Source: Lachnospiraceae bacterium 28-4
GTDB taxonomy: Bacteria > Bacillota > Clostridia > Lachnospirales > Lachnospiraceae
Direction of reading: 5' to 3'
Assembly: GCA_000403275.2 (NCBI GenBank)
Contig: KE159601.1
Location: forward strand, 124,001 to 188,000
DNA length: 64,000 bases
Within the stretch, counting starts at the first letter, position 1, and every line of letters starts with the position of its first letter. A program made the translations under genes and the position numbers. Below are positions 1 to 64,000 of the stretch, one piece after another. Under the pieces are notes generated by a model, which saw only the letters and a list, made by a program, of their open reading frames with translations, ran no database searches and had not been told where the DNA came from.

Positions 1-60
1 TCCTTCTGTTATTTCCTCCCGCCTTTTTCTCATTTCCGATTCCCCCCTTCTTCCAAACAT

Positions 61-105
61 TTAGGAACTCTTGGGCTGCGCCCTTTGCAGCCTTAGTGTT
101 CCTTA
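61..105. terminator. hairpin downstream of the FAD oxidoreductase
   Basis: An outer stem AGGAAC / GTTCCT encloses an inner stem GGCTGC / GCAGCC. It lies just beyond the stop codon of the minus-strand oxidoreductase gene and probably ends that transcript. The U-tract is weak, so the terminator call is moderate. Confidence 0.5.
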
Positions 106-114
106 ATGTTTTTC

Positions 115-1488
115 TCACACGATCTTCTCTGCCACGTACACTCCCGAAACTGCGGCAGGTATGATCCCCTGTGCCAGTCCCGCGCAATCTCCCGTTACGT
201 ATAATCCGTCCACCGTCGTCATCATAGCTTCATCCAGACAGATCGTATCCCATAAAGACTCGATCTCCATTCCCAGAATATATATTTTTTTCCCAAACTC
301 CTCTATCTGCCCTGCATGCAAACCGTTGAACTCCATGATCCATCGAATAATCTCATCCGCGACCTCGCAAAACATAGTATGCTCCTCCGGCTCTAAAAGC
401 TTCCATACCGCTGCCGGCCTGGCAGATGCCAGGCTGGTGCCGTTTTGCTCCGAACCATCTTCCCTGTTTCGGAAAGAACTATAGTTTTGAAAAACCGGCA
501 TTCCCGAATAACCGCCCAACTTTTTATAACGGGCAATATAGCGGGAAACCACCTGTGAATATGTCATTCGCTCCCTGTCATGAGTAAGCTGCATCAGCAG
601 CGCAAAGTTTGCAAAACCGCTCTCCTCATCTTTATCCAGAAGAATGTGACCGTCCAATAACGTAAAGTCCCCGTAATTCTCGCCTTTCAGTTTTCCGCCT
701 TTCTTTCCCGCGCAAAAACAGAAAGTCTTAAACTTTCTCCCGCCTTTGACAAACCGCAGCTTCAAATCGGGATGACGTTCTCCGATGCCCGTCAAATATT
801 TCTTATCCATTTCAAACCGGAAGCCTAACGATATAACGGGCGGTTCCGCCTTTACTCCCAGATGTCCTGTCATTTCCTTCCACCATGTCACGCCGTCTCT
901 GCCCGTAGCGATGACAACTTTTGCCGCATAAACGGTCTCTTCCCCCGACGTCCTCTGCAATGTCAGAAAAAATCCATCTTCCTGTTTTTCTATCTTTTTT
1001 ACTACTGTTTCCAGAGAAATACATTGGTTGGATTCCAAATAATCAAAACTGTTCCTGAGAGCCTCCTTCACCTGCCCGCTGTCCAAAGAACAGATCCCAT
1101 AATCCTTTACATCCATCTCCGTTATCTTATTTCCCTCTGTCATCTGAAATTCCAGATACCGGTTCCGGAAAAAATGTTCCAAAGCAAACTCCAGGCAGGA
1201 ATAATAAGCATCCGGGCCTAAAAGCTGATACAGCCTTTTCCCGCTTGGATACACGGACAGTTTCACGGAATCCCCATAATGGATACAGCCGCCAAATCCG
1301 GAAATCACATTGCAAATGCCATCGCATTTCATGCATGTCCTCCCGTGGTCCACCGGACAATACCGCTTTTCGTAGGAACGCCCTTTCTCGTAAATCATAA
1401 AATTATGGTTCCCTTTATCTAAAAGCTTCATGCCGCATGCAATGCCGGCAGCCCCTGCGCCGACAATCGCCACATCTAATTTTCTCAT
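115..1488 (-). CDS. NAD(P)/FAD-dependent oxidoreductase (COG2509-like)
   Basis: This is a flavoprotein of about 457 residues. The N-terminus carries the Rossmann FAD-binding motif GAGAAG directly after MRKLDVAIV. The C-terminus has the typical second FAD contact, GLYVTGDCAGLAQGI. A Cys-rich stretch near residues 45-65 (CPVDHGRTCMKCDGIC) could hold metal or a redox disulfide. The fold matches large FAD-dependent dehydrogenases of unknown substrate found in Clostridia; the substrate cannot be told from the sequence. The start at 1488 fits the family. Starts at 1500 (AGGA five bases upstream) or 1518 are possible and would leave almost no gap to the preceding gene at 1530, so the two genes are probably co-transcribed. 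A hairpin follows the stop codon. Confidence 0.8.
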   Translation of the reverse strand: MRKLDVAIVGAGAAGIACGMKLLDKGNHNFMIYEKGRSYEKRYCPVDHGRTCMKCDGICNVISGFGGCIHYGDSVKLSVYPSGKRLYQLLGPDAYYSCLEFALEHFFRNRYLEFQMTEGNKITEMDVKDYGICSLDSGQVKEALRNSFDYLESNQCISLETVVKKIEKQEDGFFLTLQRTSGEETVYAAKVVIATGRDGVTWWKEMTGHLGVKAEPPVISLGFRFEMDKKYLTGIGERHPDLKLRFVKGGRKFKTFCFCAGKKGGKLKGENYGDFTLLDGHILLDKDEESGFANFALLMQLTHDRERMTYSQVVSRYIARYKKLGGYSGMPVFQNYSSFRNREDGSEQNGTSLASARPAAVWKLLEPEEHTMFCEVADEIIRWIMEFNGLHAGQIEEFGKKIYILGMEIESLWDTICLDEAMMTTVDGLYVTGDCAGLAQGIIPAAVSGVYVAEKIV

Positions 1489-1529
1489 TTTTGTCCCCAT
1501 TCCATTCCTGATGCGCAAATAGCAACAAA

Positions 1530-1943
1530 CTACTCCATATTCGAAAATTCCTGCAGCAAACGCTCTTTTTCTTCTTTTCTGAGAACATTTTCTTCAAAAG
1601 TCAAATCTTCGATTCCTATTTCCTGAATTTCTTCATATGTCTTTCCCAAAGAAAAAAAACGTATGCTTTTTCCCTGTGCCATTCCCATGCGCATCTCTGC
1701 CAGCACGCCGTCGGCAACAGGGCCAAAAACCCATATTTCATCACTTAAATCAACCAAACTGGCATTTGCCGAAATCACCAGTTCCCTGTCTACCATGTCA
1801 TTCATAAAATAGGACCAGTTATTAAAAGGATTCAACGGAACAGCATCATGTTCTAATACATACTTTGCAACCATCATCTTTGCAAAATAGTAATATTTAG
1901 ACTGTGCAGTATATACTACTTTTTTTCTTCCCTCATTTTTCAT
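1530..1943 (-). CDS. DUF7768/DUF4406-like (nucleoside 2-deoxyribosyltransferase-like) protein
   Basis: A 137-residue protein with the pattern of small Rossmann-like proteins related to nucleoside 2-deoxyribosyltransferases: an N-terminal VYTAQSKYYYFAKMMVAKYV, then PLNPF, then a central DEIWVFGPVADGVLAEM and a final region resembling KSIRFFSL. Such proteins are common in clostridial genomes and in phages; the substrate is unknown. The start is supported by AAAGGTG seven bases upstream of ATG. It lies directly upstream of the FAD oxidoreductase on the same strand. The family name is from memory and the function is not established. Confidence 0.65.
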   Translation of the reverse strand: MKNEGRKKVVYTAQSKYYYFAKMMVAKYVLEHDAVPLNPFNNWSYFMNDMVDRELVISANASLVDLSDEIWVFGPVADGVLAEMRMGMAQGKSIRFFSLGKTYEEIQEIGIEDLTFEENVLRKEEKERLLQEFSNME

Positions 1944-2064
1944 AAATCCACACCTTTAAAAATGCCATGACTGATACTCTGTTCCTTTCTATTATGTATC
2001 TTTAATATAGCATACTCTGCTGCCCATAACAACAAAATTCCCCTTTCGCACCGGCGTTCTTTTC

Positions 2065-5000
2065 TTAAACTTCCTCCCTCTTCCTGCCAAGCACTCTCAA
2101 CTCATGCCTTGCCTGATCGTTTCTTCGAAGACAGCATTTTACCGCGTGTTCAAAACACCGCGCCGCCTCTTCCCCGGAACCGTCATGAAGCGCCATATAT
2201 CCTTTGCATTCCCATTCCTCGGTACACTCTCCCATCATACAGCTGCTGCACCACTCGCAAGACTCCATCTGCTGCAAATATTTCCTCGCTTCTTCATACT
2301 CCCCGCAATAATAGCAGAGCTGGAAAAGATTATAAAGGCTCACCCGCCGACTGGTGCATTCTCCCAGATGCAGCTCTTCCAGGCTTTTGCCGAGTTCTGC
2401 ACATTCTTCATAAGATTCTGCCAGGCTCTTCCGGTACAATTCCCGGTATTCCTTTGCTTCTTCCGTTCTGCCCATCCGCCAGAGATTGCGCATGATCGTG
2501 GTCAGCGTCCAGCGGCAATCCGAATTCCCGATTCCAATCAGCCTGTCATATTCCAGTGCCTTCCTGAAAAATGCCAGCCCCCGCTCGCTGTCGGACAAAT
2601 ACTCATCATAGCAAAAGCCAATCTGCATATACGCCCTTCTCATGCCCCCATGATCCTCTTTCATTCCCTCTCTTCCGCCTCTTTCCAGCAGGACCTCCGC
2701 CTCCTCCGTTTTCCGGCGCAAATCTTCTTCGGGCAGGTAACACTGGTACAAATCCAAAAGATCGCTGATGCGCTTCCCTTCCTTTTTCCATTCGTCGCAC
2801 ACATAATCCTCCAGCGTTGTCCCGCCGTATATCCGTTCCAGCGTTTCCAGCGCTTTTGCCCAGTTCTCCAGCCCCATGTAATCATCTTTGATATATTGCA
2901 GAATCTTATCCCGCTGCGTTTCCGTCAATACGCGGTTCAGCTTTTCCTCCAGCCAGCCGATTCCCCTTTCATATTCGCGCTGCTCACAAAAATAATCATG
3001 CATCCGGTAATAGGAATAGTGATAATCATATCCTTTTTTTAATTGTACTTCGATCGCCTTCTCAAAGCTTTCCATAGCCTCTTCTTTTCTGTCGGACATC
3101 TGAAGCAGCAGCCCCCTCTGCCCCCAGTTCCTGCATTGCTGGTCTTTCTCCAACGCCCTGTCGATCTCTGCCAAGGCCAGCCCATATTCCCTGACGTTCC
3201 CGTGGAGATCCGAAAGCTGCCATAGCTCCCTTGAGGTTTCCCCGAACTTTTCCACTTGAAGTTTTAGATATTCTATCGCTTTTTCGTAATATTCTTTCTG
3301 TCCTGTCCGATCGAATTTCTTCCGGTAAAGCCATCCCACTCTCCAGACAAAATCACTTTCTTCCGGATTCTTTTCCATGGCCTTTTTATAATATTCGATC
3401 GCCTTATCCCATTCCTCAAAATCTTCATGGCACTGGGCAATGTAAAAATACAGCCATTCAAAATCCAGTCCCCGTTCTTCGCATTTTTTCAAATGCTCGT
3501 ATGCCGTCCTCGACTCCCCTTTATACTCTTCATAAAACCGCCCAAGAAAGTACCTGTTCCGGTTGTTATCCGCCAGTTCCACCGACCGTTTCGCCCAACG
3601 CTCCATTTCATCCACTTGGCGAAACTCCCTGGCATATCCATTATCGTGAGTAAACGCCCTCTGCAAATAAGCATCGGACAAAAGATCTTCCTGCGCGTCT
3701 CCTTTCTCTTCCATCTCTTCGATCAGCTTTCCGACATATTCATCCACCGCCTTCATCGCGTCTTCGTCTTCCGCTTCCCGGCGCATCATTTCCAGTTTTC
3801 TAAGCCGCAGATAATAACTGTTGATACCTGCTTCTTCCGCCTGGGCAATGATATTTTTTGTTTCCCGGAACTGGCTGTACGCCCAGAAAGCCCTTGCCGC
3901 CCGTTCGTAGATCTCCGGCATTCCCGCATAAATCTTCTTCGCCTCATAATAAGTATCCACGACCTCCTGGGCCTTTCCCATTTTTTCATAAGCTTCCTGT
4001 GCATAAAAATACGCCCAATAATAGCCATTGTCTATTTTCTTTATTTTTTCGCAGATCTCCACGATCTGTTCATTGTCTCTCTTTTCACCAAAAAACGGGC
4101 TGCGTAAAAAATTCAGCTTTGCCATCAGAAAGTCTATCTCTTCCGGCAGATGTTCCACTGCCTCCTGGAATGCGGCCATCGCCGCTGCCTTCAAATCCGC
4201 CGCTTCTTCGCCCTCTTTATCTTCCAGTTTTTCAAGGCGTATCTGGAGTGCCTTACCTTCCATTTCATAACTCTGGGCCATCCGGTAAGCCTCTTCCTCC
4301 TCCTTTGGCAAACCATGCTCTTCCAGGCTCTTCCGCCAAAGCCTCGCTTCCGCCGCCCCTTCTTCGTCCAGCCCTCCCGACACGTACAAAACGGTTTTTA
4401 CTCTGTGGCATTCCGCGGTATCCTCCGCCAGCACCCGATTGTCTTTAAAAAATTCCAGCCCTTCCTCCGCACGGCCGGCCTGAATATAACACCATGCCAG
4501 CATAACGCCTTTCTCCGTATCTATTTCCCCCGCCTTTTCTTCCGTATAAAGAGCGATGATTTCCGCATTGCACTCATTCAGCAGATCCATGGCTTTTTTC
4601 GTATTGTACAGCCTCCTGGCATGCAAGGCATGTTCCTTGGCTTCCTCCCATTCCCTCTTTTCCGCGAAGATTTCGGCCAAAGCGACAGAAGCGGTATAAA
4701 TATCCTCGTTCGTCATCTCTTCCCGTTCCAGCAGCTCCTGATAAACAGCGGCCGCCTCTTCCCCTTGCCCGCATTCCTTTAAAATATATGCGCCGGAAAA
4801 AAGCATGCGGATATCCCTTTCCCCTCTGTCCCAGAGCGCCCTTGCCATGCGCTCCGCCTCTTCCTTTTGCCCGCACAGCAGCATATATCTGGCCTTCTCC
4901 ATCTCATACCACGGATGGCGGATTCCAAACGTATCCATAAATGCGATCTTCCGGCCGATTTCTTTCCGCCAGCTTTCTTTATCTTCCGCTTCCTCCCGGG

Positions 5001-5601
5001 ATATTCTCACCAGTTGATTGTAATTCGCAATAAAAGTATCGTAATCCGCCCGGTCTTCCCCCTCCAGTTTATCAAAGGAGAAATCGGAATCATCCGCCCC
5101 TTCCGAACATTTCCATACCATGAAATTTACAAAATCCTCCGGCAGATGTTCCTTCAACTCTCCGACTCCCTCCACGATTCCAAAGGCTCCGTCCAGAATT
5201 CGCCAGACGGATGCGGGCAGCTGGAAATGATCCGCCAGATATCGGAACAGTTTCCGCCGAATCTCCTCCTCCAGCTCCAGATCATCCAGCAGTTCGTGGT
5301 TCGCCAGCCGCTTCCATTCCTCCTCGTCCAGCCGTCTTGACAAAGAACTATAGATTGCTTCCGCTTCTTTCAAATACCGGCTTACCGGAGTGTCCTCTTC
5401 CTCCTGGGTATCTTCCGCGCGTCTGCACATGGCAAGGGCGCTTTCATAAGCCTTCCTTAACCGCTTAAATCCTTCCGGGTTATCTTCCGGGTTTACAGAC
5501 AGAAGTTTTTTTCTATATGCCTTTCTGATCTCATCTCCATCTTTCGTCTCTCCGATTCCCAATACCTCAAATATTCTTTGCTCCTCCATTGCGATCCCCA
5601 T
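2065..5601 (-). CDS. large TPR protein with degenerate N-terminal J domain
   Basis: A 1178-residue, very acidic, helix-rich protein. Residues 5-60 read as a J domain (FEVLGIGETKDGDEIRKAY, then FKRLRKAYESAL), but the HPD tripeptide needed to stimulate Hsp70 is replaced by NPE, so it is probably not a functional DnaK co-chaperone. From about residue 240 to the end there are many tetratricopeptide-type helix pairs (for example EWDKAIEYYKKAMEKNPEES), suggesting a large solenoid scaffold. There is no signal peptide. The C-terminal 150 residues contain several cysteines (CEWCSSCMMGEC). It begins 8 bases after the ibrB-like stop codon and is likely the third gene of that operon. An alternative start is the Met at 5589. 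Confidence 0.8.
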   Translation of the reverse strand: MGIAMEEQRIFEVLGIGETKDGDEIRKAYRKKLLSVNPEDNPEGFKRLRKAYESALAMCRRAEDTQEEEDTPVSRYLKEAEAIYSSLSRRLDEEEWKRLANHELLDDLELEEEIRRKLFRYLADHFQLPASVWRILDGAFGIVEGVGELKEHLPEDFVNFMVWKCSEGADDSDFSFDKLEGEDRADYDTFIANYNQLVRISREEAEDKESWRKEIGRKIAFMDTFGIRHPWYEMEKARYMLLCGQKEEAERMARALWDRGERDIRMLFSGAYILKECGQGEEAAAVYQELLEREEMTNEDIYTASVALAEIFAEKREWEEAKEHALHARRLYNTKKAMDLLNECNAEIIALYTEEKAGEIDTEKGVMLAWCYIQAGRAEEGLEFFKDNRVLAEDTAECHRVKTVLYVSGGLDEEGAAEARLWRKSLEEHGLPKEEEEAYRMAQSYEMEGKALQIRLEKLEDKEGEEAADLKAAAMAAFQEAVEHLPEEIDFLMAKLNFLRSPFFGEKRDNEQIVEICEKIKKIDNGYYWAYFYAQEAYEKMGKAQEVVDTYYEAKKIYAGMPEIYERAARAFWAYSQFRETKNIIAQAEEAGINSYYLRLRKLEMMRREAEDEDAMKAVDEYVGKLIEEMEEKGDAQEDLLSDAYLQRAFTHDNGYAREFRQVDEMERWAKRSVELADNNRNRYFLGRFYEEYKGESRTAYEHLKKCEERGLDFEWLYFYIAQCHEDFEEWDKAIEYYKKAMEKNPEESDFVWRVGWLYRKKFDRTGQKEYYEKAIEYLKLQVEKFGETSRELWQLSDLHGNVREYGLALAEIDRALEKDQQCRNWGQRGLLLQMSDRKEEAMESFEKAIEVQLKKGYDYHYSYYRMHDYFCEQREYERGIGWLEEKLNRVLTETQRDKILQYIKDDYMGLENWAKALETLERIYGGTTLEDYVCDEWKKEGKRISDLLDLYQCYLPEEDLRRKTEEAEVLLERGGREGMKEDHGGMRRAYMQIGFCYDEYLSDSERGLAFFRKALEYDRLIGIGNSDCRWTLTTIMRNLWRMGRTEEAKEYRELYRKSLAESYEECAELGKSLEELHLGECTSRRVSLYNLFQLCYYCGEYEEARKYLQQMESCEWCSSCMMGECTEEWECKGYMALHDGSGEEAARCFEHAVKCCLRRNDQARHELRVLGRKREEV

Positions 5602-5609
5602 ACCTTTCC

Positions 5610-6155
5610 TTATTGCTCCGCCGCTTCCACCTCATCTTCTTCTACCGGCTTCCATGCTTTTCCGAATTTAATATCCTTAAAAAGCGCCGCAAGACCGGTA
5701 ATCTGCTTCAAACGCAGTATCTCATCCCTGTCCATTCCAAGATGCTTGGATATCCATGCATCAGAACGCCCGATTTCATGCAGTTCCTTTACAATATTGC
5801 TCATTAAGTCCACGTTATGGTTTCCCCTTGCCCGGTTATGCCGGATCGTGCTCGCCATCCTCTGGTCAATCGGCTTATCGATCACGGAGACAGGCAGCAT
5901 TCCTCCCTCACGTTCAAAAATATCCTCGTGTTCCAGCATCACTCTGTAGCGGTGGAAACCATCCACTATAATATATTCATCCTCTTCCTTTTTATAATAA
6001 CAGACAATCGGCATCGTGTATCCGTCCATTTTGATGCTGCGGTAGAGCAGCCTCATTTCCGGCGGAGCCACCGAATTCGGATTATAATTATTGGGCTTGA
6101 TTTTCTGTATCGGTACTGCAATTACATTATAAACCGGACTCTCATGCTTTTCCAT
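5610..6155 (-). CDS. ParB N-terminal domain protein, IbrB-like
   Basis: A protein of about 181 residues with a ParB/sulfiredoxin-fold nuclease-like domain. Typical blocks are IQKIKPNNYNPNSV near the start and the ParB signature DGFHRYRVML at about residues 65-74, followed by a short helical region (WISKHLGMDRDEILRLKQI) resembling a helix-turn-helix. Homologues named IbrB occur next to IbrA and act in regulation, but their biochemistry is poorly defined. The start at 6155 is chosen because GGAGG lies six bases upstream; it overlaps the ibrA-like stop codon by 14 bases, indicating translational coupling. The function in this organism is inferred only. Confidence 0.75.
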   Translation of the reverse strand: MEKHESPVYNVIAVPIQKIKPNNYNPNSVAPPEMRLLYRSIKMDGYTMPIVCYYKKEEDEYIIVDGFHRYRVMLEHEDIFEREGGMLPVSVIDKPIDQRMASTIRHNRARGNHNVDLMSNIVKELHEIGRSDAWISKHLGMDRDEILRLKQITGLAALFKDIKFGKAWKPVEEDEVEAAEQ

Positions 6156-7473
6156 TGATTTCCTCCAATCCTTTGTATGTTCTTTTAATGACATCGATAG
6201 CTCTTTGCTGCTGTCTGTTCAAGCCAAATCCCATAGACCTGCATATATGGTCATTTTTCAGAATGCAATAACACATTCTTTTCCAACTGGGAATATCTTT
6301 GCTTGATTTTATGTCGTCCGTATTATCGGGTATCTTCTCCATAAAAATAATTCTGGATTTTTTATTTAACGTATAATTGGAAACTCCATTACGTTTTATC
6401 TTATATCCGTGTTCTTCCAGTTCCCTTATTGTCTCCTCCTCCAGCCCGCCGCCTTTTTCATGCCAGAACCTTATGGAAGTGTTGAACTTCTTCACATAAT
6501 TATTCCGAAGCCTGACAGGCAGCGTATCCAGCAGAAACCTTGTATAAGATTCCCATGTATGTCCTTCCGGCAAAGTGATGCTGCGGTAACCCATAGCCTT
6601 CGATCTGGCATAAATACATGCAAAATTCGCTCCCTGCACCCTTCCCACCAGCTTCGCCCATATCTCAGGATCCAGCACCCGGTACAGGTTCAGGCTGTCT
6701 CTTGAGTAATCGTTGAAGGGGGATGCCACTCTCATTTGGGAAACTTTCAGCCCCGCCATATGGTATAAATCGTACAACCGGTTATAATCGTATTCAAAAA
6801 GATAATTTGCGTGCCATACGTCCTCCAGGCTCCAGTCGTACAACGGGGACGCACACCACATATTTTTAAACTGGCGGCTGATCCAGCACTCTCCCTTATA
6901 ACCGTATTTTTTATTTACAAACCCGCTGTATCTTTGCAAAGACTCATCCGCCCTCATTCCGAGCAGGCAGACCGTTTTTTTATTCTCATGGGATATCCGG
7001 TACCACCTGCCGAACTGTTTTGCCAAATCCTCCTGATGCATGCGATAGCGGTAAGTTGTCATTGGATTATTTTTCAAGTTGATTACATAGTCATGTTCCG
7101 GCATTTCCCTCACCCATGCTTCTTTCTTCGTATCATCCCATGGATACCAGAACATTTCATAACTGCTCAAAGCAGTTCTTGTAGCCATAGGAAGGCATAC
7201 CCAGTACAGTTCCGCCTCCCCTTTCAGCCGTTCAAAAGTGCGTTCTATATACTCCGTCGTCACCGTATACTGGGCTTCAAAGTCCTGATGGAAAACCCCG
7301 ATTTTTTTCTCAGGATAAAACTTTTTCTGGAAATCCAGCGTCAGGTTCAACAATAGGCCGCTATCCTTACCGCCGGAAAAAGATATGTAAATATTGTCAA
7401 ATTCTTCGAAAAGATATTCCAGGCGTTGTTGCAGCGCCTCATATACATCCTGGTCTTCATATTCCCTAATCAT
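6142..7473 (-). CDS. PAPS reductase-family / DUF3440 protein, IbrA-like
   Basis: A 443-residue protein of the adenine-nucleotide alpha-hydrolase superfamily. The PP-loop SGGKDS is at residues 33-38 (ISFSGGKDSGLLLNL). The middle region has blocks typical of IbrA/DUF3440 proteins (SPLYDWSLEDVWHANYLF, KVSQMRVASPFNDYSRDSL). Members of this superfamily adenylate substrates or reduce PAPS, and the related DndC acts in DNA phosphorothioation, so a nucleic-acid or sulfur chemistry role is conceivable but unproven. The start has GGAGG ten bases upstream. It is the first gene of a three-gene minus-strand unit with the ParB-like protein and the J/TPR protein. Its promoter region is packed with TGGTA half-sites. 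Confidence 0.75.
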   Translation of the reverse strand: MIREYEDQDVYEALQQRLEYLFEEFDNIYISFSGGKDSGLLLNLTLDFQKKFYPEKKIGVFHQDFEAQYTVTTEYIERTFERLKGEAELYWVCLPMATRTALSSYEMFWYPWDDTKKEAWVREMPEHDYVINLKNNPMTTYRYRMHQEDLAKQFGRWYRISHENKKTVCLLGMRADESLQRYSGFVNKKYGYKGECWISRQFKNMWCASPLYDWSLEDVWHANYLFEYDYNRLYDLYHMAGLKVSQMRVASPFNDYSRDSLNLYRVLDPEIWAKLVGRVQGANFACIYARSKAMGYRSITLPEGHTWESYTRFLLDTLPVRLRNNYVKKFNTSIRFWHEKGGGLEEETIRELEEHGYKIKRNGVSNYTLNKKSRIIFMEKIPDNTDDIKSSKDIPSWKRMCYCILKNDHICRSMGFGLNRQQQRAIDVIKRTYKGLEEINGKA

Positions 7474-7496
7474 CTTTTGTGCGCCTCCGTAAACAT

Positions 7497-7551
7497 ACCA
7501 ATTTTGTTGGTAAACTTACCATAATTTACCATAAATTGGTATTTTTTTCAA
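7497..7551 (-). promoter_or_regulatory. promoter and TGGTA operator array upstream of the ibrA-like gene
   Basis: On the minus strand a -35 like TTGAAA (7546-7551) and a -10 like TAAATT (7523-7528) are 17 bases apart. The interval 7497-7541 contains six TACCA/TGGTA half-sites in direct and inverted orientation, some overlapping the -10. Such crowding suggests binding of a repressor or autoregulator, possibly the ParB-like product. This is inference. Confidence 0.5.
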
Positions 7552-7582
7552 GAAAGCTCATTTTCTTTACATTTCTTTGCAC

Positions 7583-7613
7583 AAAAAAACAGGCGCGGAA
7601 CCTGTCTTCCGCG
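7583..7613 (-). terminator. rho-independent terminator of the CAP-domain gene
   Basis: On the minus strand the stem GGCGCGGAA / TTCCGCGCC is followed by TGTTTTTTTG, about 30 bases after the stop codon of the CAP-domain gene. Confidence 0.85.
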
Positions 7614-7640
7614 CCCATGGCATAAAATTCTGAAATATTC

Positions 7641-9281
7641 TTAATATTTTATTAATGCGTATACGCCTGCACCGCCAGCCGTTTCAAAAGTAATGGTATC
7701 AGCCATATTATCGAGATCCTTTAATACCGCATAAGATCCGCCGGTACGCACGCACACAATCCCATAGGTCTTGCCAGTCTCCATAAAACTTTTCGGAATT
7801 CCTACCGATAATCTGATGGGTGATCCGTCAGCAGGAAGCAGACTGTACTTACCATCTGTCATTTTTCCCAATTCAATATTGAGTATCGGACCAACAACAG
7901 CTCCTTGTGCAGCTGCTACAGAGTCAATGCTCTGTTTCGCCAGCAAACTCTTCTTCACATCAAAATCAGAAAATTTGGCATATGGTTTTTCATTATTTGC
8001 CAGGCTGTAATTCTGGGCAATCACCGCCTTATCCGTAACAACAATCGTTCCGTTTACATGAGTCGCCATATATACGCCTTCCGTAGCTGACTGTACTCCG
8101 CCCACTATGCTGGTCGTCGGGATAATAATTGTTTCCGCTGCCGCAGATCCGCCGGATGATTTTCCTGTATTGCCCTTGCTGCCGGAACTGCCGCCATTTC
8201 CTGAACTGCTGCCGCCGTTCCCTTCATTTCCAGGATTGTTGTCTTCCCCGTTATTTCCGGGATCGTTATCTTCCTCTCCATTATTCCCGGGATCGTTGTC
8301 GTCCTCTCCGCCATTTCCGGGATCGTTATCACCATCTCCATTATTTCCGGGATCGTTGTCTTCTTCATTATCATTTGGCAAAACTTCAATAGTCACTGTC
8401 ACTTTTTCACTTCCTACCGATGCGGTAAGCGTCGTCGTTCCTGCCGACTTGCCAAGGAGCTTTCCTCCGGTTATACGTGCGATCAATTCGTTGTCTATTT
8501 TCCAATCAGGGTTTTCCACCGTAACAACTGCACTTCCGCCTTCCGGCCAGAAAGTAGGCGCTTCCGCAACGGCATTCACTGTCGGCAAGTCTATCGTATT
8601 CCCTGACACGGTTTGGTAAGTATCCTTTTCTGTGGAAAGAGAGTGAATGGAAGAATTCTGTATTTCAACCGTAACCGTCTGATCCCCGTCTATACCTGAA
8701 TCGCCAGCTGCACTCACATTTCCCAGCTCCATTGCCCAATAATGAATTCCATTGGCATATACATGTCCCATTCCTATCGCATCAAAATCAGGGCTCAACA
8801 TGTTTCTTCTATGACCCTGGCCAGCATAGTAGTCTTTATCTTCCCGCCAGCCTACAAATACGTCTTTCGCACTGATATATCCGGCTGCAATATTTTCCCC
8901 GGACGCCCTGCCTGAATAGCCGTATTCCGCAAATGCCGTAAAACATCCTTCGCCATTTACCCTTGTATGGCTATAGCCAAGAGCAAGTTCCGCCGCACGC
9001 TTCATAGCAACTTGTTCCAATGTTTTATCATAAGTCAAGGTTCCCAAGTCATTGTACACTGTTTTTGTCGCATCATCCTCATTCCAATACCATGCTTCAC
9101 TCCCCGTGCGGAAAGCATTCACCATGTCCGTTATCTCTCTGGCTTCCGCCTGTCCGTATTGCACTTCCAGTTTCACATTCACCGTATTTTCTGCAGCGGA
9201 TACATTTGAACTCCCCACACTCAGGCTCAATACCGCTGCCAGAAAAAACGCACTTGCTTTTTTCAACCGATTTTTTATCAT
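7641..9281 (-). CDS. secreted CAP/SCP-domain protein with Ig-like domain and Asp/Gly/Asn-rich repeats
   Basis: A protein of about 546 residues. The start at 9281 is supported by GGAGAGGAAA upstream and gives a clean signal peptide (MIKNRLKKASAFFLAAVLSL, cleavage near SAA-E). Residues about 45-190 form a CAP (SCP/PR1) domain (ASGENIAAGY, GHRRNMLSPDFDAIGMG). Residues about 215-300 look like a bacterial Ig-like domain. Then comes a linker of tandem DNDPGNNGE-type repeats and a Gly/Ser-rich stretch. The last 150 residues are a separate beta-rich domain (IRLSVGIPKSFMETGKTYG). It is probably exported and wall-associated or released; the role of bacterial CAP proteins is generally unknown. It is monocistronic, with its own promoter (9345-9373) and terminator. 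Confidence 0.85.
   Translation of the reverse strand: MIKNRLKKASAFFLAAVLSLSVGSSNVSAAENTVNVKLEVQYGQAEAREITDMVNAFRTGSEAWYWNEDDATKTVYNDLGTLTYDKTLEQVAMKRAAELALGYSHTRVNGEGCFTAFAEYGYSGRASGENIAAGYISAKDVFVGWREDKDYYAGQGHRRNMLSPDFDAIGMGHVYANGIHYWAMELGNVSAAGDSGIDGDQTVTVEIQNSSIHSLSTEKDTYQTVSGNTIDLPTVNAVAEAPTFWPEGGSAVVTVENPDWKIDNELIARITGGKLLGKSAGTTTLTASVGSEKVTVTIEVLPNDNEEDNDPGNNGDGDNDPGNGGEDDNDPGNNGEEDNDPGNNGEDNNPGNEGNGGSSSGNGGSSGSKGNTGKSSGGSAAAETIIIPTTSIVGGVQSATEGVYMATHVNGTIVVTDKAVIAQNYSLANNEKPYAKFSDFDVKKSLLAKQSIDSVAAAQGAVVGPILNIELGKMTDGKYSLLPADGSPIRLSVGIPKSFMETGKTYGIVCVRTGGSYAVLKDLDNMADTITFETAGGAGVYALIKY
8220..8375 (-). repeat. in-gene tandem repeats encoding Asp-Pro-Gly-Asn units
   Basis: Roughly five to six degenerate repeats of 24-30 bases within the CAP-domain gene encode units such as DNDPGNNGE. 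They are in frame and form a flexible acidic linker. Copy-number change by slippage is likely. Confidence 0.85.
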
Positions 9282-9344
9282 TTTCCTCTCCTTTTCTCTT
9301 ACGCCGCCATCAGCGTATCCATATCCTCTCCGGATATTTTTTTC

Positions 9345-9373
9345 ATTATATATAAAGCTCCGTTTCCTGTCAA
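9345..9373 (-). promoter_or_regulatory. sigma-A promoter of the CAP-domain gene
   Basis: TTGACA (9368-9373) and TATAAT (9345-9350), both consensus and 17 bases apart, read on the minus strand upstream of the CAP-domain gene. Confidence 0.85.
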
Positions 9374-9399
9374 TCGAAAATACGTTCAATACAAAAAAA

Positions 9400-11043
9400 T
9401 TAATTTTTATCCAGTTCCTTCACCAATTCCGCAAACTCAGCCTTATATTCATCATCCAAGGACAAATCTTCCAATATTTCCCTCACGTGCCGCAAAGAAG
9501 CTTCTCCCTTGTATTCGCTGTCCATAGCCGCCAGCCCGAATTCCGCTGCCGCCGCCGTAAACAGAAAATCTTCTCCCGGTTCTTCCACATAGGAAGAATA
9601 ATCCACCGGATATTCCAGGAGCTGGCTTTCCGTGCCTTCCGGTTCTTTATAACGGATGCTGACAGTAAGCCACTCGTATTCCATATAATTACCGCCGTTT
9701 TCTTCCCCGCTTCCTCTCTGCTCTTTTTCGTCTTCATAAAAATCGGCATATTTCAGCTGATCCCGCGCCACGCCGCTTCCGTTTACCTTTTCCTTTGTCA
9801 CAATCTCGTAGAGCGCCGTCATACAGTATCCCGCTCCGATTTCCCCCGCGTCCTTCGTATCGTCCTCAAAATCTTTCGCGGCAAGTCTTCTGTTTTCATA
9901 CCCGATCAGGCGGTATTCTTCCACTACGGCCGGATTAAATTCCACCTGGAATTTCACGTCTTTACAAACGGTCAGCAAAGTGGCGCTCATTTCTTCCACC
10001 AGCACTTTGTTTGCTTCCTTTAAGGAATCTATATAGGCATAATTTCCATTTCCTTTATCCGCCAATGTTTCCATCTTATTATCTTTGATATTTCCCCCGC
10101 CAAATCCAAGCACAGACAGAAAAACCCCCGATTCTTTTTTCTCCGCAATCAGTTCTTCCAGTTCGCTTTCCGAAGTCAATCCTACATTCAAATCGCCGTC
10201 CGTCGCCAGAATAACCCTGTTGTTTCCTCCTTCTATGTAGTATTCCTCTGCCAGCCGGTATGCCGTCTCGATTCCCTTGCTTCCGTGAGTGCTGCCTCCC
10301 GCTTCCAGGTCAAAAAGAGCCTGGCAGATTTCTTTTGTCCTGTTCCCGCTCACGCCCTCCAGCACAATCGTGTCATCCCCTGCATAAGTCACGATCGACA
10401 CCCTGTCTTTTTCCGTCAGGTTTTCTGCCAGAATAGCAAAAGACTCCTGGAGCAAGGGAAGCTTATCTTCCGCATACATAGAGCCCGACACATCCAAAAG
10501 GAATATCAGGTTGGATGGTGGAAAATCGTCATAATCTATCTTTTCCGTCCGCAGCCCCACCCGCAGAAGCTGCGCCTCCTTATTCCACGGACAGGGCATG
10601 ATCTGCGTCGTCACGCCAAAAGGTTCTTCTTTTTCCGGTTCTTTCAAATCGTTATAAGAAAAATAATTGATAATTTCTTCAATCCTGACCGCTCCCACCG
10701 GAAGATCCTCAATCCCATAACCGGATCGTATCAACCTGCGCAAGTTGCTGTAAGAAGCAGTATCCACATCCGCCGAAAATGTGGACAATGGTTTATCGTA
10801 TACCGACGCATATCCCGTTTCTGTCCACTCCGAATACTCCTCCGCATTTCCTCCGGTCTCTACGGTACTTTCTTCCTGCGCCCAGCCATATCCGCTTTCT
10901 TCATATGCAGCGTCGCAATCAACGGTTTCCTCTGCCGGGGCTGTCGCTGCGGCTGTTTCCACTCCTTTGTTCCCGCATCCTGCCAAAAGAAGACAGACTG
11001 CCATACAGATGCCGGATACTCTTGTCATTTCCTTTCTTTTCAT
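9400..11043 (-). CDS. von Willebrand factor type A lipoprotein (YfbK/DUF3520-like)
   Basis: A 547-residue predicted lipoprotein. The start at 11043 has GGGAGGAAGG upstream and yields the lipobox LLLAGC (Cys23). After an acidic linker comes an N-terminal vWF-like extension (DKPLSTFSADVDTASYSNLR), then a vWA domain whose metal-binding MIDAS motif DVSGSM begins at residue 184, with TDGDLNVG further on. The C-terminal DUF3520-like region (WLTVSIRYKEPEG) completes the architecture of YfbK-type proteins. It is anchored on the outer face of the membrane; its ligand is unknown. It is divergent from the bile salt hydrolase gene. A TATAAT lies at 11069-11074 upstream, but no clear -35 was found. Confidence 0.85.
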   Translation of the reverse strand: MKRKEMTRVSGICMAVCLLLAGCGNKGVETAAATAPAEETVDCDAAYEESGYGWAQEESTVETGGNAEEYSEWTETGYASVYDKPLSTFSADVDTASYSNLRRLIRSGYGIEDLPVGAVRIEEIINYFSYNDLKEPEKEEPFGVTTQIMPCPWNKEAQLLRVGLRTEKIDYDDFPPSNLIFLLDVSGSMYAEDKLPLLQESFAILAENLTEKDRVSIVTYAGDDTIVLEGVSGNRTKEICQALFDLEAGGSTHGSKGIETAYRLAEEYYIEGGNNRVILATDGDLNVGLTSESELEELIAEKKESGVFLSVLGFGGGNIKDNKMETLADKGNGNYAYIDSLKEANKVLVEEMSATLLTVCKDVKFQVEFNPAVVEEYRLIGYENRRLAAKDFEDDTKDAGEIGAGYCMTALYEIVTKEKVNGSGVARDQLKYADFYEDEKEQRGSGEENGGNYMEYEWLTVSIRYKEPEGTESQLLEYPVDYSSYVEEPGEDFLFTAAAAEFGLAAMDSEYKGEASLRHVREILEDLSLDDEYKAEFAELVKELDKN

Positions 11044-11238
11044 AATCCTTCCTCCCTTTTCGCTGAATATTATATCAACATGCGAATCTACCATAGATAC
11101 GGATCAAGGTATGGTTTATTATGGCATTTTATGTATTTTTTTATAATATACCGCTCGGGGAAAACCGGAGTATAATATTTCCAAAAAGCGAATACACTTT
11201 TATAAACCGCCGTTACCGGCACAAAGGAGGTCTTGTAC

Positions 11239-12216
11239 ATGTGTACCAGTATTGCAATGACAACAAACGATTTTTATTTCGGCCGCACCATGGACTTTGA
11301 ATACAATTTTAATGAATGCGTCGTCTTTACTCCGAGGAATTATCCGCTTCCCTTCCGCAGAACAAGCATCATGGATAAGCACTACGCTATGCTCGGTATG
11401 GCGACAGTCATGGAAGGCTATCCGCTTTATGCCGAAGCCGTCAATGAAAAGGGACTCTGCATGGCGGGGCTGAATTTTCCTGATACCGCCTACTATCCAT
11501 CGGAAGAGGCCAGCGACAGTAAAAATATCTCTCCCTTCGAACTGATCCCCTGGGTACTTGGGCAGTGCGCCTCCATAGCGGAAGCCAAAAAGCTTCTCGA
11601 TTCTACCCATCTGGTGGGCATTCCTTTCAGCGCATCGCTTCCCCTGGCTCCCCTGCACTGGCACATCGCGGACAGCACCGGGTCCCTCGTTCTGGAAAAT
11701 ACAAAAAGCGGTATGGATCTATGTGAAAATCCAATCGGAGTGCTGACAAATAATCCTGCCTTCGGTTTCCAGACCACCAACCTCTGCCAATACATGAACC
11801 TGACTTCCAGCTGCCCGACCAACTGCTTCAGCTCGATCAAAAGCCTTGTCCCCTTCGGCCAGGGCCTCGGCTGCGTCGGTCTGCCCGGGGATTATTCCCC
11901 CGCCTCCCGTTTTGTTAAAGCCGCCTATCTCAGCCTGAACTCCATCTGCGAAAAAGATGAAATGAGCAGCATTTCCCAATTTTTTCATATACTGGACTCC
12001 GTATCCATGATCCGCGGAAGCGTCATCACCCCGCAGGAACTTTATGACGTCACCACCTATTCCTGCTGCATGAACGCGGCCAAAGGAATTTACTATTATA
12101 AAACCTATGGAAATAACCAAATCACTGCCGTAGACATGCACCGGGAAAACCTGGTTTCCGACATCCTGCGCACTTACCCCCTGACGACTTCCCAGCAGAT
12201 CGCATGGGCGAATTAA
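11239..12216 (+). CDS. bsh: choloylglycine hydrolase family protein, probable bile salt hydrolase
   Basis: A 325-residue N-terminal nucleophile hydrolase. The start at 11239 is fixed by AAAGGAGG eight bases upstream and because removal of Met exposes the catalytic Cys2 (MCTSIAM). Other family residues are visible: Arg16 and Asp19 (FGRTMDFE), Asn79 (AGLNFPD), Asn171/172 (VLTNNPAF) and Arg224 (LPGDYSPASRFVK). This set matches bile salt hydrolases more closely than penicillin V acylases. The enzyme cleaves the amide bond of glycine- or taurine-conjugated bile acids in the cytoplasm. It stands alone, divergent from the vWA lipoprotein gene, and a large inverted repeat element follows its stop codon. 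Substrate preference cannot be decided here. Confidence 0.9.
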   Translation: MCTSIAMTTNDFYFGRTMDFEYNFNECVVFTPRNYPLPFRRTSIMDKHYAMLGMATVMEGYPLYAEAVNEKGLCMAGLNFPDTAYYPSEEASDSKNISPFELIPWVLGQCASIAEAKKLLDSTHLVGIPFSASLPLAPLHWHIADSTGSLVLENTKSGMDLCENPIGVLTNNPAFGFQTTNLCQYMNLTSSCPTNCFSSIKSLVPFGQGLGCVGLPGDYSPASRFVKAAYLSLNSICEKDEMSSISQFFHILDSVSMIRGSVITPQELYDVTTYSCCMNAAKGIYYYKTYGNNQITAVDMHRENLVSDILRTYPLTTSQQIAWAN

Positions 12217-12226
12217 GAAACTAACC

Positions 12227-12607
12227 GGGGAACGGAATGTCCATATCCTAAATTTCCGCAAATGGCATTGGACTCCGGAGACCGGGAAAGGCAAGGGCAG
12301 GAACGCGCCCGGCAGAGGGGCAGGTTTTTTGCTGGAGCTTCCAATCAGATTTCACTAATGAAATGGGTATACTCTTTGGAACCGATTGGGTCGGAAGCGA
12401 AAGGGCATCCTTGCCCTTCGCTTCCTGAAATTGCCGTCCGTGGCAATTTCACCCTTGGTTTTTGGCCATTTCATAAGTGAAATTGCTGATTGTACGCAAC
12501 AGCAAAAAACCTGCCCCTCTGCCGGGCGCGTTCCTGCCCTTGCCTTTCCCGGTCTCCGATGCCCAATGCCGTCTGCGGAAATTTGGGATATGGACATTCC
12601 GTTCCCC
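12227..12607. repeat. long inverted repeat element A with conserved inner core
   Basis: The gap of 440 bases between bsh and the ccdA fusion is filled by a 381-bp palindromic element. The arms (12227-12366 and 12465-12607) pair almost throughout, with a few mismatches. The inner part of the arms (AATCAGATTTCACTAATG on the left, ATTTCATAAGTGAAATTG on the right) is a core shared with element B at 29621-29899. It includes an 8-by-8 internal loop, GAGCTTCC against GTACGCAA. Between the arms are two hairpins, 12392-12426 (GGAAGCG arm) and 12427-12451 (GAAATTGCC arm). No ORF of note is present. Confidence 0.85.
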
Positions 12608-12620
12608 TACATGCTATGAT
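12591..12620 (+). promoter_or_regulatory. possible promoter of the ccdA-thioredoxin gene
   Basis: TGGACA (12591-12596) and TATGAT (12615-12620), 18 bases apart. The -35 lies within the right arm of inverted element A, so folding of the element could affect promoter access. Confidence 0.45.
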
Positions 12621-12656
12621 AGAGAATATACTGATTAGAAAGGATAACAATATAGC

Positions 12657-13973
12657 ATGAATCTTACATTTGAAACAGGAATTTCCTCGATCACCGTTTT
12701 TTTTCAGGGGCTGGTCAGCTTTTTCTCTCCTTGCGTACTGCCGTTGATTCCCTTATACATTGGTTATTTGTCTGGAGGGGCAAAAACGACGGATGAAGAA
12801 GGGAATATTACTTATAAAAGAAGCCGGGTCATGAGAAATACCTTATTTTTCGTTCTTGGCGTCAGTTTTGCCTTTTTCCTCCTTGGCTTTAGCTTTACTG
12901 CCGTAGGAAAATTTTTTCATAATTACCAGACATGGTTTACCCGCATCGGGGGAATCATTGTTGTTTTATTCGGACTTTATCAGCTGGGGCTGTTCGGCAG
13001 TTCTTCTTTATCCAAAGAACATCGTTTTCATTTTCAGCCGGACAGCCTTGCGATGAATCCCCTGACTGCCCTGATCCTTGGCTTTACGTTCAGCTTCGCC
13101 TGGACTCCCTGCGTCGGCCCTGCTCTTGCCAGCGTGCTGCTCCTGGCCGCCTCGGCATCTTCCTCGGCAACCGGGTTTCTGTTGATCGGCGTTTATACCC
13201 TGGGCTTTGTCCTTCCTTTCCTGGCGGTCGGGCTGTTTACCAAAGCCCTGCTGGATTTCTTTAAAAAATACCGCTCCGCCGTAAAATATACGGTAAAGAT
13301 CGGCGGCGTCCTCATGATTTTTATTGGAATCATGATGTTTACGGGATGGATGAACGGCATCAGCGCTTATCTTTCCGGCAGTCCCTCTATTAGCCAGGAC
13401 GTGGGCCAGGAAGCAGAGCCTTCCCCGGCTCCCCCTGCCGAACAGGCGGAAAAAAATGAGGCATCGGACAGCACCGATACGGAAGCGGAAAATCCGGCGG
13501 ATCCGGCAGACAGCCCTGAAGCGGAAACAGTTCCTGCGCCCGACTTTACTTTGGAAGACCAATACGGCAATGTACACACTATGGCTGATTATAAAGGAAA
13601 AACGATATTCCTCAACTTCTGGGCCACCTGGTGTCCCCCCTGCCGGGCGGAAATGCCTGAAATCCAGGAAATTTATGAGGAATATGGGGAAAACCAGTCC
13701 GATGTCATTATTCTCGGCGTAGCCTCCCCTAATACAGGAAGGGAAGGAAACGTGGAAAGCATTACAGCATTTCTCGAAGAAAATAACTATACTTATCCTG
13801 TGGTTATGGATGACGGCGGAAGCCTGGCCTATTATTACGGCATCAGCGCCTATCCTACTACCTTCATGATCGACAGCAGCGGCAACGTATACGGGTACGT
13901 CACCGGCCAGATCACGAAGGACATTATGCAGAGCATTATCGAACAGACGATGAATGCTTCATCGACGCAATAG
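12657..13973 (+). CDS. CcdA-type membrane thiol transporter fused to a TlpA/ResA-like thioredoxin domain
   Basis: A 438-residue fusion. Residues 1-240 are a polytopic CcdA/DsbD-like domain with the two transport cysteines in FFSPCVLPL (Cys26) and WTPCVGPAL (Cys152). A Pro/Glu/Ala-rich linker (about 245-295) leads to an extracytoplasmic thioredoxin-like domain with the active site WCPPC (Trp325 to Cys329) and the cis-Pro region YPTTFMID. The protein would carry electrons from cytoplasmic thioredoxin across the membrane to reduce exported disulfides or peroxides. The trxB gene is 5 kb away. The start codon has only a distant AAAGGA. It is a single-gene unit. Confidence 0.9.
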   Translation: MNLTFETGISSITVFFQGLVSFFSPCVLPLIPLYIGYLSGGAKTTDEEGNITYKRSRVMRNTLFFVLGVSFAFFLLGFSFTAVGKFFHNYQTWFTRIGGIIVVLFGLYQLGLFGSSSLSKEHRFHFQPDSLAMNPLTALILGFTFSFAWTPCVGPALASVLLLAASASSSATGFLLIGVYTLGFVLPFLAVGLFTKALLDFFKKYRSAVKYTVKIGGVLMIFIGIMMFTGWMNGISAYLSGSPSISQDVGQEAEPSPAPPAEQAEKNEASDSTDTEAENPADPADSPEAETVPAPDFTLEDQYGNVHTMADYKGKTIFLNFWATWCPPCRAEMPEIQEIYEEYGENQSDVIILGVASPNTGREGNVESITAFLEENNYTYPVVMDDGGSLAYYYGISAYPTTFMIDSSGNVYGYVTGQITKDIMQSIIEQTMNASSTQ

Positions 13974-14052
13974 CCTGAAATATCGCTGATATTATTGAAC
14001 ATTCGCTCATGGATTGACCGAATGCCAGGAAAGTCCGTATGGAGGCGGTTTT

Positions 14053-14087
14053 AGGAAGCACAGGGAACGATGTCCCTTACTTCCTGT
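14053..14087. terminator. hairpin at the 3' end of the M23 peptidase gene
   Basis: The stem AGGAAG...GGGA / TCCC...CTTCCT overlaps the stop codon of the minus-strand peptidase gene and lies about 80 bases after the ccdA fusion. It may act as a terminator in both directions; no strong U-tract is seen. Confidence 0.4.
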
Positions 14088-15225
14088 TCCCCTCCATATA
14101 CTCTTCCACTGCCGGATCCCTCATCTCATATATGCGGTACCATTCCTTTGTTTCCATATTTTTTGCGGTCTCCGATCGGTTTTTATAAAGAAATCTCGTT
14201 AAATTATAACAGTCTATCCATATCTCATTATTGCCTTCTTTCTGCGATTCATCGAAAATAAGCTGCAGCCCCCAATGAAGATGGACGACTTTGATATTAT
14301 TGACGTTTTCCGTTTTGCTATAGCCCGTGTGCCCCATATAGCCGATTACCTGTCCGGCCGTCACTACGCTGCCCTCCTCCAGATCTTTGCAGTAAGGGAA
14401 ATTCTGGCGCAGGTGGGCGTAATAATAATATCTCTTTCCGTCAAAGCTGCGTATGCCCAGCCGCCAGCCCCCGTATTGGTTCCACCCGATGGCCTCCACG
14501 TAACCGGACTCAATGCAGATGACGGGAGTGCCTACTTGGCCCAGCATATCGTGCCCGAGATGCGGCCTGGAATATCCATAGCTCCTGGATGCCCCGAAAT
14601 CATCATAGTCGTTATATTCAAACCCTTTTGCAATCGGGGAGAAAGCCTTTAAACCATAGCATTTTTTCCATTCCACTTTCCCCTCTTCCGTTTCCCTTTG
14701 TATCTCATATTCCCCCACATAACCGTCCAGCACAGCCCGGTATGCCTCCAGGTAATAAGCATAATACTCCATATCCCCAGAAAGTTCCTGCATTGTCGTT
14801 TCACCGTTCTTCAGTTTTTCCGCCGTCCGGGCAATCTCTTTCGCTGTGCCGGAAGGAAATTCCCCGCCATGCCTGGCGCCTGTATAAGCCAGCAGTTCGA
14901 TCCAGTCCACATGCACTGTATTTTTATCCCCCAGTGCCTCCTCGTATGTCTCCACATCCCATTTATATGCCTCGCATAAGGCTTCATAAGAAATATTAAA
15001 ATCCACCCATTTAATATACTCCCGTTCTCCTACCGAACCCACCTCTACCGCCTGTGGCTGTTCCCTTCCCACGCTTCCTCTTAATATGTCCGCCATAAAT
15101 ACACTGTACAGCGATACCAACAGTATACTTTCGACCAATATTGCCTTTTTTATTTTTTTCAAATATTGCATTCCATACCGCCCTGTCAGTCTCATTGCAA
15201 TATATGAAAAAAGATGCGCAGCCAT
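14077..15225 (-). CDS. membrane-anchored M23 (LytM-type) metallopeptidase
   Basis: A protein of about 382 residues with an N-terminal hydrophobic anchor (ILVESILLVSLYSVFMAD). A helical region follows, then a C-terminal M23 domain with the zinc-binding motif HLGHD (SRPHLGHDMLGQ) and the second motif HLHWG near the end. M23 enzymes cleave peptidoglycan cross-bridges; this one would act outside the membrane, perhaps in sporulation or division. The start at 15225 (ATG with AAGGTG upstream) is preferred over the upstream GTG at 15234; an internal Met near residue 19 cannot be excluded. It is convergent with the ccdA fusion gene. Confidence 0.85.
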   Translation of the reverse strand: MAAHLFSYIAMRLTGRYGMQYLKKIKKAILVESILLVSLYSVFMADILRGSVGREQPQAVEVGSVGEREYIKWVDFNISYEALCEAYKWDVETYEEALGDKNTVHVDWIELLAYTGARHGGEFPSGTAKEIARTAEKLKNGETTMQELSGDMEYYAYYLEAYRAVLDGYVGEYEIQRETEEGKVEWKKCYGLKAFSPIAKGFEYNDYDDFGASRSYGYSRPHLGHDMLGQVGTPVICIESGYVEAIGWNQYGGWRLGIRSFDGKRYYYYAHLRQNFPYCKDLEEGSVVTAGQVIGYMGHTGYSKTENVNNIKVVHLHWGLQLIFDESQKEGNNEIWIDCYNLTRFLYKNRSETAKNMETKEWYRIYEMRDPAVEEYMEGNRK

Positions 15226-15265
15226 GCCACGCACCTTTCATATTTTTTCATTCAGGCTTGTCCCA

Positions 15266-15793
15266 TTATACTTCGGGTTCAATCAGCCCATAGGTATTTC
15301 CTTTTCTCTTATATACTACGTTTACCTGTTCTGTTTCCGCGTTAAAGAATACGAAGAAGCTATGCCCGAGCAGCTCCATCTGAACGCATGCGTCCTCAGG
15401 ATACATCGGCTTAATATCGAATTTCTTTGTGCGGATGATCTTTACCTCTTCGTCATCCATATAATCCTTCTCGATAAATTCCTGTTTGAAAAAACCAGCT
15501 GACTGCTTCTGGTCTATCAGCTTATTCTTATACTTCTTGATCTGCCTTTCAATAATCTCTTCCACCAGATCGATAGAAACATACATATCGTTGCTGACCT
15601 GCTCCGAACGAATAATGCTTCCTTTCACCGGAATGGTCACTTCTATCTTTTGACGTTCTTTTTCCACGCTTAACGTCACATGTATTTCCGTCTCCGGATT
15701 AAAATACTTCTCCAGCTTTCCGATCTTCTCTTCTACTGCCGCCTTTAACCCCTGTGTTACTTCAATGTTCTTGCCTACTATAACAAACTTCAT
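15266..15793 (-). CDS. hpf: ribosome hibernation promoting factor, long form
   Basis: A 175-residue protein. The N-terminal 100 residues are the S30AE fold (MKFVIVGKNIEVTQGLK, HVTLSVEKERQKIEVTI) that binds in the 30S decoding centre. The C-terminal 60 residues (IIRTKKFDIKPMYPEDACV, AETEQVNVVYKRKGNTYGL) are the dimerization domain that forms 100S ribosomes in Firmicutes. The start at 15793 matches the family N-terminus; AAGGG lies nine bases upstream. A promoter is visible at 15873-15902. It is monocistronic. Confidence 0.95.
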   Translation of the reverse strand: MKFVIVGKNIEVTQGLKAAVEEKIGKLEKYFNPETEIHVTLSVEKERQKIEVTIPVKGSIIRSEQVSNDMYVSIDLVEEIIERQIKKYKNKLIDQKQSAGFFKQEFIEKDYMDDEEVKIIRTKKFDIKPMYPEDACVQMELLGHSFFVFFNAETEQVNVVYKRKGNTYGLIEPEV

Positions 15794-15872
15794 ACCGCTC
15801 ATCCCTTTCATTGGATTATTGTCCAAACCTTATACTCTGTATTTCTCTTCGTTTAGTATATTGTTTTCAAAC

Positions 15873-15902
15873 ATTATACCATATTGTACCATACCTATGC
15901 AA
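15873..15902 (-). promoter_or_regulatory. promoter of hpf
   Basis: TTGCAT (15897-15902) and TATAAT (15873-15878) on the minus strand, 18 bases apart, giving a 5' leader of about 75 bases. Confidence 0.75.
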
Positions 15903-16033
15903 CAATTTAAGCTCTATTGTATGTCAATACAGTTTTCGTCATTTTGCGACTTTTTTCTCGTTTTTAACATAATAAACAAAACATCTGTTCCAATCGCTGT
16001 TGCTGCAATTTATACCATTTTTCAAAGAAAACT

Positions 16034-16104
16034 TGTGGATAATGTGGATAAACCCGTGTATAAATCGCAATCCTTCATTTTGAGCCATTTTTCTATGTGG
16101 ATAA
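16034..16104 (-). promoter_or_regulatory. cluster of three consensus DnaA boxes
   Basis: The plus strand reads TGTGGATAA at 16034-16042, 16043-16051 and 16096-16104, so the perfect TTATCCACA box is on the minus strand three times in 71 bases. They lie in an AT-rich gap of about 580 bases between hpf and the NlpC/P60 gene. No dnaA, dnaN or gyr gene is near, so this is more likely a DnaA-titrating or regulatory cluster than oriC. Confidence 0.6.
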
Positions 16105-16233
16105 CCATGTTTTCCATTTTATGGAAATTAAGCGCTAAAATCCATTTTTTGTATAACTTGTACAAGTTTACTTTTGTCAAGCGTTTTTCTCCAAAAAGAT
16201 ATATTCTGAAAATTTCTGAAAATCGGGCAGGAG

Positions 16234-16303
16234 CAAACACTGGCGTGCGAAGCGCGCCAACTTATTGCAACAAACGCTGCCGCGCTTCGCACGCCAGTGT
16301 TTG
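16234..16303. repeat. long inverted repeat C (23-bp perfect stem)
   Basis: Arms 16234-16256 and 16281-16303 are a perfect 23-bp inverted repeat (CAAACACTGGCGTGCGAAGC and onward) around a 24-base loop. It lies beyond the terminator of the NlpC/P60 gene and is GC-rich within AT-rich surroundings. Confidence 0.85.
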
Positions 16304-16312
16304 TAATACAAA

Positions 16313-16335
16313 GCGGATGCCATAAAAGCATCCGC
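16313..16335 (-). terminator. terminator of the NlpC/P60 gene
   Basis: The stem GCGGATGC / GCATCCGC is followed on the minus strand by TTTGTATT, about 40 bases after the stop codon. Confidence 0.8.
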
Positions 16336-16375
16336 TGATTTGTCCTTGTTATCTTATTCTCTTCAAAAATATTTC

Positions 16376-17743
16376 TTAGAAAATTCTTCTTACGGAGAGG
16401 GGCGTCCTATAGCTTGCGTTGGAAACAATAATTCCTGTTTTCGATGTCGAAGCATGAACGATCTGCCCATTCCCGATATACAATGCCACATGCCCGGAGT
16501 AGCAAACCAGATCGCCCGGCTGTGCATTGGCCAGTCCGTTTACCGCCGCGCCTACGTTCCTGTCTGCCGCTGACGAATGCGGAAGGCTTACGCCGAAATT
16601 CGCATATACGCTCATAACAAAGCCTGAACAATCCGCGCCGTTCGTCAAGCTGGTTCCGCCGTATACATACGGGTTCCCTACAAACTGCAACGCATAATTT
16701 GCAACTGCACGGCCCATCTCACTGCCGTTGCCCGAAGCGTACATCACCTGGCCGCCGCCGGAAGAATTCGATTTCTCCGCCGCTCTTCTTGCCGCTGCCT
16801 GAGCCGCTTTCCGATCCGCTTCTTCTTTTGCAAGTCTGGCTTCTTCTTCTGCCTTGGACTCTGCCTGTACAAATTCTGTGGAAAGCGTCACATAATCCGT
16901 TGATACGTAACCGTCGCCTTCCTCTATATTCACCTTTACCCAGTCGTCCAGTTCTTCCGTTACGACAAGCTGGTCCTCAATAGGAACCATACCGAGTACC
17001 GTCGTATCCAGGCCGGGTTCCTGCCTTACCTTCAGCGTAGTCGTCGTAACAGTAGCAATCCTCGTTCCCACCTGCTTTGCCAGCTCTACCGCATCGTCGC
17101 CCGTTACGCAGTATTCGCCTTTTACATAGCCCGTTACGGAACCGGATTTGATCTCATACCATCCGTCCTGTTCGGAAATAAAACTGCCCACCGATTTATC
17201 ATAAAGCTTGCCGACGATTTCCCCTTCCTCGCTGGGTATGCTTCTTACGTTTACATAATCGTTTACTTTTGCGATTACAAGGCTTTTGAAGCTCTCTTCT
17301 TCATCCTTCCGATCCAGCTTCTTCGCCACATCCTTTAAAATCTTCTCGCTCAGATTGGAAGTATCCACTTCCTTTGTTTCTTCAATTACTTTTTCTTCCG
17401 CTTCTGCCGCCGCATTTTCCTCTGCCTCCGCCGGTTCGGCGTCATCGGTTTTTTCCTGTTCCGTATTCATATTTTCGGAAGCCGCATTGCCGGACACCCC
17501 ATCCGCCGGAACATCTTCCGTCTGATTTTCCGTATTCGTTTCTTCCGTTTCTGCTTTCTCCGTATCCGCCTCTTCTTTTATATTTTTAAGGGAAGTTGCG
17601 TTAGCCTGTAATGTATAATCCACTCCTGCCGACGGCAATACCGATGCAAGATCTGTCGCCGCATTCGCTTCTATGTTCATACCTGAAAATGTAAGGATCG
17701 CTGTTACTGCACATATTGCCATTTTCACGTTCTTTTGTCTCAT
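16376..17743 (-). CDS. secreted NlpC/P60 endopeptidase with SH3 domains
   Basis: A 455-residue exported protein. The signal peptide is MRQKNVKMAICAVTAILTFS with cleavage near EANA. An acidic Glu/Thr-rich spacer covers residues 50-130. Two bacterial SH3 domains (about 155-210 with DYVNVRSIPSEEGEIVG, and about 225-285 with TTLKVRQEPGLDTTVLG) likely bind wall peptides. An Ala/Glu/Lys helix (about 295-325) leads to the NlpC/P60 domain with Cys372 (GADCSGF), His418 (SGHVALYIG) and His430 (IVHAS). It would hydrolyse gamma-D-Glu-diamino acid bonds in peptidoglycan. It has a strong promoter (17821-17849) and a terminator, so it is monocistronic. Confidence 0.93.
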   Translation of the reverse strand: MRQKNVKMAICAVTAILTFSGMNIEANAATDLASVLPSAGVDYTLQANATSLKNIKEEADTEKAETEETNTENQTEDVPADGVSGNAASENMNTEQEKTDDAEPAEAEENAAAEAEEKVIEETKEVDTSNLSEKILKDVAKKLDRKDEEESFKSLVIAKVNDYVNVRSIPSEEGEIVGKLYDKSVGSFISEQDGWYEIKSGSVTGYVKGEYCVTGDDAVELAKQVGTRIATVTTTTLKVRQEPGLDTTVLGMVPIEDQLVVTEELDDWVKVNIEEGDGYVSTDYVTLSTEFVQAESKAEEEARLAKEEADRKAAQAAARRAAEKSNSSGGGQVMYASGNGSEMGRAVANYALQFVGNPYVYGGTSLTNGADCSGFVMSVYANFGVSLPHSSAADRNVGAAVNGLANAQPGDLVCYSGHVALYIGNGQIVHASTSKTGIIVSNASYRTPLSVRRIF

Positions 17744-17820
17744 AGGTTATGTCCTCCGAAAATGTTAGAAAATGTTACCTACTTTTTTAATTTATTACAA
17801 TTTTGTTACATCTGTTAAGT

Positions 17821-17849
17821 AATATAACACTTTCCGACACATTTGTCAA
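17821..17849 (-). promoter_or_regulatory. promoter of the NlpC/P60 gene
   Basis: TTGACA (17844-17849) and TATATT (17821-17826), 17 bases apart on the minus strand. The leader of about 70 bases contains repeated TGTTAC/GTAACA words. Confidence 0.8.
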
Positions 17850-17941
17850 CCTATGCCAATTTCCAAATCCCCCCATTTTCCGGGCTTTCTACAATATTTT
17901 AAAAAATTTAAAAAATTAAGCAAGAAATATAAATTCCTTTT

Positions 17942-18964
17942 TTAAAAAGAATCCTGCAGGAAATAATCCTGTACTCCGGCAACCGCATTTGCCCCGTCCG
18001 CAACCGCCGTAACGATCTGCCGCAGCGGCTTGGTACGCACATCTCCGGCCGCAAAAATCCCCGGCGCTGTCGTCACTCCATCCTCTCCCGCAGCAATATA
18101 TCCCTTTTCGTCACATTCCACCAAGCCCTTAAATAACTCCGTATTGGGATGAATGCCGACAGCAATAAATACGCCGTCCATCTCCATCTCTTCCATATCT
18201 CCGGACACGGTATTGCGGATCCTGATCTTCTCCACCCGGTCTGTTCCTACAATTTCATCCACTACCGTATTCCAGAGAATCTCCACATTGGGAAGCTCCT
18301 GTACTTTTTTTTGAAGGATTCTGGCCGCCCGCAGTTCATCCCTGCGATGGATCAGATATACCTTCTTGCTCGTTCTCGCCAGGAAGACGGCATCTTCCAC
18401 TGCCACATCGCCGCCTCCGATCACCGCAACGGTACGGTTCCTGAAAAAAGCCCCGTCGCATGTCGCGCAATAAGAAACCCCCATGCCGGCCAGTTCTTCC
18501 TCCCCCGGCACATGGAGCCTGGCATGAACCGCGCCGGTGGCTGCCAATACCGCCCTGGTTTCATAATCCCCTTTATTCGTAACAATCCTATAGATTCGGC
18601 CTCCCTTTTTATCCCCGCCGGCCTCCGCCCGCCTCCCGGGCTTGATGCAAGGATCGGTTTTCTCGCATGCAACCAGTTCTGCCGTTTCTCCCACGCCGCT
18701 TTCCGTTCCTTCTTCTATACTGACGGCCTCCGCCTCCAGGAATTCCACTCCCATATGATCCGCATGTTCCCGGAACTTCATCCCGAGGTCAAATCCGTTC
18801 ATGCCTTTCATTCCCAAATAATTATCCACCTCATACGTCGTCAGTACCTGGCCGCCGCTCATAGCGCCTTTTTCCAATACTAATGTATGGAACCCCGCCC
18901 TTTTTGCATAAACTGCAGCCGAAAGCCCCGCCGGCCCCGACCCGATAATCACCAAATCATACAT
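17942..18964 (-). CDS. trxB: thioredoxin-disulfide reductase
   Basis: A 340-residue flavoenzyme. The FAD motif GSGPAG is at residues 8-13, the redox pair is Cys166-Ala-Thr-Cys169 (SYCATCDGAFF), the NADPH motif is GGGDVAVEDA and the C-terminal FAD motif is GIFAAGDVR. It reduces thioredoxin with NADPH in the cytosol. It is about 30 residues longer than usual because of an insertion around residues 84-121 (Gly/Lys/Glu-rich, with two Cys) in the first FAD-domain segment. It is monocistronic, followed by the leader region of the NlpC/P60 gene, with metF upstream on the same strand about 155 bases away. Confidence 0.93.
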   Translation of the reverse strand: MYDLVIIGSGPAGLSAAVYAKRAGFHTLVLEKGAMSGGQVLTTYEVDNYLGMKGMNGFDLGMKFREHADHMGVEFLEAEAVSIEEGTESGVGETAELVACEKTDPCIKPGRRAEAGGDKKGGRIYRIVTNKGDYETRAVLAATGAVHARLHVPGEEELAGMGVSYCATCDGAFFRNRTVAVIGGGDVAVEDAVFLARTSKKVYLIHRRDELRAARILQKKVQELPNVEILWNTVVDEIVGTDRVEKIRIRNTVSGDMEEMEMDGVFIAVGIHPNTELFKGLVECDEKGYIAAGEDGVTTAPGIFAAGDVRTKPLRQIVTAVADGANAVAGVQDYFLQDSF

Positions 18965-19120
18965 TACGAAATACCCTCCTTTTCGACTCCGTCATATTTC
19001 CATGATCCACTATATAGTATACTCCATTCTTCCTTTTTGACTCTTTCTGCATGGTATACGGCTTTATTCTCTCCGACATACGTCCTGCCATTTGCTATAC
19101 TCCATGCCATAATCCATAAC

Positions 19121-19981
19121 TCAAACCAGATTTTTGATCCCGTCGCAAATCCTCCCGGCCACTACAGGGTTATTCATCGTAAAAATATGTATTCCATCCA
19201 CTCCATAAGAAATCAGCTCCACGATCTGGTTAATAGCATATACCATTCCCGCATCGAACAAAGCCTCTTTGCTCTCCCCGTATTTTTCCAGTATCCTTTC
19301 GAATTTATCCGGCAGGGAAGCTCCGCACATCGTCACCATCCGTTTGATCTGCGCCTTATTCGTCACCGGCATAATGCCTGCCTCCACCGGCGCATCGATG
19401 CCCGCGATCCTCACTTTCGTCAGAAAATCATAAAATACATTATTATCAAAAAACAACTGGGAAACGAGATGGCCCGCTCCTGCATCCACCTTCTTTTTCA
19501 AGTTTCGTATATCTGCGATTCCATCCGGTGCCTCCAGATGCACTTCGGGATAACAAGCCCCGCTGACATGGAAATCCCCTTGTTCTTTAATAAATGCCAC
19601 TAATTCGCTGGCATACCGGAAATCATTCTTCGCCGGTACATTGGGATTCATGTCCCCGCGCAGCGCCAGCACGTTTTTCAATCCGGCATCTTCCATCTGC
19701 CCCAGAATCTGCCTGATCTCCTCCTTACTGTTGCTGATGCAGGTCAAATGAACCAGCGGTTCGATGCCATAATCCCTCTTGATCTTTTTCGCCAGTTCCA
19801 CCGTCTTATTATCCGCGCTGCTCCCCCCGGCCCCAAATGTTACACTGATAAAATCAGGATGCAGCTGCGCCAGCGTCTTTAACGTCGCATCGATATTATT
19901 CAGTTCCGCTTCCTTTTTCGGCGGAAAAATTTCAAATGAAACTACCGGTTTCTTTTCTTTAAATATGTTTTCGATAATCAT
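19121..19981 (-). CDS. metF: methylenetetrahydrofolate reductase
   Basis: A 286-residue TIM-barrel flavoenzyme (VSFEIFPPKKEAE near the start, SVTFGAGGSS, LVHLTC, QLFFDN, PVEAGIMPVTN). It reduces 5,10-methylene-THF to 5-methyl-THF for methionine synthesis and one-carbon metabolism. The length fits short MetF proteins. The start ATG has TGGAG six bases upstream. The Shine-Dalgarno directly adjoins the dispersed pseudoknot repeat at 19985-20092, which fills the whole gap to the preceding small gene, so repeat folding could influence metF translation. Confidence 0.95.
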   Translation of the reverse strand: MIIENIFKEKKPVVSFEIFPPKKEAELNNIDATLKTLAQLHPDFISVTFGAGGSSADNKTVELAKKIKRDYGIEPLVHLTCISNSKEEIRQILGQMEDAGLKNVLALRGDMNPNVPAKNDFRYASELVAFIKEQGDFHVSGACYPEVHLEAPDGIADIRNLKKKVDAGAGHLVSQLFFDNNVFYDFLTKVRIAGIDAPVEAGIMPVTNKAQIKRMVTMCGASLPDKFERILEKYGESKEALFDAGMVYAINQIVELISYGVDGIHIFTMNNPVVAGRICDGIKNLV

Positions 19982-19984
19982 TGT

Positions 19985-20092
19985 TTACTCCATTTCTGCG
20001 CGGCTTTATTGCGCAAAGCCAGCCTGGCTTTCAAGTTTGTGGATGCCGCGCAGACACAAACTTGGGATTGAAAATTTTTAATTTTCAATCTT
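19985..20092 (-). repeat. dispersed pseudoknot-type repeat, copy 1
   Basis: This is about 85 percent identical by eye to 59097-59193. Pairing words cross each other: CTGCGCGGC (19996-20004) with GCCGCGCAG (20045-20053), and AAGTTTGT (20033-20040) with ACAAACTT (20056-20063). A palindromic hairpin at 20066-20090 (GATTGAAAATT arm) follows. This copy has an extra small hairpin at 20015-20031 (AAAGCC / GGCTTT) that is absent from copy 2. It lies directly upstream of metF, and the stop codon of the preceding small gene is inside the hairpin. Confidence 0.8.
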
Positions 20093-20315
20093 CTCTTCCT
20101 TTCTCTTCTTCCTGTTTATCCCAGCGGGTTCCCCGCGGGACTGCCCACGGGCTTCCCACATCGCAGCGGCCGTGATGGTATACCTTTTCTACTTTCTCCG
20201 GTTCCTCTTCTTCGGAAACTTCTATTTTCATCCTGCTCGTCTCCGTTCTGGAAAAATTATCCAATATTTTCAATACATTCTCTATATCCCTTTCATCCGC
20301 TTTTTTATAATCCAT
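20085..20315 (-). CDS. small conserved-type protein of unknown function
   Basis: A 76-residue, charged protein. The start is well supported (GGAGGAGGGGAC then ATG). It has an N-terminal helix (DERDIENVLKILDNFSRTE) and a distinctive tail motif, VYHHGRCDVGSPWAVPRGT, with a single Cys and two adjacent His. It is not recognised. It lies just downstream of greA on the same strand and reads into the pseudoknot repeat. Confidence 0.6.
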   Translation of the reverse strand: MDYKKADERDIENVLKILDNFSRTETSRMKIEVSEEEEPEKVEKVYHHGRCDVGSPWAVPRGTRWDKQEEEKGRED

Positions 20316-20360
20316 TTCTCTGTCCCCTCCTCCTCTTCCTGCCTTCGGATTTCCTGAACG

Positions 20361-20864
20361 TTAAAAGCTTCTTAGTCTATCGCTTCCGTCGTCCACTGTC
20401 TTTTCAATTTTTTCCACTATAATATAGTAGCTATAGCTTTCGTTCACCCGGACGCATACCCGGTCTCCGACCTTATGGCCGAGAAGCGCCTTGCCGATAG
20501 GCGATTCCGTGCTGACCAGCCCCTCCAGGGAATTCCCCCTCATCGTCGTCACGATTTTATAAGTCTCCACCGTCCCGTCCTCTTCAAACCGGACTTCCAC
20601 TGTATTATTTACCCCTATTTCGTCCTCTTTCGATTCATCGGATATGATTTCCGCCGTCTTTATCATGCGTTCCAGAAAGCGGATTCTGCTTTCATTCTTA
20701 TTTTTTTCTTTCTTCGCCGCATAATATTCGAAGTTCTCGCTCAGATCGCCATGGGCTCTGGCCTCTTTTACCGCCTCCAGCGCCTCCTTACGTACGACCA
20801 GTTTCCGATGCTCGATCTCCTCCTCCATCCGTTTAATATCCTGTTCCGTCAACTGATTATGCAT
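20361..20864 (-). CDS. greA: GreA/GreB-family transcription elongation factor
   Basis: A 167-residue protein. The N-terminal antiparallel coiled coil (residues 1-75, including ARAHGDLSENFEYYAAKKEK with the acidic tip residues) enters the RNA polymerase secondary channel. The C-terminal FKBP-like domain follows (STESPIGKALLGHKVGD). It stimulates cleavage of backtracked RNA. It is directly downstream of dus on the same strand. Confidence 0.9.
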   Translation of the reverse strand: MHNQLTEQDIKRMEEEIEHRKLVVRKEALEAVKEARAHGDLSENFEYYAAKKEKNKNESRIRFLERMIKTAEIISDESKEDEIGVNNTVEVRFEEDGTVETYKIVTTMRGNSLEGLVSTESPIGKALLGHKVGDRVCVRVNESYSYYIIVEKIEKTVDDGSDRLRSF

Positions 20865-20906
20865 TTTAAAACCATATCCTTTCCCTATCCTGCCAGCCGC
20901 TGCCTT

Positions 20907-21905
20907 TTAGCGGTACCATCTCCATATTTCCGACACTGCTCCTTCGTATTCCGCCAACCGGGAAGCCTTCTTTATTTTTTTCAGGCATTTTTCCGCTCCC
21001 GGAAAGGAATGCCCGGCATATACCCAGAACTCCTTCATTTTAAACAGCACATTTTTCTCCCCGCTCATCACGGACTGATAATCCCCATACAGCCGGTCGT
21101 GAAAAGCCTTCACCCTTTCCTCGTCCCCGACGGCACCCTCCGGATCCGGCGGAATCTCTCCGCACCGGTCGGCCAAAGGCTCCCTGTCGGATTTTTCCAC
21201 CTCTTTCCTTATTTCCTCCGCCAGCAGAGGGTTCCGCAACAGCCCCCGTCCCAGCATGACCTTGTCCGCTTCCGGGAACTCCGCGCGGAATTTTCTGAAA
21301 TCTTCCACCGTAAAAATATCCCCATTATAGCATACCGGGTTGCGGCTCATCCTCATCGCCTCCCCAAATGCTTTCCAATCGGGAAGATTGTCATAATAAT
21401 CCTTCTGTACCCTTGGATGAATGATTAGTTCATGCAGCGGATATTTATTGAAGATTTTCATTAAATGACGGAATTCCTCCGGTTCGTCCACCCCTATTCT
21501 TGTCTTTACCGACACCCTTATCCTTATTTTTTCAAAAACTTCCTGAAAAAAACAATCCAGCGCTTCCCGTTCTGCAAGAAATCCTGCACCTTTCCCCTTC
21601 GCCGTCACCGTGCGGGAAGGACAGCCCAGGTTCAGGTTGACCTCCTCATATCCATACCTCTCCTCCAGCTCCTGCGCGGCGCGCAAAAAAAATTCTCCCC
21701 GGTTCGTCAAGATCTGCGGCACCAGAGGAATCTCTTTATTATTTTCCGGAAGAACATCCTTTATTTCTTTTGGATTCAGCGCCCTGTTCTGATTCGGCGA
21801 CAGAAATGGCGTAAAATATTTATCCACGCCCGAAAAATGATCATGATGGGCGTTCCTGTACAAATATCCCGTAATCCCCTCCAAAGGCGCAAAATATAGT
21901 TTCAT
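20907..21905 (-). CDS. dus: tRNA-dihydrouridine synthase family protein
   Basis: A 332-residue flavin-dependent TIM barrel: YFAPLEGITG at the N-terminus, the conserved Cys in NLGCPS, KTRIGVD, ELIIHPR, CYNGDIFT and MLGRGLL. It reduces uridines in tRNA D-loops. The start at 21905 is decided by GGAG five bases upstream; a longer reading to 22034 lacks support. The gene is followed by greA, 42 bases on. Confidence 0.9.
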   Translation of the reverse strand: MKLYFAPLEGITGYLYRNAHHDHFSGVDKYFTPFLSPNQNRALNPKEIKDVLPENNKEIPLVPQILTNRGEFFLRAAQELEERYGYEEVNLNLGCPSRTVTAKGKGAGFLAEREALDCFFQEVFEKIRIRVSVKTRIGVDEPEEFRHLMKIFNKYPLHELIIHPRVQKDYYDNLPDWKAFGEAMRMSRNPVCYNGDIFTVEDFRKFRAEFPEADKVMLGRGLLRNPLLAEEIRKEVEKSDREPLADRCGEIPPDPEGAVGDEERVKAFHDRLYGDYQSVMSGEKNVLFKMKEFWVYAGHSFPGAEKCLKKIKKASRLAEYEGAVSEIWRWYR

Positions 21906-22066
21906 CGTTTCTCCATTCCTGCACGGCTTTATAGTAGATAGATTTCTCCTGCCCTGCCCGGTTCCCGTTTCCCACGCAGCACAAAGCCGTTTGCTTATAC
22001 CATCCAGTATATGATGGTTCTGGTAAAAAAGCAAATGAAAAAGTCTGGCTCCGTAAAACCGTTTCT

Positions 22067-23005
22067 TTAATCACCAATGGATAATTGCTCTTCTTTCAAG
22101 GATCTTGCCTTACGTACACTGATCCTGTCTTCGTCCGTTATCCTGCCGCACAGGATCGGGGATAGCGGATCATATTTTCCAAAATTTCCCGCAGCCCTTT
22201 CCCGGCTGCGATTCGCGTAGCAATATTTACAACCGTTCCTGCAAGTATCGTATGTTCCGATCTCCACGCTCTCGATACAGCCGCATTCCGGTCTCTGGTT
22301 TCTATCTTTCCCCGCCTTTATCCTGCATCCGATAATGCTTTCGATCCATTGCTTATCGATACAGCAGTTATGCTCTATGCCCCACTCTTCCAAGTCTGTC
22401 TTTTCCGCACAACTGCCTACCTTTATTCCATTATATTGTGCGATTTGGCTTATCTCTTTTGCAAATTCCTGCAATTCCGCTCCATTCAATATATGGCAGC
22501 CCATCGCCTCCATGCTTTTCCTGTTTTTTGCATATAGATCGACAAAACTGATCACGCATTTATCCGTAAATCCTCTCAGTCCTTCCGCTATCGCCCGAAA
22601 TGCCCTAAGATGATACTCCGGCGTATATTTATTCGTAAACAGAATCGGATCATATCTCCAAATCACCCTCTGCTTTCCTATCCGGGCCGACAATTTTTGA
22701 AATACAGGTATCATTTTCTCCCTTTTATGCGGAACATTGGGTTCCATATCCTTCCCATATCCGGTCAACGTAAACTGAAAGCCATAATGGTACGGTGCAA
22801 GCTCATCCAGTCTGGAAAGTATCGGTTCCGGATTTTTCGTCCAAAACACGATAAAATCCACCACAGCCGGCGAAAGGCGGATCTCGCTGACCTGATGCAT
22901 GTTCATGGGATTTCTCACATACACAGAGCCTTCCTTTATTCTGTTATAAAACCATTCCGAATAATAATTTGGAATATCCGTTCTTCGGCTGGCGCTTATA
23001 ATCAT
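22067..23005 (-). CDS. DUF1848 family protein
   Basis: A 312-residue protein with the family N-terminus MIISASRRTDIPNYYSEWF. The middle contains WTKNPEPIL, QFTLTGYGK and RYDPI. The C-terminus has a Cys cluster CRNGCKYCYAN (C-x3-C-x2-C), reminiscent of the iron-sulfur motif of radical SAM proteins, which suggests a metal cluster. The function is unknown. GGAGG lies 11 bases before this ATG; an ATG at 23014 is an alternative. Confidence 0.8.
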   Translation of the reverse strand: MIISASRRTDIPNYYSEWFYNRIKEGSVYVRNPMNMHQVSEIRLSPAVVDFIVFWTKNPEPILSRLDELAPYHYGFQFTLTGYGKDMEPNVPHKREKMIPVFQKLSARIGKQRVIWRYDPILFTNKYTPEYHLRAFRAIAEGLRGFTDKCVISFVDLYAKNRKSMEAMGCHILNGAELQEFAKEISQIAQYNGIKVGSCAEKTDLEEWGIEHNCCIDKQWIESIIGCRIKAGKDRNQRPECGCIESVEIGTYDTCRNGCKYCYANRSRERAAGNFGKYDPLSPILCGRITDEDRISVRKARSLKEEQLSIGD

Positions 23006-23045
23006 TGATACCATTGCCTCCGTTACACTGATGGATTCATTCTGT

Positions 23046-23346
23046 TCAATGGTTTTCCAACCTGGAAATATTGCTTTTCTGCGTACCTACTCTTTTAAGT
23101 TGATGATCGCTTTTTATATACAATAATTTCAGGCTCTGCACCATTACATCCATATTTACTACAAGTAAATAATTGTTGTCTGCAACAAGCCCATAACACC
23201 TGTCGCTGTTTCCTTCCTCAACCTGATTTATAACATTCGGCGGTAATATAATCTCCATCAAAAGGGTGTCCGTTTGCTTCCGTACATCCTTTGCCGTTGC
23301 TTTTAAATCCGCATCCACTGCAGGCAATTCCGCAAATTGTTTTCAT
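23046..23346 (-). pseudogene. decayed DUF3795-like gene region
   Basis: A 42-codon ORF (23218-23346) with GGAGG nine bases upstream encodes a Cys-rich segment (MKTICGIACSGCGFKSNGK, then GCTEANGHPF and ITAECYK) resembling the N-terminus of DUF3795 proteins, then stops at 23218-23220. Reading continues in another frame to 23046 with no recognised domain. The simplest explanation is a frameshifted or truncated gene; a genuine 42-residue metal-binding protein is also possible. Confidence 0.5.
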
Positions 23347-23448
23347 TTTGCATTACCTCCTTAATTTTTGCTCTTAATTCCATTTCCTTTTATTTTTGTT
23401 AAGCGTATTCTAACTCTACTTCGCATAACCCGAAAAAGGTCTCACAAT

Positions 23449-23479
23449 GAAAAACCCACAAACAAAAGCAGCCTGTGGG
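23449..23479 (-). terminator. terminator after the DUF2442/zeta remnant
   Basis: The stem CCCACA / TGTGGG is followed on the minus strand by TTTTTCATT. Confidence 0.7.
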
Positions 23480-23513
23480 ATTTGTAGAATCACAAAATAT
23501 TTTTATAAGTTTT

Positions 23514-23571
23514 TTACTCCATATCTTCTACAAGGCTTTCCTGCCAATCGGGTAGTACTCCTATGCTATGC
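23514..23571 (-). pseudogene. C-terminal remnant of a second zeta-toxin-like gene
   Basis: Read in a different frame from the DUF2442-like ORF it overlaps and follows, the sequence encodes VLPDWQESLVEDME and then a stop. This closely parallels the end of the intact zeta toxin nearby (HIPDWYERFVADMT, stop). Only about 17 residues are left. Confidence 0.5.
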
Positions 23572-23709
23572 AATAGCTTCCTTAGCATATGGCAAATCAT
23601 ATAATGTATCCGGGTCAATATCAAGACACGTACTATTATCCCAATTTCCACTGATGTCCCACGCAAGTGTATCATTCATTGGAACTACCTGAACTACCTT
23701 TGGAAACAT
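23566..23709 (-). CDS. short DUF2442-like protein, apparently internally deleted
   Basis: A 47-residue ORF with a good ribosome site (GGAGG, seven bases before ATG). The N-terminus MFPKVVQVVP and the C-terminal part NDTLAWDISGNWDNSTCLD, with IDPDTLYDLP, match both ends of DUF2442 proteins, which are normally about 80-100 residues. The middle segment is missing without a frameshift. DUF2442 proteins often pair with DUF4160 proteins as here, in putative toxin-antitoxin modules. Whether this miniature form works is unknown. Confidence 0.6.
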   Translation of the reverse strand: MFPKVVQVVPMNDTLAWDISGNWDNSTCLDIDPDTLYDLPYAKEAIA

Positions 23710-23732
23710 ACTATCACCTCCATTACACTAAT

Positions 23733-23763
23733 GGATTAATCCTATTCAATGGCTTCCCATCCT
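23733..23763. repeat. duplicated fragment (copy at 23022-23055)
   Basis: The sequence TTACACTAATGGATTAATCC followed by TATTCAATGG recurs with a few changes at 23022-23055. Both copies sit between an ORF end (a GGTTGG or GGATGG tract) and a GGAGG site, indicating an old local duplication in this patch. Confidence 0.6.
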
Positions 23764-23858
23764 TTGATAATTCCCAATTCTGCATGAAAATGCGGTGAGT
23801 TATGGTCATCATAATACATGGTTACTCGTATTCCATAAAACAATGAAATTTCTGGCAT
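23742..23858 (-). CDS. short DUF4160-like protein, apparently truncated
   Basis: A 38-residue ORF: MPEISLFYGIRVTMYYDDHN, then SPHFHAELG. These are the hallmark N-terminal blocks of DUF4160 (FYGI, MYYDDHNPPHFH). Family members are usually 80-90 residues long; here the C-terminal half is absent and the end (GWEAIE) is unrelated. It lies 32 bases upstream of the DUF2442-like ORF on the same strand, as in typical DUF4160-DUF2442 pairs. Confidence 0.6.
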   Translation of the reverse strand: MPEISLFYGIRVTMYYDDHNSPHFHAELGIIKGWEAIE

Positions 23859-23931
23859 TCCTTAATTTCTCCGTCCTTTTTATATTCAATTTAATATAAG
23901 TATATCACAATTAAGCTTGTAAAAAAACCCA

Positions 23932-23958
23932 CAAACAAAAATCTGTCTGTGGGTCTTC
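23932..23958 (-). terminator. terminator downstream of the zeta-toxin region
   Basis: The stem ACCCACAGAC / GTTTGTGGGT is followed on the minus strand by TTTTTT. Upstream of it (23959-24100) is a low-confidence ORF of about 56 codons that begins at 24061 and runs through the terminator, so it is probably not a gene. Confidence 0.75.
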
Positions 23959-24100
23959 CATATTTTTCTTTTGAAAAATAACTTCTTATCTCTTCGATAG
24001 TTTCAAGTCCATATTTTCCGGCATTTTCAAGGCATTTGTAAGTTACGTGTGAGTTACCCATCATAATTTATAATATCACACATGACTTTTTATAAGATAT

Positions 24101-24667
24101 CTACGTCATATCTGCTACAAATCTTTCATACCAATCCGGTATATGGTGCGAAATCCTGACTGGACTTCCACTCTTATATATTGCAAATCTGCGAAATTCT
24201 ATTGTATTATCATAAAATGCCGCCAAATCACATTCCGGCAAAACAGTTTTCAAATTATCAAATGTCTCAATATATCTTCTTTCTATATCCTGCTCTGCAA
24301 TGCCATGACCACCTTGTTTCATACGGCCAGCTACTCTTTCTTTTGCAATATCTGCACTCTCAACCCCGATATAATGTAGTTCAATAAAAAATCCTCTATT
24401 CTTTGCTTTTGTTATATTATTTATTATTGACTTTCCACACAATGTAGTCTCCTGATTAAAGGTAATTCCTTCATCAAAATACCTGGCAATTTTCTTTACT
24501 GCGATTTTCCCGGCAGTCATAACATCAGCCATATTTCTCCAATCGCCAAAATCTCTCAATATTTCATCCGTATTCACTCTTGGCATACCCTGCAGGCTTT
24601 GTAATGATTGGTACAACGTCGATTTACCCGCCCCATTAACACCTGCAATTAAAATATATTTTTTCAC
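24101..24667 (-). CDS. zeta toxin family P-loop kinase
   Basis: A 188-residue protein with the Walker A motif GVNGAGKST at residues 9-17, NTDEILRDFGDWR after it, FNQETTLCG in the middle and an arginine-rich distal part (RVAGRMKQGGHGI, ERRYIETFDNL). Zeta toxins phosphorylate UDP-N-acetylglucosamine and block wall synthesis; related stand-alone kinases act on other substrates. The start is GTG at 24667, overlapping the stop codon of the upstream small gene in the sequence TAGTG, so the two are translationally coupled. Toxicity is inferred from the family only. Confidence 0.85.
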   Translation of the reverse strand: MKKYILIAGVNGAGKSTLYQSLQSLQGMPRVNTDEILRDFGDWRNMADVMTAGKIAVKKIARYFDEGITFNQETTLCGKSIINNITKAKNRGFFIELHYIGVESADIAKERVAGRMKQGGHGIAEQDIERRYIETFDNLKTVLPECDLAAFYDNTIEFRRFAIYKSGSPVRISHHIPDWYERFVADMT

Positions 24668-24846
24668 TAAAAGAGATTCCTTTCTATTACCTGTCGTTGT
24701 TTCTTTTGTAGAAGAAAATCACCCACCATTTCATAGAAGCTTCTTTGTTCTTCCGTTTCAGCTTCCAATACAAGCTGTAAAGTGTCTTCCGGTTGAAGTG
24801 TTTTTATATCCTCATAGATTTTTTCATATTTTTTCACATCACACAT
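24667..24846 (-). CDS. putative antitoxin partner of the zeta-type toxin
   Basis: A 59-residue acidic helical protein (MCDVKKYEKIYEDIKTLQPE, then EAETEEQRSFYEMVGDFLL). The start at 24846 is decided by GGAGG seven bases upstream. Size, charge, order and one-base overlap with the toxin gene fit the small antitoxin of an epsilon/zeta-like module, although no epsilon homology is evident. The promoter at 24927-24955 overlaps a direct repeat. Confidence 0.65.
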   Translation of the reverse strand: MCDVKKYEKIYEDIKTLQPEDTLQLVLEAETEEQRSFYEMVGDFLLQKKQRQVIERNLF

Positions 24847-24906
24847 AACAGTACCTCCATTACGATATCTATATAAGCTTGAAATATATAATAAAATCAA
24901 AGATAT

Positions 24907-24955
24907 GATTCTATTATCAAGATTCTATTATAACCCAAATAGCTTGAAATGTTAA
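24907..24955 (-). promoter_or_regulatory. promoter and direct-repeat operator of the toxin-antitoxin pair
   Basis: TTAACA (24950-24955) and TATAAT (24927-24932), 17 bases apart on the minus strand. The plus-strand word GATTCTATTAT occurs at 24907-24917 and 24921-24931, one copy covering the -10, which suits autorepression by an antitoxin. Confidence 0.6.
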
Positions 24956-24962
24956 TAGACCA

Positions 24963-24992
24963 GAAAAACTCCGCAGGAAGAACCTGCGGAGT
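24963..24992 (-). terminator. terminator of rplM-rpsI
   Basis: The stem ACTCCGCAGG / CCTGCGGAGT is followed on the minus strand by TTTTTC. Confidence 0.9.
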
Positions 24993-25023
24993 AAATATCC
25001 TTGAAACCTTCTATTCCGTTTGC

Positions 25024-25419
25024 TTATCTCTTCGAGAACTGCGGCGCACGCCTTGCGGCTTTGAGGCCGTACTTCTTTCTTTCCTTCATACGAGGATCTC
25101 TTGTTAAGAATCCTGCTTTTTTCAATACCGGTCTGTAATCAGCATCTGCCTGGAGCAAAGCCCTGGAGATACCATGTCTGATCGCTCCCGCCTGTCCCGT
25201 ATATCCGCCTCCGCGTACATTTACTTTCACGTCAAATTTATCTGTCGTACCCGTTGCTACAAGCGGCTGGCGTACGATAACTTTCAATGTTTCCAAACCA
25301 AAATAATCGTCGATGCCTCTTTTATTAATAACAATATTCCCGTTACCGGGGATTAAATATACTCTTGCGATTGATTTCTTTCTTCTGCCGGTTCCGTAGC
25401 AATTTGCTGCTTTAGCCAT
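25024..25419 (-). CDS. rpsI: 30S ribosomal protein S9
   Basis: A 131-residue protein: [15 protein letters not shown] at the N-terminus and the classic basic tail [20 protein letters not shown] with final KR that reaches the P-site tRNA. The start at 25419 is preferred over 25425 because AGGAG is then nine bases upstream. It is co-transcribed with rplM, 28 bases upstream. Confidence 0.97.
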
Positions 25420-25447
25420 TTTCATCTTCTCCTTTCCGTCCCCTTAA

Positions 25448-25876
25448 TTAAAATGTTAATACTTCAGGCTTCTGAGCTGTCTGCTCATGTTCAGGTCCTG
25501 CATATACATGGAGTTTTCTGTACATCTGCCTTCCTAAAGGTCCCTTCGGAAGCATGCCCTTTACCGCATGTTCCACAACCCTTTCAGGCTTCTTTGCAAA
25601 CATCTCTTTCAATGTGATCGATTTCAAACCGCCCACATAATCGGAGTGATGATAATAAACCTTCTGATCCATCTTCTTGCCTGTTACCTTAACCTTGGAT
25701 GCGTTGATGATTACCACATAATCGCCGGTATCCATATGGGGAGTATAGATCGGTTTGTTTTTACCCCTTAAAACTTTAGCAACTTCAGATGCCAAACGTC
25801 CGAGTGTCATATTCGTAGCGTCAACTACATACCATTTTCTTTCGATAGTAGCCGGACTAGCCATAAAAGTTTTCAT
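25448..25876 (-). CDS. rplM: 50S ribosomal protein L13
   Basis: A 142-residue protein with typical blocks [36 protein letters not shown] and [12 protein letters not shown]. It is an early-assembly 50S protein and, with rpsI, forms the two-gene L13-S9 operon. It is preceded by a leader of about 238 bases with its own promoter, rather than being joined to truA. Confidence 0.97.
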
Positions 25877-26149
25877 TACGTTCCCTCCTGCTTCGATCAG
25901 TTTCTCTCCGGCGCTTCGCCGTACTATTCCGTTAGATCATTCTTTGATACTGTTGTCCGCCAGCGTTCATGCCGCAATGCGGATGTCCGGCCGCACCGTA
26001 TGGCTTTATACTGACAGATCCGCAGAAAACGCTGTATCCACCCAGCGCTCTTCTGCACCTATATTATAATGCTCTGCCGGGGCTTTGGCATCGCATTACG
26101 AAACATTTTCATACTGTCCTATTATATTATACGCTTCCACGTGTGTCAA
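25877..26149 (-). promoter_or_regulatory. promoter and structured leader of rplM-rpsI
   Basis: TTGACA (26144-26149) and TATAAT (26121-26126), 17 bases apart, predict a start near 26114 and a 5' UTR of about 238 bases. The UTR is GC-rich with several short complementary words (for example GCCGCAATGCGG and CCGGCGCTTCGCCG regions), consistent with an L13-type autoregulatory leader. No known leader consensus was confirmed. The remaining gap to truA (26150-26196) shows nothing else. Confidence 0.6.
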
Positions 26150-26196
26150 TAGTATCCATAAGATTTTACAAATTTAGCCATGCAAAATACGTCGCC

Positions 26197-26934
26197 TTAC
26201 ATAAATTCATACTTCACAAGCATAAGGCCGCAGGCGGGCGCCGTCGGCCCCGCAGCGCTTCTGTCCCTTGCCGCTATGATGTCCTTCATATGATCCGGCT
26301 CCCATAAGCCTTTTCCAGCCTCCATAAGCGTTCCGGCTATAATCCGCACCATATGATATAAAAAACCATTCCCCGTCACCCGAATCGTAATTTCTTCCTT
26401 TTCCCGCTCTGCCTGAATATCATAAATAGTCCTTACCGTACTTAATACCTGGCTGCCAGCGCTGCAAAAGCTTTTAAAGTCATGTTCCCCTACAAGATAA
26501 GCTGCCGCTGCCTTCATTCTTCTTTCGTCTAACGGCACATAGGTAAAATGTCCGTATAACCTTTTCGTCGGAATCGGAAATTTATCGTTGATAATTTTAT
26601 ATTCGTAAGTTTTCCTGCTCTCGCAATGTCTTGGATGAAAACTGGCGGGCATTTCCCTGGATTCCCGTATCCGTATATCTTCCGGCAGCCTTTGATTTAA
26701 GGCATAGGATATCTTTTCCCCGGGTATCCTCGACTCCGTATCGAAAACCGCCACATTACAAAGGGCGTGAACTCCCGCATCCGTCCGGCTTCCTCCGACC
26801 ACGCGGATTTCCTCTCCCAACAGCTCTTTCAGACAGCGGTTTATCTCTCCTTCTATTGTCGGCGCATTATCTTGTTCCTGAAAACCGCTGTAAGCGCTGC
26901 CATCGTACGCTACGGTCAGCATGATCCGTTTCAT
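26197..26934 (-). CDS. truA: tRNA pseudouridine(38-40) synthase
   Basis: A 245-residue protein with the catalytic Asp in GSRTDAGVHAL and the N-terminal block MLTVAYDGSAYSGFQEQ; NGFLYHMVRII is near the C-terminus. It isomerises uridines in the anticodon arm. Its start overlaps the ecfT stop codon by four bases (ATGA), so it is the last gene of the ecf operon. Confidence 0.96.
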   Translation of the reverse strand: MKRIMLTVAYDGSAYSGFQEQDNAPTIEGEINRCLKELLGEEIRVVGGSRTDAGVHALCNVAVFDTESRIPGEKISYALNQRLPEDIRIRESREMPASFHPRHCESRKTYEYKIINDKFPIPTKRLYGHFTYVPLDERRMKAAAAYLVGEHDFKSFCSAGSQVLSTVRTIYDIQAEREKEEITIRVTGNGFLYHMVRIIAGTLMEAGKGLWEPDHMKDIIAARDRSAAGPTAPACGLMLVKYEFM

Positions 26935-27737
26935 ATCTTAAAAAATCTCCCAAAATATACACATATAATGCTATAAGCAAACAGCACGGCATAGGCCGCC
27001 CTGTCCCTTTTATGGTAAAGCAGGGGCTTCATCTTGGTTCTGTGTTCCCCTCCTCTGTAACATCTGGCCTCCATCGCCATTGCCAGGTCGTTAGCCCTCC
27101 GAAACGCGGAAATAAAAAGCGGCACTAAAAGAGGCACCAGGTTTTTTACCTTTTTAATCAGATTTCCGCTTTCAAAATCAGCCCCCCTGGCGATCTGCGC
27201 CTTCATAATCTTATCCGTTTCTTCCAGAAGAATCGGTATGAAGCGCAAGGCAATCGACATCATCATCGCCACCTCATGAACCGGCACATGGAGCCGTTTT
27301 AACGGAGCCATCAGCTTTTCCATGCCATCCGTCAGATTATTGGGCGTCGTCGTCAGCGTCATCAACGACGAACCAATTATCAGAAATACAAGCCTCACCG
27401 CCATCATAGCCGCCAGTCTTAGCCCTTCTTTTGTCACCGTCAGTTTCCAGAATGTAACCAACGGTTCTCCCGGCGTCAGAAAAAGGTTAAAAACAACCGC
27501 TATCAACAGCAGGAATACGATCGATTTCATCCCCTTTACCATAAAACGGAAAGGCACATGGGAAAGCTTCACCATACATGCCAGAAATGCAGCCGCGATC
27601 AAATATCCAATGAAATTATTTACTAAAAAAAGGCAAATGATGAAAATAATAGTAGCCACAAGCTTTACCCTCGGATCCAGCCTGTGAATCACGGAATCCG
27701 TCTGATAATATTGTCCCAGTGTAATATCCCTAAGCAT
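26931..27737 (-). CDS. ecfT: energy-coupling factor transporter transmembrane protein EcfT
   Basis: A 268-residue membrane protein with about five hydrophobic segments. The two cytoplasmic coupling motifs that contact the ATPases are visible: ARG in QIARGADFE and ARC in MEARCYRGG. It forms the ECF module with EcfA1 and EcfA2, serving exchangeable vitamin-specific S components encoded elsewhere. Confidence 0.95.
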   Translation of the reverse strand: MLRDITLGQYYQTDSVIHRLDPRVKLVATIIFIICLFLVNNFIGYLIAAAFLACMVKLSHVPFRFMVKGMKSIVFLLLIAVVFNLFLTPGEPLVTFWKLTVTKEGLRLAAMMAVRLVFLIIGSSLMTLTTTPNNLTDGMEKLMAPLKRLHVPVHEVAMMMSIALRFIPILLEETDKIMKAQIARGADFESGNLIKKVKNLVPLLVPLFISAFRRANDLAMAMEARCYRGGEHRTKMKPLLYHKRDRAAYAVLFAYSIICVYFGRFFKI

Positions 27738-27753
27738 TCTTTCTCCTCAATCC

Positions 27754-28602
27754 TTAACGGCCAAGCGCCCTTAAAATCTCATTTTTTGCTTCTTCTATCG
27801 TAATAATATCCGTTCTTACCGGAAATCCTTTTTCCTTCAGCGCCTGCATGATATAGGTCACCTGGGGAGCGGCCAGCCCTACCGCCTCCAGTTCTTTATA
27901 ATACCGGAACACATTTACCGGTTCATCATCGTACATAACGCCGCCCTGGTTCATTACCACAATGCGGTCCACGTATTTCGCCACATCATCCATGCTATGG
28001 GACACAAGGATTACCGTTATTCCTGTCTCGTCCCGCAAAGCCGCGATCTGATCCAGAATTTCATCCCTTCCCTTCGGATCCAGCCCGGCCGTAGGCTCAT
28101 CCAGAATAAGAACCTCCGGCTTCATGGCCAGTACGCCGGCGATAGCCACTCTCCGTTTCTGCCCTCCCGACAGGTCAAACGGAGACTGGTAAAAATAATC
28201 GTCCTCCAGACCCACTTGCTTTAATGCCGCATATGCCCTAAGCTGCACCTCTTTTTCATCAAGCCCCATATTTTTCGGCCCAAAGCAGACGTCCGAAAAT
28301 ACGTCTATTTCAAAAAGCTGATGTTCAGGATACTGAAAAACCAGTCCCACTTTGCTCCGCAGTTCCTTTTTATGGAAACCTTCTTCATGAATATCCGCCC
28401 CGTTATAATAAATATGCCCTGAAGTCGGCTTCATGAGCCCGTTCAAATGCTGTACCAACGTGGACTTGCCGGAACCGGTATGCCCGATCAGGCCGATAAA
28501 TTGCCCATCCGGTATTACCAGACTTACGTCCTTTAATGCGGCCACTTCCATAGCCGTCCCTTCCTCATATTTATGACTTACATGATCTAAAATAATCGCC
28601 AT
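27754..28602 (-). CDS. ecfA2: energy-coupling factor transporter ATPase EcfA2
   Basis: A 282-residue ABC ATPase: Walker A GHTGSGKST, signature LSGGQKRR, Walker B VLILDEPT, and a C-terminal extension of about 50 residues that is typical of EcfA2. It pairs with EcfA1 as a heterodimer powering vitamin uptake. Spacing to ecfT is 16 bases. Confidence 0.94.
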   Translation of the reverse strand: MAIILDHVSHKYEEGTAMEVAALKDVSLVIPDGQFIGLIGHTGSGKSTLVQHLNGLMKPTSGHIYYNGADIHEEGFHKKELRSKVGLVFQYPEHQLFEIDVFSDVCFGPKNMGLDEKEVQLRAYAALKQVGLEDDYFYQSPFDLSGGQKRRVAIAGVLAMKPEVLILDEPTAGLDPKGRDEILDQIAALRDETGITVILVSHSMDDVAKYVDRIVVMNQGGVMYDDEPVNVFRYYKELEAVGLAAPQVTYIMQALKEKGFPVRTDIITIEEAKNEILRALGR

Positions 28603-28624
28603 ATAAATAACCGTGCCCTTTCCA

Positions 28625-29500
28625 TTATCCGTTCGGCAGCCTGTTCCCTTTCCGTCCGGGAGACAGCGCTTCTATCAGCTCTTCATAGGTCAGAATGCCG
28701 TCAGGCAGCGGCAGCCCGCTCTTTTTCAATTCATACGCCAGCAATGTCACCTGCGGCACATCCAGCCGAAGTTCTTTCAGCCTTTCCACCTGCGTAAATA
28801 TTTCCCTCGGACTCCCCTGCATGGCAACATGTCCTTTATCCATCACAATCGCTTTGTCCGCATGAATGATCTCTTCCATATAATGAGTAATCAATATCAC
28901 GGTAATCCCTTCCACCTGGTTCAAAGCGCGCACCGCCCGTATTACTTCCTTTCTTCCGTTCGGATCCAGCATCGCCGTAGGCTCATCCAGAATAATGCAC
29001 TTCGGATGCATGGCGATGACGCCCGCGATGGACACTCTTTGTTTCTGTCCTCCTGAAAGCTTATTCGGCGAATGTTTCCGGTACTGATACATGCCCACGG
29101 CCTTCAGGCTTTCCTCCACCCTCTCCCAGATCTCCTTCGTAGGCACACCCATATTCTCGGGGCCGAATCCTACATCTTCTTCCACTACCTGACCGATAAT
29201 CTGATTGTCCGGGTTCTGAAAAACCATTCCGGCAGTCTGGCGGATTTCCCAAAGATACTTTTCCTCGGACGTATCTTTTCCATCCACCCATACCGTCCCC
29301 TCCGTCGGATAAAGAATCGCGTTCAAATGCTTTGCCAGCGTAGACTTGCCGGAGCCATTATGCCCAAGTACCGCCACGAAATCGCCCTGTTTCACATCCA
29401 GATCCACCTCGTCCACCGCCCGGGTGATCCCCTCCACATTGCCTTCCTCATCCCGCCTGATATATTCAAAAATCAATTTCTTCGCTTCAACAATTCCCAT
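28625..29500 (-). CDS. ecfA1: energy-coupling factor transporter ATPase EcfA1
   Basis: A 291-residue ABC ATPase: Walker [10 protein letters not shown], signature LSGGQKQR, Walker B CIILDEPT, and the H-loop region ITHYMEEI. It is the first gene of the minus-strand unit ecfA1-ecfA2-ecfT-truA. In many related genomes this unit follows rplQ directly; here it is separated from rplQ by an insertion of 2.5 kb and has its own promoter at 29547-29575. Confidence 0.94.
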
Positions 29501-29546
29501 TTGTCACCCTATCTCCAAAATTAGTTTACAATCAACCGTGCTTTTT

Positions 29547-29575
29547 ATTGTACTAGAAAAAGAAACGGATTACAA
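29547..29575 (-). promoter_or_regulatory. promoter of the ecf-truA operon
   Basis: TTGTAA (29570-29575) and TACAAT (29547-29552), 17 bases apart on the minus strand. Confidence 0.6.
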
Positions 29576-29620
29576 GTTTTGGGGGGAATTTTTATGTGAA
29601 AAATGTGGTAATGAAAAAAG

Positions 29621-29899
29621 GCAGGACGGTGGCGGTGGCGCTGGGAGAAGGGGGTGGCGGGGGCGGCATTTTTTTGCTGGAGCTTCCAATCAGATTTCAC
29701 TAATGAAATGGTTATACGGAATCCAACCTGACGAGCCGGGAGCAACGGCATCCATGCCTACGCTCCCTAAAACCGCCATTCCTGGCGGTTTTTCTCTGGT
29801 TATTGGCCATTTCATAAGTGAAATAGCTGATTGTACGCAACAGCAAAAAAATGCCGCCCCCGCCACCCCCTTCTCCCAGCGCCACCGCCACCGTCCTGC
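29621..29899. repeat. long inverted repeat element B with conserved inner core
   Basis: A 279-bp palindromic element in the 704-base gap between ecfA1 and the M15 peptidase gene. Outer arms 29621-29668 and 29852-29899 (GCAGGACGGTGGCGGTGGCG and onward) pair nearly perfectly but are unrelated to the arms of element A. The inner core is the same as in A: TTTTTTGCTGGAGCTTCC, then AATCAGATTTCACTAATG on the left, and ATTTCATAAGTGAAATAG with ACGCAACAGCAAAAAA on the right. The two inner hairpins differ in sequence from those of A but pair equally well (GGGAGC / GCTCCC and AAAACCGCC / GGCGGTTTT). Confidence 0.85.
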
Positions 29900-30026
29900 T
29901 TCCTTCCGCCACTGCGTTTGCCAACATTAATCCCCTCAGTTACGATTACTACTTTAAATGAAATATATAGCAATTTCCCTATCCTTATGTTAGAATTAGA
30001 TCATTGCTGGGGACGACAGTTTTGCG

Positions 30027-30153
30027 GGAATATTCTGGCAATATCTGTCAGGAAACATCTTTTTTGCGCCATTCCAGCAAGACCGTTTTACCGGGCTTGC
30101 TGGAATGCCCGGCGCAGTTAGATGTTTCCTGGCAGATATTGCCAGAATATTCC
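30027..30153. repeat. long inverted repeat D
   Basis: Arms 30027-30060 and 30120-30153 (34 bp, GGAATATTCTGGCAATATCT and onward) pair with a single non-Watson-Crick position, which is a U-G wobble if the plus strand is RNA. Inside is a second stem, ATTCCAGCAAG / CTTGCTGGAAT, flanked by GCGCC / GGCGC. It lies about 50 bases upstream of the start codon of the M15 peptidase gene, so it would form in its leader or overlap its promoter. Confidence 0.85.
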
Positions 30154-30204
30154 TCCAACACCCCATCCCCCCAATCACCTAATACAAACAAAGGACCAAC
30201 AATC

Positions 30205-31212
30205 ATGAATAAAAACAAATTATTAAAACCCCTCCTCCTCATCGCCGTCATCATCCTGTTCTGTTCCGTATTGGCGCGGTTGTTTTCGGAATCGGAGACG
30301 TTGCTGGAATATGCGGAGAAAAATCCTGAAATTGCATATCGAAAGGAGGAACCTGACGAGGCCGCCGGGAATAAGATAGAAAATGATACCGATCATCAAA
30401 TGGGCTATGCGGACAGCGATATTGTCGATCAGGAACCTTTGGATGACCATTCTTCTTCCTCTGCGGTAGAAGCGGACAAAGAAAATAGAGCGGATGGGGA
30501 AGATGTCCAGGAACCGGAAAAGGAGGAACTTCTTATGAACGGGAATCCGAAAAGAATCGTATATCAGGAAGGTTTTTATTATGAACCTTTATCCGATGAA
30601 ATGATAAGCAGAATTACAGGGATTTCCTATCCCATTGTAGAAGACGAAAAGGATACTCTTGTTATAGAGGCGGTAAATATCGCTCCCTCTCAGGAGGATA
30701 TTCAAATATCCTATGAGGATCTTTGCTATATGAGTGTTCTTCATTATAATTTTCATGGAGTGGAACGCACCGGCGAACTAATATGTAATAAAGCGATTGC
30801 CCAGGATTTGATTGAAATTTTTTATGAATTATATCAAAACGAATACCAGATCGAGCAGATCCGGCTTATCGATGAATATGGAGGCGATGACACGCTTTCC
30901 ATGCAGGATAATAATACTTCCTGTTTCAATTACCGGGTGGTTGACGGCACATCCAACCTTTCCAAGCACGCCCTTGGCCTTGCCATCGACATTAATCCCT
31001 TTTTTAATCCTTATGTCGTATACCGGAATGATGGAAGCACTTATATTTCGCCGCAGGGAAGTGAAGCGTATACGGATCGCGGCAAAGATTTCGCTTATAA
31101 AATTGATGAAAATGATTTATGCTACAGACTGTTCAAAGAGCATGGCTTCATTTGGGGAGGCAACTGGAATTCCTGCAAAGACTACCAGCATTTCCAAAAA
31201 GTCCCCAATTAA
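30205..31212 (+). CDS. membrane-anchored M15-family D-alanyl-D-alanine carboxypeptidase (VanY-like)
   Basis: A 335-residue protein. The start at 30205 (AAAGGA nine bases upstream) gives an N-terminal membrane anchor (PLLLIAVIILFCSVLARLF), then an acidic linker to about residue 115. The C-terminal domain has the M15 zinc and catalytic residues: SKHALGLAIDINPFF (His and Asp) and the final DYQHFQKV (His), with HGFIWGGNW before it. It would trim terminal D-Ala from peptidoglycan stems outside the membrane. It belongs to the patch inserted between ecfA1 and rplQ and is followed by a terminator. Confidence 0.88.
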   Translation: MNKNKLLKPLLLIAVIILFCSVLARLFSESETLLEYAEKNPEIAYRKEEPDEAAGNKIENDTDHQMGYADSDIVDQEPLDDHSSSSAVEADKENRADGEDVQEPEKEELLMNGNPKRIVYQEGFYYEPLSDEMISRITGISYPIVEDEKDTLVIEAVNIAPSQEDIQISYEDLCYMSVLHYNFHGVERTGELICNKAIAQDLIEIFYELYQNEYQIEQIRLIDEYGGDDTLSMQDNNTSCFNYRVVDGTSNLSKHALGLAIDINPFFNPYVVYRNDGSTYISPQGSEAYTDRGKDFAYKIDENDLCYRLFKEHGFIWGGNWNSCKDYQHFQKVPN

Positions 31213-31218
31213 TATCCA

Positions 31219-31247
31219 AGGCCCCTTTTCCGGGGCTTTGTTTATTT
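31219..31247 (+). terminator. terminator of the M15 peptidase gene
   Basis: The stem GGCCCC / GGGGCT is followed by TTGTTTATTTT, just after the stop codon. Confidence 0.75.
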
Positions 31248-31249
31248 TC

Positions 31250-31549
31250 CTATTTTCTTATAATACGCACTACCGTTATTTTCTGATCGCTCCGGTTTCC
31301 CACGCCGCCTTTTCTGATTTCCGTATGATAACTAATATAGCAGATATCGTTTGTTTTCCCGCGGCTCATATAAAAAGAAAAACTTCTGTTTCTTCTATTA
31401 TCGTTTCCCCTATCATCATTTTTCCCTTCTTCGGCTATTCCTTCATATACGGTTGTCTTTTCATTCCCCCCATCTTTTATCCTATTTACCCCCTGCCATA
31501 CAAATATGCACAGTAATAGCACAAATAGGATCTCTGTTATTTTTTTCAT
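31250..31549 (-). CDS. small membrane-anchored protein of unknown function
   Basis: A protein of about 99 residues: one N-terminal transmembrane segment (ITEILFVLLLCIFVWQGV) and a very polar C-terminal part rich in Asp, Asn and Arg. It is not recognised. The start at 31549 has AAAGGA about 11 bases upstream; the ATG at 31561 directly abuts that site. A consensus promoter overlapping two palindromes lies upstream, and an XRE regulator is divergently encoded, so the regulator probably controls this gene. Confidence 0.5.
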   Translation of the reverse strand: MKKITEILFVLLLCIFVWQGVNRIKDGGNEKTTVYEGIAEEGKNDDRGNDNRRNRSFSFYMSRGKTNDICYISYHTEIRKGGVGNRSDQKITVVRIIRK

Positions 31550-31585
31550 AAAAGTTTTCATCCTTTGTATACATGCTATAGGAGT

Positions 31586-31614
31586 ATTTTAGTAAAGATA
31601 TTTACTAATGTCAA
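31586..31614 (-). promoter_or_regulatory. promoter of the small membrane protein gene
   Basis: TTGACA (31609-31614) and TAAAAT (31586-31591), 17 bases apart on the minus strand. Confidence 0.7.
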
Positions 31615-31632
31615 TAGTAAACATATTTACTA
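31590..31632. promoter_or_regulatory. double palindromic operator
   Basis: Two 18-bp palindromes, TAGTAAAGATATTTACTA (31590-31607) and TAGTAAACATATTTACTA (31615-31632), differ by one base and have centres 25 bp apart. The first fills the spacer of the minus-strand promoter; the second overlaps a TATGAT (31631-31636) that may serve the XRE gene. The arrangement fits cooperative binding of dimers of the adjacent XRE protein. Confidence 0.7.
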
Positions 31633-31707
31633 TGATAAAATTTTGTTGCAATTTAGTTATCTCTTATGGCGGCTGACCATGCCGGCAATAAACAAGAAGG
31701 TACTCCT

Positions 31708-31932
31708 ATGGACTATAAAACAAGGATTAAAAATTTAAGGGAAGATCATGACAAAAGACAGAAAGAAGTTGCAGATTATCTCGGAACATCCCAGACAATG
31801 TATGCCAGATATGAACGCGGCGCCAACGAAATGCCGCTGCGCCATCTCATACGTTTAGCCCAATATTACGACGTGGATATGAATTACTTATGCGGTCTGT
31901 CCAATATTAAAAACCCATATCCCCAGAAATAA
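31708..31932 (+). CDS. XRE-family helix-turn-helix regulator
   Basis: A 74-residue single-domain regulator (MDYKKTR-like start, actually MDYKTRIKNLREDHDKRQKE, then VADYLGTSQTMYARYERGA), a typical Cro/CI helix-turn-helix. The start at 31708 has AAGAAGG seven bases upstream. It is divergent from the small membrane protein gene with two palindromes in between, which are its most likely operators. The bidirectional hairpin 31951-31985 follows and is shared with rplQ. Confidence 0.85.
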   Translation: MDYKTRIKNLREDHDKRQKEVADYLGTSQTMYARYERGANEMPLRHLIRLAQYYDVDMNYLCGLSNIKNPYPQK

Positions 31933-31948
31933 AACTCCGGGCGGACAA

Positions 31949-31987
31949 AAACAGCTTTTATCTCAATAAAGAGATAAAAGCTGCCTG
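31949..31987. terminator. bidirectional terminator between the XRE gene and rplQ
   Basis: The stem CAGCTTTTATCTC / GAGATAAAAGCTG is followed by TTTTTG on the minus strand (end of the ribosomal operon) and by CCTGTTTTC on the plus strand. Confidence 0.85.
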
Positions 31988-32016
31988 TTTTCATTCATAT
32001 TCGGTCCGTATTTCAA

Positions 32017-32622
32017 TTATACCAGTTCAAGAAGAACTTCCAGAGCCGCATCGCCTTTACGCTGTCCAATCTTTACGATTCTTGTATAACCGCCCTTGCG
32101 ATCCGCATATCTCGGTCCGTACTCGTCAAACAATTTTGCCGGTAAATCAACCTTTTTTGTTCCCCTTTTCTTTCCTGCGTTCTTTTCAGGAACTTCAGTC
32201 ACAGGATAAAGGATTCTCAGCATCTGCCTTCTTGCATTTAATCTGGAAGGAAGATCTTTTTTGATCTCTTTCTCCACTTCATCATAAACAGTCACTGTTT
32301 TACCGTTTTCGATCTTTAAAATCTTGCCGTTCTTATCGCGGTGTGTCTCGGAAAGAACTTTCTTTGTATCTTTATCGATGATCTGTTTGATTCTCTTGCC
32401 ATCCTTGTCCTTACGCGGAACTTTTGCAGTAACTTTGACGGTTTCGTAATTATCTTTTTCCTTTACCGCCATTGTAATCAGCCTTTCAGCGATTCTCTGC
32501 ACTTCTTTTGCTTTTGCCTCTGTCGTAACAATCTTTCCATTATATAAAAGATTCGTTACCTGGTTTCTAAGTAATGCTTTTCTCTGGGATGATGTTCTGC
32601 CCAGCTTTCTGTATCCTGCCAT
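32017..32622 (-). CDS. rplQ: 50S ribosomal protein L17 with large insertion
   Basis: A 201-residue protein with typical L17 blocks ([37 protein letters not shown], then [17 protein letters not shown] at the end). L17 is usually 110-130 residues; here about 70 extra residues, highly charged ([19 protein letters not shown]), sit between residues 57 and 128. The insertion is in frame and probably genuine, since longer L17 forms occur in related Clostridia. It is the last gene of the alpha operon, followed by a strong terminator. Confidence 0.95.
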
Positions 32623-32695
32623 TTTTACGGCTCCTTTCCTTTTTGTCCGGGAAATGCCGCCTCATCCGCCGCAGCACTTTTCCCGTATTTTATGG

Positions 32696-32789
32696 TGCAT
32701 CCGGCCATGCCTTTTGGTCTTACTTACCGGACGCCGCTTCCATATAATGAGCCCACACATATATGCCTTTTGGTCTTACTCCATGTGTG
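32696..32789 (-). repeat. twin hairpins with identical loops between rpoA and rplQ
   Basis: The 243-base gap holds two stem-loops that share the 18-base loop word ATGCCTTTTGGTCTTACT (32707-32724 and 32763-32780, plus strand) but have unrelated stems: TCCGG / CCGGA and CACACAT / ATGTGTG. Nothing else was recognised in the gap. Confidence 0.7.
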
Positions 32790-32865
32790 ATTTCATGATA
32801 TTTCTTTCTATACTTTTTGCTGCCGTTTGACAGCAGACTCCTCATCGCGCTGCCGGAGCGGCTTA

Positions 32866-33825
32866 TTATGCCTCGTCGCTCGGATTCAGCTGCAAACCAA
32901 GCTCTTTTAACTTCGCCAATACTTCTTCCAGCGACTTCCGTCCAAGGTTACGGACTTTCATCATATCTTCGGAAGTCTTGTTTGTCAGTTCTTCCACTGT
33001 ATTAATGCCGGCACGTTTCAGGCAGTTATAAGAACGAACGGAAAGTTCCAGTTCATCGATGCTCATTTCCAGCACCTTTTCTTTCTCGTCGTCTTCTTTC
33101 TCCACCATAATCTCCGCCGTTTTCGCATTTTCCGATAAATCAATAAAAAGACATAAATGTTCGCTAAGTACCTTTGCAGCGAGACTTACCGCCTCATCAG
33201 GAACCAGAGTTCCATTGGTATATACATCAAGTGTCAGCTTGTCAAAATCGGTAATCTGGCCAACACGGGTGTTCTCTACCGTCACATTGACCCTTTCTAC
33301 AGGTGTGTAAATAGAATCCACCGCAATTACGCCGATCGGCAGATCATCCGTTTTATTCTTATCAGCGCCTACATAGCCTCTGCCCTTCGTAATCGTCAGT
33401 TCCATGTATAATTTCGTGTCCTTGCCGCTAAGGGTAGCGATCACTAAATCGGGATTTAAAATCTCAATATCCTGATCTACCTGGATATCGGCCGCACGGA
33501 CAACGCCTTCCCCCTCATATTCGATATATGCGGTTTTAGGCTCATTGGTATCACTGTTATTTCTCAAAGCAAGGCTCTTGATATTCATAATGATTTCGGT
33601 CACATCCTCCTTAACTCCGGGGATGGAACTGAATTCATGCAAAACACCCTCAATTTTTACTTGGCTGACTGCTGCGCCAGGCAAAGATGAAAGCATGATT
33701 CTTCTTAAAGAATTGCCCAATGTAATGCCATAACCTCTTTCCAGAGGTTCCACTACGAATTTGCCATACTTTTTATCTTCAGAGATTTCTGCAACCTCAA
33801 TATTCGGCCTTTCAAAATCAAACAC
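32866..33825 (-). CDS. rpoA: DNA-directed RNA polymerase subunit alpha
   Basis: A 319-residue protein: N-terminal dimerization domain ([34 protein letters not shown]) and C-terminal domain ([32 protein letters not shown]) that binds UP elements and activators. It is part of the alpha operon with rpsD and rplQ. Confidence 0.98.
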
Positions 33826-33941
33826 TGCAAATACCCTCCTTTACGAACAATCCCATTTCAGTTTTTAAGTCAGCAAACAAGCAGACGCAGTCCGCCCTTA
33901 AGCCAAACCGCAATAGCCTGCTTGCCATAAAGCACTTAAAC

Positions 33942-34535
33942 TTATTTAGAATATAATTCGACTATAAGCATTTCATTCACTGGAACATCAATCATTTCTC
34001 TTGTCGGGAGCTGTGTGACCGTTCCTTTCATCGCTTCGTGGTCTACATCCATCCATTCAGGAGTAAGCCTTCCTGCCGTAACTTCAAGGATATCTTTATA
34101 CCTCTGTAACGATTTTGCCTTTTCCCTCAATTCGATTACATCTCCGGCTTTCACCAGATAAGAAGGAATCTGCACAGGCTTTCCGTTCACAAGAAAATGC
34201 TGATGGCCTACAACCTGCCTTGCTTCTCTTCTCGTTCTGGCAAAACCCATTCTGAACACTACGCTGTCAAGTCTTCTTTCCAGCATAACCATCAGATTCT
34301 CACCGGTCATTCCCTTCATTTTATCGGCTTTTTTATAATAATTCCTGAAAGGTTTCTCAAGAACTCCGTAAATAAACTTTGCTTTCTGTTTTTCTCTCAG
34401 CTGAAGGCCGTATTCACTTACTTTTTTGCCCGCCCTCAGATTTGTTCTGTTGGACTTTTTGTCATATCCCAAATACGCAGGTTCAAGACCCAAAGACCTG
34501 CACCTTTTTAAAACTGGTACTCTGTTTATTGCCAT
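33942..34535 (-). CDS. rpsD: 30S ribosomal protein S4
   Basis: A 197-residue protein with the S4 RNA-binding fold ([37 protein letters not shown]). It starts [19 protein letters not shown] and lacks the N-terminal Cys zinc knuckle of some bacteria. Preceded by a 200-base gap to rpsK that shows no clear gene and might hold an S4 autoregulatory leader. Confidence 0.97.
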
Positions 34536-34735
34536 TTTCGGCTCCTTTCATGATAGATCCAGAGACATTCCGGCTGCTGCCTTTTATATGGCTCTGTTCT
34601 TGATTATTGTTTACAGCGTAAACTGCCCACATCAATGTTATTCCGCATGACTGCCTACGCATTCTTCCAACTAATTACCGTTTTCGGTCACGGAAATTCC
34701 TGCTATTGCATTTCTTCTTTGTAAAAAGCACCTGA

Positions 34736-35131
34736 TTATACGCGACGGCGCTTCGGCGGACGGCATCCATTGTGCGGTACCGGTGTCACATCACGAATGC
34801 TTGTTACTTCAAGCCCGCAAGCCTGTAATGCGCGGATGGCTGCCTCACGTCCTGAACCCGGCCCTTTTACCATAACGTCAACGGTTTTTAAGCCATGTAT
34901 AAGCGCAGCTTTCGTAGCAGTTTCTGCTGCCATCTGTGCTGCATACGGAGTAGATTTCTTTGAACCTCTAAAGCCAAGACCACCGGCACTTGCCCAGCTG
35001 AGGGCGTTTCCTTCGTTGTCTGTCAATGTAACAATCGTATTGTTAAAAGAAGACTGGATATGTGCCTGTCCATGTTCAACGTTTTTCTTGACACGCTTTT
35101 TTGTTACTTTTTTTGCAACTTTCTTTGCCAT
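34736..35131 (-). CDS. rpsK: 30S ribosomal protein S11
   Basis: A 131-residue protein with [18 protein letters not shown] and the conserved C-terminus [18 protein letters not shown]. The N-terminus is Lys-rich. Alpha operon. Confidence 0.98.
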
Positions 35132-35256
35132 TTTAAACTAACCTACTTTCTCTGCTATTCATTTACTCTTGTTATTATTCCTGCTATTACTTCTTACTTC
35201 CTACTTCTTCTTATTCGCATACGGGTGCGAAAACGCACCTCACATACCAGTTGTTC

Positions 35257-35625
35257 CTACTTCTTCTTATTGGCAACGGTGCGTTTGGGGCCTTTTCTTG
35301 TTCTGGCGTTTGTCTTTGTCTTCTGGCCGCGAACCGGAAGTCCTTTTCTGTGGCGGATACCTCTGTAGCATCCGATTTCCTGAAGTCTCTTGATGTTCAT
35401 AGCGACTTCTCTTCTGAGATCACCTTCTACCATATAATCTTTTTCAATGATTTCGCTGATCCTTTTTACTTCTTCATCTGTTAATTCCCTTACGCGGGTA
35501 TCAGGATTCACCTGGGCAACCGCAAGAATTTTGTTGGAACTTACCCTTCCGATCCCATAAATATATGTGAGTCCGATTTCTACACGTTTTTCTCTGGGTA
35601 AGTCTACACCTGCAATACGAGCCAT
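35257..35625 (-). CDS. rpsM: 30S ribosomal protein S13
   Basis: A 122-residue protein ([40 protein letters not shown]). The start at 35625 is decided by GGAGG eight bases upstream. The gap of about 285 bases to rpmJ upstream contains a few short hairpins (for example near 35815-35840) but no gene. Confidence 0.97.
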
Positions 35626-35909
35626 TTGCATTTCCTCCATTTACTAAAATAGTTACTAAGCTGATTGAGGCGCTCCCGCGCCCAACCGGAAAAATCAATC
35701 CGATCTTTCCAAAACTCCGTCCCACTGCTTCTAACAGTTGGCAAAACAGTAGTTTCAGTATCAACAAGTAATTTCCACAGGCTCTTATCTCCAGTTATTT
35801 ATGCTGAACCGGCAGTTTGAATACTGCTGCCGCTTATTTTCCATTTCATATATAATAACCAGACAAGAACCCACTGCCTCTTATCGTTTATAAGAAAAAC
35901 CGGCAGGGA

Positions 35910-36023
35910 TTATCCTTGTCTCTGTTTGTGTTTCGGATTTTCGCAGATTACTCTGATTCTTCCTTTTCTCTTGATGATTTTGCATTTTTCGCAAATCGGT
36001 TTTACTGATGATCTAACCTTCAT
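35910..36023 (-). CDS. rpmJ: 50S ribosomal protein L36, zinc-binding form
   Basis: A 37-residue protein ([20 protein letters not shown], then [17 protein letters not shown]). Zinc ligands Cys11, Cys14, Cys27 and His32 are all present. It is the first gene after the internal promoter at 36090-36118 and heads the rpmJ-rpsM-rpsK-rpsD-rpoA-rplQ transcript. Confidence 0.97.
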
Positions 36024-36089
36024 TTCAATTCACCATGTCCTTTCCGTACCTTTCCGTAACCTACAGGTCTTCAAAAAAGACCGTTTTAC

Positions 36090-36118
36090 ATTATATCACG
36101 GAACAACGTCATTTGCAA
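36090..36118 (-). promoter_or_regulatory. internal promoter upstream of rpmJ
   Basis: TTGCAA (36113-36118) and TATAAT (36090-36095), 17 bases apart on the minus strand. A small hairpin (GGTCTT / GAAGACC) begins at the predicted start. It separates the alpha-operon genes from the spc part. Confidence 0.8.
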
Positions 36119-36188
36119 GGGATTTTCCAAGATTTTTCAATAGTCCTGCGTTTCAATAGTTTTTCATCCCCTGCCCCCTGATTTTCTT

Positions 36189-36407
36189 TTACTTATCTCT
36201 CCAGATAATACGTCCTTTGGACAGGTCATAAGGAGACAACTCCAAAGTAACCTTATCTCCGGGCAAAATACGGATGAAATTCTGTCTCAGTTTACCGCTG
36301 ATATGCGCCAAAACCTTATGGCCATTCTCCAGCTCAACCTGAAACATCGTATTCGGCAGCTTTTCAACTACCGTGCCTTCAATTTCAATTACATCTGCCT
36401 TTGACAT
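36189..36407 (-). CDS. infA: translation initiation factor IF-1
   Basis: A 72-residue OB-fold protein ([40 protein letters not shown]). Binds the 30S A site during initiation. Its start lies inside the end of the KOW-protein gene (19-base overlap), so the two are translationally coupled. Confidence 0.98.
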
Positions 36408-36679
36408 ATAAAACCTCCTATCGCTTTCCTGATTTCTTCATTATATATATGCTGGCCGTTTATAAGCTTCTCCCTCAACATATCATCGGCTTCTTTTTTT
36501 ATTATCTGAATATGTTTTTTATTTTTCTTTTTTGGATTTTCCAACGTTTTCAGCCGCCCATCCGATACATATACATATTCATTTTCTTCCTTTACTATGA
36601 TATATACCGTATCCTTGTCGTGTCCTGCCTTTGATGTCGCCAACATTCCTGTCATACCAGCGTTCATATGAATAACCAT
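36389..36679 (-). CDS. KOW-domain RNA-binding protein (L14e-like)
   Basis: A protein of up to 96 residues with an N-terminal KOW-like segment ([20 protein letters not shown], then [19 protein letters not shown]) and a Lys-rich tail. In Clostridia a gene of this kind usually sits between map and infA, as here, suggesting a ribosome-linked role. The exact start is uncertain: Met1 has AAAGG only one base upstream, and Met at codon 5 is an alternative. Confidence 0.75.
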
Positions 36680-36804
36680 GCCTTTCTCTCAGCCCGCAGT
36701 CTTTGGGCAACAGGCACAAAGTTGTAATACCCTCGCATGCCGCAAACTTTGCATATCATAACCTCTATCTGCAATACCGCACCAATGAAATGTTTTCCGT
36801 TCCA

Positions 36805-37557
36805 CTATAATATCGTCAATATTTCCGGTTCGCCGTCGGTAATGAGAATGGTATTTTCGTAATGAGCCGATAACGAACCGTCTTTTGTTACCACAGTCCA
36901 GTCATCTTCCAGCCATTCCACCTGCCAGCCTCCCATATTGATCATCGGCTCCACCGCCAGAGTCATCCCCGCTCTTAATTTTGTCCCTCTTCTGCGTTGC
37001 GCAAAATTGGGAATCTGGGGGTCTTCATGAAGATTCGCTCCTACGCCGTGGCCCACCAGATCGCGTACGATCCCATATCCGAAAGATGAAATATAACTAT
37101 CCACTGCCTTTGATATATCATTTAAATGATTTCCGCTGACCGCCATCTTAATTCCTTCATAAAAGCTCTGCCTGGTCGCATCTATCAAATTCTGCGCCTC
37201 CTTGCTGATCTCTCCTACTCCATGGGTTCTCGCCGCATCGGAATGATAGCCTTTCCATATAACTCCCGCATCCAGGCTGACGATATCCCCTTCTTTCAGA
37301 ATGCGCTTCTTATTCGGAATGCCATGAACCACCTCGTCGTTCACGGACACGCATATGGACGCCGGATAGCCATTATAGTTTAAAAAACTGGGGGTACATC
37401 CATAGCTGCGGATCATCTTTTCCCCTATCCGGTCGATCTCATAAGTGGAAATCCCCGGTTTTATCTCTTCTTTCAAGCGTTCATGAACTTCCGCAAGTAT
37501 TCTGCCGGATTCCCGCATCAAAGCAATTTCCCTGGCGGACTTAATCGACACTGACAT
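36805..37557 (-). CDS. map: type I methionyl aminopeptidase
   Basis: A 250-residue protein with metal ligands in SLDAGVIWKGYHSDAARTHG (two Asp), VGHGVG (His), AVEPM (Glu) and HYENTIL (Glu). It removes the initiator Met from nascent proteins. The start at 37557 has GGAGG seven bases upstream. The gap to the KOW gene (36680-36804) has a short hairpin (GCAAAGTTTGC region) and no gene. Confidence 0.97.
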   Translation of the reverse strand: MSVSIKSAREIALMRESGRILAEVHERLKEEIKPGISTYEIDRIGEKMIRSYGCTPSFLNYNGYPASICVSVNDEVVHGIPNKKRILKEGDIVSLDAGVIWKGYHSDAARTHGVGEISKEAQNLIDATRQSFYEGIKMAVSGNHLNDISKAVDSYISSFGYGIVRDLVGHGVGANLHEDPQIPNFAQRRRGTKLRAGMTLAVEPMINMGGWQVEWLEDDWTVVTKDGSLSAHYENTILITDGEPEILTIL

Positions 37558-37572
37558 AACCAAACCTCCGCC

Positions 37573-38217
37573 TTACTTTTTCAATATTTCCACGATAGAA
37601 TCAAATACTTCCTTCATCGGTTTCGTTCCGTCCACCGTCCTTAACACTCCTTTTTCTTCATAAAACTGAATCAAAGGCTGGGTCTGCTTATGATATACTT
37701 CCAAACGGTTCAAAACGGTCTCCGGTTTGTCGTCGTCGCGAAGCACCAGTTCGTTTCCGCATTTATCGCAGACTCCTTCTTTTTTCGGAGGAATATGTTC
37801 CATATGATAAGTGGAGCCGCATGACAGACACGCTCTTCTTCCCGACATTCTCTTTACGATATTCTCATCAGGAACATCCACATTGATCGCATAGTCTATC
37901 GCATCGCCCAATTCCGTCAGAGCTTTGTCAAGAACCTCAGCCTGTGGAATGGTTCTCGGGAAACCATCCAAAAGATAACCTTCTTTGCAATCTTCCTCTG
38001 CAACTCTGTCTAAAAGGATTTTTACGGTCAGTTCATCCGGTACCAGCAGTCCCTGATCCATATATTTCTTGGCTTCCATGCCAAGTTCCGTTCCATTTTT
38101 AATATTTGCCCTGAAAATATCGCCTGTCGAAACGTGGGGGATATGATATTGATCGGCTATCATCTGCGCCTGTGTTCCCTTTCCTGCCCCGGGAGCCCCT
38201 AACATAATGATCTTCAT
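37573..38217 (-). CDS. adk: adenylate kinase, zinc-lid type
   Basis: A 214-residue protein with the P-loop [10 protein letters not shown], the NMP-binding domain and a long lid containing a structural zinc site, Cys130, Cys133, Cys150 and Cys153. It interconverts ATP, ADP and AMP. The start at 38217 follows AAAGGAAGG; longer forms are unsupported. Gene order secY-adk-map is the standard Firmicute order. Confidence 0.97.
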
Positions 38218-38295
38218 TACAAAATCCTTCCTTTCTGCGCCAAAGTGTAACGACAGATGGACACACGCAAAGCGAGTGCCCATCTGCAGTTTCCT

Positions 38296-39609
38296 CTAAT
38301 CATTTAAAAAACCTTTATAATTGCGGACTAACATCTGAGATTCGACCTGTTTCACCGTTTCCAAAATAACGCTTACGATAATGATCAAACTGGTTCCTCC
38401 AAAAGATACGCTGGCATTGAAAATGCCGTTAAATACAAACGGAAGGATACCTACGATCGTCAAACCGACCGCGCCGATGAAAATGATATAATTCAAAATT
38501 TTGGTCAAATATTCGCTGGTCGGCCTTCCGGGCCTGATACCCGGTATAAATCCGCCCTGCTTTTTCATATTATCCGCTATTTCCAACGGATTGAACGTAA
38601 TTGACGTATAGAAATAAGCAAAAAAGATAACTAACACAATATAGATCAAAAGCCCGATGGAATAAACAGGCTGGCTCGGCTTGCACCAGTTTGACGAATT
38701 CAAAGCCTTTAAGACTTCCGCGCCTGCGCCCGTTCCCTGATAGTTAAAAAGAGAACTGACAATAAGGGGAAGCTGCATAAGGGAAGATGCAAAGATAATC
38801 GGAATAACTCCCGAAGTATTTACCTTCAGCGGAATATTCGTCGTCTGGCCGCCAACCATTTTTCTTCCCTGCACTTTTTTTGCATACTGTACCGGAATCT
38901 TGCGCACACCGCCGTTTAAAACAACAACCAGAGCCACCATCCCGATGATGATCGCAATGATAACAGCAGCAGCCACAACGGCAAGAGCCGTAGATTTTCC
39001 ATATACAAACTGCTCAAACAAATTATTGATATCCTGCGGCAGACGGGAAATGATATTAATTACAAGCACAATAGATATACCGTTGCCTATGCCATTCTCC
39101 GTGATCCGTTCACCGATCCACATAAGAAATGCACTGCCGGCAGTCATAGCGGCAATGACCGTAATGACGTTCAGGGCGTTGTATTCTTCCAGTAATCCCT
39201 GTCTGCCGAAACCGATCGCCATAGCGCCGGACTCCAGCAATGCAAGGGCAACTGTCACATAACGCGTGATAGAAGCTATCTTCTTCCGCCCGTCTTCCCC
39301 GTCACGTTGCATCTCCTCCAGCTTTGGAATCGCTATTGTAAGGAGCTGCATAATAATAGATGACGTGATATAAGGGGTAATGTTTAATGCCAAAATGGAC
39401 ATATTGAGGAACGAACCACCCGTAAATGCATCCAAAAAGTTAAATGCATCCCCTGTCTGTGCCGCAAACCAGTTCGAAAAATAATGTCTGTCCACCCCCG
39501 GCACAGGAAGCTGTGATCCAAGCCGGATCACAACTAACATGAGGAAGGTGAAAAAGACCTTTTTTCTGATCTCTTTGATTTTAAATGCATTCTTTACGGT
39601 TGCAAACAT
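38296..39609 (-). CDS. secY: preprotein translocase subunit SecY
   Basis: A 437-residue membrane protein with about ten transmembrane helices. Typical parts: LGSQLPVPGVDRHYF, NISILALNITPYI-like plug region (MSILALNITPYITSSIIMQ), KKQGGFIPGIRPGRPTSEYL. It is the export channel for secreted proteins. Its start overlaps the rplO stop codon by one base (TAATG). Confidence 0.97.
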   Translation of the reverse strand: MFATVKNAFKIKEIRKKVFFTFLMLVVIRLGSQLPVPGVDRHYFSNWFAAQTGDAFNFLDAFTGGSFLNMSILALNITPYITSSIIMQLLTIAIPKLEEMQRDGEDGRKKIASITRYVTVALALLESGAMAIGFGRQGLLEEYNALNVITVIAAMTAGSAFLMWIGERITENGIGNGISIVLVINIISRLPQDINNLFEQFVYGKSTALAVVAAAVIIAIIIGMVALVVVLNGGVRKIPVQYAKKVQGRKMVGGQTTNIPLKVNTSGVIPIIFASSLMQLPLIVSSLFNYQGTGAGAEVLKALNSSNWCKPSQPVYSIGLLIYIVLVIFFAYFYTSITFNPLEIADNMKKQGGFIPGIRPGRPTSEYLTKILNYIIFIGAVGLTIVGILPFVFNGIFNASVSFGGTSLIIIVSVILETVKQVESQMLVRNYKGFLND

Positions 39610-40049
39610 TACATCACCTCTGCTGTTCCACCAAGAGCTTCAATTTTTTCTTTTGCCGATGCGCTGAACGCATTAGCCTTTACTGTAAGCTTCTTAGTAA
39701 AGTCTCCGTTTCCGAGGATTTTAACGCCATCCCTGGGATTTTTCACAATGCCTCTTTCAATCAATGTATCCACATCAACTGTCGCGCCATTATCAAACAC
39801 TTCCAAGGCACTTACGTTAATTGCGACGATTTCCTTAGCGTTGAAATTCTTGAATCCTCTCTTCGGAATACGTCTGTATAACGGCATCTGGCCGCCTTCA
39901 AAACCGGGCCTCGTCCTTCCGGAACGGGCCTTCTGTCCTTTATGTCCTTTTCCGGCTGTCTTCCCGTTTCCTGAACCGTGTCCACGGCCTCTTCTAAAAT
40001 TATCACTGTGTTTGGAACCCTTTGCAGGACTTAAATTTGATAATTCCAT
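39609..40049 (-). CDS. rplO: 50S ribosomal protein L15
   Basis: A 146-residue protein: [20 protein letters not shown] at the N-terminus, [18 protein letters not shown], and the C-terminal [13 protein letters not shown]. Translationally coupled to secY by TAATG. Confidence 0.98.
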
Positions 40050-40071
40050 TTCCTGGCACCTCCTTATCTCT

Positions 40072-40257
40072 TTATGCTTCTTCTACTTTAACCAAATGTC
40101 TAATCTGCTGGATCTGTCCTCTTGTCGATGCGTTATCAGGCAGTTCAACAGTCTTGTTCAGCTTACGAAGCCCCATTGCAGCAACTGTTTTCCTATGCTT
40201 AGGTATTGCTCCGATAGGAGATTTCACCAATGTTATTTTTAACTTCTTATCTTCCAC
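40072..40257 (-). CDS. rpmD: 50S ribosomal protein L30
   Basis: A 61-residue protein with [20 protein letters not shown] and the family pattern of a short ferredoxin-like fold. Part of the spc cluster. Confidence 0.97.
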
Positions 40258-40295
40258 TTCTATTCTCTCCTTTCCACCCTTTCAGGAAAAACCGC

Positions 40296-40802
40296 TTAGA
40301 GCAGTTCTTCTACAGATTTGCCGCGGTTCCTGGCAACTTCTTCAGGAGTTTTTAACTGGCTTAAACCTGCGATCGTTGCAAGAACAACATTCTGCTTATT
40401 GTTGGAACCTAAGGATTTTGTACGGATGTTCTTGATTCCTGCAAGTTCGCACACGCTACGCGCCGGGCCTCCGGCAATAACGCCGGTACCTTCCGGTGCC
40501 TTCTTCAGAAGCACGGTGGAAGAACCGAATTTCCCAAGGAAATCATGCGTAATACTGTTATTTTCGTCTAAAGCAACAGCTACAAGATTCTTAGCCGCAT
40601 CTTCTTTTCCCTTGCGGATCGCCTCGGGAATTTCTGCTGCTTTTCCAAGTCCTGCGCCTACATGCCCGTTCCCGTCGCCAACAACAACTAAAGCTGTGAA
40701 TCGGAAGTTACGACCACCTTTTACAACCTTGGTTACGCGCTTGATAGCAACTACTTTTTCAGTTAATTCAAACTGACTTGCATCAATGATTGTACGTCTC
40801 AT
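40296..40802 (-). CDS. rpsE: 30S ribosomal protein S5
   Basis: A 168-residue protein: [58 protein letters not shown]. Important for decoding accuracy. Confidence 0.98.
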
Positions 40803-40820
40803 GTGATTTTCTCTCCCTTC

Positions 40821-41189
40821 CTAGAATATTAAGCCAGCTTCTCTGGCTGCTTCAGCTAATGCTGCAACTTTTCCATGATATATATAGCCGCCTCTGTCAT
40901 AGACAACTGTCGTAATACCTTTTTCCAGAGCCCTCTTGGCAATAACCGTTCCAACATATGCCGCCGCATCAACGTTATTGGTTTTCTCCAGTTCGGCCTT
41001 TACTTCCTTTTCCAGTGTAGAAGCTGCAACTAAAGTATTTCCAACTGTATCGTCGATAATTTGAGCATACATATGATTATTGCTTCTGAACACAGCCAGA
41101 CGCGGTCTCTGTGCTGTTCCGCTGAAACGGTTACGAATTCTCTTGTGTTTCTTAACACGGATTTTTGATTTAGATTCTTTTTTAACCAT
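40821..41189 (-). CDS. rplR: 50S ribosomal protein L18
   Basis: A 122-residue protein ([60 protein letters not shown]). Binds 5S rRNA. Confidence 0.98.
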
Positions 41190-41206
41190 TCTTATACTCT
41201 CCTTAT

Positions 41207-41749
41207 CTATTTCTTACCAGTCTTACCAACTTTACGTCTGATTACTTCATCAGCATATTTGATACCCTTGCCCTTGTAAGGTTCCGGTCTTCTCTTATCT
41301 CTGATTTCAGCTGCGAATTGGCCAACTTTTTCTTTATTAATACCCTTAACAATGATAACGTTCTGTCCTTCTACCACCGTTTCAATTCCTTCGGGATCTT
41401 CCATTTCTACCGGATGGGAATATCCAAGGGACAATGTCAGTTTCTTGCCGGCCTTTGCCGCCCTGTAACCAACGCCGTTTACTTCCAGTTTCTTCTCGTA
41501 TCCCTGTGTAACGCCTACTACCATATTGTTGATAAGGGTTCTCGTAAGACCATGAAGAGATTTCATTTTCTTCAGATCGTTCGGCCTTGAAACAACTACC
41601 TGGCCGCCGTCCAACTTAATTTCCATTTCCGCAGGAAGCACTCTCTCAAGTGTTCCTTTCGGACCTTTTACAGTCACTTTATTATTTTCTGCGATATCCA
41701 CCGTTACTCCTGCCGGAACCGCGATTGGCATTCTTCCTATACGTGACAT
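41207..41749 (-). CDS. rplF: 50S ribosomal protein L6
   Basis: A 180-residue protein: [32 protein letters not shown], and the signature [19 protein letters not shown] near the C-terminus. Confidence 0.98.
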
Positions 41750-41784
41750 GCCCGTACCTCCTATTTTCTATTATCAATCTATAT

Positions 41785-42186
41785 TTACCAAACGAATGCT
41801 AATACTTCTCCGCCTACCTGAAGTTCTCTTGCTTTCTTATCCGTAATTACTCCCTGGTTCGTGGAAATAATAGCGATTCCAAGACCGCCAAGCACCTTCG
41901 GAAGTTCTTCTTTTCCTGCATATACGCGCAGACCAGGTTTAGAAATTCTCTTCAGCCCTGTAATAATCTTCTCATTCTTATCCGCACCGTATTTTAAAGC
42001 AATACGGATCGTCTTAAAATTACCATCATCGATTACATCAAATTTTTTAATGTACCCTTCTTCCAAAAGAATCTTAGCAATCGCCAGCTTCATCTTCGAA
42101 GACGGAACATCCACTGTATCATGTTTTGCAGTATTTGCATTACGGATTCTTGTAAGCATATCTGCAATAGGATCACTCATTGTCAT
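41785..42186 (-). CDS. rpsH: 30S ribosomal protein S8
   Basis: A 133-residue protein: [19 protein letters not shown] and the C-terminal signature [19 protein letters not shown]. The start at 42186 has GGAGG ten bases upstream; Met at codon 3 is too far from it. Confidence 0.97.
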
Positions 42187-42279
42187 GATTTAGTTTCCTC
42201 CTTCTCTCATTGACTTGAATCATGCCTGAAGAACAAATACCTATGCTCTTATCAATCTTTCGGCATTGGAATTGCCCCA

Positions 42280-42351
42280 GAAGAATGCGGAACGCATTCT
42301 TCGAATCCAAATATAGCATTTCTTAGGCGGCGTCCTCTGACGCCTTAGAAA
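42280..42351 (-). repeat. two strong hairpins between rpsZ and rpsH
   Basis: GAAGAATGCG / CGCATTCTTC (42280-42302) with a three-base loop, and TTTCTTAGGCG / CGCCTTAGAAA (42319-42351). They fill the otherwise empty 177-base gap within the operon and resemble hairpins between rplB and rplW. They lack U-tracts on the minus strand, so they may be RNA processing or stability elements. Confidence 0.7.
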
Positions 42352-42363
42352 TTCTTTTGGATT

Positions 42364-42549
42364 TTACCAGCTTGCCTTCTTCACGCCAGGAATCTGGCCT
42401 TTATATGCTAACTCACGGAAGCAGATCCTGCAAATTCCGTATTTTCTTAAATAAGCATGTGGACGGCCACATATTCTGCAACGGGTATAAGCTCTCGTCG
42501 AGAACTTCGGTTTGCGCTGCTGTTTTATTTTCATCGCTGTCTTAGCCAT
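42364..42549 (-). CDS. rpsZ: 30S ribosomal protein S14, zinc-binding type Z
   Basis: A 61-residue protein with the zinc ligands Cys24, Cys27, Cys40 and Cys43 (CRICGRPH and CRICFRE). The short zinc form is usual in Firmicutes. Confidence 0.97.
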
Positions 42550-42563
42550 GGACTTACCTCCTC

Positions 42564-43103
42564 TTATTTTGCGAACGGCATATTGAATAATCTCAATAAC
42601 TCACGGGCTTCCTCGTCTGTTTTCGCTGTTGTTACGATAATAACGTCCATACCCCTGATCTTATCGATCTTATCATATTCGATTTCCGGGAAAATCAGCT
42701 GCTCCTTAATACCCAGCGCATAGTTTCCTCTTCCATCAAACGAGTTGGGATTTACACCCCTGAAGTCACGTACACGGGGTAAAGCAAGGTTTACCAGACG
42801 GTCAAGGAATTCATACATCCTTTCCCCACGAAGCGTCACCTTGCATCCGATAGGCATGCCTTCTCTGATCTTGAAGTTAGCGATCGAATGTTTTGCCTTT
42901 GTAATAACTGCTTTCTGCCCGGTAATGGTTTCCATATCCTTTACTGCGGATTCCAGAACTTTCGCATTTTCTTTCGCTTCACCAACGCCCATGTTGATAA
43001 CGATCTTTTCGAGCTTCGGCACTTCCATAATATTTTTATATCCAAACTTTTTGACCATAGCGTCTACGATCTCGTCTTTATATATCGTTTTAAGTCTGCT
43101 CAC
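42564..43103 (-). CDS. rplE: 50S ribosomal protein L5
   Basis: A 179-residue protein: [40 protein letters not shown], and [20 protein letters not shown] at the end. 5S rRNA-binding protein. Confidence 0.98.
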
Positions 43104-43127
43104 GCGTTTAGACCTCCTTCCTTAGAA

Positions 43128-43439
43128 TTAATCGATAACTTCCCCTGTTGATTTTGCAAAACGAACCTTTTTATCATTTTCGAACTTAAAACCAACTCTT
43201 GTCGGTTTTCCTTTGTGAAGGTACATTACGTTGGATATATCAATAGGAGCTTCTTTCTGAACGATTCCGCCATTCTGGTTAGCTGCTGAAGGTTTCATAT
43301 GCTTTGTTACCATATTGATGCCTTCTACCAGCACTCTGCCATTTTTCCTGTCGATAGATACGACCTTTCCTTCTTTACCGTTATCTTTGCCGGCGATTAC
43401 TCTTACGGTGTCGCCCTTTTTAATTTTCAATGTAGCCAT
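43128..43439 (-). CDS. rplX: 50S ribosomal protein L24
   Basis: A 103-residue KOW-domain protein ([20 protein letters not shown], then [20 protein letters not shown]). Assembly initiator of the 50S subunit. Confidence 0.98.
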
Positions 43440-43451
43440 TCCGGCACCTCC

Positions 43452-43820
43452 TTACAATACTTCCGGAGCCAGAGAAACAATTTTCATGAACTGTTTCTCA
43501 CGAAGCTCTCTCGCCACCGGTCCAAAAATACGTGTTCCTCTCGGAGTCTTATCATCTTTAATAATGACAGCAGCATTTTCGTCGAATCTAATATAAGAAC
43601 CGTCTTTACGGCGTGCGCCTTTTACAGTACGGACAACTACAGCCTTTACTACATCGCCTTTTTTTACAACACCGCCGGGTGTTGCATCTTTAACCGTGGC
43701 AACGATGATATCACCGATACGTGCATATCTCCTTGTAGATCCACCCATAACTCTGATGCAGAGAATCTCTTTTGCACCTGTGTTATCAGCAACCTTAAGT
43801 CTGCTCTCTTGCTGAATCAT
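43452..43820 (-). CDS. rplN: 50S ribosomal protein L14
   Basis: A 122-residue protein: [40 protein letters not shown] and [20 protein letters not shown]. Confidence 0.98.
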
Positions 43821-43868
43821 ACTCTATTTCTCCTTCCAAAATTTCTTAAATTCGCTATGGCGGACCGA

Positions 43869-44123
43869 TTATTTAGCCCTTTCGATAATCTCAACCAGTC
43901 TCCATCTCTTGTCCTTGGACAACGGCCTTGTCTCCATTACCTTTACGGTATCGCCGATATTGCATTCATTTTTCTCGTCATGAGCTTTCAATTTATAGGT
44001 TTTCTTTACGATCTTGCCGTAAAGAGGATGTTTTACATGGTTTTCAATGGCAACAACGATTGTTTTGTCCATTTTATTACTGGTAACTTTTCCAGTACGT
44101 GTTTTTCTCAGATTTCTTTCCAC
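43869..44123 (-). CDS. rpsQ: 30S ribosomal protein S17
   Basis: An 84-residue OB-fold protein: [20 protein letters not shown] and the C-terminal [20 protein letters not shown]. Confidence 0.98.
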
Positions 44124-44150
44124 GATCGATTCTCCTTTCTAACAATCAGG

Positions 44151-44360
44151 TTACTGTGCAGCTTTTTCTTTCTGCGTAATGATGGTCTGGATCCTTGCGA
44201 TGTTCTTTCTTACCTCTTTGATCCTTGCCGTGTTGTCTAACTGATTTGTTGCGTTCTGGAATCTCAAATTGAAAAGTTCTTTTTTAGCAGCTACTAATTC
44301 CTGCGCTAATTCTGCAGCTGATTTTGTTCTTAAATCTTCTACATACTTCTTAGTTTTCAT
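44151..44360 (-). CDS. rpmC: 50S ribosomal protein L29
   Basis: A 69-residue helical hairpin ([40 protein letters not shown]). The start at 44360 matches the family and overlaps the end of rplP by 11 bases; a reading to 44429 is only an extension through rplP. Confidence 0.96.
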
Positions 44361-44787
44361 TTGATGCACCGCCTTCCAAGTCTGCTTTAGAGACAATTTT
44401 ACATTTGCATGGAAGCTTGTGTGTAGCAAGACGTAATGCTTCTTTTGCTATTTCTTCGGACACACCGGAAATCTCAAACATTACACGCCCCGGCTTAACA
44501 ACTGCTACCCAGTATTCCAAGGTACCTTTTCCGGAACCCATACGTGTTTCTGCTGGTTTTGCTGTTACTGGCTTGTCAGGGAAAATTTTGATCCAGACTT
44601 TACCGCCACGCTTAATATAACGCGTCATAGCGACACGGGCCGCTTCTATCTGGTTTGACTTGATCCAGCAAGGCTCTGTTGCCACAATACCGTATTCTCC
44701 GTAAGTGATTTTATTTCCACGGGTTGCTTTGCCCCTGATAGAACCACGGAATTGTTTACGACGTTTTACTCTTTTAGGCATTAACAT
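44350..44787 (-). CDS. rplP: 50S ribosomal protein L16
   Basis: A 145-residue protein: [40 protein letters not shown] and [19 protein letters not shown]. The start codon overlaps the rpsC stop codon. Confidence 0.98.
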
Positions 44788-45464
44788 TATTTATCGCTCC
44801 CTTCCTCCGAAGATACCTTTTCTTCGTTTTTATTCTTAGTCGGAAGTATCTCACCCTTGTAAATCCATACTTTCACGCCAACTTTACCATAAGTTGTATC
44901 GGCCTCTGCAAAGCCGTAATCGATATCAGCCCTCAATGTCTGTAACGGGATCGTTCCTTCGCTGTAGAATTCGGTACGTGCCATATCCGCGCCGCCAAGA
45001 CGTCCTGAACAGGAGGTCTTGATTCCTAAAGCACCTGCCTTCATCGTCCTTCCCATACAGGATTTCATCGCACGTCTGAAGGAGATACGATTCTCAAGCT
45101 GCTGTGCAATATTTTCAGCCACAAGCTGAGCATCCTTATCCGGTCTTTTGATTTCTTTAATATCGACTAAAACCTTCTTATCCGTAAGCTTGGAAAGTTC
45201 TTTCTTCGTCACTTCGATCTCTGCGCCGCCCTTACCGATTACAACGCCCGGTTTTGCCGTATAAATAACAATTTTAACTCTGTCCGATGCTCTTTCAATT
45301 TCGATTTTGGAAATTCCGGCACTGTACAATTTCTTTTTCAGAAATTTTCTTATATTATAATCTTCGATTAAGAAGTCTGAAAACTCAGCATCAGCATACC
45401 ATCTGGAATCCCATTCTTTAATAATGCCGACCCTTAAGCCGTGAGGATTAACTTTCTGTCCCAT
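44787..45464 (-). CDS. rpsC: 30S ribosomal protein S3
   Basis: A 225-residue protein with N-terminal KH domain ([20 protein letters not shown]) and C-terminal S3 domain ([20 protein letters not shown]). The start [20 protein letters not shown] is invariant in the family. Confidence 0.98.
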
Positions 45465-45484
45465 TAATAACCTTTCTCCTTTCT

Positions 45485-45889
45485 TTATCTTGCATCAAGC
45501 ACAACTGTAATATGGCTCATTCTCTTTTCGATCCTGTAAGCCCTTCCCTGTGCTCTCGGTCTTACCCGCTTCATTGTGGGTCCTTTATTTGCGAAGCATT
45601 CCGCTACATAAAGATTTTCCGGATTCGGGTATTTCGTCGGATCCTGGCTATATTTATATTCAGCATTTGCAACTGCCGATTCCAATAATTTCTTAATAAC
45701 GCCCGAAGCATATCTCGGATTGTATTCCAAAACTGCCAGCGCGGTCGTCACATCTTTGCCTCTGATGGCATCGAGAACGAAACAAGCTTTCTGGACAGGA
45801 ATCCTGGCGTAAGATAACTTAGCGGAAGGCCTGACATCTTTCTGCGCGTTTCTTTCTCTCTTTATCTGGCTTCTATGTCCCTTTGCCAT
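45485..45889 (-). CDS. rplV: 50S ribosomal protein L22
   Basis: A 134-residue protein: [20 protein letters not shown] and the C-terminal hairpin [20 protein letters not shown] that lines the exit tunnel. Confidence 0.98.
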
Positions 45890-45902
45890 TTTTTGCTCCT
45901 CC

Positions 45903-46184
45903 TTATCTTACTTTCGATTTCTTTTCGTCTTTTCCATGACCTCTATAAGTCCTGGTCGCCACAAACTCGCCGAGCTTATGACCAACCATATCTTCTGTCA
46001 CATATACCGGTACATGCTTTCTTCCGTCATGAACCGCAAATGTATGCCCTACAAATGAAGGGAAAATCGTAGACCGGCGGGACCAGGTTTTAATTACCTG
46101 TTTCTGCCCTGCCGCATTCATAGCATCTACTTTTTTCAGCAAGCTTTCATCTGCGAATGGTCCTTTTTTCAGTGATCTAGCCAT
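45903..46184 (-). CDS. rpsS: 30S ribosomal protein S19
   Basis: A 93-residue protein: [40 protein letters not shown] and [19 protein letters not shown]. Confidence 0.98.
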
Positions 46185-46218
46185 TGTTCTTCCTCCTATT
46201 TATTAATAGCAAAATCAT

Positions 46219-47064
46219 TTATTTGATGCTTCTGCCGTCTCTTCTTCTTACGATCAGCTTGTTCGACGCTTTATTTTTCTTACGCGTCTTCAGGCCGAGA
46301 GCCGGTTTGCCCCAAGGTGTGCTCGGTCCCGGGCGTCCGATACCGGTCTTGCCCTCGCCGCCGCCGTGCGGATGGTCGTTCGGGTTCATAACGGAACCAC
46401 GTACCGTAGGACGGATGCCCATGTGGCGCTTGCGCCCTGCCTTACCGATATTGATCAGGTTGTGGTCTCCGTTGCCTACAACGCCGACCGTTGCGCGGCA
46501 TTTGATCGGAACCATTCTCATCTCGCCGGAAGGAAGCCTGAGTGTCGCATACTTTCCTTCTTTTGCCATTAACTGTGCGCTGTTGCCCGCAGAACGTACC
46601 ATCTGGCCGCCCTTTCCGGGAAGCAGTTCGATATTATGAACCTGGGTACCAACCGGAATATTCTCTAATGGCAGACAATTTCCAATTCTTACTTCCGCTT
46701 CCGGCCCGTTCATAACCGTCATGCCGTCTGTCAGGCCCTGGGGAGCGATAATATAGCTTTTCGTTCCATCCAAATAGCAGATCAATGCAATATTTGCCGT
46801 TCTGTTCGGATCGTACTCGATGCCGATAACCTTTGCCGGCATTCCATCTTTGCTGTTTCTCTTAAAATCAACCAATCTGTATTTTCTTTTATGTCCGCCT
46901 CCGCGGTGTCTTACCGTAATTTTACCCTGGTTATTACGTCCGGCGTTCTTCTTTAACGAAACACAAAGGGATTTTTCAGGAGTATCCTTTGTGATCTCGG
47001 CAAAATCAGAACCCGTCATATGCCTTCTTGAAGGTGTATATGGGTTATATGTCTTAATTCCCAT
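46219..47064 (-). CDS. rplB: 50S ribosomal protein L2
   Basis: A 281-residue protein: [40 protein letters not shown], and the peptidyl-transferase-proximal [20 protein letters not shown]. Confidence 0.98.
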
Positions 47065-47140
47065 GACTTAAGTCTCCTTTACTTTAGCTTTGCGCGGCAG
47101 CCCCTGCCGCATACATTCTGTTTCTTTCTAGATAACCCTT

Positions 47141-47230
47141 GAAGAATGCCGCATTTCAGGCATTCTTCCGCGCGGAACTTAGAAGTTCTCCGCGAAACAG
47201 CCCTTGCTGTGAGCCTTAGAACTTCTCTTC
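47141..47230 (-). repeat. hairpin cluster between rplB and rplW
   Basis: GAAGAATGCC / GGCATTCTTC (47141-47168), then AGAAGTTCT (47181-47189) pairing with AGAACTTCT (47218-47226) around an ACAGC / GCTGT stem. These occupy the 172-base gap. The first hairpin shares the word GAAGAATGC with the one at 42280. Confidence 0.65.
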
Positions 47231-47236
47231 ACACTA

Positions 47237-47536
47237 CTACAGGCCAGCGAAAATCTCGATATCCTTGCTGTCCTCTGCCAGCTGCACGATCGCCTTTTTC
47301 CTTTTCGCGGTTCTTCCATAGGTCATGCCGCGTCTTTTTACTTTCCCGGGCAGGTTCATCGTGTTTACTTTTTTTACTTTCGTTCCTTCAAACATTTTCT
47401 CTACAGCTTCTTTGATCTGTACTTTGTTTGCTTCCGGATGAACCAAAAAAGTATATTTCTTTTCGCTCATGCCAGCCATACTCTTTTCAGTGATAACCGG
47501 TTTGAGGATCACATCATAATATTGGATATTTGCCAT
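47237..47536 (-). CDS. rplW: 50S ribosomal protein L23
   Basis: A 99-residue protein ([40 protein letters not shown]). It sits at the tunnel exit and docks SRP and trigger factor. The start overlaps the rplD stop codon. Confidence 0.98.
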
Positions 47537-48192
47537 TATGCGTACACCTCCTCGATATTTGCCACCGCTTCCTTGGTCAGGACTACGGTATCATATTTCA
47601 TAATATCATAAACGTTGATCGTGCTGTTTACTTTTTTCTCGTCTCCTTCATGTTCAACCGCCACATAAGAAGTGCGGACATCCGGAAGATTTCTTGCGGA
47701 AATGATCACGTTCCGGTCGATAACCCCTGTTACTACCAACGCTTTGCCCACTTTCAGGTTATCAAGAACTTTTTTCATATCCTTTGTCTTGATTTCGTTC
47801 AGTTTCAACTCGTCAAGAACGATCAGTTTATTTCCCTGTACTCTGCTTGTCAATGCGGAACGGATCGCCGCCTGTTTTTCCTTCCTGTTCATCTTAAAGG
47901 AATAGTCCCTCGGTACCGGAGCGAAAACAACGCCGCCTCCCTTCCACTGGGGAGCTCTGATGGAACCCTGTCTTGCGTGTCCGGTTCCTTTCTGCCTCCA
48001 GGGCTTTCTTCCACCGCCGGAAACTTCGGAGCGGGTCTTCGCTTTCTGTGTTCCCTGACGTTTATTCGCAAGCTGCTGCACGACCGCCATGTGTACCAGA
48101 TGTTCATTAATTTCAACACCGAATACCGCATCGTTTAAGTCGATTCTGTCAACTTCCTTGCCTTCCATATTATAAACAGATACGTTTGCCAT
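47536..48192 (-). CDS. rplD: 50S ribosomal protein L4
   Basis: A 218-residue protein with the extended loop region [20 protein letters not shown] and a C-terminal Rossmann-like part. In some bacteria L4 also represses the S10 operon; whether it does so here is unknown. Confidence 0.98.
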
Positions 48193-48222
48193 CTGTATGG
48201 TCCTCCTTTCACCCGTCTCGGC

Positions 48223-48900
48223 TTAACCCTTAACGGTTTCTTTTATTGTTACCAGAGCTTTCTTCGGTCCCGGCACTGCGCCTTTTACAAGGATCAGATT
48301 CTTCTCCGCGTCTACGCGCACTACTTCAAGATTCTGCACCGTAACTTTTACGCAGCCCATATGGCCGGGCATTCCTTTTCCCTTAAATACGCGGCTCGGT
48401 GAAGAGCATGCGCCGTTGGAACCCTGATGACGGTGGAATTTGGAACCATGGGTCATGGGGCCTCTGTGCTGTCCATGTCTTTTGATCGCGCCCTGGAACC
48501 CCTTGCCCTTGGAGATCGCGGAAGCATCTATCTTATCGCCTGCCGCAAAGATATCCGCTTTGATCTCTTTGCCCAGTTCATATTCTTCGGAATTCTCGAA
48601 TTTGAATTCCCTTACATATCTCTTGCTCGAAACGCCGGCTTTATCAAAATGTCCTTTCATGGCTTTCGTTGTGCCGTGTCTGTGGATCACTTCTTTTTTG
48701 CCGCCCTTATCCTTATTGATGATTCTGTCCTTCTTATCGACAAAACCTACCTGAACTGCCTTGTAACCGTCGTTTTCTACTGTTTTCACCTGTGTTACGT
48801 AGCAGGGCCCTGCCTGAAGTACCGTTACCGGAATCAGCGAACCGTCTTCATTGAAGATCTGGGTCATTCCGACCTTTGTTGCTAAAATCGCTTTTTTCAT
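48223..48900 (-). CDS. rplC: 50S ribosomal protein L3
   Basis: A 225-residue protein: [20 protein letters not shown], and the central loop [20 protein letters not shown] with [10 protein letters not shown]. One of the first proteins to bind 23S rRNA. Confidence 0.98.
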
Positions 48901-49013
48901 TTCTACCTCCTGTTTGTTCTACAGCGGCCTGGCCCTTCGGACTTTTCCGCCCTCCAAAACCATGCATACTAGTAGGGGTTGCTTTTTCATTGAAAATGAA
49001 GAACCTCTTGTTT

Positions 49014-49331
49014 TTATTTGTTCTTCATTTTGATGTCAATATATACACCCGCCGGCATTTCAAGTCTCTGCAATGCATCGACCGTCTTCGGTGTCGGCGT
49101 AATGATGTCGATCAGCCTCTTATGCGTCCTCTGCTCGAACTGTTCCCTGGAATCCTTGTACTTGTGAACCGCCCTGAGGATCGTAACTACTTCCTTCTTT
49201 GTCGGAAGGGGTACCGGTCCGCTCACCTGGGATCCGTTCTTTTTGACTGTTTCAATGATTTTTTTGGCAGATGCATCCACTAAATGATGATCATAAGCTT
49301 TTAAGGTAATTCTCATTACTTGACTTGCCAT
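49014..49331 (-). CDS. rpsJ: 30S ribosomal protein S10
   Basis: A 105-residue protein: [45 protein letters not shown] lies 11 bases before the ATG at 49331. First gene of the ribosomal superoperon. Confidence 0.97.
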
Positions 49332-49668
49332 AAAAAAAGTCGCCTCCTTTTCGCACTTTTAATCCTTAAGTACGACAAGCGGTGACTGTACACTCGTCCG
49401 TGTGTGTCCTGATAAATTCCATAACATGACTTTTATCCGTATTAGAACTCGCAGTTCCCACACACCGTTACACTAACTCGAAGTAACATTATGTTACTTG
49501 GTAACATTATGTCTGTACAGTGACTTGTCGTCAGTTTCCTTCAGCCGTTTACCGGCCTTCTTGACATTCGCTCCACGGAAAAACCTGCCTCCTGGGCAGC
49601 AACCTCACGCTTCACAGCTATCATGCCACAGCATTAGGTATTATACCTGATATTTTTTGGAAATGCAA
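49332..49668 (-). promoter_or_regulatory. promoter and structured leader of the S10 operon
   Basis: TTGCAT (49663-49668) and TATAAT (49640-49645), 17 bases apart on the minus strand, predict a 5' UTR of about 300 bases. The UTR can close with a long-range stem: CGACAAG and ACTGTACA (49373-49391) against TGTACAGT and CTTGTCG (49514-49529). Inside are GTGTGTG / CACACAC and a hairpin AGTAACAT / ATGTTACT. The rest of the gap up to 49802 is AT-rich and shows no gene. Confidence 0.7.
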
Positions 49669-49814
49669 GTCCTTTTTTTATTTTAGTTAAATTACTAATT
49701 CATTACTAATTATAAGTATAATTCCGGAACTATTATGAAACAACCGTGCTGTGCCGAAAAATGATATAGAAATGGAACAAAACAGTTAAAAATAGAAAAG
49801 GAATGGTAAACAAA

Positions 49815-51032
49815 ATGAAACATGGACTGAAGTTATGGCTGTTTGCAGCCTTATTTGCCCTGACAGGCTGCGGCATTCAGGAAGTGCCGGCACAAGAAGA
49901 AAAAGAATGGGAGGAACAGGTATCATCAGAACAGGTCTCTGAAGAACAGGCATCTGAGGCAGCAAAAGATCAAGGACAGGATATGGATACGATTACGGAT
50001 GGGCATTCGGCGGCAGAGACGAAGGAAGAACTGAACCTGTATGCCCAGAACCTTCCTGTATGCGATCTGTCCGATTTGAGCCTGATTTATGAGAAAACAA
50101 CGACAGAATATTACGACTATTTTTATACGCAGGGTCTGAAAGGAATCCCCGAAAAACCAGCAGGATGTTTGTGTACGAGTCTATGGGATTTTGACGGGGA
50201 CGGTGTGCAGGAACTTTTAACACTTGATTTAAAGGAGACGGACGAGACTTACCAAATAGCAGCCGTAATGTACGAATACCGAAACGGGCAGGCGGTCAAA
50301 GCCGCAGACATTGTTATCTTGGATAACCTGCTTGTTGGAAACACCGACAGCGCCGAAATCCGTTTTCTTGTTAAGGACGGCAAATATATTTGTGTGGATA
50401 GTTGGCAGAATACCTTTGTTTCTGCAGACGGCGTATGTATTGATCTTGCAGCATTTTATTATGATGGCAGCCGTTTTACGGAAATGTTCAAAGTATTTAA
50501 AATCGGTTCAGATTTTAGCGGCACAGGAAAGGAGCATACAGAACTGATAGAGCAGCTGCATTCTATGGGATATGACCGCTCGGCGGCAGCAATTTATGAC
50601 AGGGACATATTTCATTTGTATGCAGCGGATGAAGGTGTGGAAACCCTTTTAAAGATCCGGCTGATCAATAGTATACAGACCGGAGGAACAGCATGGGACG
50701 AGATGCCAACGGCTTTTATCAGGCAGTTATCCGGCGAAACGGCAGGGCAATATATGCTGCCCGAAAGCAACAGCCGGAAGCTGGAACCTTTTGATTTGTC
50801 GGGTATGACCAAAGGGCAGCTGCGCATTGCCCGTAATGAAATCTATGCCCGATACGGCTGGCAGTTTGAAAGCCCGGATCTGGATACGTATTTTAACGAC
50901 AGATCATGGTATGTTCCCTCCGAAAATATAGATGATACTATTCTATCCGAAGTCGAACTGGCAAACCTTGAGCTGCTCAAAGAGGCGGAAAAGACAGCGC
51001 CGGAAGACGGGAATCAGGACGAAGCGCCATAA
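49815..51032 (+). CDS. lipoprotein with C-terminal YARHG domain
   Basis: A predicted lipoprotein of about 405 residues (lipobox ALTGC, about 19 residues from the start). An acidic low-complexity region is followed by a beta-rich middle (SLWDFDGDGVQELLTLDLKE, a calcium-binding-like DxDGDG repeat) and a C-terminal YARHG domain (LRIARNEIYARYGWQFESPD, with LDTYFNDRSWY). YARHG domains occur in exported proteins of unknown role. The start is uncertain: 49803 has AAAAGGA immediately next to the ATG, and 49815 is further from it. It is divergent from the ribosomal operon. Confidence 0.8.
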   Translation: MKHGLKLWLFAALFALTGCGIQEVPAQEEKEWEEQVSSEQVSEEQASEAAKDQGQDMDTITDGHSAAETKEELNLYAQNLPVCDLSDLSLIYEKTTTEYYDYFYTQGLKGIPEKPAGCLCTSLWDFDGDGVQELLTLDLKETDETYQIAAVMYEYRNGQAVKAADIVILDNLLVGNTDSAEIRFLVKDGKYICVDSWQNTFVSADGVCIDLAAFYYDGSRFTEMFKVFKIGSDFSGTGKEHTELIEQLHSMGYDRSAAAIYDRDIFHLYAADEGVETLLKIRLINSIQTGGTAWDEMPTAFIRQLSGETAGQYMLPESNSRKLEPFDLSGMTKGQLRIARNEIYARYGWQFESPDLDTYFNDRSWYVPSENIDDTILSEVELANLELLKEAEKTAPEDGNQDEAP

Positions 51033-51101
51033 ACCACACCAGTCTTTCCTTTCCGCCCTGCTCCCTGTTCTTCTCTGTTTCTTACGAAATATAACATCCC
51101 C

Positions 51102-51130
51102 TTGCCAAACCACACGCTCTCATGTATATT
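51102..51130 (+). promoter_or_regulatory. promoter of the methyltransferase gene
   Basis: TTGCCA (51102-51107) and TATATT (51125-51130), 17 bases apart, upstream of the methyltransferase gene, which also has AAGGAG before its ATG. Confidence 0.6.
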
Positions 51131-51171
51131 TGACTTATTCAACATTAATATAGAAAAAAGGAGATCCCAAT

Positions 51172-52032
51172 ATGTGGACAGCACAACATTGGCAAGATTA
51201 TGAAGTCCTCGATACTTCCTGCGGCGAAAAACTGGAGCGCTGGGGGGAGTATCTTTTAGTACGCCCCGATCCGCAAGTCATATGGAATACGCCGAAAACA
51301 AATCCCGGATGGAAAAAAAGGAACGGCCATTACCACCGCAGCTCCAAAGGCGGCGGCGAATGGGAATTTTTTCATCTGCCCGACGAATGGAATATTCATT
51401 ATAAAGAACTGACTTTCCGTTTAAAGCCTTTTAGCTTTAAGCATACCGGCCTTTTCCCTGAACAGGCGGTCAACTGGGACTGGTTTTCCTCCCTGATCCG
51501 CGAAGCCAAAAGACCTGTCAGCGTTCTGAATTTGTTTGCCTATACGGGCGGTGCCACTCTGGCGGCGGCAAAAGCCGGGGCAAGAGTAACCCACGTGGAC
51601 GCATCGAAGGGAATGGTGACTTGGGCAAAAGAAAACGCCGCCGCTTCCGGCCTTGGGGACGCACCCATACGCTGGCTGGTAGACGACTGCGTAAAATTTG
51701 TGGAACGTGAGATCCGCCGGGGCAATACCTACGACGCAATTATCATGGATCCGCCCTCTTACGGCAGAGGACCCAAGGGCGAAATATGGAAAATAGAGGA
51801 AAGCATCTTTCCTTTTATCGAACAAACCGCAAAGATCTTATCTAAAGATGCCATTTTTTATTTGATCAATTCCTATACGACAGGGCTGCAGCCCGCCGTC
51901 CTGTCCTATATGATCCATACCGCCATCGTTCCCGGCTTCGGAGGACAGGTGAGCGCCGATGAGATCGGGCTGCCTGTAAAGGCAAACGGGCTGGTTCTTC
52001 CCTGCGGCGCTTCCGGCCGCTGGCAGCGTTAA
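51172..52032 (+). CDS. class I SAM-dependent methyltransferase, RlmI/RlmK-like
   Basis: A 286-residue protein without a PUA domain. The SAM-binding motif is LNLFAYTGGATLAAAKAG with the acidic VTHVDASKGM after it, and the catalytic motif is IIMDPPSYGRGPKGEIW, as in 23S rRNA cytosine-5 methyltransferases of the RlmI type. The exact target cannot be set from sequence. It is convergent with the J-domain gene, with a 45-base gap. Confidence 0.85.
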   Translation: MWTAQHWQDYEVLDTSCGEKLERWGEYLLVRPDPQVIWNTPKTNPGWKKRNGHYHRSSKGGGEWEFFHLPDEWNIHYKELTFRLKPFSFKHTGLFPEQAVNWDWFSSLIREAKRPVSVLNLFAYTGGATLAAAKAGARVTHVDASKGMVTWAKENAAASGLGDAPIRWLVDDCVKFVEREIRRGNTYDAIIMDPPSYGRGPKGEIWKIEESIFPFIEQTAKILSKDAIFYLINSYTTGLQPAVLSYMIHTAIVPGFGGQVSADEIGLPVKANGLVLPCGASGRWQR

Positions 52033-52076
52033 AAAAAAATTCAGATTCCACGTGGTCCGGCGGAGTGCAGGGCAGG

Positions 52077-52865
52077 CTACAGGCGGTAGGGAAAACCGCC
52101 ACAGCACAAGCCTCCGCTGTTACAGCAAATATTGCACAGTATATTTGCAATGCAAAGCCTCATACACATATTTCCTCCGCCGGCATAGGGATTTCCGTAA
52201 GTATACTGTCTTTGCTGGTACCGCGCTCCTCCGTTTTCAAACCGGTATATCAAATTCCGGTAATCCATGTTTCCCGGTTCCATGGACGATGCGCGTTTCG
52301 CATGTTCCATGGCCGCCACCGTATTTCCAAGGGCTGCGTGGGCCAGGGCGCTGTAATAGTACCACCTTGCCCCGCGTTCACTCGCATTCATATCGTCCAG
52401 CACCGTTCTCGCTTCTTTAAAATATCCGTTTCTGATATAGTTCCCGGCAGCCCGCAGATGGCCGTCCTCCTCATATCCCGTATTGCTGCCAAAACCCCCG
52501 AAGCTTCCGAATCCCCCAAAGCTTCCAAAACCTCCGAAACCGCCTCCATAGCCGCTTTCTTCCCTCTGGCCGTATCCTTGGCTGCCATATCCATAGCTTC
52601 CTGATCCATAAGTTCCATAGCCGGAACTTCCGTAGCGGGAGTTTCCGTATCCACCGCCCTCCGCTCGGCCACCGTCTGTTCTCTCTTTCATAATCTGCTG
52701 GTATGCTTCCTGGATCCGTTTGAATTTCTCCTCCGCCTGGGCCTTGTTCGGATTATTTACGTTGGCATCCGGGTGGTATCGTCTGCTTAGAGACCGATAT
52801 GCTTTTTTGATTTCCTCTTCGGAAGCATCCCCCGACACTCCCAAAACTTCATAAGGATTGCTCAT
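52077..52865 (-). CDS. J-domain protein with glycine-rich linker and Cys-rich tail
   Basis: A 262-residue protein. The N-terminal 65 residues are a canonical J domain with an intact HPD ([12 protein letters not shown]), so interaction with DnaK is plausible. A Gly/Tyr/Ser-rich region (about 70-125) is followed by a TPR-like segment ([20 protein letters not shown]). The last 30 residues are unusually Cys-rich ([19 protein letters not shown]), possibly binding metal or membrane. The gene overlaps DUF5685 by 17 bases, so the two proteins are produced together. Confidence 0.85.
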
Positions 52866-53712
52866 TTTCCTTCCCTTGTTCCTTTTCTTCTGATTTCCGC
52901 TTCGCGCATACCCTTTCGTAGCGGTACCATACGCCGGAATATATAATATTCCTCAATATTTCTACATTTTCCAAAATCGGCAGTTTCTCGAATTCCCTGG
53001 AACATTCCGACATCATCACCGTCAATATTTCCCTGCACTGCTCTTCAAAATCCGGGCTTTCGCAGATCCATGCCAGCGGATTATAATTTCCGTCCTTCCG
53101 GTCTTTCTCAATATCTTCATAAGCATCGCATAAATAAATGAATTTTCCCAGATAAAGCCCGAGCCGGTAAAGGCTTTCTTTCCATACATCCTCTTTACAG
53201 ACTACGATTTCCGCCATTACTTCCCCGAACAGCCCCGACATCTTATCGATATCCCTGCACTGTGCTTTTTCCTCTTTGCCCAGCTGCGCCATTCGTTTTT
53301 CTATCCTTCGTATCTTTCCCCTGTATTTTTTCTCAAGCCTCCGATAGCCTTTCTCAAGAAGTCCTGCATACACCTTCTGCCGGTATTTCTTCTCATCCTG
53401 CCAGTCGTCCTTGCATTTATAATAGGAAAGCAACAGATTCATATCCGCCGCATATTCCGTAAATTCATTGATCCTCGTCATATGCTTTTTCATCGGATGG
53501 GCTGCGCATTTGCAGCTCCCCCTGACCTCCTCCGGCTCATAAAGGCCGGTGAGCAGCAATATGACAAAAGTCATATCATAGGACAGCGTCATCTGTCCCG
53601 GCAGCCCGTACTTTTCCTTTAGCTTCCGGCATAACCCGCAATAATATGCGTGGTATATATCGAATTCCCTGAACTTCATGTCTCCTTTATTGATGATTAC
53701 ATAGCCGAACAT
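52849..53712 (-). CDS. DUF5685 family protein
   Basis: A 287-residue protein beginning [20 protein letters not shown], with [14 protein letters not shown] and [13 protein letters not shown] as Cys/His blocks and [19 protein letters not shown] further on. This matches a clostridial family of unknown function that is usually encoded with J-domain proteins, as here. The helical Asp/Glu motifs recall isoprenoid-synthase-like folds, but this is a guess. Confidence 0.8.
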
Positions 53713-53828
53713 AATAACGCCCCTTTAACCATAAAAATCCTGGCAGCCTTCTTACCGCCGGACTGTCCCATTTGATTCTTATCCTAATGCTTTCCCGGCA
53801 GGATATCAATAAAAGGGAAATTAAAAAA

Positions 53829-55136
53829 TTATAAAAAAACTTTATCTACCCAATGCATAAACAGTCCTTTCTGGCCGAATACAAACATACGGCGGCTGTA
53901 TTCGCGGTTTAAAACCAAAAACAAATCTTCCTCCGAGGACAGTATTCTTCCTTCCCTATCCACATACCATGTGTCCAGTTCCAGATCATCCAGACGGAAA
54001 ATATCTTCTGTCATCGTAAAAGAACAGAACCCATGGCCCGGTATATTTTTTCCCATAAAACGCCCTGCAAGTACTTCCGTCCTGGCGGGCTTCCCCCGTT
54101 TCTCCCCCAAAACCTTTATTTTCTCCGCAAATTGCTCCGCCTGTCGTTCCAAGCCGTTCGCATATATCCTGATCTCCTGTTTTCCTTCGATCAGGCTTTC
54201 CAGTTTCCTTGTGGAATGCACCACCGGAAAAATCTTGCTCTCCTCCGCCTTCCCCATCCTTCCATGGATGGCGTCGTCATAGGCGTACATTACCGTCTTT
54301 GCCCGATTTTCCTCTCCCAGATAAAGGTCATTATAAACTACGTCAAAAATCCCTTCCAGAAAAGCGCTGCACATATCTTCCCGTTTTTCTTCCGCCGTAT
54401 ATTTCATAAAAAAACGGATCCAGTTCCGCCATGCATAGTAAAGCGGAAATGTATTCACGCTCTCCTTTTTCGCTCCCATGGAATGCAGAACCTTGGAACT
54501 TCCGATGGAGGCCACTTTATACCCCGCCAGGTTGCACCGGTATCCCCACTCCGTGTCATCCCAATACAGGAAATTTTCTTCCGGAAGAACACCGATCTTT
54601 CGGATCACACAAGTTCTTACCAACACCGAACAGGCGGCCACCGCGTCGGCATACACCACTTCCGGCATGGAACCGTCCTCCGGCCTCCCCGAATATTTTG
54701 CCTCACAGCAATACTCATCCCAGACAATATCTATGCCGAACTGCTGCACATAGTCAGGATCTTCCATATGATATACTTTGGATCCGGCCATCCCTGCCTC
54801 CGGATGTCCTTCCAGAAAAGCGTATAATTCCGCTGCCGCATTCTCATCCACCAGCACATCGTTATCCAGACACCATACATATTCGTATCCTTTTTCCAAT
54901 GCATATCTTATTCCTGTATTAAAACCCCCGCTTCCTCCCAGGTTTGTCCTGTTTACAAACAGTTTTACCCTGTTTCCGAACCTGTTCTTGATATGCTCCG
55001 CCGAACCATCTGTGGAGGCATTATCCACGACTATGATATCCATATCTTTGAACGACGACTCCATCACACTTTGTATGCATTCGGCCACATAATCTTTTTT
55101 ATTATAATTGCAAATAACCGCCGCTATTTTTTTCAA
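53829..55136 (-). CDS. family 2 glycosyltransferase
   Basis: A protein of about 435 residues with a GT-A fold: IAAVICNYNKKDYVAECIQS, VDNASTDGS, and the metal-binding CLDNDVL. The region NLGGSGGFNTGIRYAL resembles galactofuranosyl- and rhamnosyl-transferase-like enzymes. A C-terminal segment of 150 residues is unassigned. No ATG precedes the first beta strand; a TTG at 55136 after AAAGG is the likely start, with GTG at 55178 as alternative. It probably acts in cell-surface glycan assembly, but no partner genes are next to it. Confidence 0.8.
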   Translation of the reverse strand: MKKIAAVICNYNKKDYVAECIQSVMESSFKDMDIIVVDNASTDGSAEHIKNRFGNRVKLFVNRTNLGGSGGFNTGIRYALEKGYEYVWCLDNDVLVDENAAAELYAFLEGHPEAGMAGSKVYHMEDPDYVQQFGIDIVWDEYCCEAKYSGRPEDGSMPEVVYADAVAACSVLVRTCVIRKIGVLPEENFLYWDDTEWGYRCNLAGYKVASIGSSKVLHSMGAKKESVNTFPLYYAWRNWIRFFMKYTAEEKREDMCSAFLEGIFDVVYNDLYLGEENRAKTVMYAYDDAIHGRMGKAEESKIFPVVHSTRKLESLIEGKQEIRIYANGLERQAEQFAEKIKVLGEKRGKPARTEVLAGRFMGKNIPGHGFCSFTMTEDIFRLDDLELDTWYVDREGRILSSEEDLFLVLNREYSRRMFVFGQKGLFMHWVDKVFL

Positions 55137-55247
55137 TGTATTACATATCCTTTCTGTAAACCGTACACACTGCCACACTACCGCGCGCTTTCCGGCATAC
55201 GCCCGTCGGAAACATCGGTCTCCCTCCCGCTTTGGCCGGCCCGTTCA

Positions 55248-55287
55248 GGAAATCAAAACCACCGGCTAACCGGTGGTTCTGATTTCC
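55248..55287 (-). terminator. terminator of the DHH phosphoesterase gene
   Basis: A long stem, GGAAATCA and ACCACCGG pairing with CCGGTGGT and TGATTTCC, directly after the stop codon. U-tract is weak. Confidence 0.65.
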
Positions 55288-55293
55288 CAAGCA

Positions 55294-56214
55294 CTAATCC
55301 TTTATGCCGTTTACTAATTCATCCAGCAATTTCGGAAGCATTTCGTCAATATCTTCGTCCTTGAACTGACAAGTTCCCACAGCTTTATGGCCTCCGCCCC
55401 CGTATTTCAGCATCAACTTCCCTACATTCACGTCGGAAGTCCTGTTCAATACGCTGTATCCGACTGCCACCGAGCATCCCTGCCCGCCTTTTCCGCTGAC
55501 GATCCATGCAGAAATATTCTGCTCCGGGTACATGCTGTAGATCATAAAACGATTGCCGGAGTAAATAGGATCTGTCTTTCTTAGATCGGAAATGATCACA
55601 TCCTTCTCCACTCTCGTATTTGCCTTTACCATTTCTTTAAATTTTTCCGCCTGTTCAAAATAAATATCAATCCGTTCCTTTACATCGGGAAGGGCAAGAA
55701 TCTCCTCCGTCGTCATCGTGCGGCAGGCATCGATCAGCTTCTCCATCAGCTGATAATTGGAAATCGTAAAATTCCTCCATCTTCCAAGCCCCGTTCTTGG
55801 ATCCATTAAAAATCCAACCAATATCCATCCTTCCGGATTCTGTATCTCATCGATCGTCAGATTTCCGGAATCCACTTTATCCACTGCCGCCATCATATCC
55901 TGAAACTGTGGAAACCTCTCCTCGCCGCCGTAATATTCATAAATAATTCTGGCGCAGGAAGGCGCTATCCGGCTTTCTCCTTTATACTTTCCTTCCAGCT
56001 CATTTCTTTCAAATTCGCTGGAATGATGGTCGAACCAAAGTCCGCATCCCTCCACAAAAGGCACATTGGCCAGACAGTCGTCTTCCGTAATTTCTACCAG
56101 ACCGTCCTGCAAGTCCTTCGGATGGGCAAATTTCCAATGGTCTATCACCCCTGCTTCCTTCAGCAAAGCCCCGCATGCAAGACCATCGAAGTCCGATCGC
56201 GTTACTAATCTCAT
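55294..56214 (-). CDS. DHH-family phosphoesterase
   Basis: A 306-residue protein. The start at 56214 has GAGGG seven bases upstream. The N-terminal DHH domain has TRSDFDGLACG and FDHHSSEFER; the C-terminal DHHA1-like part has the substrate-binding GGGGHKAVGTC. Such enzymes hydrolyse short oligonucleotides, cyclic dinucleotide products or polyphosphate; which applies here is not clear. It precedes the GT2 gene on the same strand but is separated from it by a hairpin. Confidence 0.85.
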   Translation of the reverse strand: MRLVTRSDFDGLACGALLKEAGVIDHWKFAHPKDLQDGLVEITEDDCLANVPFVEGCGLWFDHHSSEFERNELEGKYKGESRIAPSCARIIYEYYGGEERFPQFQDMMAAVDKVDSGNLTIDEIQNPEGWILVGFLMDPRTGLGRWRNFTISNYQLMEKLIDACRTMTTEEILALPDVKERIDIYFEQAEKFKEMVKANTRVEKDVIISDLRKTDPIYSGNRFMIYSMYPEQNISAWIVSGKGGQGCSVAVGYSVLNRTSDVNVGKLMLKYGGGGHKAVGTCQFKDEDIDEMLPKLLDELVNGIKD

Positions 56215-56334
56215 AACCATACCCTCTCTTTCTCTCCGCCGCAAGTCCCGGCATCCGGCCGCCGGTTCCTCCGCGATTTTCCGATAGCCGCGCAACTACG
56301 CAACCCATATATCCATAATGCCATACTCGGGGCA

Positions 56335-57012
56335 TCACGTCAACCTTTCCATGATTTCCTGCCGCTTTTCCACATCCAGCTTTTCAAAAATATGGGAAAT
56401 ATGTTTTTTTACGGTCGCCTCGCTGATGTTCAATTCCAATGCGATCTCTTTATTGCTCAGTCCCTTGCACATCTGTACCGCGATCTCAGCCTCCCTTCTG
56501 GTAAGTCCCAGTTCGAGAAAACGCCGGAAAGCTTCCTGCGCCGTCCATTCCTCCTCCGTTTCCTTCTTCCTTCCCGGATCCCGCTTTTTTTCCTCATCAC
56601 CGCCCAGCGCGATCCAAATACAGATTCCATACAGGAGGGGACGCATATTTAATGCAATGCCCCGCATAAAAGAACGGGCTTTTGCACCAACCGTTCCATC
56701 ATATGCCATCCCTTCCGCCAAGTCCCCCTCCCCTCCGGCCATGCGCCCTTCCGAAAGCATTAGGAACAACAACACAAATGTCACGATAAAACTTGCATAA
56801 ACCGCATCCCTGGCCAGCATCTTCCAATCCGGTTTCCTCCTCTTCCTCCAGTCTCCCTTCTCTATCCCTGCCATATATAACATCATTCCACCTGCAAATA
56901 CCAGCAGAATCTGCCCGATGTCCAGCAGTTCTCCTATCCGCAAACCAAGAAACAGCGATACCAGAATAAGATAAAGCAGGACGGCCGTCACTCTTTTTCC
57001 TATTTTCATCAT
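56335..57012 (-). CDS. membrane-anchored LuxR-type transcription regulator
   Basis: A 225-residue protein. The N-terminal half has about four hydrophobic segments (AVLLYLILVSLFLGLRIG, GQILLVFAGGMMLYMAG, SFIVTFVLLFLML). The C-terminal 65 residues are a LuxR/GerE helix-turn-helix (LTRREAEIAVQMCKGLSNKE, then ATVKKHISHIFEKLDVEKR). No phospho-receiver is present, so it may sense the membrane directly. It lies 30 bases after the MotA-like membrane protein gene on the same strand, and the two probably form an operon. Confidence 0.8.
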   Translation of the reverse strand: MMKIGKRVTAVLLYLILVSLFLGLRIGELLDIGQILLVFAGGMMLYMAGIEKGDWRKRRKPDWKMLARDAVYASFIVTFVLLFLMLSEGRMAGGEGDLAEGMAYDGTVGAKARSFMRGIALNMRPLLYGICIWIALGGDEEKKRDPGRKKETEEEWTAQEAFRRFLELGLTRREAEIAVQMCKGLSNKEIALELNISEATVKKHISHIFEKLDVEKRQEIMERLT

Positions 57013-57042
57013 CCACCCGTCTTTCCGTCCCCTCCCAAGGCC

Positions 57043-57537
57043 TTATTCTTCCTCTTTTTCATCTTCCTTATTTTCCCCGTCATCCCCGGTCTGCATATAT
57101 TCAATAATTCCCACATTCAATCTGCTCCTGACCGGCAGCAGCAATACGTTGACCGCATAAGCGTACAATAACGTCAGGGATATGACCACCAGATTCGCCC
57201 GCCATACCCAGGGATCATCCGGCGTATTATAAATATTTGCAAAATTCATCAAAGCGATAAACGCTCCCCCATATCTTACCGCCTTCATCAAAAGTTCCAC
57301 CGCTTCCCTGGCCCTCTTTCTTTCCGACAATCCGGCCTTCTTCCCTTTTCCCATGGTAAACCTGAACGCATTGACAAAATCTTTCCAAAGCCCGGAAGCA
57401 ATCAAAACGCTGGCACCGATCAGCAAGATCATCAATAGGCTGGGGATATCCAATACCGCGATGTTAATTCCTCCTGACATCAGACCTGCAAGAGATACGA
57501 TGAGTATCATTGTTCCTATGAAACATAACCAGTACAT
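57043..57537 (-). CDS. membrane protein with MotA-like N-terminus
   Basis: A 164-residue protein with two N-terminal membrane segments (WLCFIGTMILIVSLAGLM, LDIPSLLMILLIGASVLIAS) whose spacing and GG.N.A.LDIPSLL pattern recall MotA/ExbB proteins, then two further hydrophobic segments and an acidic tail (DDGENKEDEKEEE). It lacks the usual MotA cytoplasmic domain and no MotB is nearby, so the resemblance may be superficial. Probably co-transcribed with the membrane LuxR regulator. Confidence 0.6.
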   Translation of the reverse strand: MYWLCFIGTMILIVSLAGLMSGGINIAVLDIPSLLMILLIGASVLIASGLWKDFVNAFRFTMGKGKKAGLSERKRAREAVELLMKAVRYGGAFIALMNFANIYNTPDDPWVWRANLVVISLTLLYAYAVNVLLLPVRSRLNVGIIEYMQTGDDGENKEDEKEEE

Positions 57538-57599
57538 GTTTTTCCTCCTTTTGTTTGGGTTGGGCGGCGGTACGGATCATTGGGGAGGGAAGGTTGTGG

Positions 57600-57757
57600 G
57601 AATCTTCCGTCGGTATGTGCCGGGAAAATCTAAATGTGCCAGGCATTCCGCCAGACCCGGGAAAGCAAAAAACATTCGGGCAGAAGCCCTCATGTTTTTA
57701 CGGTTCCGGCTCCATGGCACAAAAAAGATTTTCCCGGCACATACCGACGGAAGATTC
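57600..57757. repeat. long inverted repeat E (32-bp perfect stem)
   Basis: Arms 57600-57631 and 57726-57757 pair perfectly (GAATCTTCCGTCGGTATGTG and onward). Inside, GTGCCA (57636-57641) pairs with TGGCAC (57715-57720), and AAAAACAT (57668-57675) pairs with ATGTTTTT (57692-57699) around GGGC-AGAA-GCCC. It lies about 60 bases upstream of the MotA-like gene. The flanking stretch 57758-57967 is AT-rich with no gene. Confidence 0.85.
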
Positions 57758-57967
57758 AGCAAAACTATCGCCTTCCCCTATTATCCATTTCCGCCTGGCA
57801 ATATATTTTTTACCGCCGTGCCGCTGTGTTTTTATTTTTAGCTGCACCTTTAAAATATCTTATTTTTTGCCAAAAATCCATACTCCTACGGTAGCATTTT
57901 AGTAGTATTCCACGGATTAAAATAATTTACCGGCGGTTTTTATTGGAGCAGGGGTATTGGAATGAAG

Positions 57968-58232
57968 ATTCGAGTAACAAAGCCGGCGGCCATGGATGGG
58001 ACGGGCGGGAAGGGAGAAAGGGAGGCGGGGGCAAAGGGGAAGCTGCGCAAACTCTTTTTGCACGATGGAGATAAGACTCAAAAATCGTGGAAGCCTCTGC
58101 TGAACACGATTTTAGTTTTAGAGGCTTATCGGAATGCCCCGTGCAACGAGTTTCGCAGCTCCCCTTTGCCCCCGCCTCCCTTTCTCCCTTCCCGCCCGTC
58201 CCATCCATGGCCGCCGGCTTTGTTACTCGAAT
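57968..58232. repeat. long inverted repeat F enclosing a pseudoknot
   Basis: Arms 57968-58063 and 58141-58232 pair almost perfectly over about 90 bp (ATTCGAGTAACAAAGCCGGC and onward, strongly purine-rich on the left). Within, two stems cross: AAAATCGTG (58081-58089) with CACGATTTT (58105-58113), and AAGCCTCT (58091-58098) with AGAGGCTT (58120-58127), giving an H-type pseudoknot. The element sits between the MotA-like gene and the DUF6033 gene. Confidence 0.85.
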
Positions 58233-58260
58233 TTCCTCCTCCCCCTGCCCAAAAAACAAC

Positions 58261-58287
58261 AGCCGGAGGACATTGCTGCCTCCGGCT
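58261..58287 (-). terminator. terminator of the DUF6033 gene
   Basis: The stem AGCCGGAGG / CCTCCGGCT is followed on the minus strand by GTTGTTTTTTG. Confidence 0.85.
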
Positions 58288-58316
58288 TAAATCACCAAAA
58301 TAATGAAAAATACTTT

Positions 58317-59072
58317 TTAAAGCGAAAAATCAAAGTTCTGCCCAATATTGCGTTCCCCTTTTGTCATCATACTGTCCGCCCCATCCGACATCACTACTTT
58401 GTCGATCTTTCTTAAAAGTTCATCCCAAGACTTGGCGGTAACGGTTACTTTATGGCTCTTATCCAGCTTTTCCGCTTCGCCCTCCTTCTCCGCCTTTTTT
58501 GCCTCCGCTCTCTTCGCTTCCCTGTTCTCTTCCCGTTTTGCGGCTATTCTTTCCCGCTGCGTCGCCAGGGATTTGTCCACTACCGCGAAGAAAGACGCAT
58601 TTCCATGGTCGTCAAAAGACATCCCGATAGAGCTTACCTGGTTTGCATTCGTTCCAAGCTGCCGTTTCATCATCTCTACCTGGGAAGTTGCGTTGCTTAA
58701 GATACCCTCGTACTTTTTCCGGTATTCCTCGTCTTCCGCCATCCGCTCGATCTTATCCGAGTCAATCAGCACCAGAAGCTCTTTGTTGCTGGCATACATG
58801 CCTTTATTTCTTTCCACTTCCGCTTTTTTATCCGGGGAAACGAGAACGAATTCCATATTGGAATATTTCTTTTTCAGCTGTTCGTAATACTTTAACGCCT
58901 TATCGCTGAGTTTCGGCTCTCCGATCGTCCTGCCCTTTACATCGTTCAGCTTTTCTTTCTCCGATGCGGCGGGCTGTTTCTTTACTCTTTCGTCCTTTGC
59001 CCCATAGCTCCTTGTATTCTGATACTCCGACGCTATGGAATTCACATAGGCACTCTGGTTGATTCCATTCAT
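58317..59072 (-). CDS. DUF6033 family protein
   Basis: A protein of about 251 residues. The start at 59072 (MNGINQSAYVNSIASEYQN) has AGGAGG nine bases upstream. It has no signal peptide or membrane span. A central mixed alpha/beta region (NMEFVLVSPDKKAEVERNKG, IGMSFDDHGNASFFAVVDKS) is followed by a Lys/Glu/Ala coiled coil (about 185-215). DUF6033 is a Lachnospiraceae family of unknown role. The pseudoknot repeat copy 2 lies just upstream. Confidence 0.8.
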   Translation of the reverse strand: MNGINQSAYVNSIASEYQNTRSYGAKDERVKKQPAASEKEKLNDVKGRTIGEPKLSDKALKYYEQLKKKYSNMEFVLVSPDKKAEVERNKGMYASNKELLVLIDSDKIERMAEDEEYRKKYEGILSNATSQVEMMKRQLGTNANQVSSIGMSFDDHGNASFFAVVDKSLATQRERIAAKREENREAKRAEAKKAEKEGEAEKLDKSHKVTVTAKSWDELLRKIDKVVMSDGADSMMTKGERNIGQNFDFSL

Positions 59073-59096
59073 AACGCTCATCCTCCTTGAATCATC

Positions 59097-59193
59097 TTTT
59101 ACTCCATTTCTGCGCGGCTTTTTGCGCATATCAAGTTTGTTGATGCCGCGCAGACACAAACTTGGGATTGAAAATTTTCAATTTTCAATCTTC
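59097..59193 (-). repeat. dispersed pseudoknot-type repeat, copy 2
   Basis: Crossing stems: CTGCGCGGC (59110-59118) with GCCGCGCAG (59145-59153), and AAGTTTGT (59133-59140) with ACAAACTT (59156-59163), then a hairpin at 59166-59190. Same order and orientation relative to the downstream minus-strand gene as copy 1 at 19985-20092, and similarity continues into the following GGAGTAAA word. Confidence 0.8.
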
Positions 59194-59308
59194 TATTTTC
59201 CAAAATCCATTTTGGAAACATCCGATAACCATTTTCAATAACCGCTTAATGTTAATATCGGCATTTTAAAAGAAATGATTAACATCCGCCGGTGCCTTTT
59301 CCTCCCTT

Positions 59309-60487
59309 CTAATGGTGGAAAAGCCGGATTCCTGTAAATACCATCGCCATACCATATTTATCGCAGCATTCAACTACCAGATCGTCCCTTACGGAGCCTC
59401 CCGGCTGTGCAATATATTCAACGCCGCTCTTATGCGCCCTCTCGATATTATCGGAAAACGGGAAAAATGCATCGGAACCCAAAGCTACCGCCTTATTTCC
59501 TTCCAGCCATGCCCTCTTTTCTTCCCTTGTAAATACCGGCGGTTTTTCCTGGAAGCGTTTCTGCCATTCACCTTCGCGAAGGACATCTTCATACTCCTCC
59601 CCAATATATACATCAATAGCGTTGTCCCGATCCGCCCTGCCAAGGGAATCCAGGAATTTCAGGCCGAGTACCTGCGGTGCCTGGCGGAGATACCAGTTAT
59701 CCGCCTTCTGCCCCGCCAGCCTCGTACAATGAATTCTCGACTGCTGCCCTGCTCCGATACCGATCGCCTGACCGCCTTTTACATAGCAGACCGAGTTGGA
59801 CTGCGTATATTTCAATGTAATCAGGGCGATCTTCAAATCCATCATCGCCTCTTCCGGTATGTCTTTCTTCCGTGTCACTACATTCGACAAAAGCCCTCCA
59901 TCGATATCCAGCTCATTCCTCCCTTGTTCAAACGTAATACCGTATACTTGTTTTCGTTCTATCTCCGCAGGAACATAAGAAGCGTCTATTTGAATCACAT
60001 TATAATTGCCTTTTTTCTTTTCCTTTAACAATGCCAGCGCTTCTTCCGTATAACTGGGCGCAATCACGCCATCGGACACCTCCCGCTTGATCAGCCTGGC
60101 CGTATCCGCATCGCACTCGTCCGATAATGCGATAAAGTCTCCGAAGGAGGACATCCTGTCCGCCCCCCTGGCTCTCGCATAGGCGCAGGCAAGGGGAGAA
60201 AGTTCCCCCAAATCGTCCACCCAGTATATCTTTGCCAGAGTTTCATCCAATGGCAGTCCTACCGCTGCCCCTGCCGGAGACACATGCTTAAAAGAAGCCG
60301 CCGCCGGAAGCCCCGTAGCCTCCTTCAATTCTTTCACAAGCTGCCAGCCGTTAAACGCATCCAAAAAGTTGATATATCCCGGCTTTCCGTTTAAAACATC
60401 CACCGGCAGGCTGCTCCCGTCTTCCATATATATCCTTGAGGGTTTTTGATTGGGATTGCATCCATATTTTAATTGAATTTCATTCAT
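59309..60487 (-). CDS. phosphoribosylaminoimidazolecarboxamide formyltransferase, stand-alone
   Basis: A 392-residue AICAR transformylase lacking the IMP cyclohydrolase (MGS-like) domain of bifunctional PurH. Family blocks: LKYGCNPNQKPSRIY, AAASFKHVSPAGAAVGLP with the catalytic Lys-His, SNSVCYVKGGQAIGIGAGQQ and SDAFFPFSDNIERAHKSGV. It adds the formyl group from 10-formyl-THF to AICAR. The missing cyclohydrolase step is supplied by the PurO-type gene directly upstream (31-base gap). Confidence 0.93.
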   Translation of the reverse strand: MNEIQLKYGCNPNQKPSRIYMEDGSSLPVDVLNGKPGYINFLDAFNGWQLVKELKEATGLPAAASFKHVSPAGAAVGLPLDETLAKIYWVDDLGELSPLACAYARARGADRMSSFGDFIALSDECDADTARLIKREVSDGVIAPSYTEEALALLKEKKKGNYNVIQIDASYVPAEIERKQVYGITFEQGRNELDIDGGLLSNVVTRKKDIPEEAMMDLKIALITLKYTQSNSVCYVKGGQAIGIGAGQQSRIHCTRLAGQKADNWYLRQAPQVLGLKFLDSLGRADRDNAIDVYIGEEYEDVLREGEWQKRFQEKPPVFTREEKRAWLEGNKAVALGSDAFFPFSDNIERAHKSGVEYIAQPGGSVRDDLVVECCDKYGMAMVFTGIRLFHH

Positions 60488-60518
60488 TTTCCGTTTTTCT
60501 CCTTTTCTCCCGATCCCG

Positions 60519-61232
60519 TTAATGATTTTTGTTTACGATCCTCGTTTCACAATTTCCTGTTGCAATATCGATATATCTTACAAACAAAGAAACTTTGTTT
60601 TCCCCGTTCAGGCTTTCCCACACTTGTTTTGCAAATTCATCGATATTCCCGCTGATGCCGACCCTTTTCGGCTCTCCCTCAAAGCTCGGAAGCGGATCTC
60701 CGTCGTGCATATATGTATGGATAAAACATCCTTCCCCGGCTGCCGGATTTGCATAAGAAAATGTATACCGGCTACAGGAATCCGGCCTTCCGTTATCGCT
60801 TTTTAAAATAGACATGGCATAGCTGTACCTGCCGTCCATGACCTTCATCACCCCTGAAATCCGCGGCGTATAATTAGGCGCATCCGGCTCGAACTCACGG
60901 CTTTCCAGCGACTGTTCAAAAGTCAGCCCGTTCCGAAGTCCATCGTATATCGTATCCGTCTGGTCTCCGTTTGTCACGATCGTTTTTTCTCCCAGCACCC
61001 TGACCGGCGCATAAATGATCAGACTCGGGTCTTCCAGTTTGGACGGGTCGAACGCCTCCGTCCGAATCCCCTCTCCTTCCGTTACAAACACCCGGTTCCG
61101 GCTGTTTGAACTCCTTCCCATAATAAAATATGCCGTAACTGCCTTTGTACCGTCTTCCGATCTGCCGATCACGATCCCCCTCCCCGGGTAATCATTATTC
61201 TTCAATTCCTGTTCCAATGACAATATTTTCAT
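60519..61232 (-). CDS. purO: IMP cyclohydrolase, PurO-type
   Basis: A 237-residue protein resembling the archaeal-type IMP cyclohydrolase: NDYPGRGIVIGRSEDGTKAV, YFIMGRSSNSRNRVF, ALTYANPAPGEG-like block (FSYANPAAGEGCFIHTY). It closes FAICAR to IMP, the last step of purine synthesis. Its position next to a stand-alone transformylase explains why no PurH fusion is needed. Confidence 0.88.
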   Translation of the reverse strand: MKILSLEQELKNNDYPGRGIVIGRSEDGTKAVTAYFIMGRSSNSRNRVFVTEGEGIRTEAFDPSKLEDPSLIIYAPVRVLGEKTIVTNGDQTDTIYDGLRNGLTFEQSLESREFEPDAPNYTPRISGVMKVMDGRYSYAMSILKSDNGRPDSCSRYTFSYANPAAGEGCFIHTYMHDGDPLPSFEGEPKRVGISGNIDEFAKQVWESLNGENKVSLFVRYIDIATGNCETRIVNKNH

Positions 61233-61290
61233 TTCTGCCTCGCTTTCATTCCGCTTTCCTAATCAATATTGATATATTTACAGAGCATCG

Positions 61291-64000
61291 TTATTTATCA
61301 TGAATCTCACTGTGCAGCTCCTGCAAGGATTTCAGCCCGCTCCCCTCATGTGTTCTGACATAGTGAATCCCTTCCGCCGTCACTCTTGCCGCCGCAACAG
61401 TCGTAAAATAAGGAACCTTTGCTTTAATCGCCGCTTTTCTTAAATAACTGTCATCGTGAATGCTGTCTTTACCGATCGGGGAATTCAACACAAGCTGAAT
61501 GTCTCCGTTTGTGATCATATCACCGATATTCGGTCTGCCTTCGTAAAGCTTTTTCACCTTCGTGGCCGGAATGCCCGCTGCCCTGATCAGGTCATAAGTT
61601 CCTCCGGTGGCAACGATGCGGAAGCCATCGTCCGCAAAACTTCTTGCTACTTCCACTACCTCTCCCTTGTCCTTGTCGTTGACCGAGATCAGCACCGTTC
61701 CCTCCTGAGGAAGTTTGGACTGCGCCGCTTCCTGTGCTTTGAAGAAAGCCTCCCCGTAAGAAGCCGATAAACCGAGTACTTCTCCGGTAGAACGCATTTC
61801 CGGCCCGAGCAGGGGATCGACTTCCTGGAACATATTAAAAGGAAAGACCGCTTCTTTTACCCCGTAATTCGGAATTACCTGCTCCTTCAGTTCCGTGATA
61901 GGAGAAGGGCGGCCGGTAATTTCCGAAGTAATAATATCCGTCGCCAAAGGCACCATGCGGATATTGCATACTTTGGACACCAACGGCACCGTTCGGGATG
62001 CCCTCGGATTGGCCTCCAGCACAAAAACCTTGCCGTTTTCAATCGCATACTGCATATTCATCAGCCCTTTTACATGCATCTGTTCCGCGATTTTTCTCGT
62101 ATACTCTTTGATGGTCTCCACATTTTCTTCGGAAATATGAACCGAAGGTATGATACATGCGGAATCCCCCGAATGAATACCTGCCAGCTCGATATGCTCC
62201 ATGACTGCTGGCACAAAAGCGTGGGTGCCGTCGCTGATCGCATCCGCCTCGCATTCCAGCGCATGGTTGAGAAAACGGTCAATCAATATCGGGCGGTCCG
62301 GCGTCACGCCCACGGCCGCATTCATATATCCGGCCATACTTTCGTCATCGTATACCACTTCCATGCCCCGGCCTCCCAGCACATAGGAAGGACGTACCAT
62401 TACCGGATAACCGATCCTTCCGGCAATAGAAACCGCTTCTTCCACCGTAGTCGCCATTCCTGACTCCGGCATGGGAATATCCAGTTTTTCCATGATTGCG
62501 CGGAACTGATCCCTGTCTTCCGCCAAATCAATCACGGAAGGAGACGTTCCCAATATTTTAACACCGTTCTTTTCCAGTTCTGCCGCCAGATTCAGCGGCG
62601 TCTGCCCGCCAAACTGAGCAATCACTCCCAAAGGTTTCTCTTTATGATAAATACTCAATACATCTTCCAGCGTCAAGGGTTCAAAATACAATTTATCGGA
62701 AGTATCGTAATCGGTGGATACCGTCTCGGGATTGCAGTTTACAATAATCGTCTCAAATCCCAGATTTTTCAGCGCCATCGCCGCATGTACGCAGCAATAA
62801 TCGAACTCGATTCCCTGACCGATACGGTTCGGCCCTCCTCCCAGAATCATGATCTTTTTATTCTGCCCGTTATTCCCATCGGCGCAAACCGGCTTCTTCT
62901 CTCCGTTATAAGTAGAATAATAATAAGCGCTGTCCTCTGTTCCGCTGACATGGACTCCCTCCCATGTCTCCTCCGCACCGAGTTCCAGACGGCGGCGGCG
63001 GATATCCTCCTCCGGAATCTGCAAAATCCGGCTTAGATATTTATCGGAAAAACCATCTTTTTTTGCCGCAATCAGCACATCGTCTTCCGGCATTCTGCCC
63101 TGGTATTTTAAAATCTTTTCCTCTTCCTCTACCAGTTCCTTCATCTGTTCGATAAAATAAGCTTTGATTTTTGTAATCTCATAGATTTGTTCTACCGACG
63201 CGCCTTTTCGAAGCGCCTCATACATAAGAAAATGCCGTTCGCTGGACGGAGTAATCAGTCTGCGCAGCAGCTCTTCCTTTGTCAGCGAATCAAAATCTTT
63301 TGCATGGCCCAGCCCATAGCGCCCCGTTTCCAATGAGCGGATCGCTTTCTGAAAAGCCTCTTTATAATTTTTCCCGATGCTCATAACTTCGCCTACCGCG
63401 CGCATCTGGGTTCCCAGCTTATCCTCCACGCCTTTAAATTTCTCAAAAGCCCAGCGGGCAAATTTGATAACCACATAATCGCCGTCCGGCACATAGCGAT
63501 CCAAAGTCCCATATTTGCCGCAGGGAATATCTTTTAATGTCAGCCCGGCCGCCAGCATAGCGGAAACGAGGGCAATAGGAAAACCGGTAGCCTTAGAGGC
63601 CAATGCGGAAGAACGTGAAGTACGGGGATTGATTTCGATAACGATAATACGGTCAGAAATGGGATCATGGGCAAACTGTACATTGGTTCCCCCAATCACC
63701 TGAACGGATTCTACGATCTTATATGCCTGTTCCTGAAGCCTTTTCTGGCATTCCTCAGAAATTGTCAGCATAGGAGCCGCACAGAAGGAATCTCCGGTAT
63801 GTACGCCCAGCGGATCGATGTTTTCGATAAAGCATACAGTAATGATATTATTTTCTGCGTCGCGAACCACCTCCAGCTCCAGCTCTTCCCAGCCAAGAAT
63901 GGATTCTTCTACAAGAACCTGCCCCACCAGGCTTGCCTGCAAGCCTCTGGCGCAGACGGTCTTTAACTCTTCCTTATTATAAACAAGGCCTCCTCCAGCT
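61291..64000 (-). CDS. carB: carbamoyl-phosphate synthase large subunit (5' end beyond the window)
   Basis: About 903 residues are visible; the reading frame stays open through 64000 (GGGLVYNKEELKTV before the first in-window start-like codon). Present are the rest of the first ATP-grasp half (RDAENNIITVCFIENIDPLG, VIEINPRTSRSSALASKATG), the oligomerization domain, the second ATP-grasp half (IMILGGGPNRIGQGIEFDYC, MVRPSYVLGGRGMEVVYDD) and the C-terminal MGS-like allosteric domain (GFRIVATGGTYDLIRAAGIP). It makes carbamoyl phosphate for pyrimidines and arginine. It is followed by purO after 58 bases. Confidence 0.97.
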   Translation of the reverse strand, partial: AGGGLVYNKEELKTVCARGLQASLVGQVLVEESILGWEELELEVVRDAENNIITVCFIENIDPLGVHTGDSFCAAPMLTISEECQKRLQEQAYKIVESVQVIGGTNVQFAHDPISDRIIVIEINPRTSRSSALASKATGFPIALVSAMLAAGLTLKDIPCGKYGTLDRYVPDGDYVVIKFARWAFEKFKGVEDKLGTQMRAVGEVMSIGKNYKEAFQKAIRSLETGRYGLGHAKDFDSLTKEELLRRLITPSSERHFLMYEALRKGASVEQIYEITKIKAYFIEQMKELVEEEEKILKYQGRMPEDDVLIAAKKDGFSDKYLSRILQIPEEDIRRRRLELGAEETWEGVHVSGTEDSAYYYSTYNGEKKPVCADGNNGQNKKIMILGGGPNRIGQGIEFDYCCVHAAMALKNLGFETIIVNCNPETVSTDYDTSDKLYFEPLTLEDVLSIYHKEKPLGVIAQFGGQTPLNLAAELEKNGVKILGTSPSVIDLAEDRDQFRAIMEKLDIPMPESGMATTVEEAVSIAGRIGYPVMVRPSYVLGGRGMEVVYDDESMAGYMNAAVGVTPDRPILIDRFLNHALECEADAISDGTHAFVPAVMEHIELAGIHSGDSACIIPSVHISEENVETIKEYTRKIAEQMHVKGLMNMQYAIENGKVFVLEANPRASRTVPLVSKVCNIRMVPLATDIITSEITGRPSPITELKEQVIPNYGVKEAVFPFNMFQEVDPLLGPEMRSTGEVLGLSASYGEAFFKAQEAAQSKLPQEGTVLISVNDKDKGEVVEVARSFADDGFRIVATGGTYDLIRAAGIPATKVKKLYEGRPNIGDMITNGDIQLVLNSPIGKDSIHDDSYLRKAAIKAKVPYFTTVAAARVTAEGIHYVRTHEGSGLKSLQELHSEIHDK

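Follow-up and report, generated by a model that had tools for sequence, protein, structure and literature searches.

TwoAYGGAY (RF01731) is catalogued in Rfam as an RNA motif, with no function assigned there. The passages on TwoAYGGAY in the literature examined treat it as a candidate RNA or as an example, and mention neither terminal repeats nor target duplications nor mobility, all of which we find here. Bacterial MITEs such as QMITE2 and MITEAba12 are likewise small and carry terminal inverted repeats and direct repeats, those of QMITE2 being 7-9 bp long according to a passage of PMC10969869. In contrast to these MITEs, most of the unit described here is one long hairpin, with arms specific to each copy and two conserved GGA-loop hairpins. 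CsrA recognizes a type of site in which GGA is placed in a short hairpin loop. Our element has this feature in common with the CsrA/RsmE-binding hairpins of the CsrB/RsmZ type, as passages of PMC4333381 describe them, whereas here there are two sites per unit, they lie inside what is almost certainly a transposon, and the distribution of csrA, in a set of genomes that includes several drafts, does not appear to track that of the element. Like REP/BIME palindromes, its copies are palindromes scattered between genes, and some of them form adjacent inverted pairs. REP elements are not known to make a target duplication and have a RAYT (Y1-type) transposase as partner; here, in contrast, we find terminal repeats and 9-bp duplications, and the assignment to REP was rejected on the 9-bp target-site duplication (TSD). 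Terminal repeats with 9-bp duplications would presumably point to a DDE-type transposase, not to RAYT. A paper on Borrelia plasmids (PMC2674063) reportedly joins RNA motifs and MITEs. Among the titles and abstract beginnings listed for MITEs with Lachnospiraceae, CsrA, Rfam or 9-bp duplications, none names this element, and in the text portions available we found no paper describing TwoAYGGAY as the core of a transposon.

The window, that is the whole stretch of 64,000 nucleotides of Lachnospiraceae bacterium 28-4 that was analyzed, holds two elements, A and B, which both match the full RF01731 model (1-168) above its cut-off (Table 1). The two cores have the near-identical parts AATCAGATTTCACTAATG, GAGCTTCC and ATTTCATAAGTGAAAT in common, and their inner stems differ (GGAAGCG/CGCTTCC against GGGAGC/GCTCCC; GAAATTGCC/GGCAATTTC against AAAACCGCC/GGCGGTTTT), each pairing with its own partner. 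The sequence-only reading had described exactly this, and its observation of a common core with compensatory changes is confirmed. Only one of the two hairpin loops of B is a true AYGGAY, the other being a variant. On both strands the B core (29694-29824) is much more stably folded than shuffled sequence: the folding energy is -58.7 kcal/mol for the minus strand (z -6.35) and -55.3 kcal/mol for the plus strand (z -7.84); since both strands fold about equally, folding does not decide between them. The interval 29621-29899, to which the element had been confined, is the span of the 73-nt outer arms of B, and the inserted unit is larger.

Table 1. Coordinates of elements A and B in the window.
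Feature	Position	Strand	Basis or remark
RF01731 core of element A	12335-12499	minus	cmscan 87.1 bits
Outer arm of element A	12227-12334		108 nt, 6 mismatches with partner arm (L047)
Partner outer arm of element A	12500-12607		L047
Whole inserted copy B of the very probable transposon	29577-29943 (367 bp)		degenerate outer termini; ends inferred by alignment with G009, where the orthologous site (L082) is empty
Candidate left TSD of B, GATTACAAG	29568-29576		7/9 match with 29944-29952; spotted by eye
Candidate right TSD of B, GATTACTAC	29944-29952		alignment with the G009 empty site
Left outer arm of B, G-rich, copy-specific	29621-29693		inverted repeat, 73 nt, 95% complementary
Right outer arm of B, C-rich, complement of left arm	29827-29899		inverted repeat
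RF01731 TwoAYGGAY core of B	29680-29840	minus	cmscan 83.8 bits, gathering cut-off 43
Inner stem of B, left side, containing the short palindrome ATTTCACTAATGAAAT	29694-29711		inverted repeat; helix 1 of core alignment
Inner stem of B, right side	29807-29824		inverted repeat; helix 1 of core alignment
Inner hairpin H1 of B	29769-29792	minus	loop AGGAAT on minus strand, variant of AYGGAY
Inner hairpin H2/H3 of B	29738-29767	minus	loop ATGGAT on minus strand

Element B is a long hairpin in a gap bordered on the left by an ABC-transporter ATPase gene (28625-29500, minus strand, PF00005) and on the right by a gene whose product has a D-alanyl-D-alanine carboxypeptidase domain (30205-31212, plus strand, PF13539). 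In the related genome G009, which is 87% identical across the genes neighboring B, the site is empty: the joined flanks of B align there at 86% over 129 bases, and a single GATTACAAG stands where the insert is flanked by GATTACAAG and GATTACTAC in the window. The bounds of the insert, about 29577-29943, are inferred from this comparison, the termini of B itself being decayed, and its candidate TSD was found by eye, outside the statistical test described below. No convincing TSD was seen by eye for element A.

The genome to which the window belongs (4.28 Mb, 7 contigs) contains 62 RF01731 matches, 22 of them at 107-121 bits and 40 at 59-96 bits. This number is a lower bound, as a search with the terminus yielded further full copies (L163-L167 and L179). 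Out of 16 genomes of the genus, 12 (this one included) carry 3-58 copies, and none was found in the other four. In an order-wide sample of 246 genomes searched with stricter filters, 20 had a match with an E value of at most 0.001; 16 of these exceeded the cut-off, and 14 of the 20 carriers belong to the same family. The exact core pattern of one subfamily was found in 37 stretches of genome contigs, every one of which is titled Lachnospiraceae bacterium; two exact core patterns gave no match in viral contigs, a search that differing relatives would escape. Draft assemblies probably undercount these palindromes, because matches sit within some bases of contig ends (in G009, C29:9-176, C30:9-176 and C81:4-143, and likewise at other contig ends). 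Neighboring copies in opposite orientation, with starts about 330-430 nt apart, occur in G000, the genome of the window, at C1:1195130/1195564, C3:653045/653430, C2:131313/131680, C1:1031191/1031554 and C3:333495/333827. They look as if new copies had inserted beside old ones.

A unit with both ends recognizable runs CACGGAAATCAATTTT...AAAATTGATTTCCGTG, with 9-bp TSDs on its flanks. The terminal repeats of the family are about 16 nt long, CACGGAAATCAATTTT, and many arms end in this word; a genome-wide search for CGGAAATCAATTTT, allowing at most one mismatch, gives 84 occurrences, and the reversed control word gives 3. We measured flank duplication in 37 loci with both ends recognizable (at most 4 mismatches). 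Of these, 30 belong to the 62 copies found with the model and 7 were found by their terminus, the other 32 model-found copies lacking a recognizable terminus pair. The mean 9-bp flank match was 0.535 against 0.268 for shuffled partners (sd 0.024; z 11, n=37), and when lengths 6-12 were compared the runner-up to k=9 was k=10 with z 3.9. Individual matches reached at least 7/9 in 11 of the 37 copies, the other 26 fully terminated copies falling short. Among the matches of at least 7 that were listed, strain 526-35 has duplications of 9/9 at L185 and L207, and S4_Bin4 has one of 8/9 at L210. Among 26 loci from other genera, none yielded a CACGG-type terminus accompanied by a 9-bp duplication; at L267 and L272, the duplications seen (8/9 and 7/8, respectively) lie at unrelated ends. 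Copies from another genus (L267, L270-L274 and L285) lie in imperfect inverted arms that contain internal loops and GTGTC-like words and in several cases exceed 150 nt, an arm architecture unlike that of the CACGG elements.

Given its arms, its termini, the 9-bp TSDs and the empty site, we thus take TwoAYGGAY in this genome to be the central part of a small DNA transposon that is apparently non-autonomous. Together with the high copy number and the patchy occurrence, these observations indicate that element B is almost certainly a copy of a MITE-like transposon family of Lachnospiraceae. The core may be dispensable for transposition, because termini-only derivatives carry near-complete TSDs (L176, with 46 bp between its CGG ends, 8/9; L238, 52 bp, 8/9; L259, 86 bp, 7/9); these three could instead be post-insertion deletions.

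A transposase acting in trans would move the element. No transposase or autonomous partner was found. A relaxed search of the fetched DNA, starting from 170 distinct left termini and looking for another terminus at a distance of 500-3500 nt, returned only L239, a 515-bp unit found from both strands which, by reading, carries an insertion in its core. No longer pair was obvious by eye in the terminus pattern of four genomes of the genus, nor among the terminus matches listed (of 117) in strain 526-35. ISLre2 makes 9-bp duplications and was for this reason tested as a partner. It is present in 4 of the 16 genomes of the genus and was rejected as mobilizer: in the copies compared, from G000 and G011, the ends are unrelated to those of the TwoAYGGAY element (GATAGCGTAA... 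and ...TTTACCCTAGC in the G000 pair L222/L226, and similar ones in G011), the remaining G000 copies having been scanned just for terminus-like words.

Inverted arms of at least 40 nt enclose the core in 59 of the 62 copies (exceptions L007, L010 and L071), and the 5' arm tends to be G-rich. Within a copy the arms are about 96% complementary, with 211 mismatches in 5449 aligned pairs from alignments selected for best complementarity, and 12 of the 62 copies have no mismatch at all. Between copies, mean arm identity is 0.66-0.69 in every core-identity bin (1891 pairs; best single pair 0.88). As the baseline for unrelated flanks is about 0.60, the arms keep at most a weak likeness, partly compositional. 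Counted on the AYGGAY strand, the arm mismatches comprise 98 G·U and 80 A·C, which is no significant G·U excess (p 0.20). In the 91 arm pairs that are at least 80% identical, a similarity that is itself partly compositional, 796 differences are compatible with pairing in both copies and 149 are not. Mean identities of arms and core are 0.776 and 0.910 in strain 526-35 (13 copies), 0.658 and 0.836 in S10_Bin3 (12 copies), and 0.675 and 0.874 in S4_Bin4 (6 copies); the higher arm likeness in 526-35 is as expected if arms diverge with time after a burst.

Copies sharing a site between G000 and G009 allow the same comparison at fixed positions. We obtained 11 such rows and ranked them by core against 47 of the 53 G009 matches. 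Seven of the 11 rank 10th or worse by core and may therefore be independent insertions, so that the reading of all 11 as orthologous was dropped; only L062/L136, L065/L142 and L067/L137 (the last with a left flank match of just 48 nt) rank first or second. In these three pairs the flanks are 0.86-0.93 identical and the arms 0.58-0.74 (0.60-0.67 for shuffled arms), and the arms within each copy are 0.94-1.00 complementary. The core is inverted in L065/L142, the sole inversion among the three, L062/L136 for instance not being inverted. The inversion scores of two further rows were not counted, in L053/L160 because the neighboring copies L053 and L070 both match L160, and in L013/L152 because the two belong to different subfamilies.

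Template switching between inverted repeats is reported to homogenize the arms and to invert the spacer (PMC8604942), and compensatory changes in RNA stems have been proposed to arise from it (PMC8794818). The long arms of our element would stay complementary in this way, one arm being copied from the other by template switching during replication, and the same process could also invert the core. We regard such a correction of the arms as probable.

These arms bear directly on the argument of the sequence-only reading, which took base changes that preserve pairing as a sign that structure is under selection. Preserved pairing is by itself no proof of RNA selection, because the drifting arms, barely alike between copies, keep pairing too, and do so almost as faithfully as the core. 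The structured element that had been proposed stands and agrees with the Rfam entry; the step from there to a selected, functional RNA does not hold in the form in which it was made. Covariation in a larger alignment, which had been suggested as a check, does exceed chance. In A1, an alignment of 48 distinct cores of one subfamily from the genome of the window, 99.1% of cells pair and 16 of 34 pairs are changed on both sides; both-side changes occupy 108 cells, where shuffling gives 29.1 on average and none of 500 shuffles gives as many as 108, and one-side changes occupy 13. Homologues with broken inner hairpins, named beforehand as evidence against the claim, do exist: L162 has a perfect 102-nt arm on each side and has lost its core hairpins (core judged by reading), and the half-copies L171, L172 and L175 stop in the core (by eye). 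The matched base changes of the core may thus be partly due to copying of a DNA palindrome.

Better evidence for a role at the RNA level than kept pairing comes from the retained GGA and from a small G·U excess in the inner stems. Among 99 distinct cores of the low-scoring subfamily, GGA is kept in 98 at hairpin 1 and in 94 in the region of hairpin 2, where GGA anywhere in an 18-column stretch was counted; adjacent loop positions vary, and loop 1 fits A-N-GGA in 91 of the 99 (count of listed hexamers). Because these cores were found through their inner palindromes, the conservation of the latter is inflated. Twelve distinct cores fetched by terminus, and also required to keep both inner palindromes, have two GGA-loop hairpins in eight cases, one in two and none in two. 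By a strict count on the oriented strand (at least 4 perfect pairs, loops of 5-6), 22 of the 62 copies have two such hairpins, 37 have a single one and 3 lack them. In other genomes, 45 of 46 loci have one or two GGA-loop hairpins per copy, the 46 having been chosen by the Rfam model, which favors such loops. Mismatches in inner stems H1 and H2 are 14 G·U against 3 A·C (22 against 6 with H3, whose columns are partly misaligned), so that template switching alone does not explain the core. In a simple model the loops lie outside the reach of arm switching, though inversion of the spacer could touch them. On balance, these sequence patterns favor RNA-level selection on the loops. The core would then persist since its two GGA-loop hairpins act in a transcript, most simply by binding a CsrA-type protein, although CsrA as the binder of the predicted hairpins is a tentative suggestion.

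The best overall explanation, to which we give a probability of roughly 0.8, is a MITE-like family carrying two GGA-loop hairpins, whose arms are probably corrected by template switching and whose core may have a role at the RNA level. The same loops could be read differently, as those of a dedicated regulatory RNA, a sponge or target of CsrA/RsmA type under ordinary RNA selection, with mobility incidental. CsrA sites in TwoAYGGAY have been suggested in print (in a passage of PMC4333381), and the kept GGA, the loop hairpins in other genomes, the G·U excess in H1 and H2 and the csrA gene encoded in the genome of the window would all suit such an RNA. Against this, the H1 loop of B itself is not an AYGGAY, and across the genus csrA and the element do not seem to turn up together consistently. 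We found csrA in 12 of the 16 genomes, not the same set as the 12 carriers, several of the genomes being drafts. G005, a draft 97% complete, has 10 copies and no csrA was found in it; loops are nevertheless intact in all 6 copies fetched of its 10, five with two such hairpins and one with one. G003 and G012, less complete than G005, also have copies and no csrA found, and G006, G007 and G015 have csrA and no copies found. Judged on these sequence data, a dedicated regulatory RNA appears possible but doubtful.

The element could conversely be a purely selfish DNA palindrome, whose hairpins and loops a transposase or host factor reads as single-stranded DNA. Terminal inverted repeats with TSDs, and strands that fold about equally, accord with this; the termini-only derivatives L176, L238 and L259, with their near-complete TSDs, speak against it, and we consider it unlikely, though worth keeping in view. 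A cis-regulatory leader of neighboring genes, the type under which Rfam files the motif (Cis-reg), is very improbable. Although 5' ends make up 78 of the 122 gene ends that face a copy (a crude ORF count over 61 of the 62 copies), the tandem sites split evenly for the AYGGAY strand, and the orthologous gap in G009 does without B. By crude ORFs, the 62 copies are 14 co-directional, 14 antisense, 8 convergent, 25 divergent and 1 unclear, and cis-regulation is disfavored by this want of a fixed orientation upstream of genes. Cruciform DNA with a chromosomal function of its own, for example as a fixed protein docking site, would fit the very long near-perfect palindromes and is still the least credible idea, as the copies are mobile, were not found in 4 of the 16 genomes of the genus and include several half-copies.

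Returning to the MITE-like family, one might go further and suppose that the transposon scatters paired CsrA-type hairpins across the genomes of gut Lachnospiraceae as mobile decoys or new regulatory sites while template switching rewrites both arms in step, the covariation thus coming largely from mutation. We offer this extension as speculative. Were it true, the family would be a natural demonstration that strong covariation, the kind by which RNA families are defined, can arise largely from mutation and not from selection. The transposon reading itself re-files a candidate RNA family of 2010, which in this lineage at least becomes part of a transposable element, namely its core. The drifting arms and constrained hairpins, side by side in one molecule, offer a matched internal test of how much covariation says about RNA function. 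If the GGA-loop hairpins bind CsrA, a mobile element would be spreading binding sites of a global regulator.

Several further features were seen around B, at its site in another genome and elsewhere in the window. In G015, a genome without RF01731 matches, the gap corresponding to that of B (L085) holds a lone ATTTCATTAGTGAAAT, exactly the inner stem word, which could be what is left of an old copy, or else a binding site. A permissive Rfam scan near B gave MIR7127, RNAI and others, all below their cut-offs and taken as chance. The gap that holds B in the window also contains a second long palindrome (30019-30161), with 42-nt arms at 90% and an inner hairpin CATTCCAGCAAG...CTTGCTGGAATG. It has no Rfam match above cut-off, and parts of it recur in the genome (11 match rows, two of which are the palindrome itself); from its sequence it looks like a different dispersed element. 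Finally, 49525-49623 is an S10-Clostridia ribosomal protein leader (72.7 bits), a known cis-regulatory RNA.
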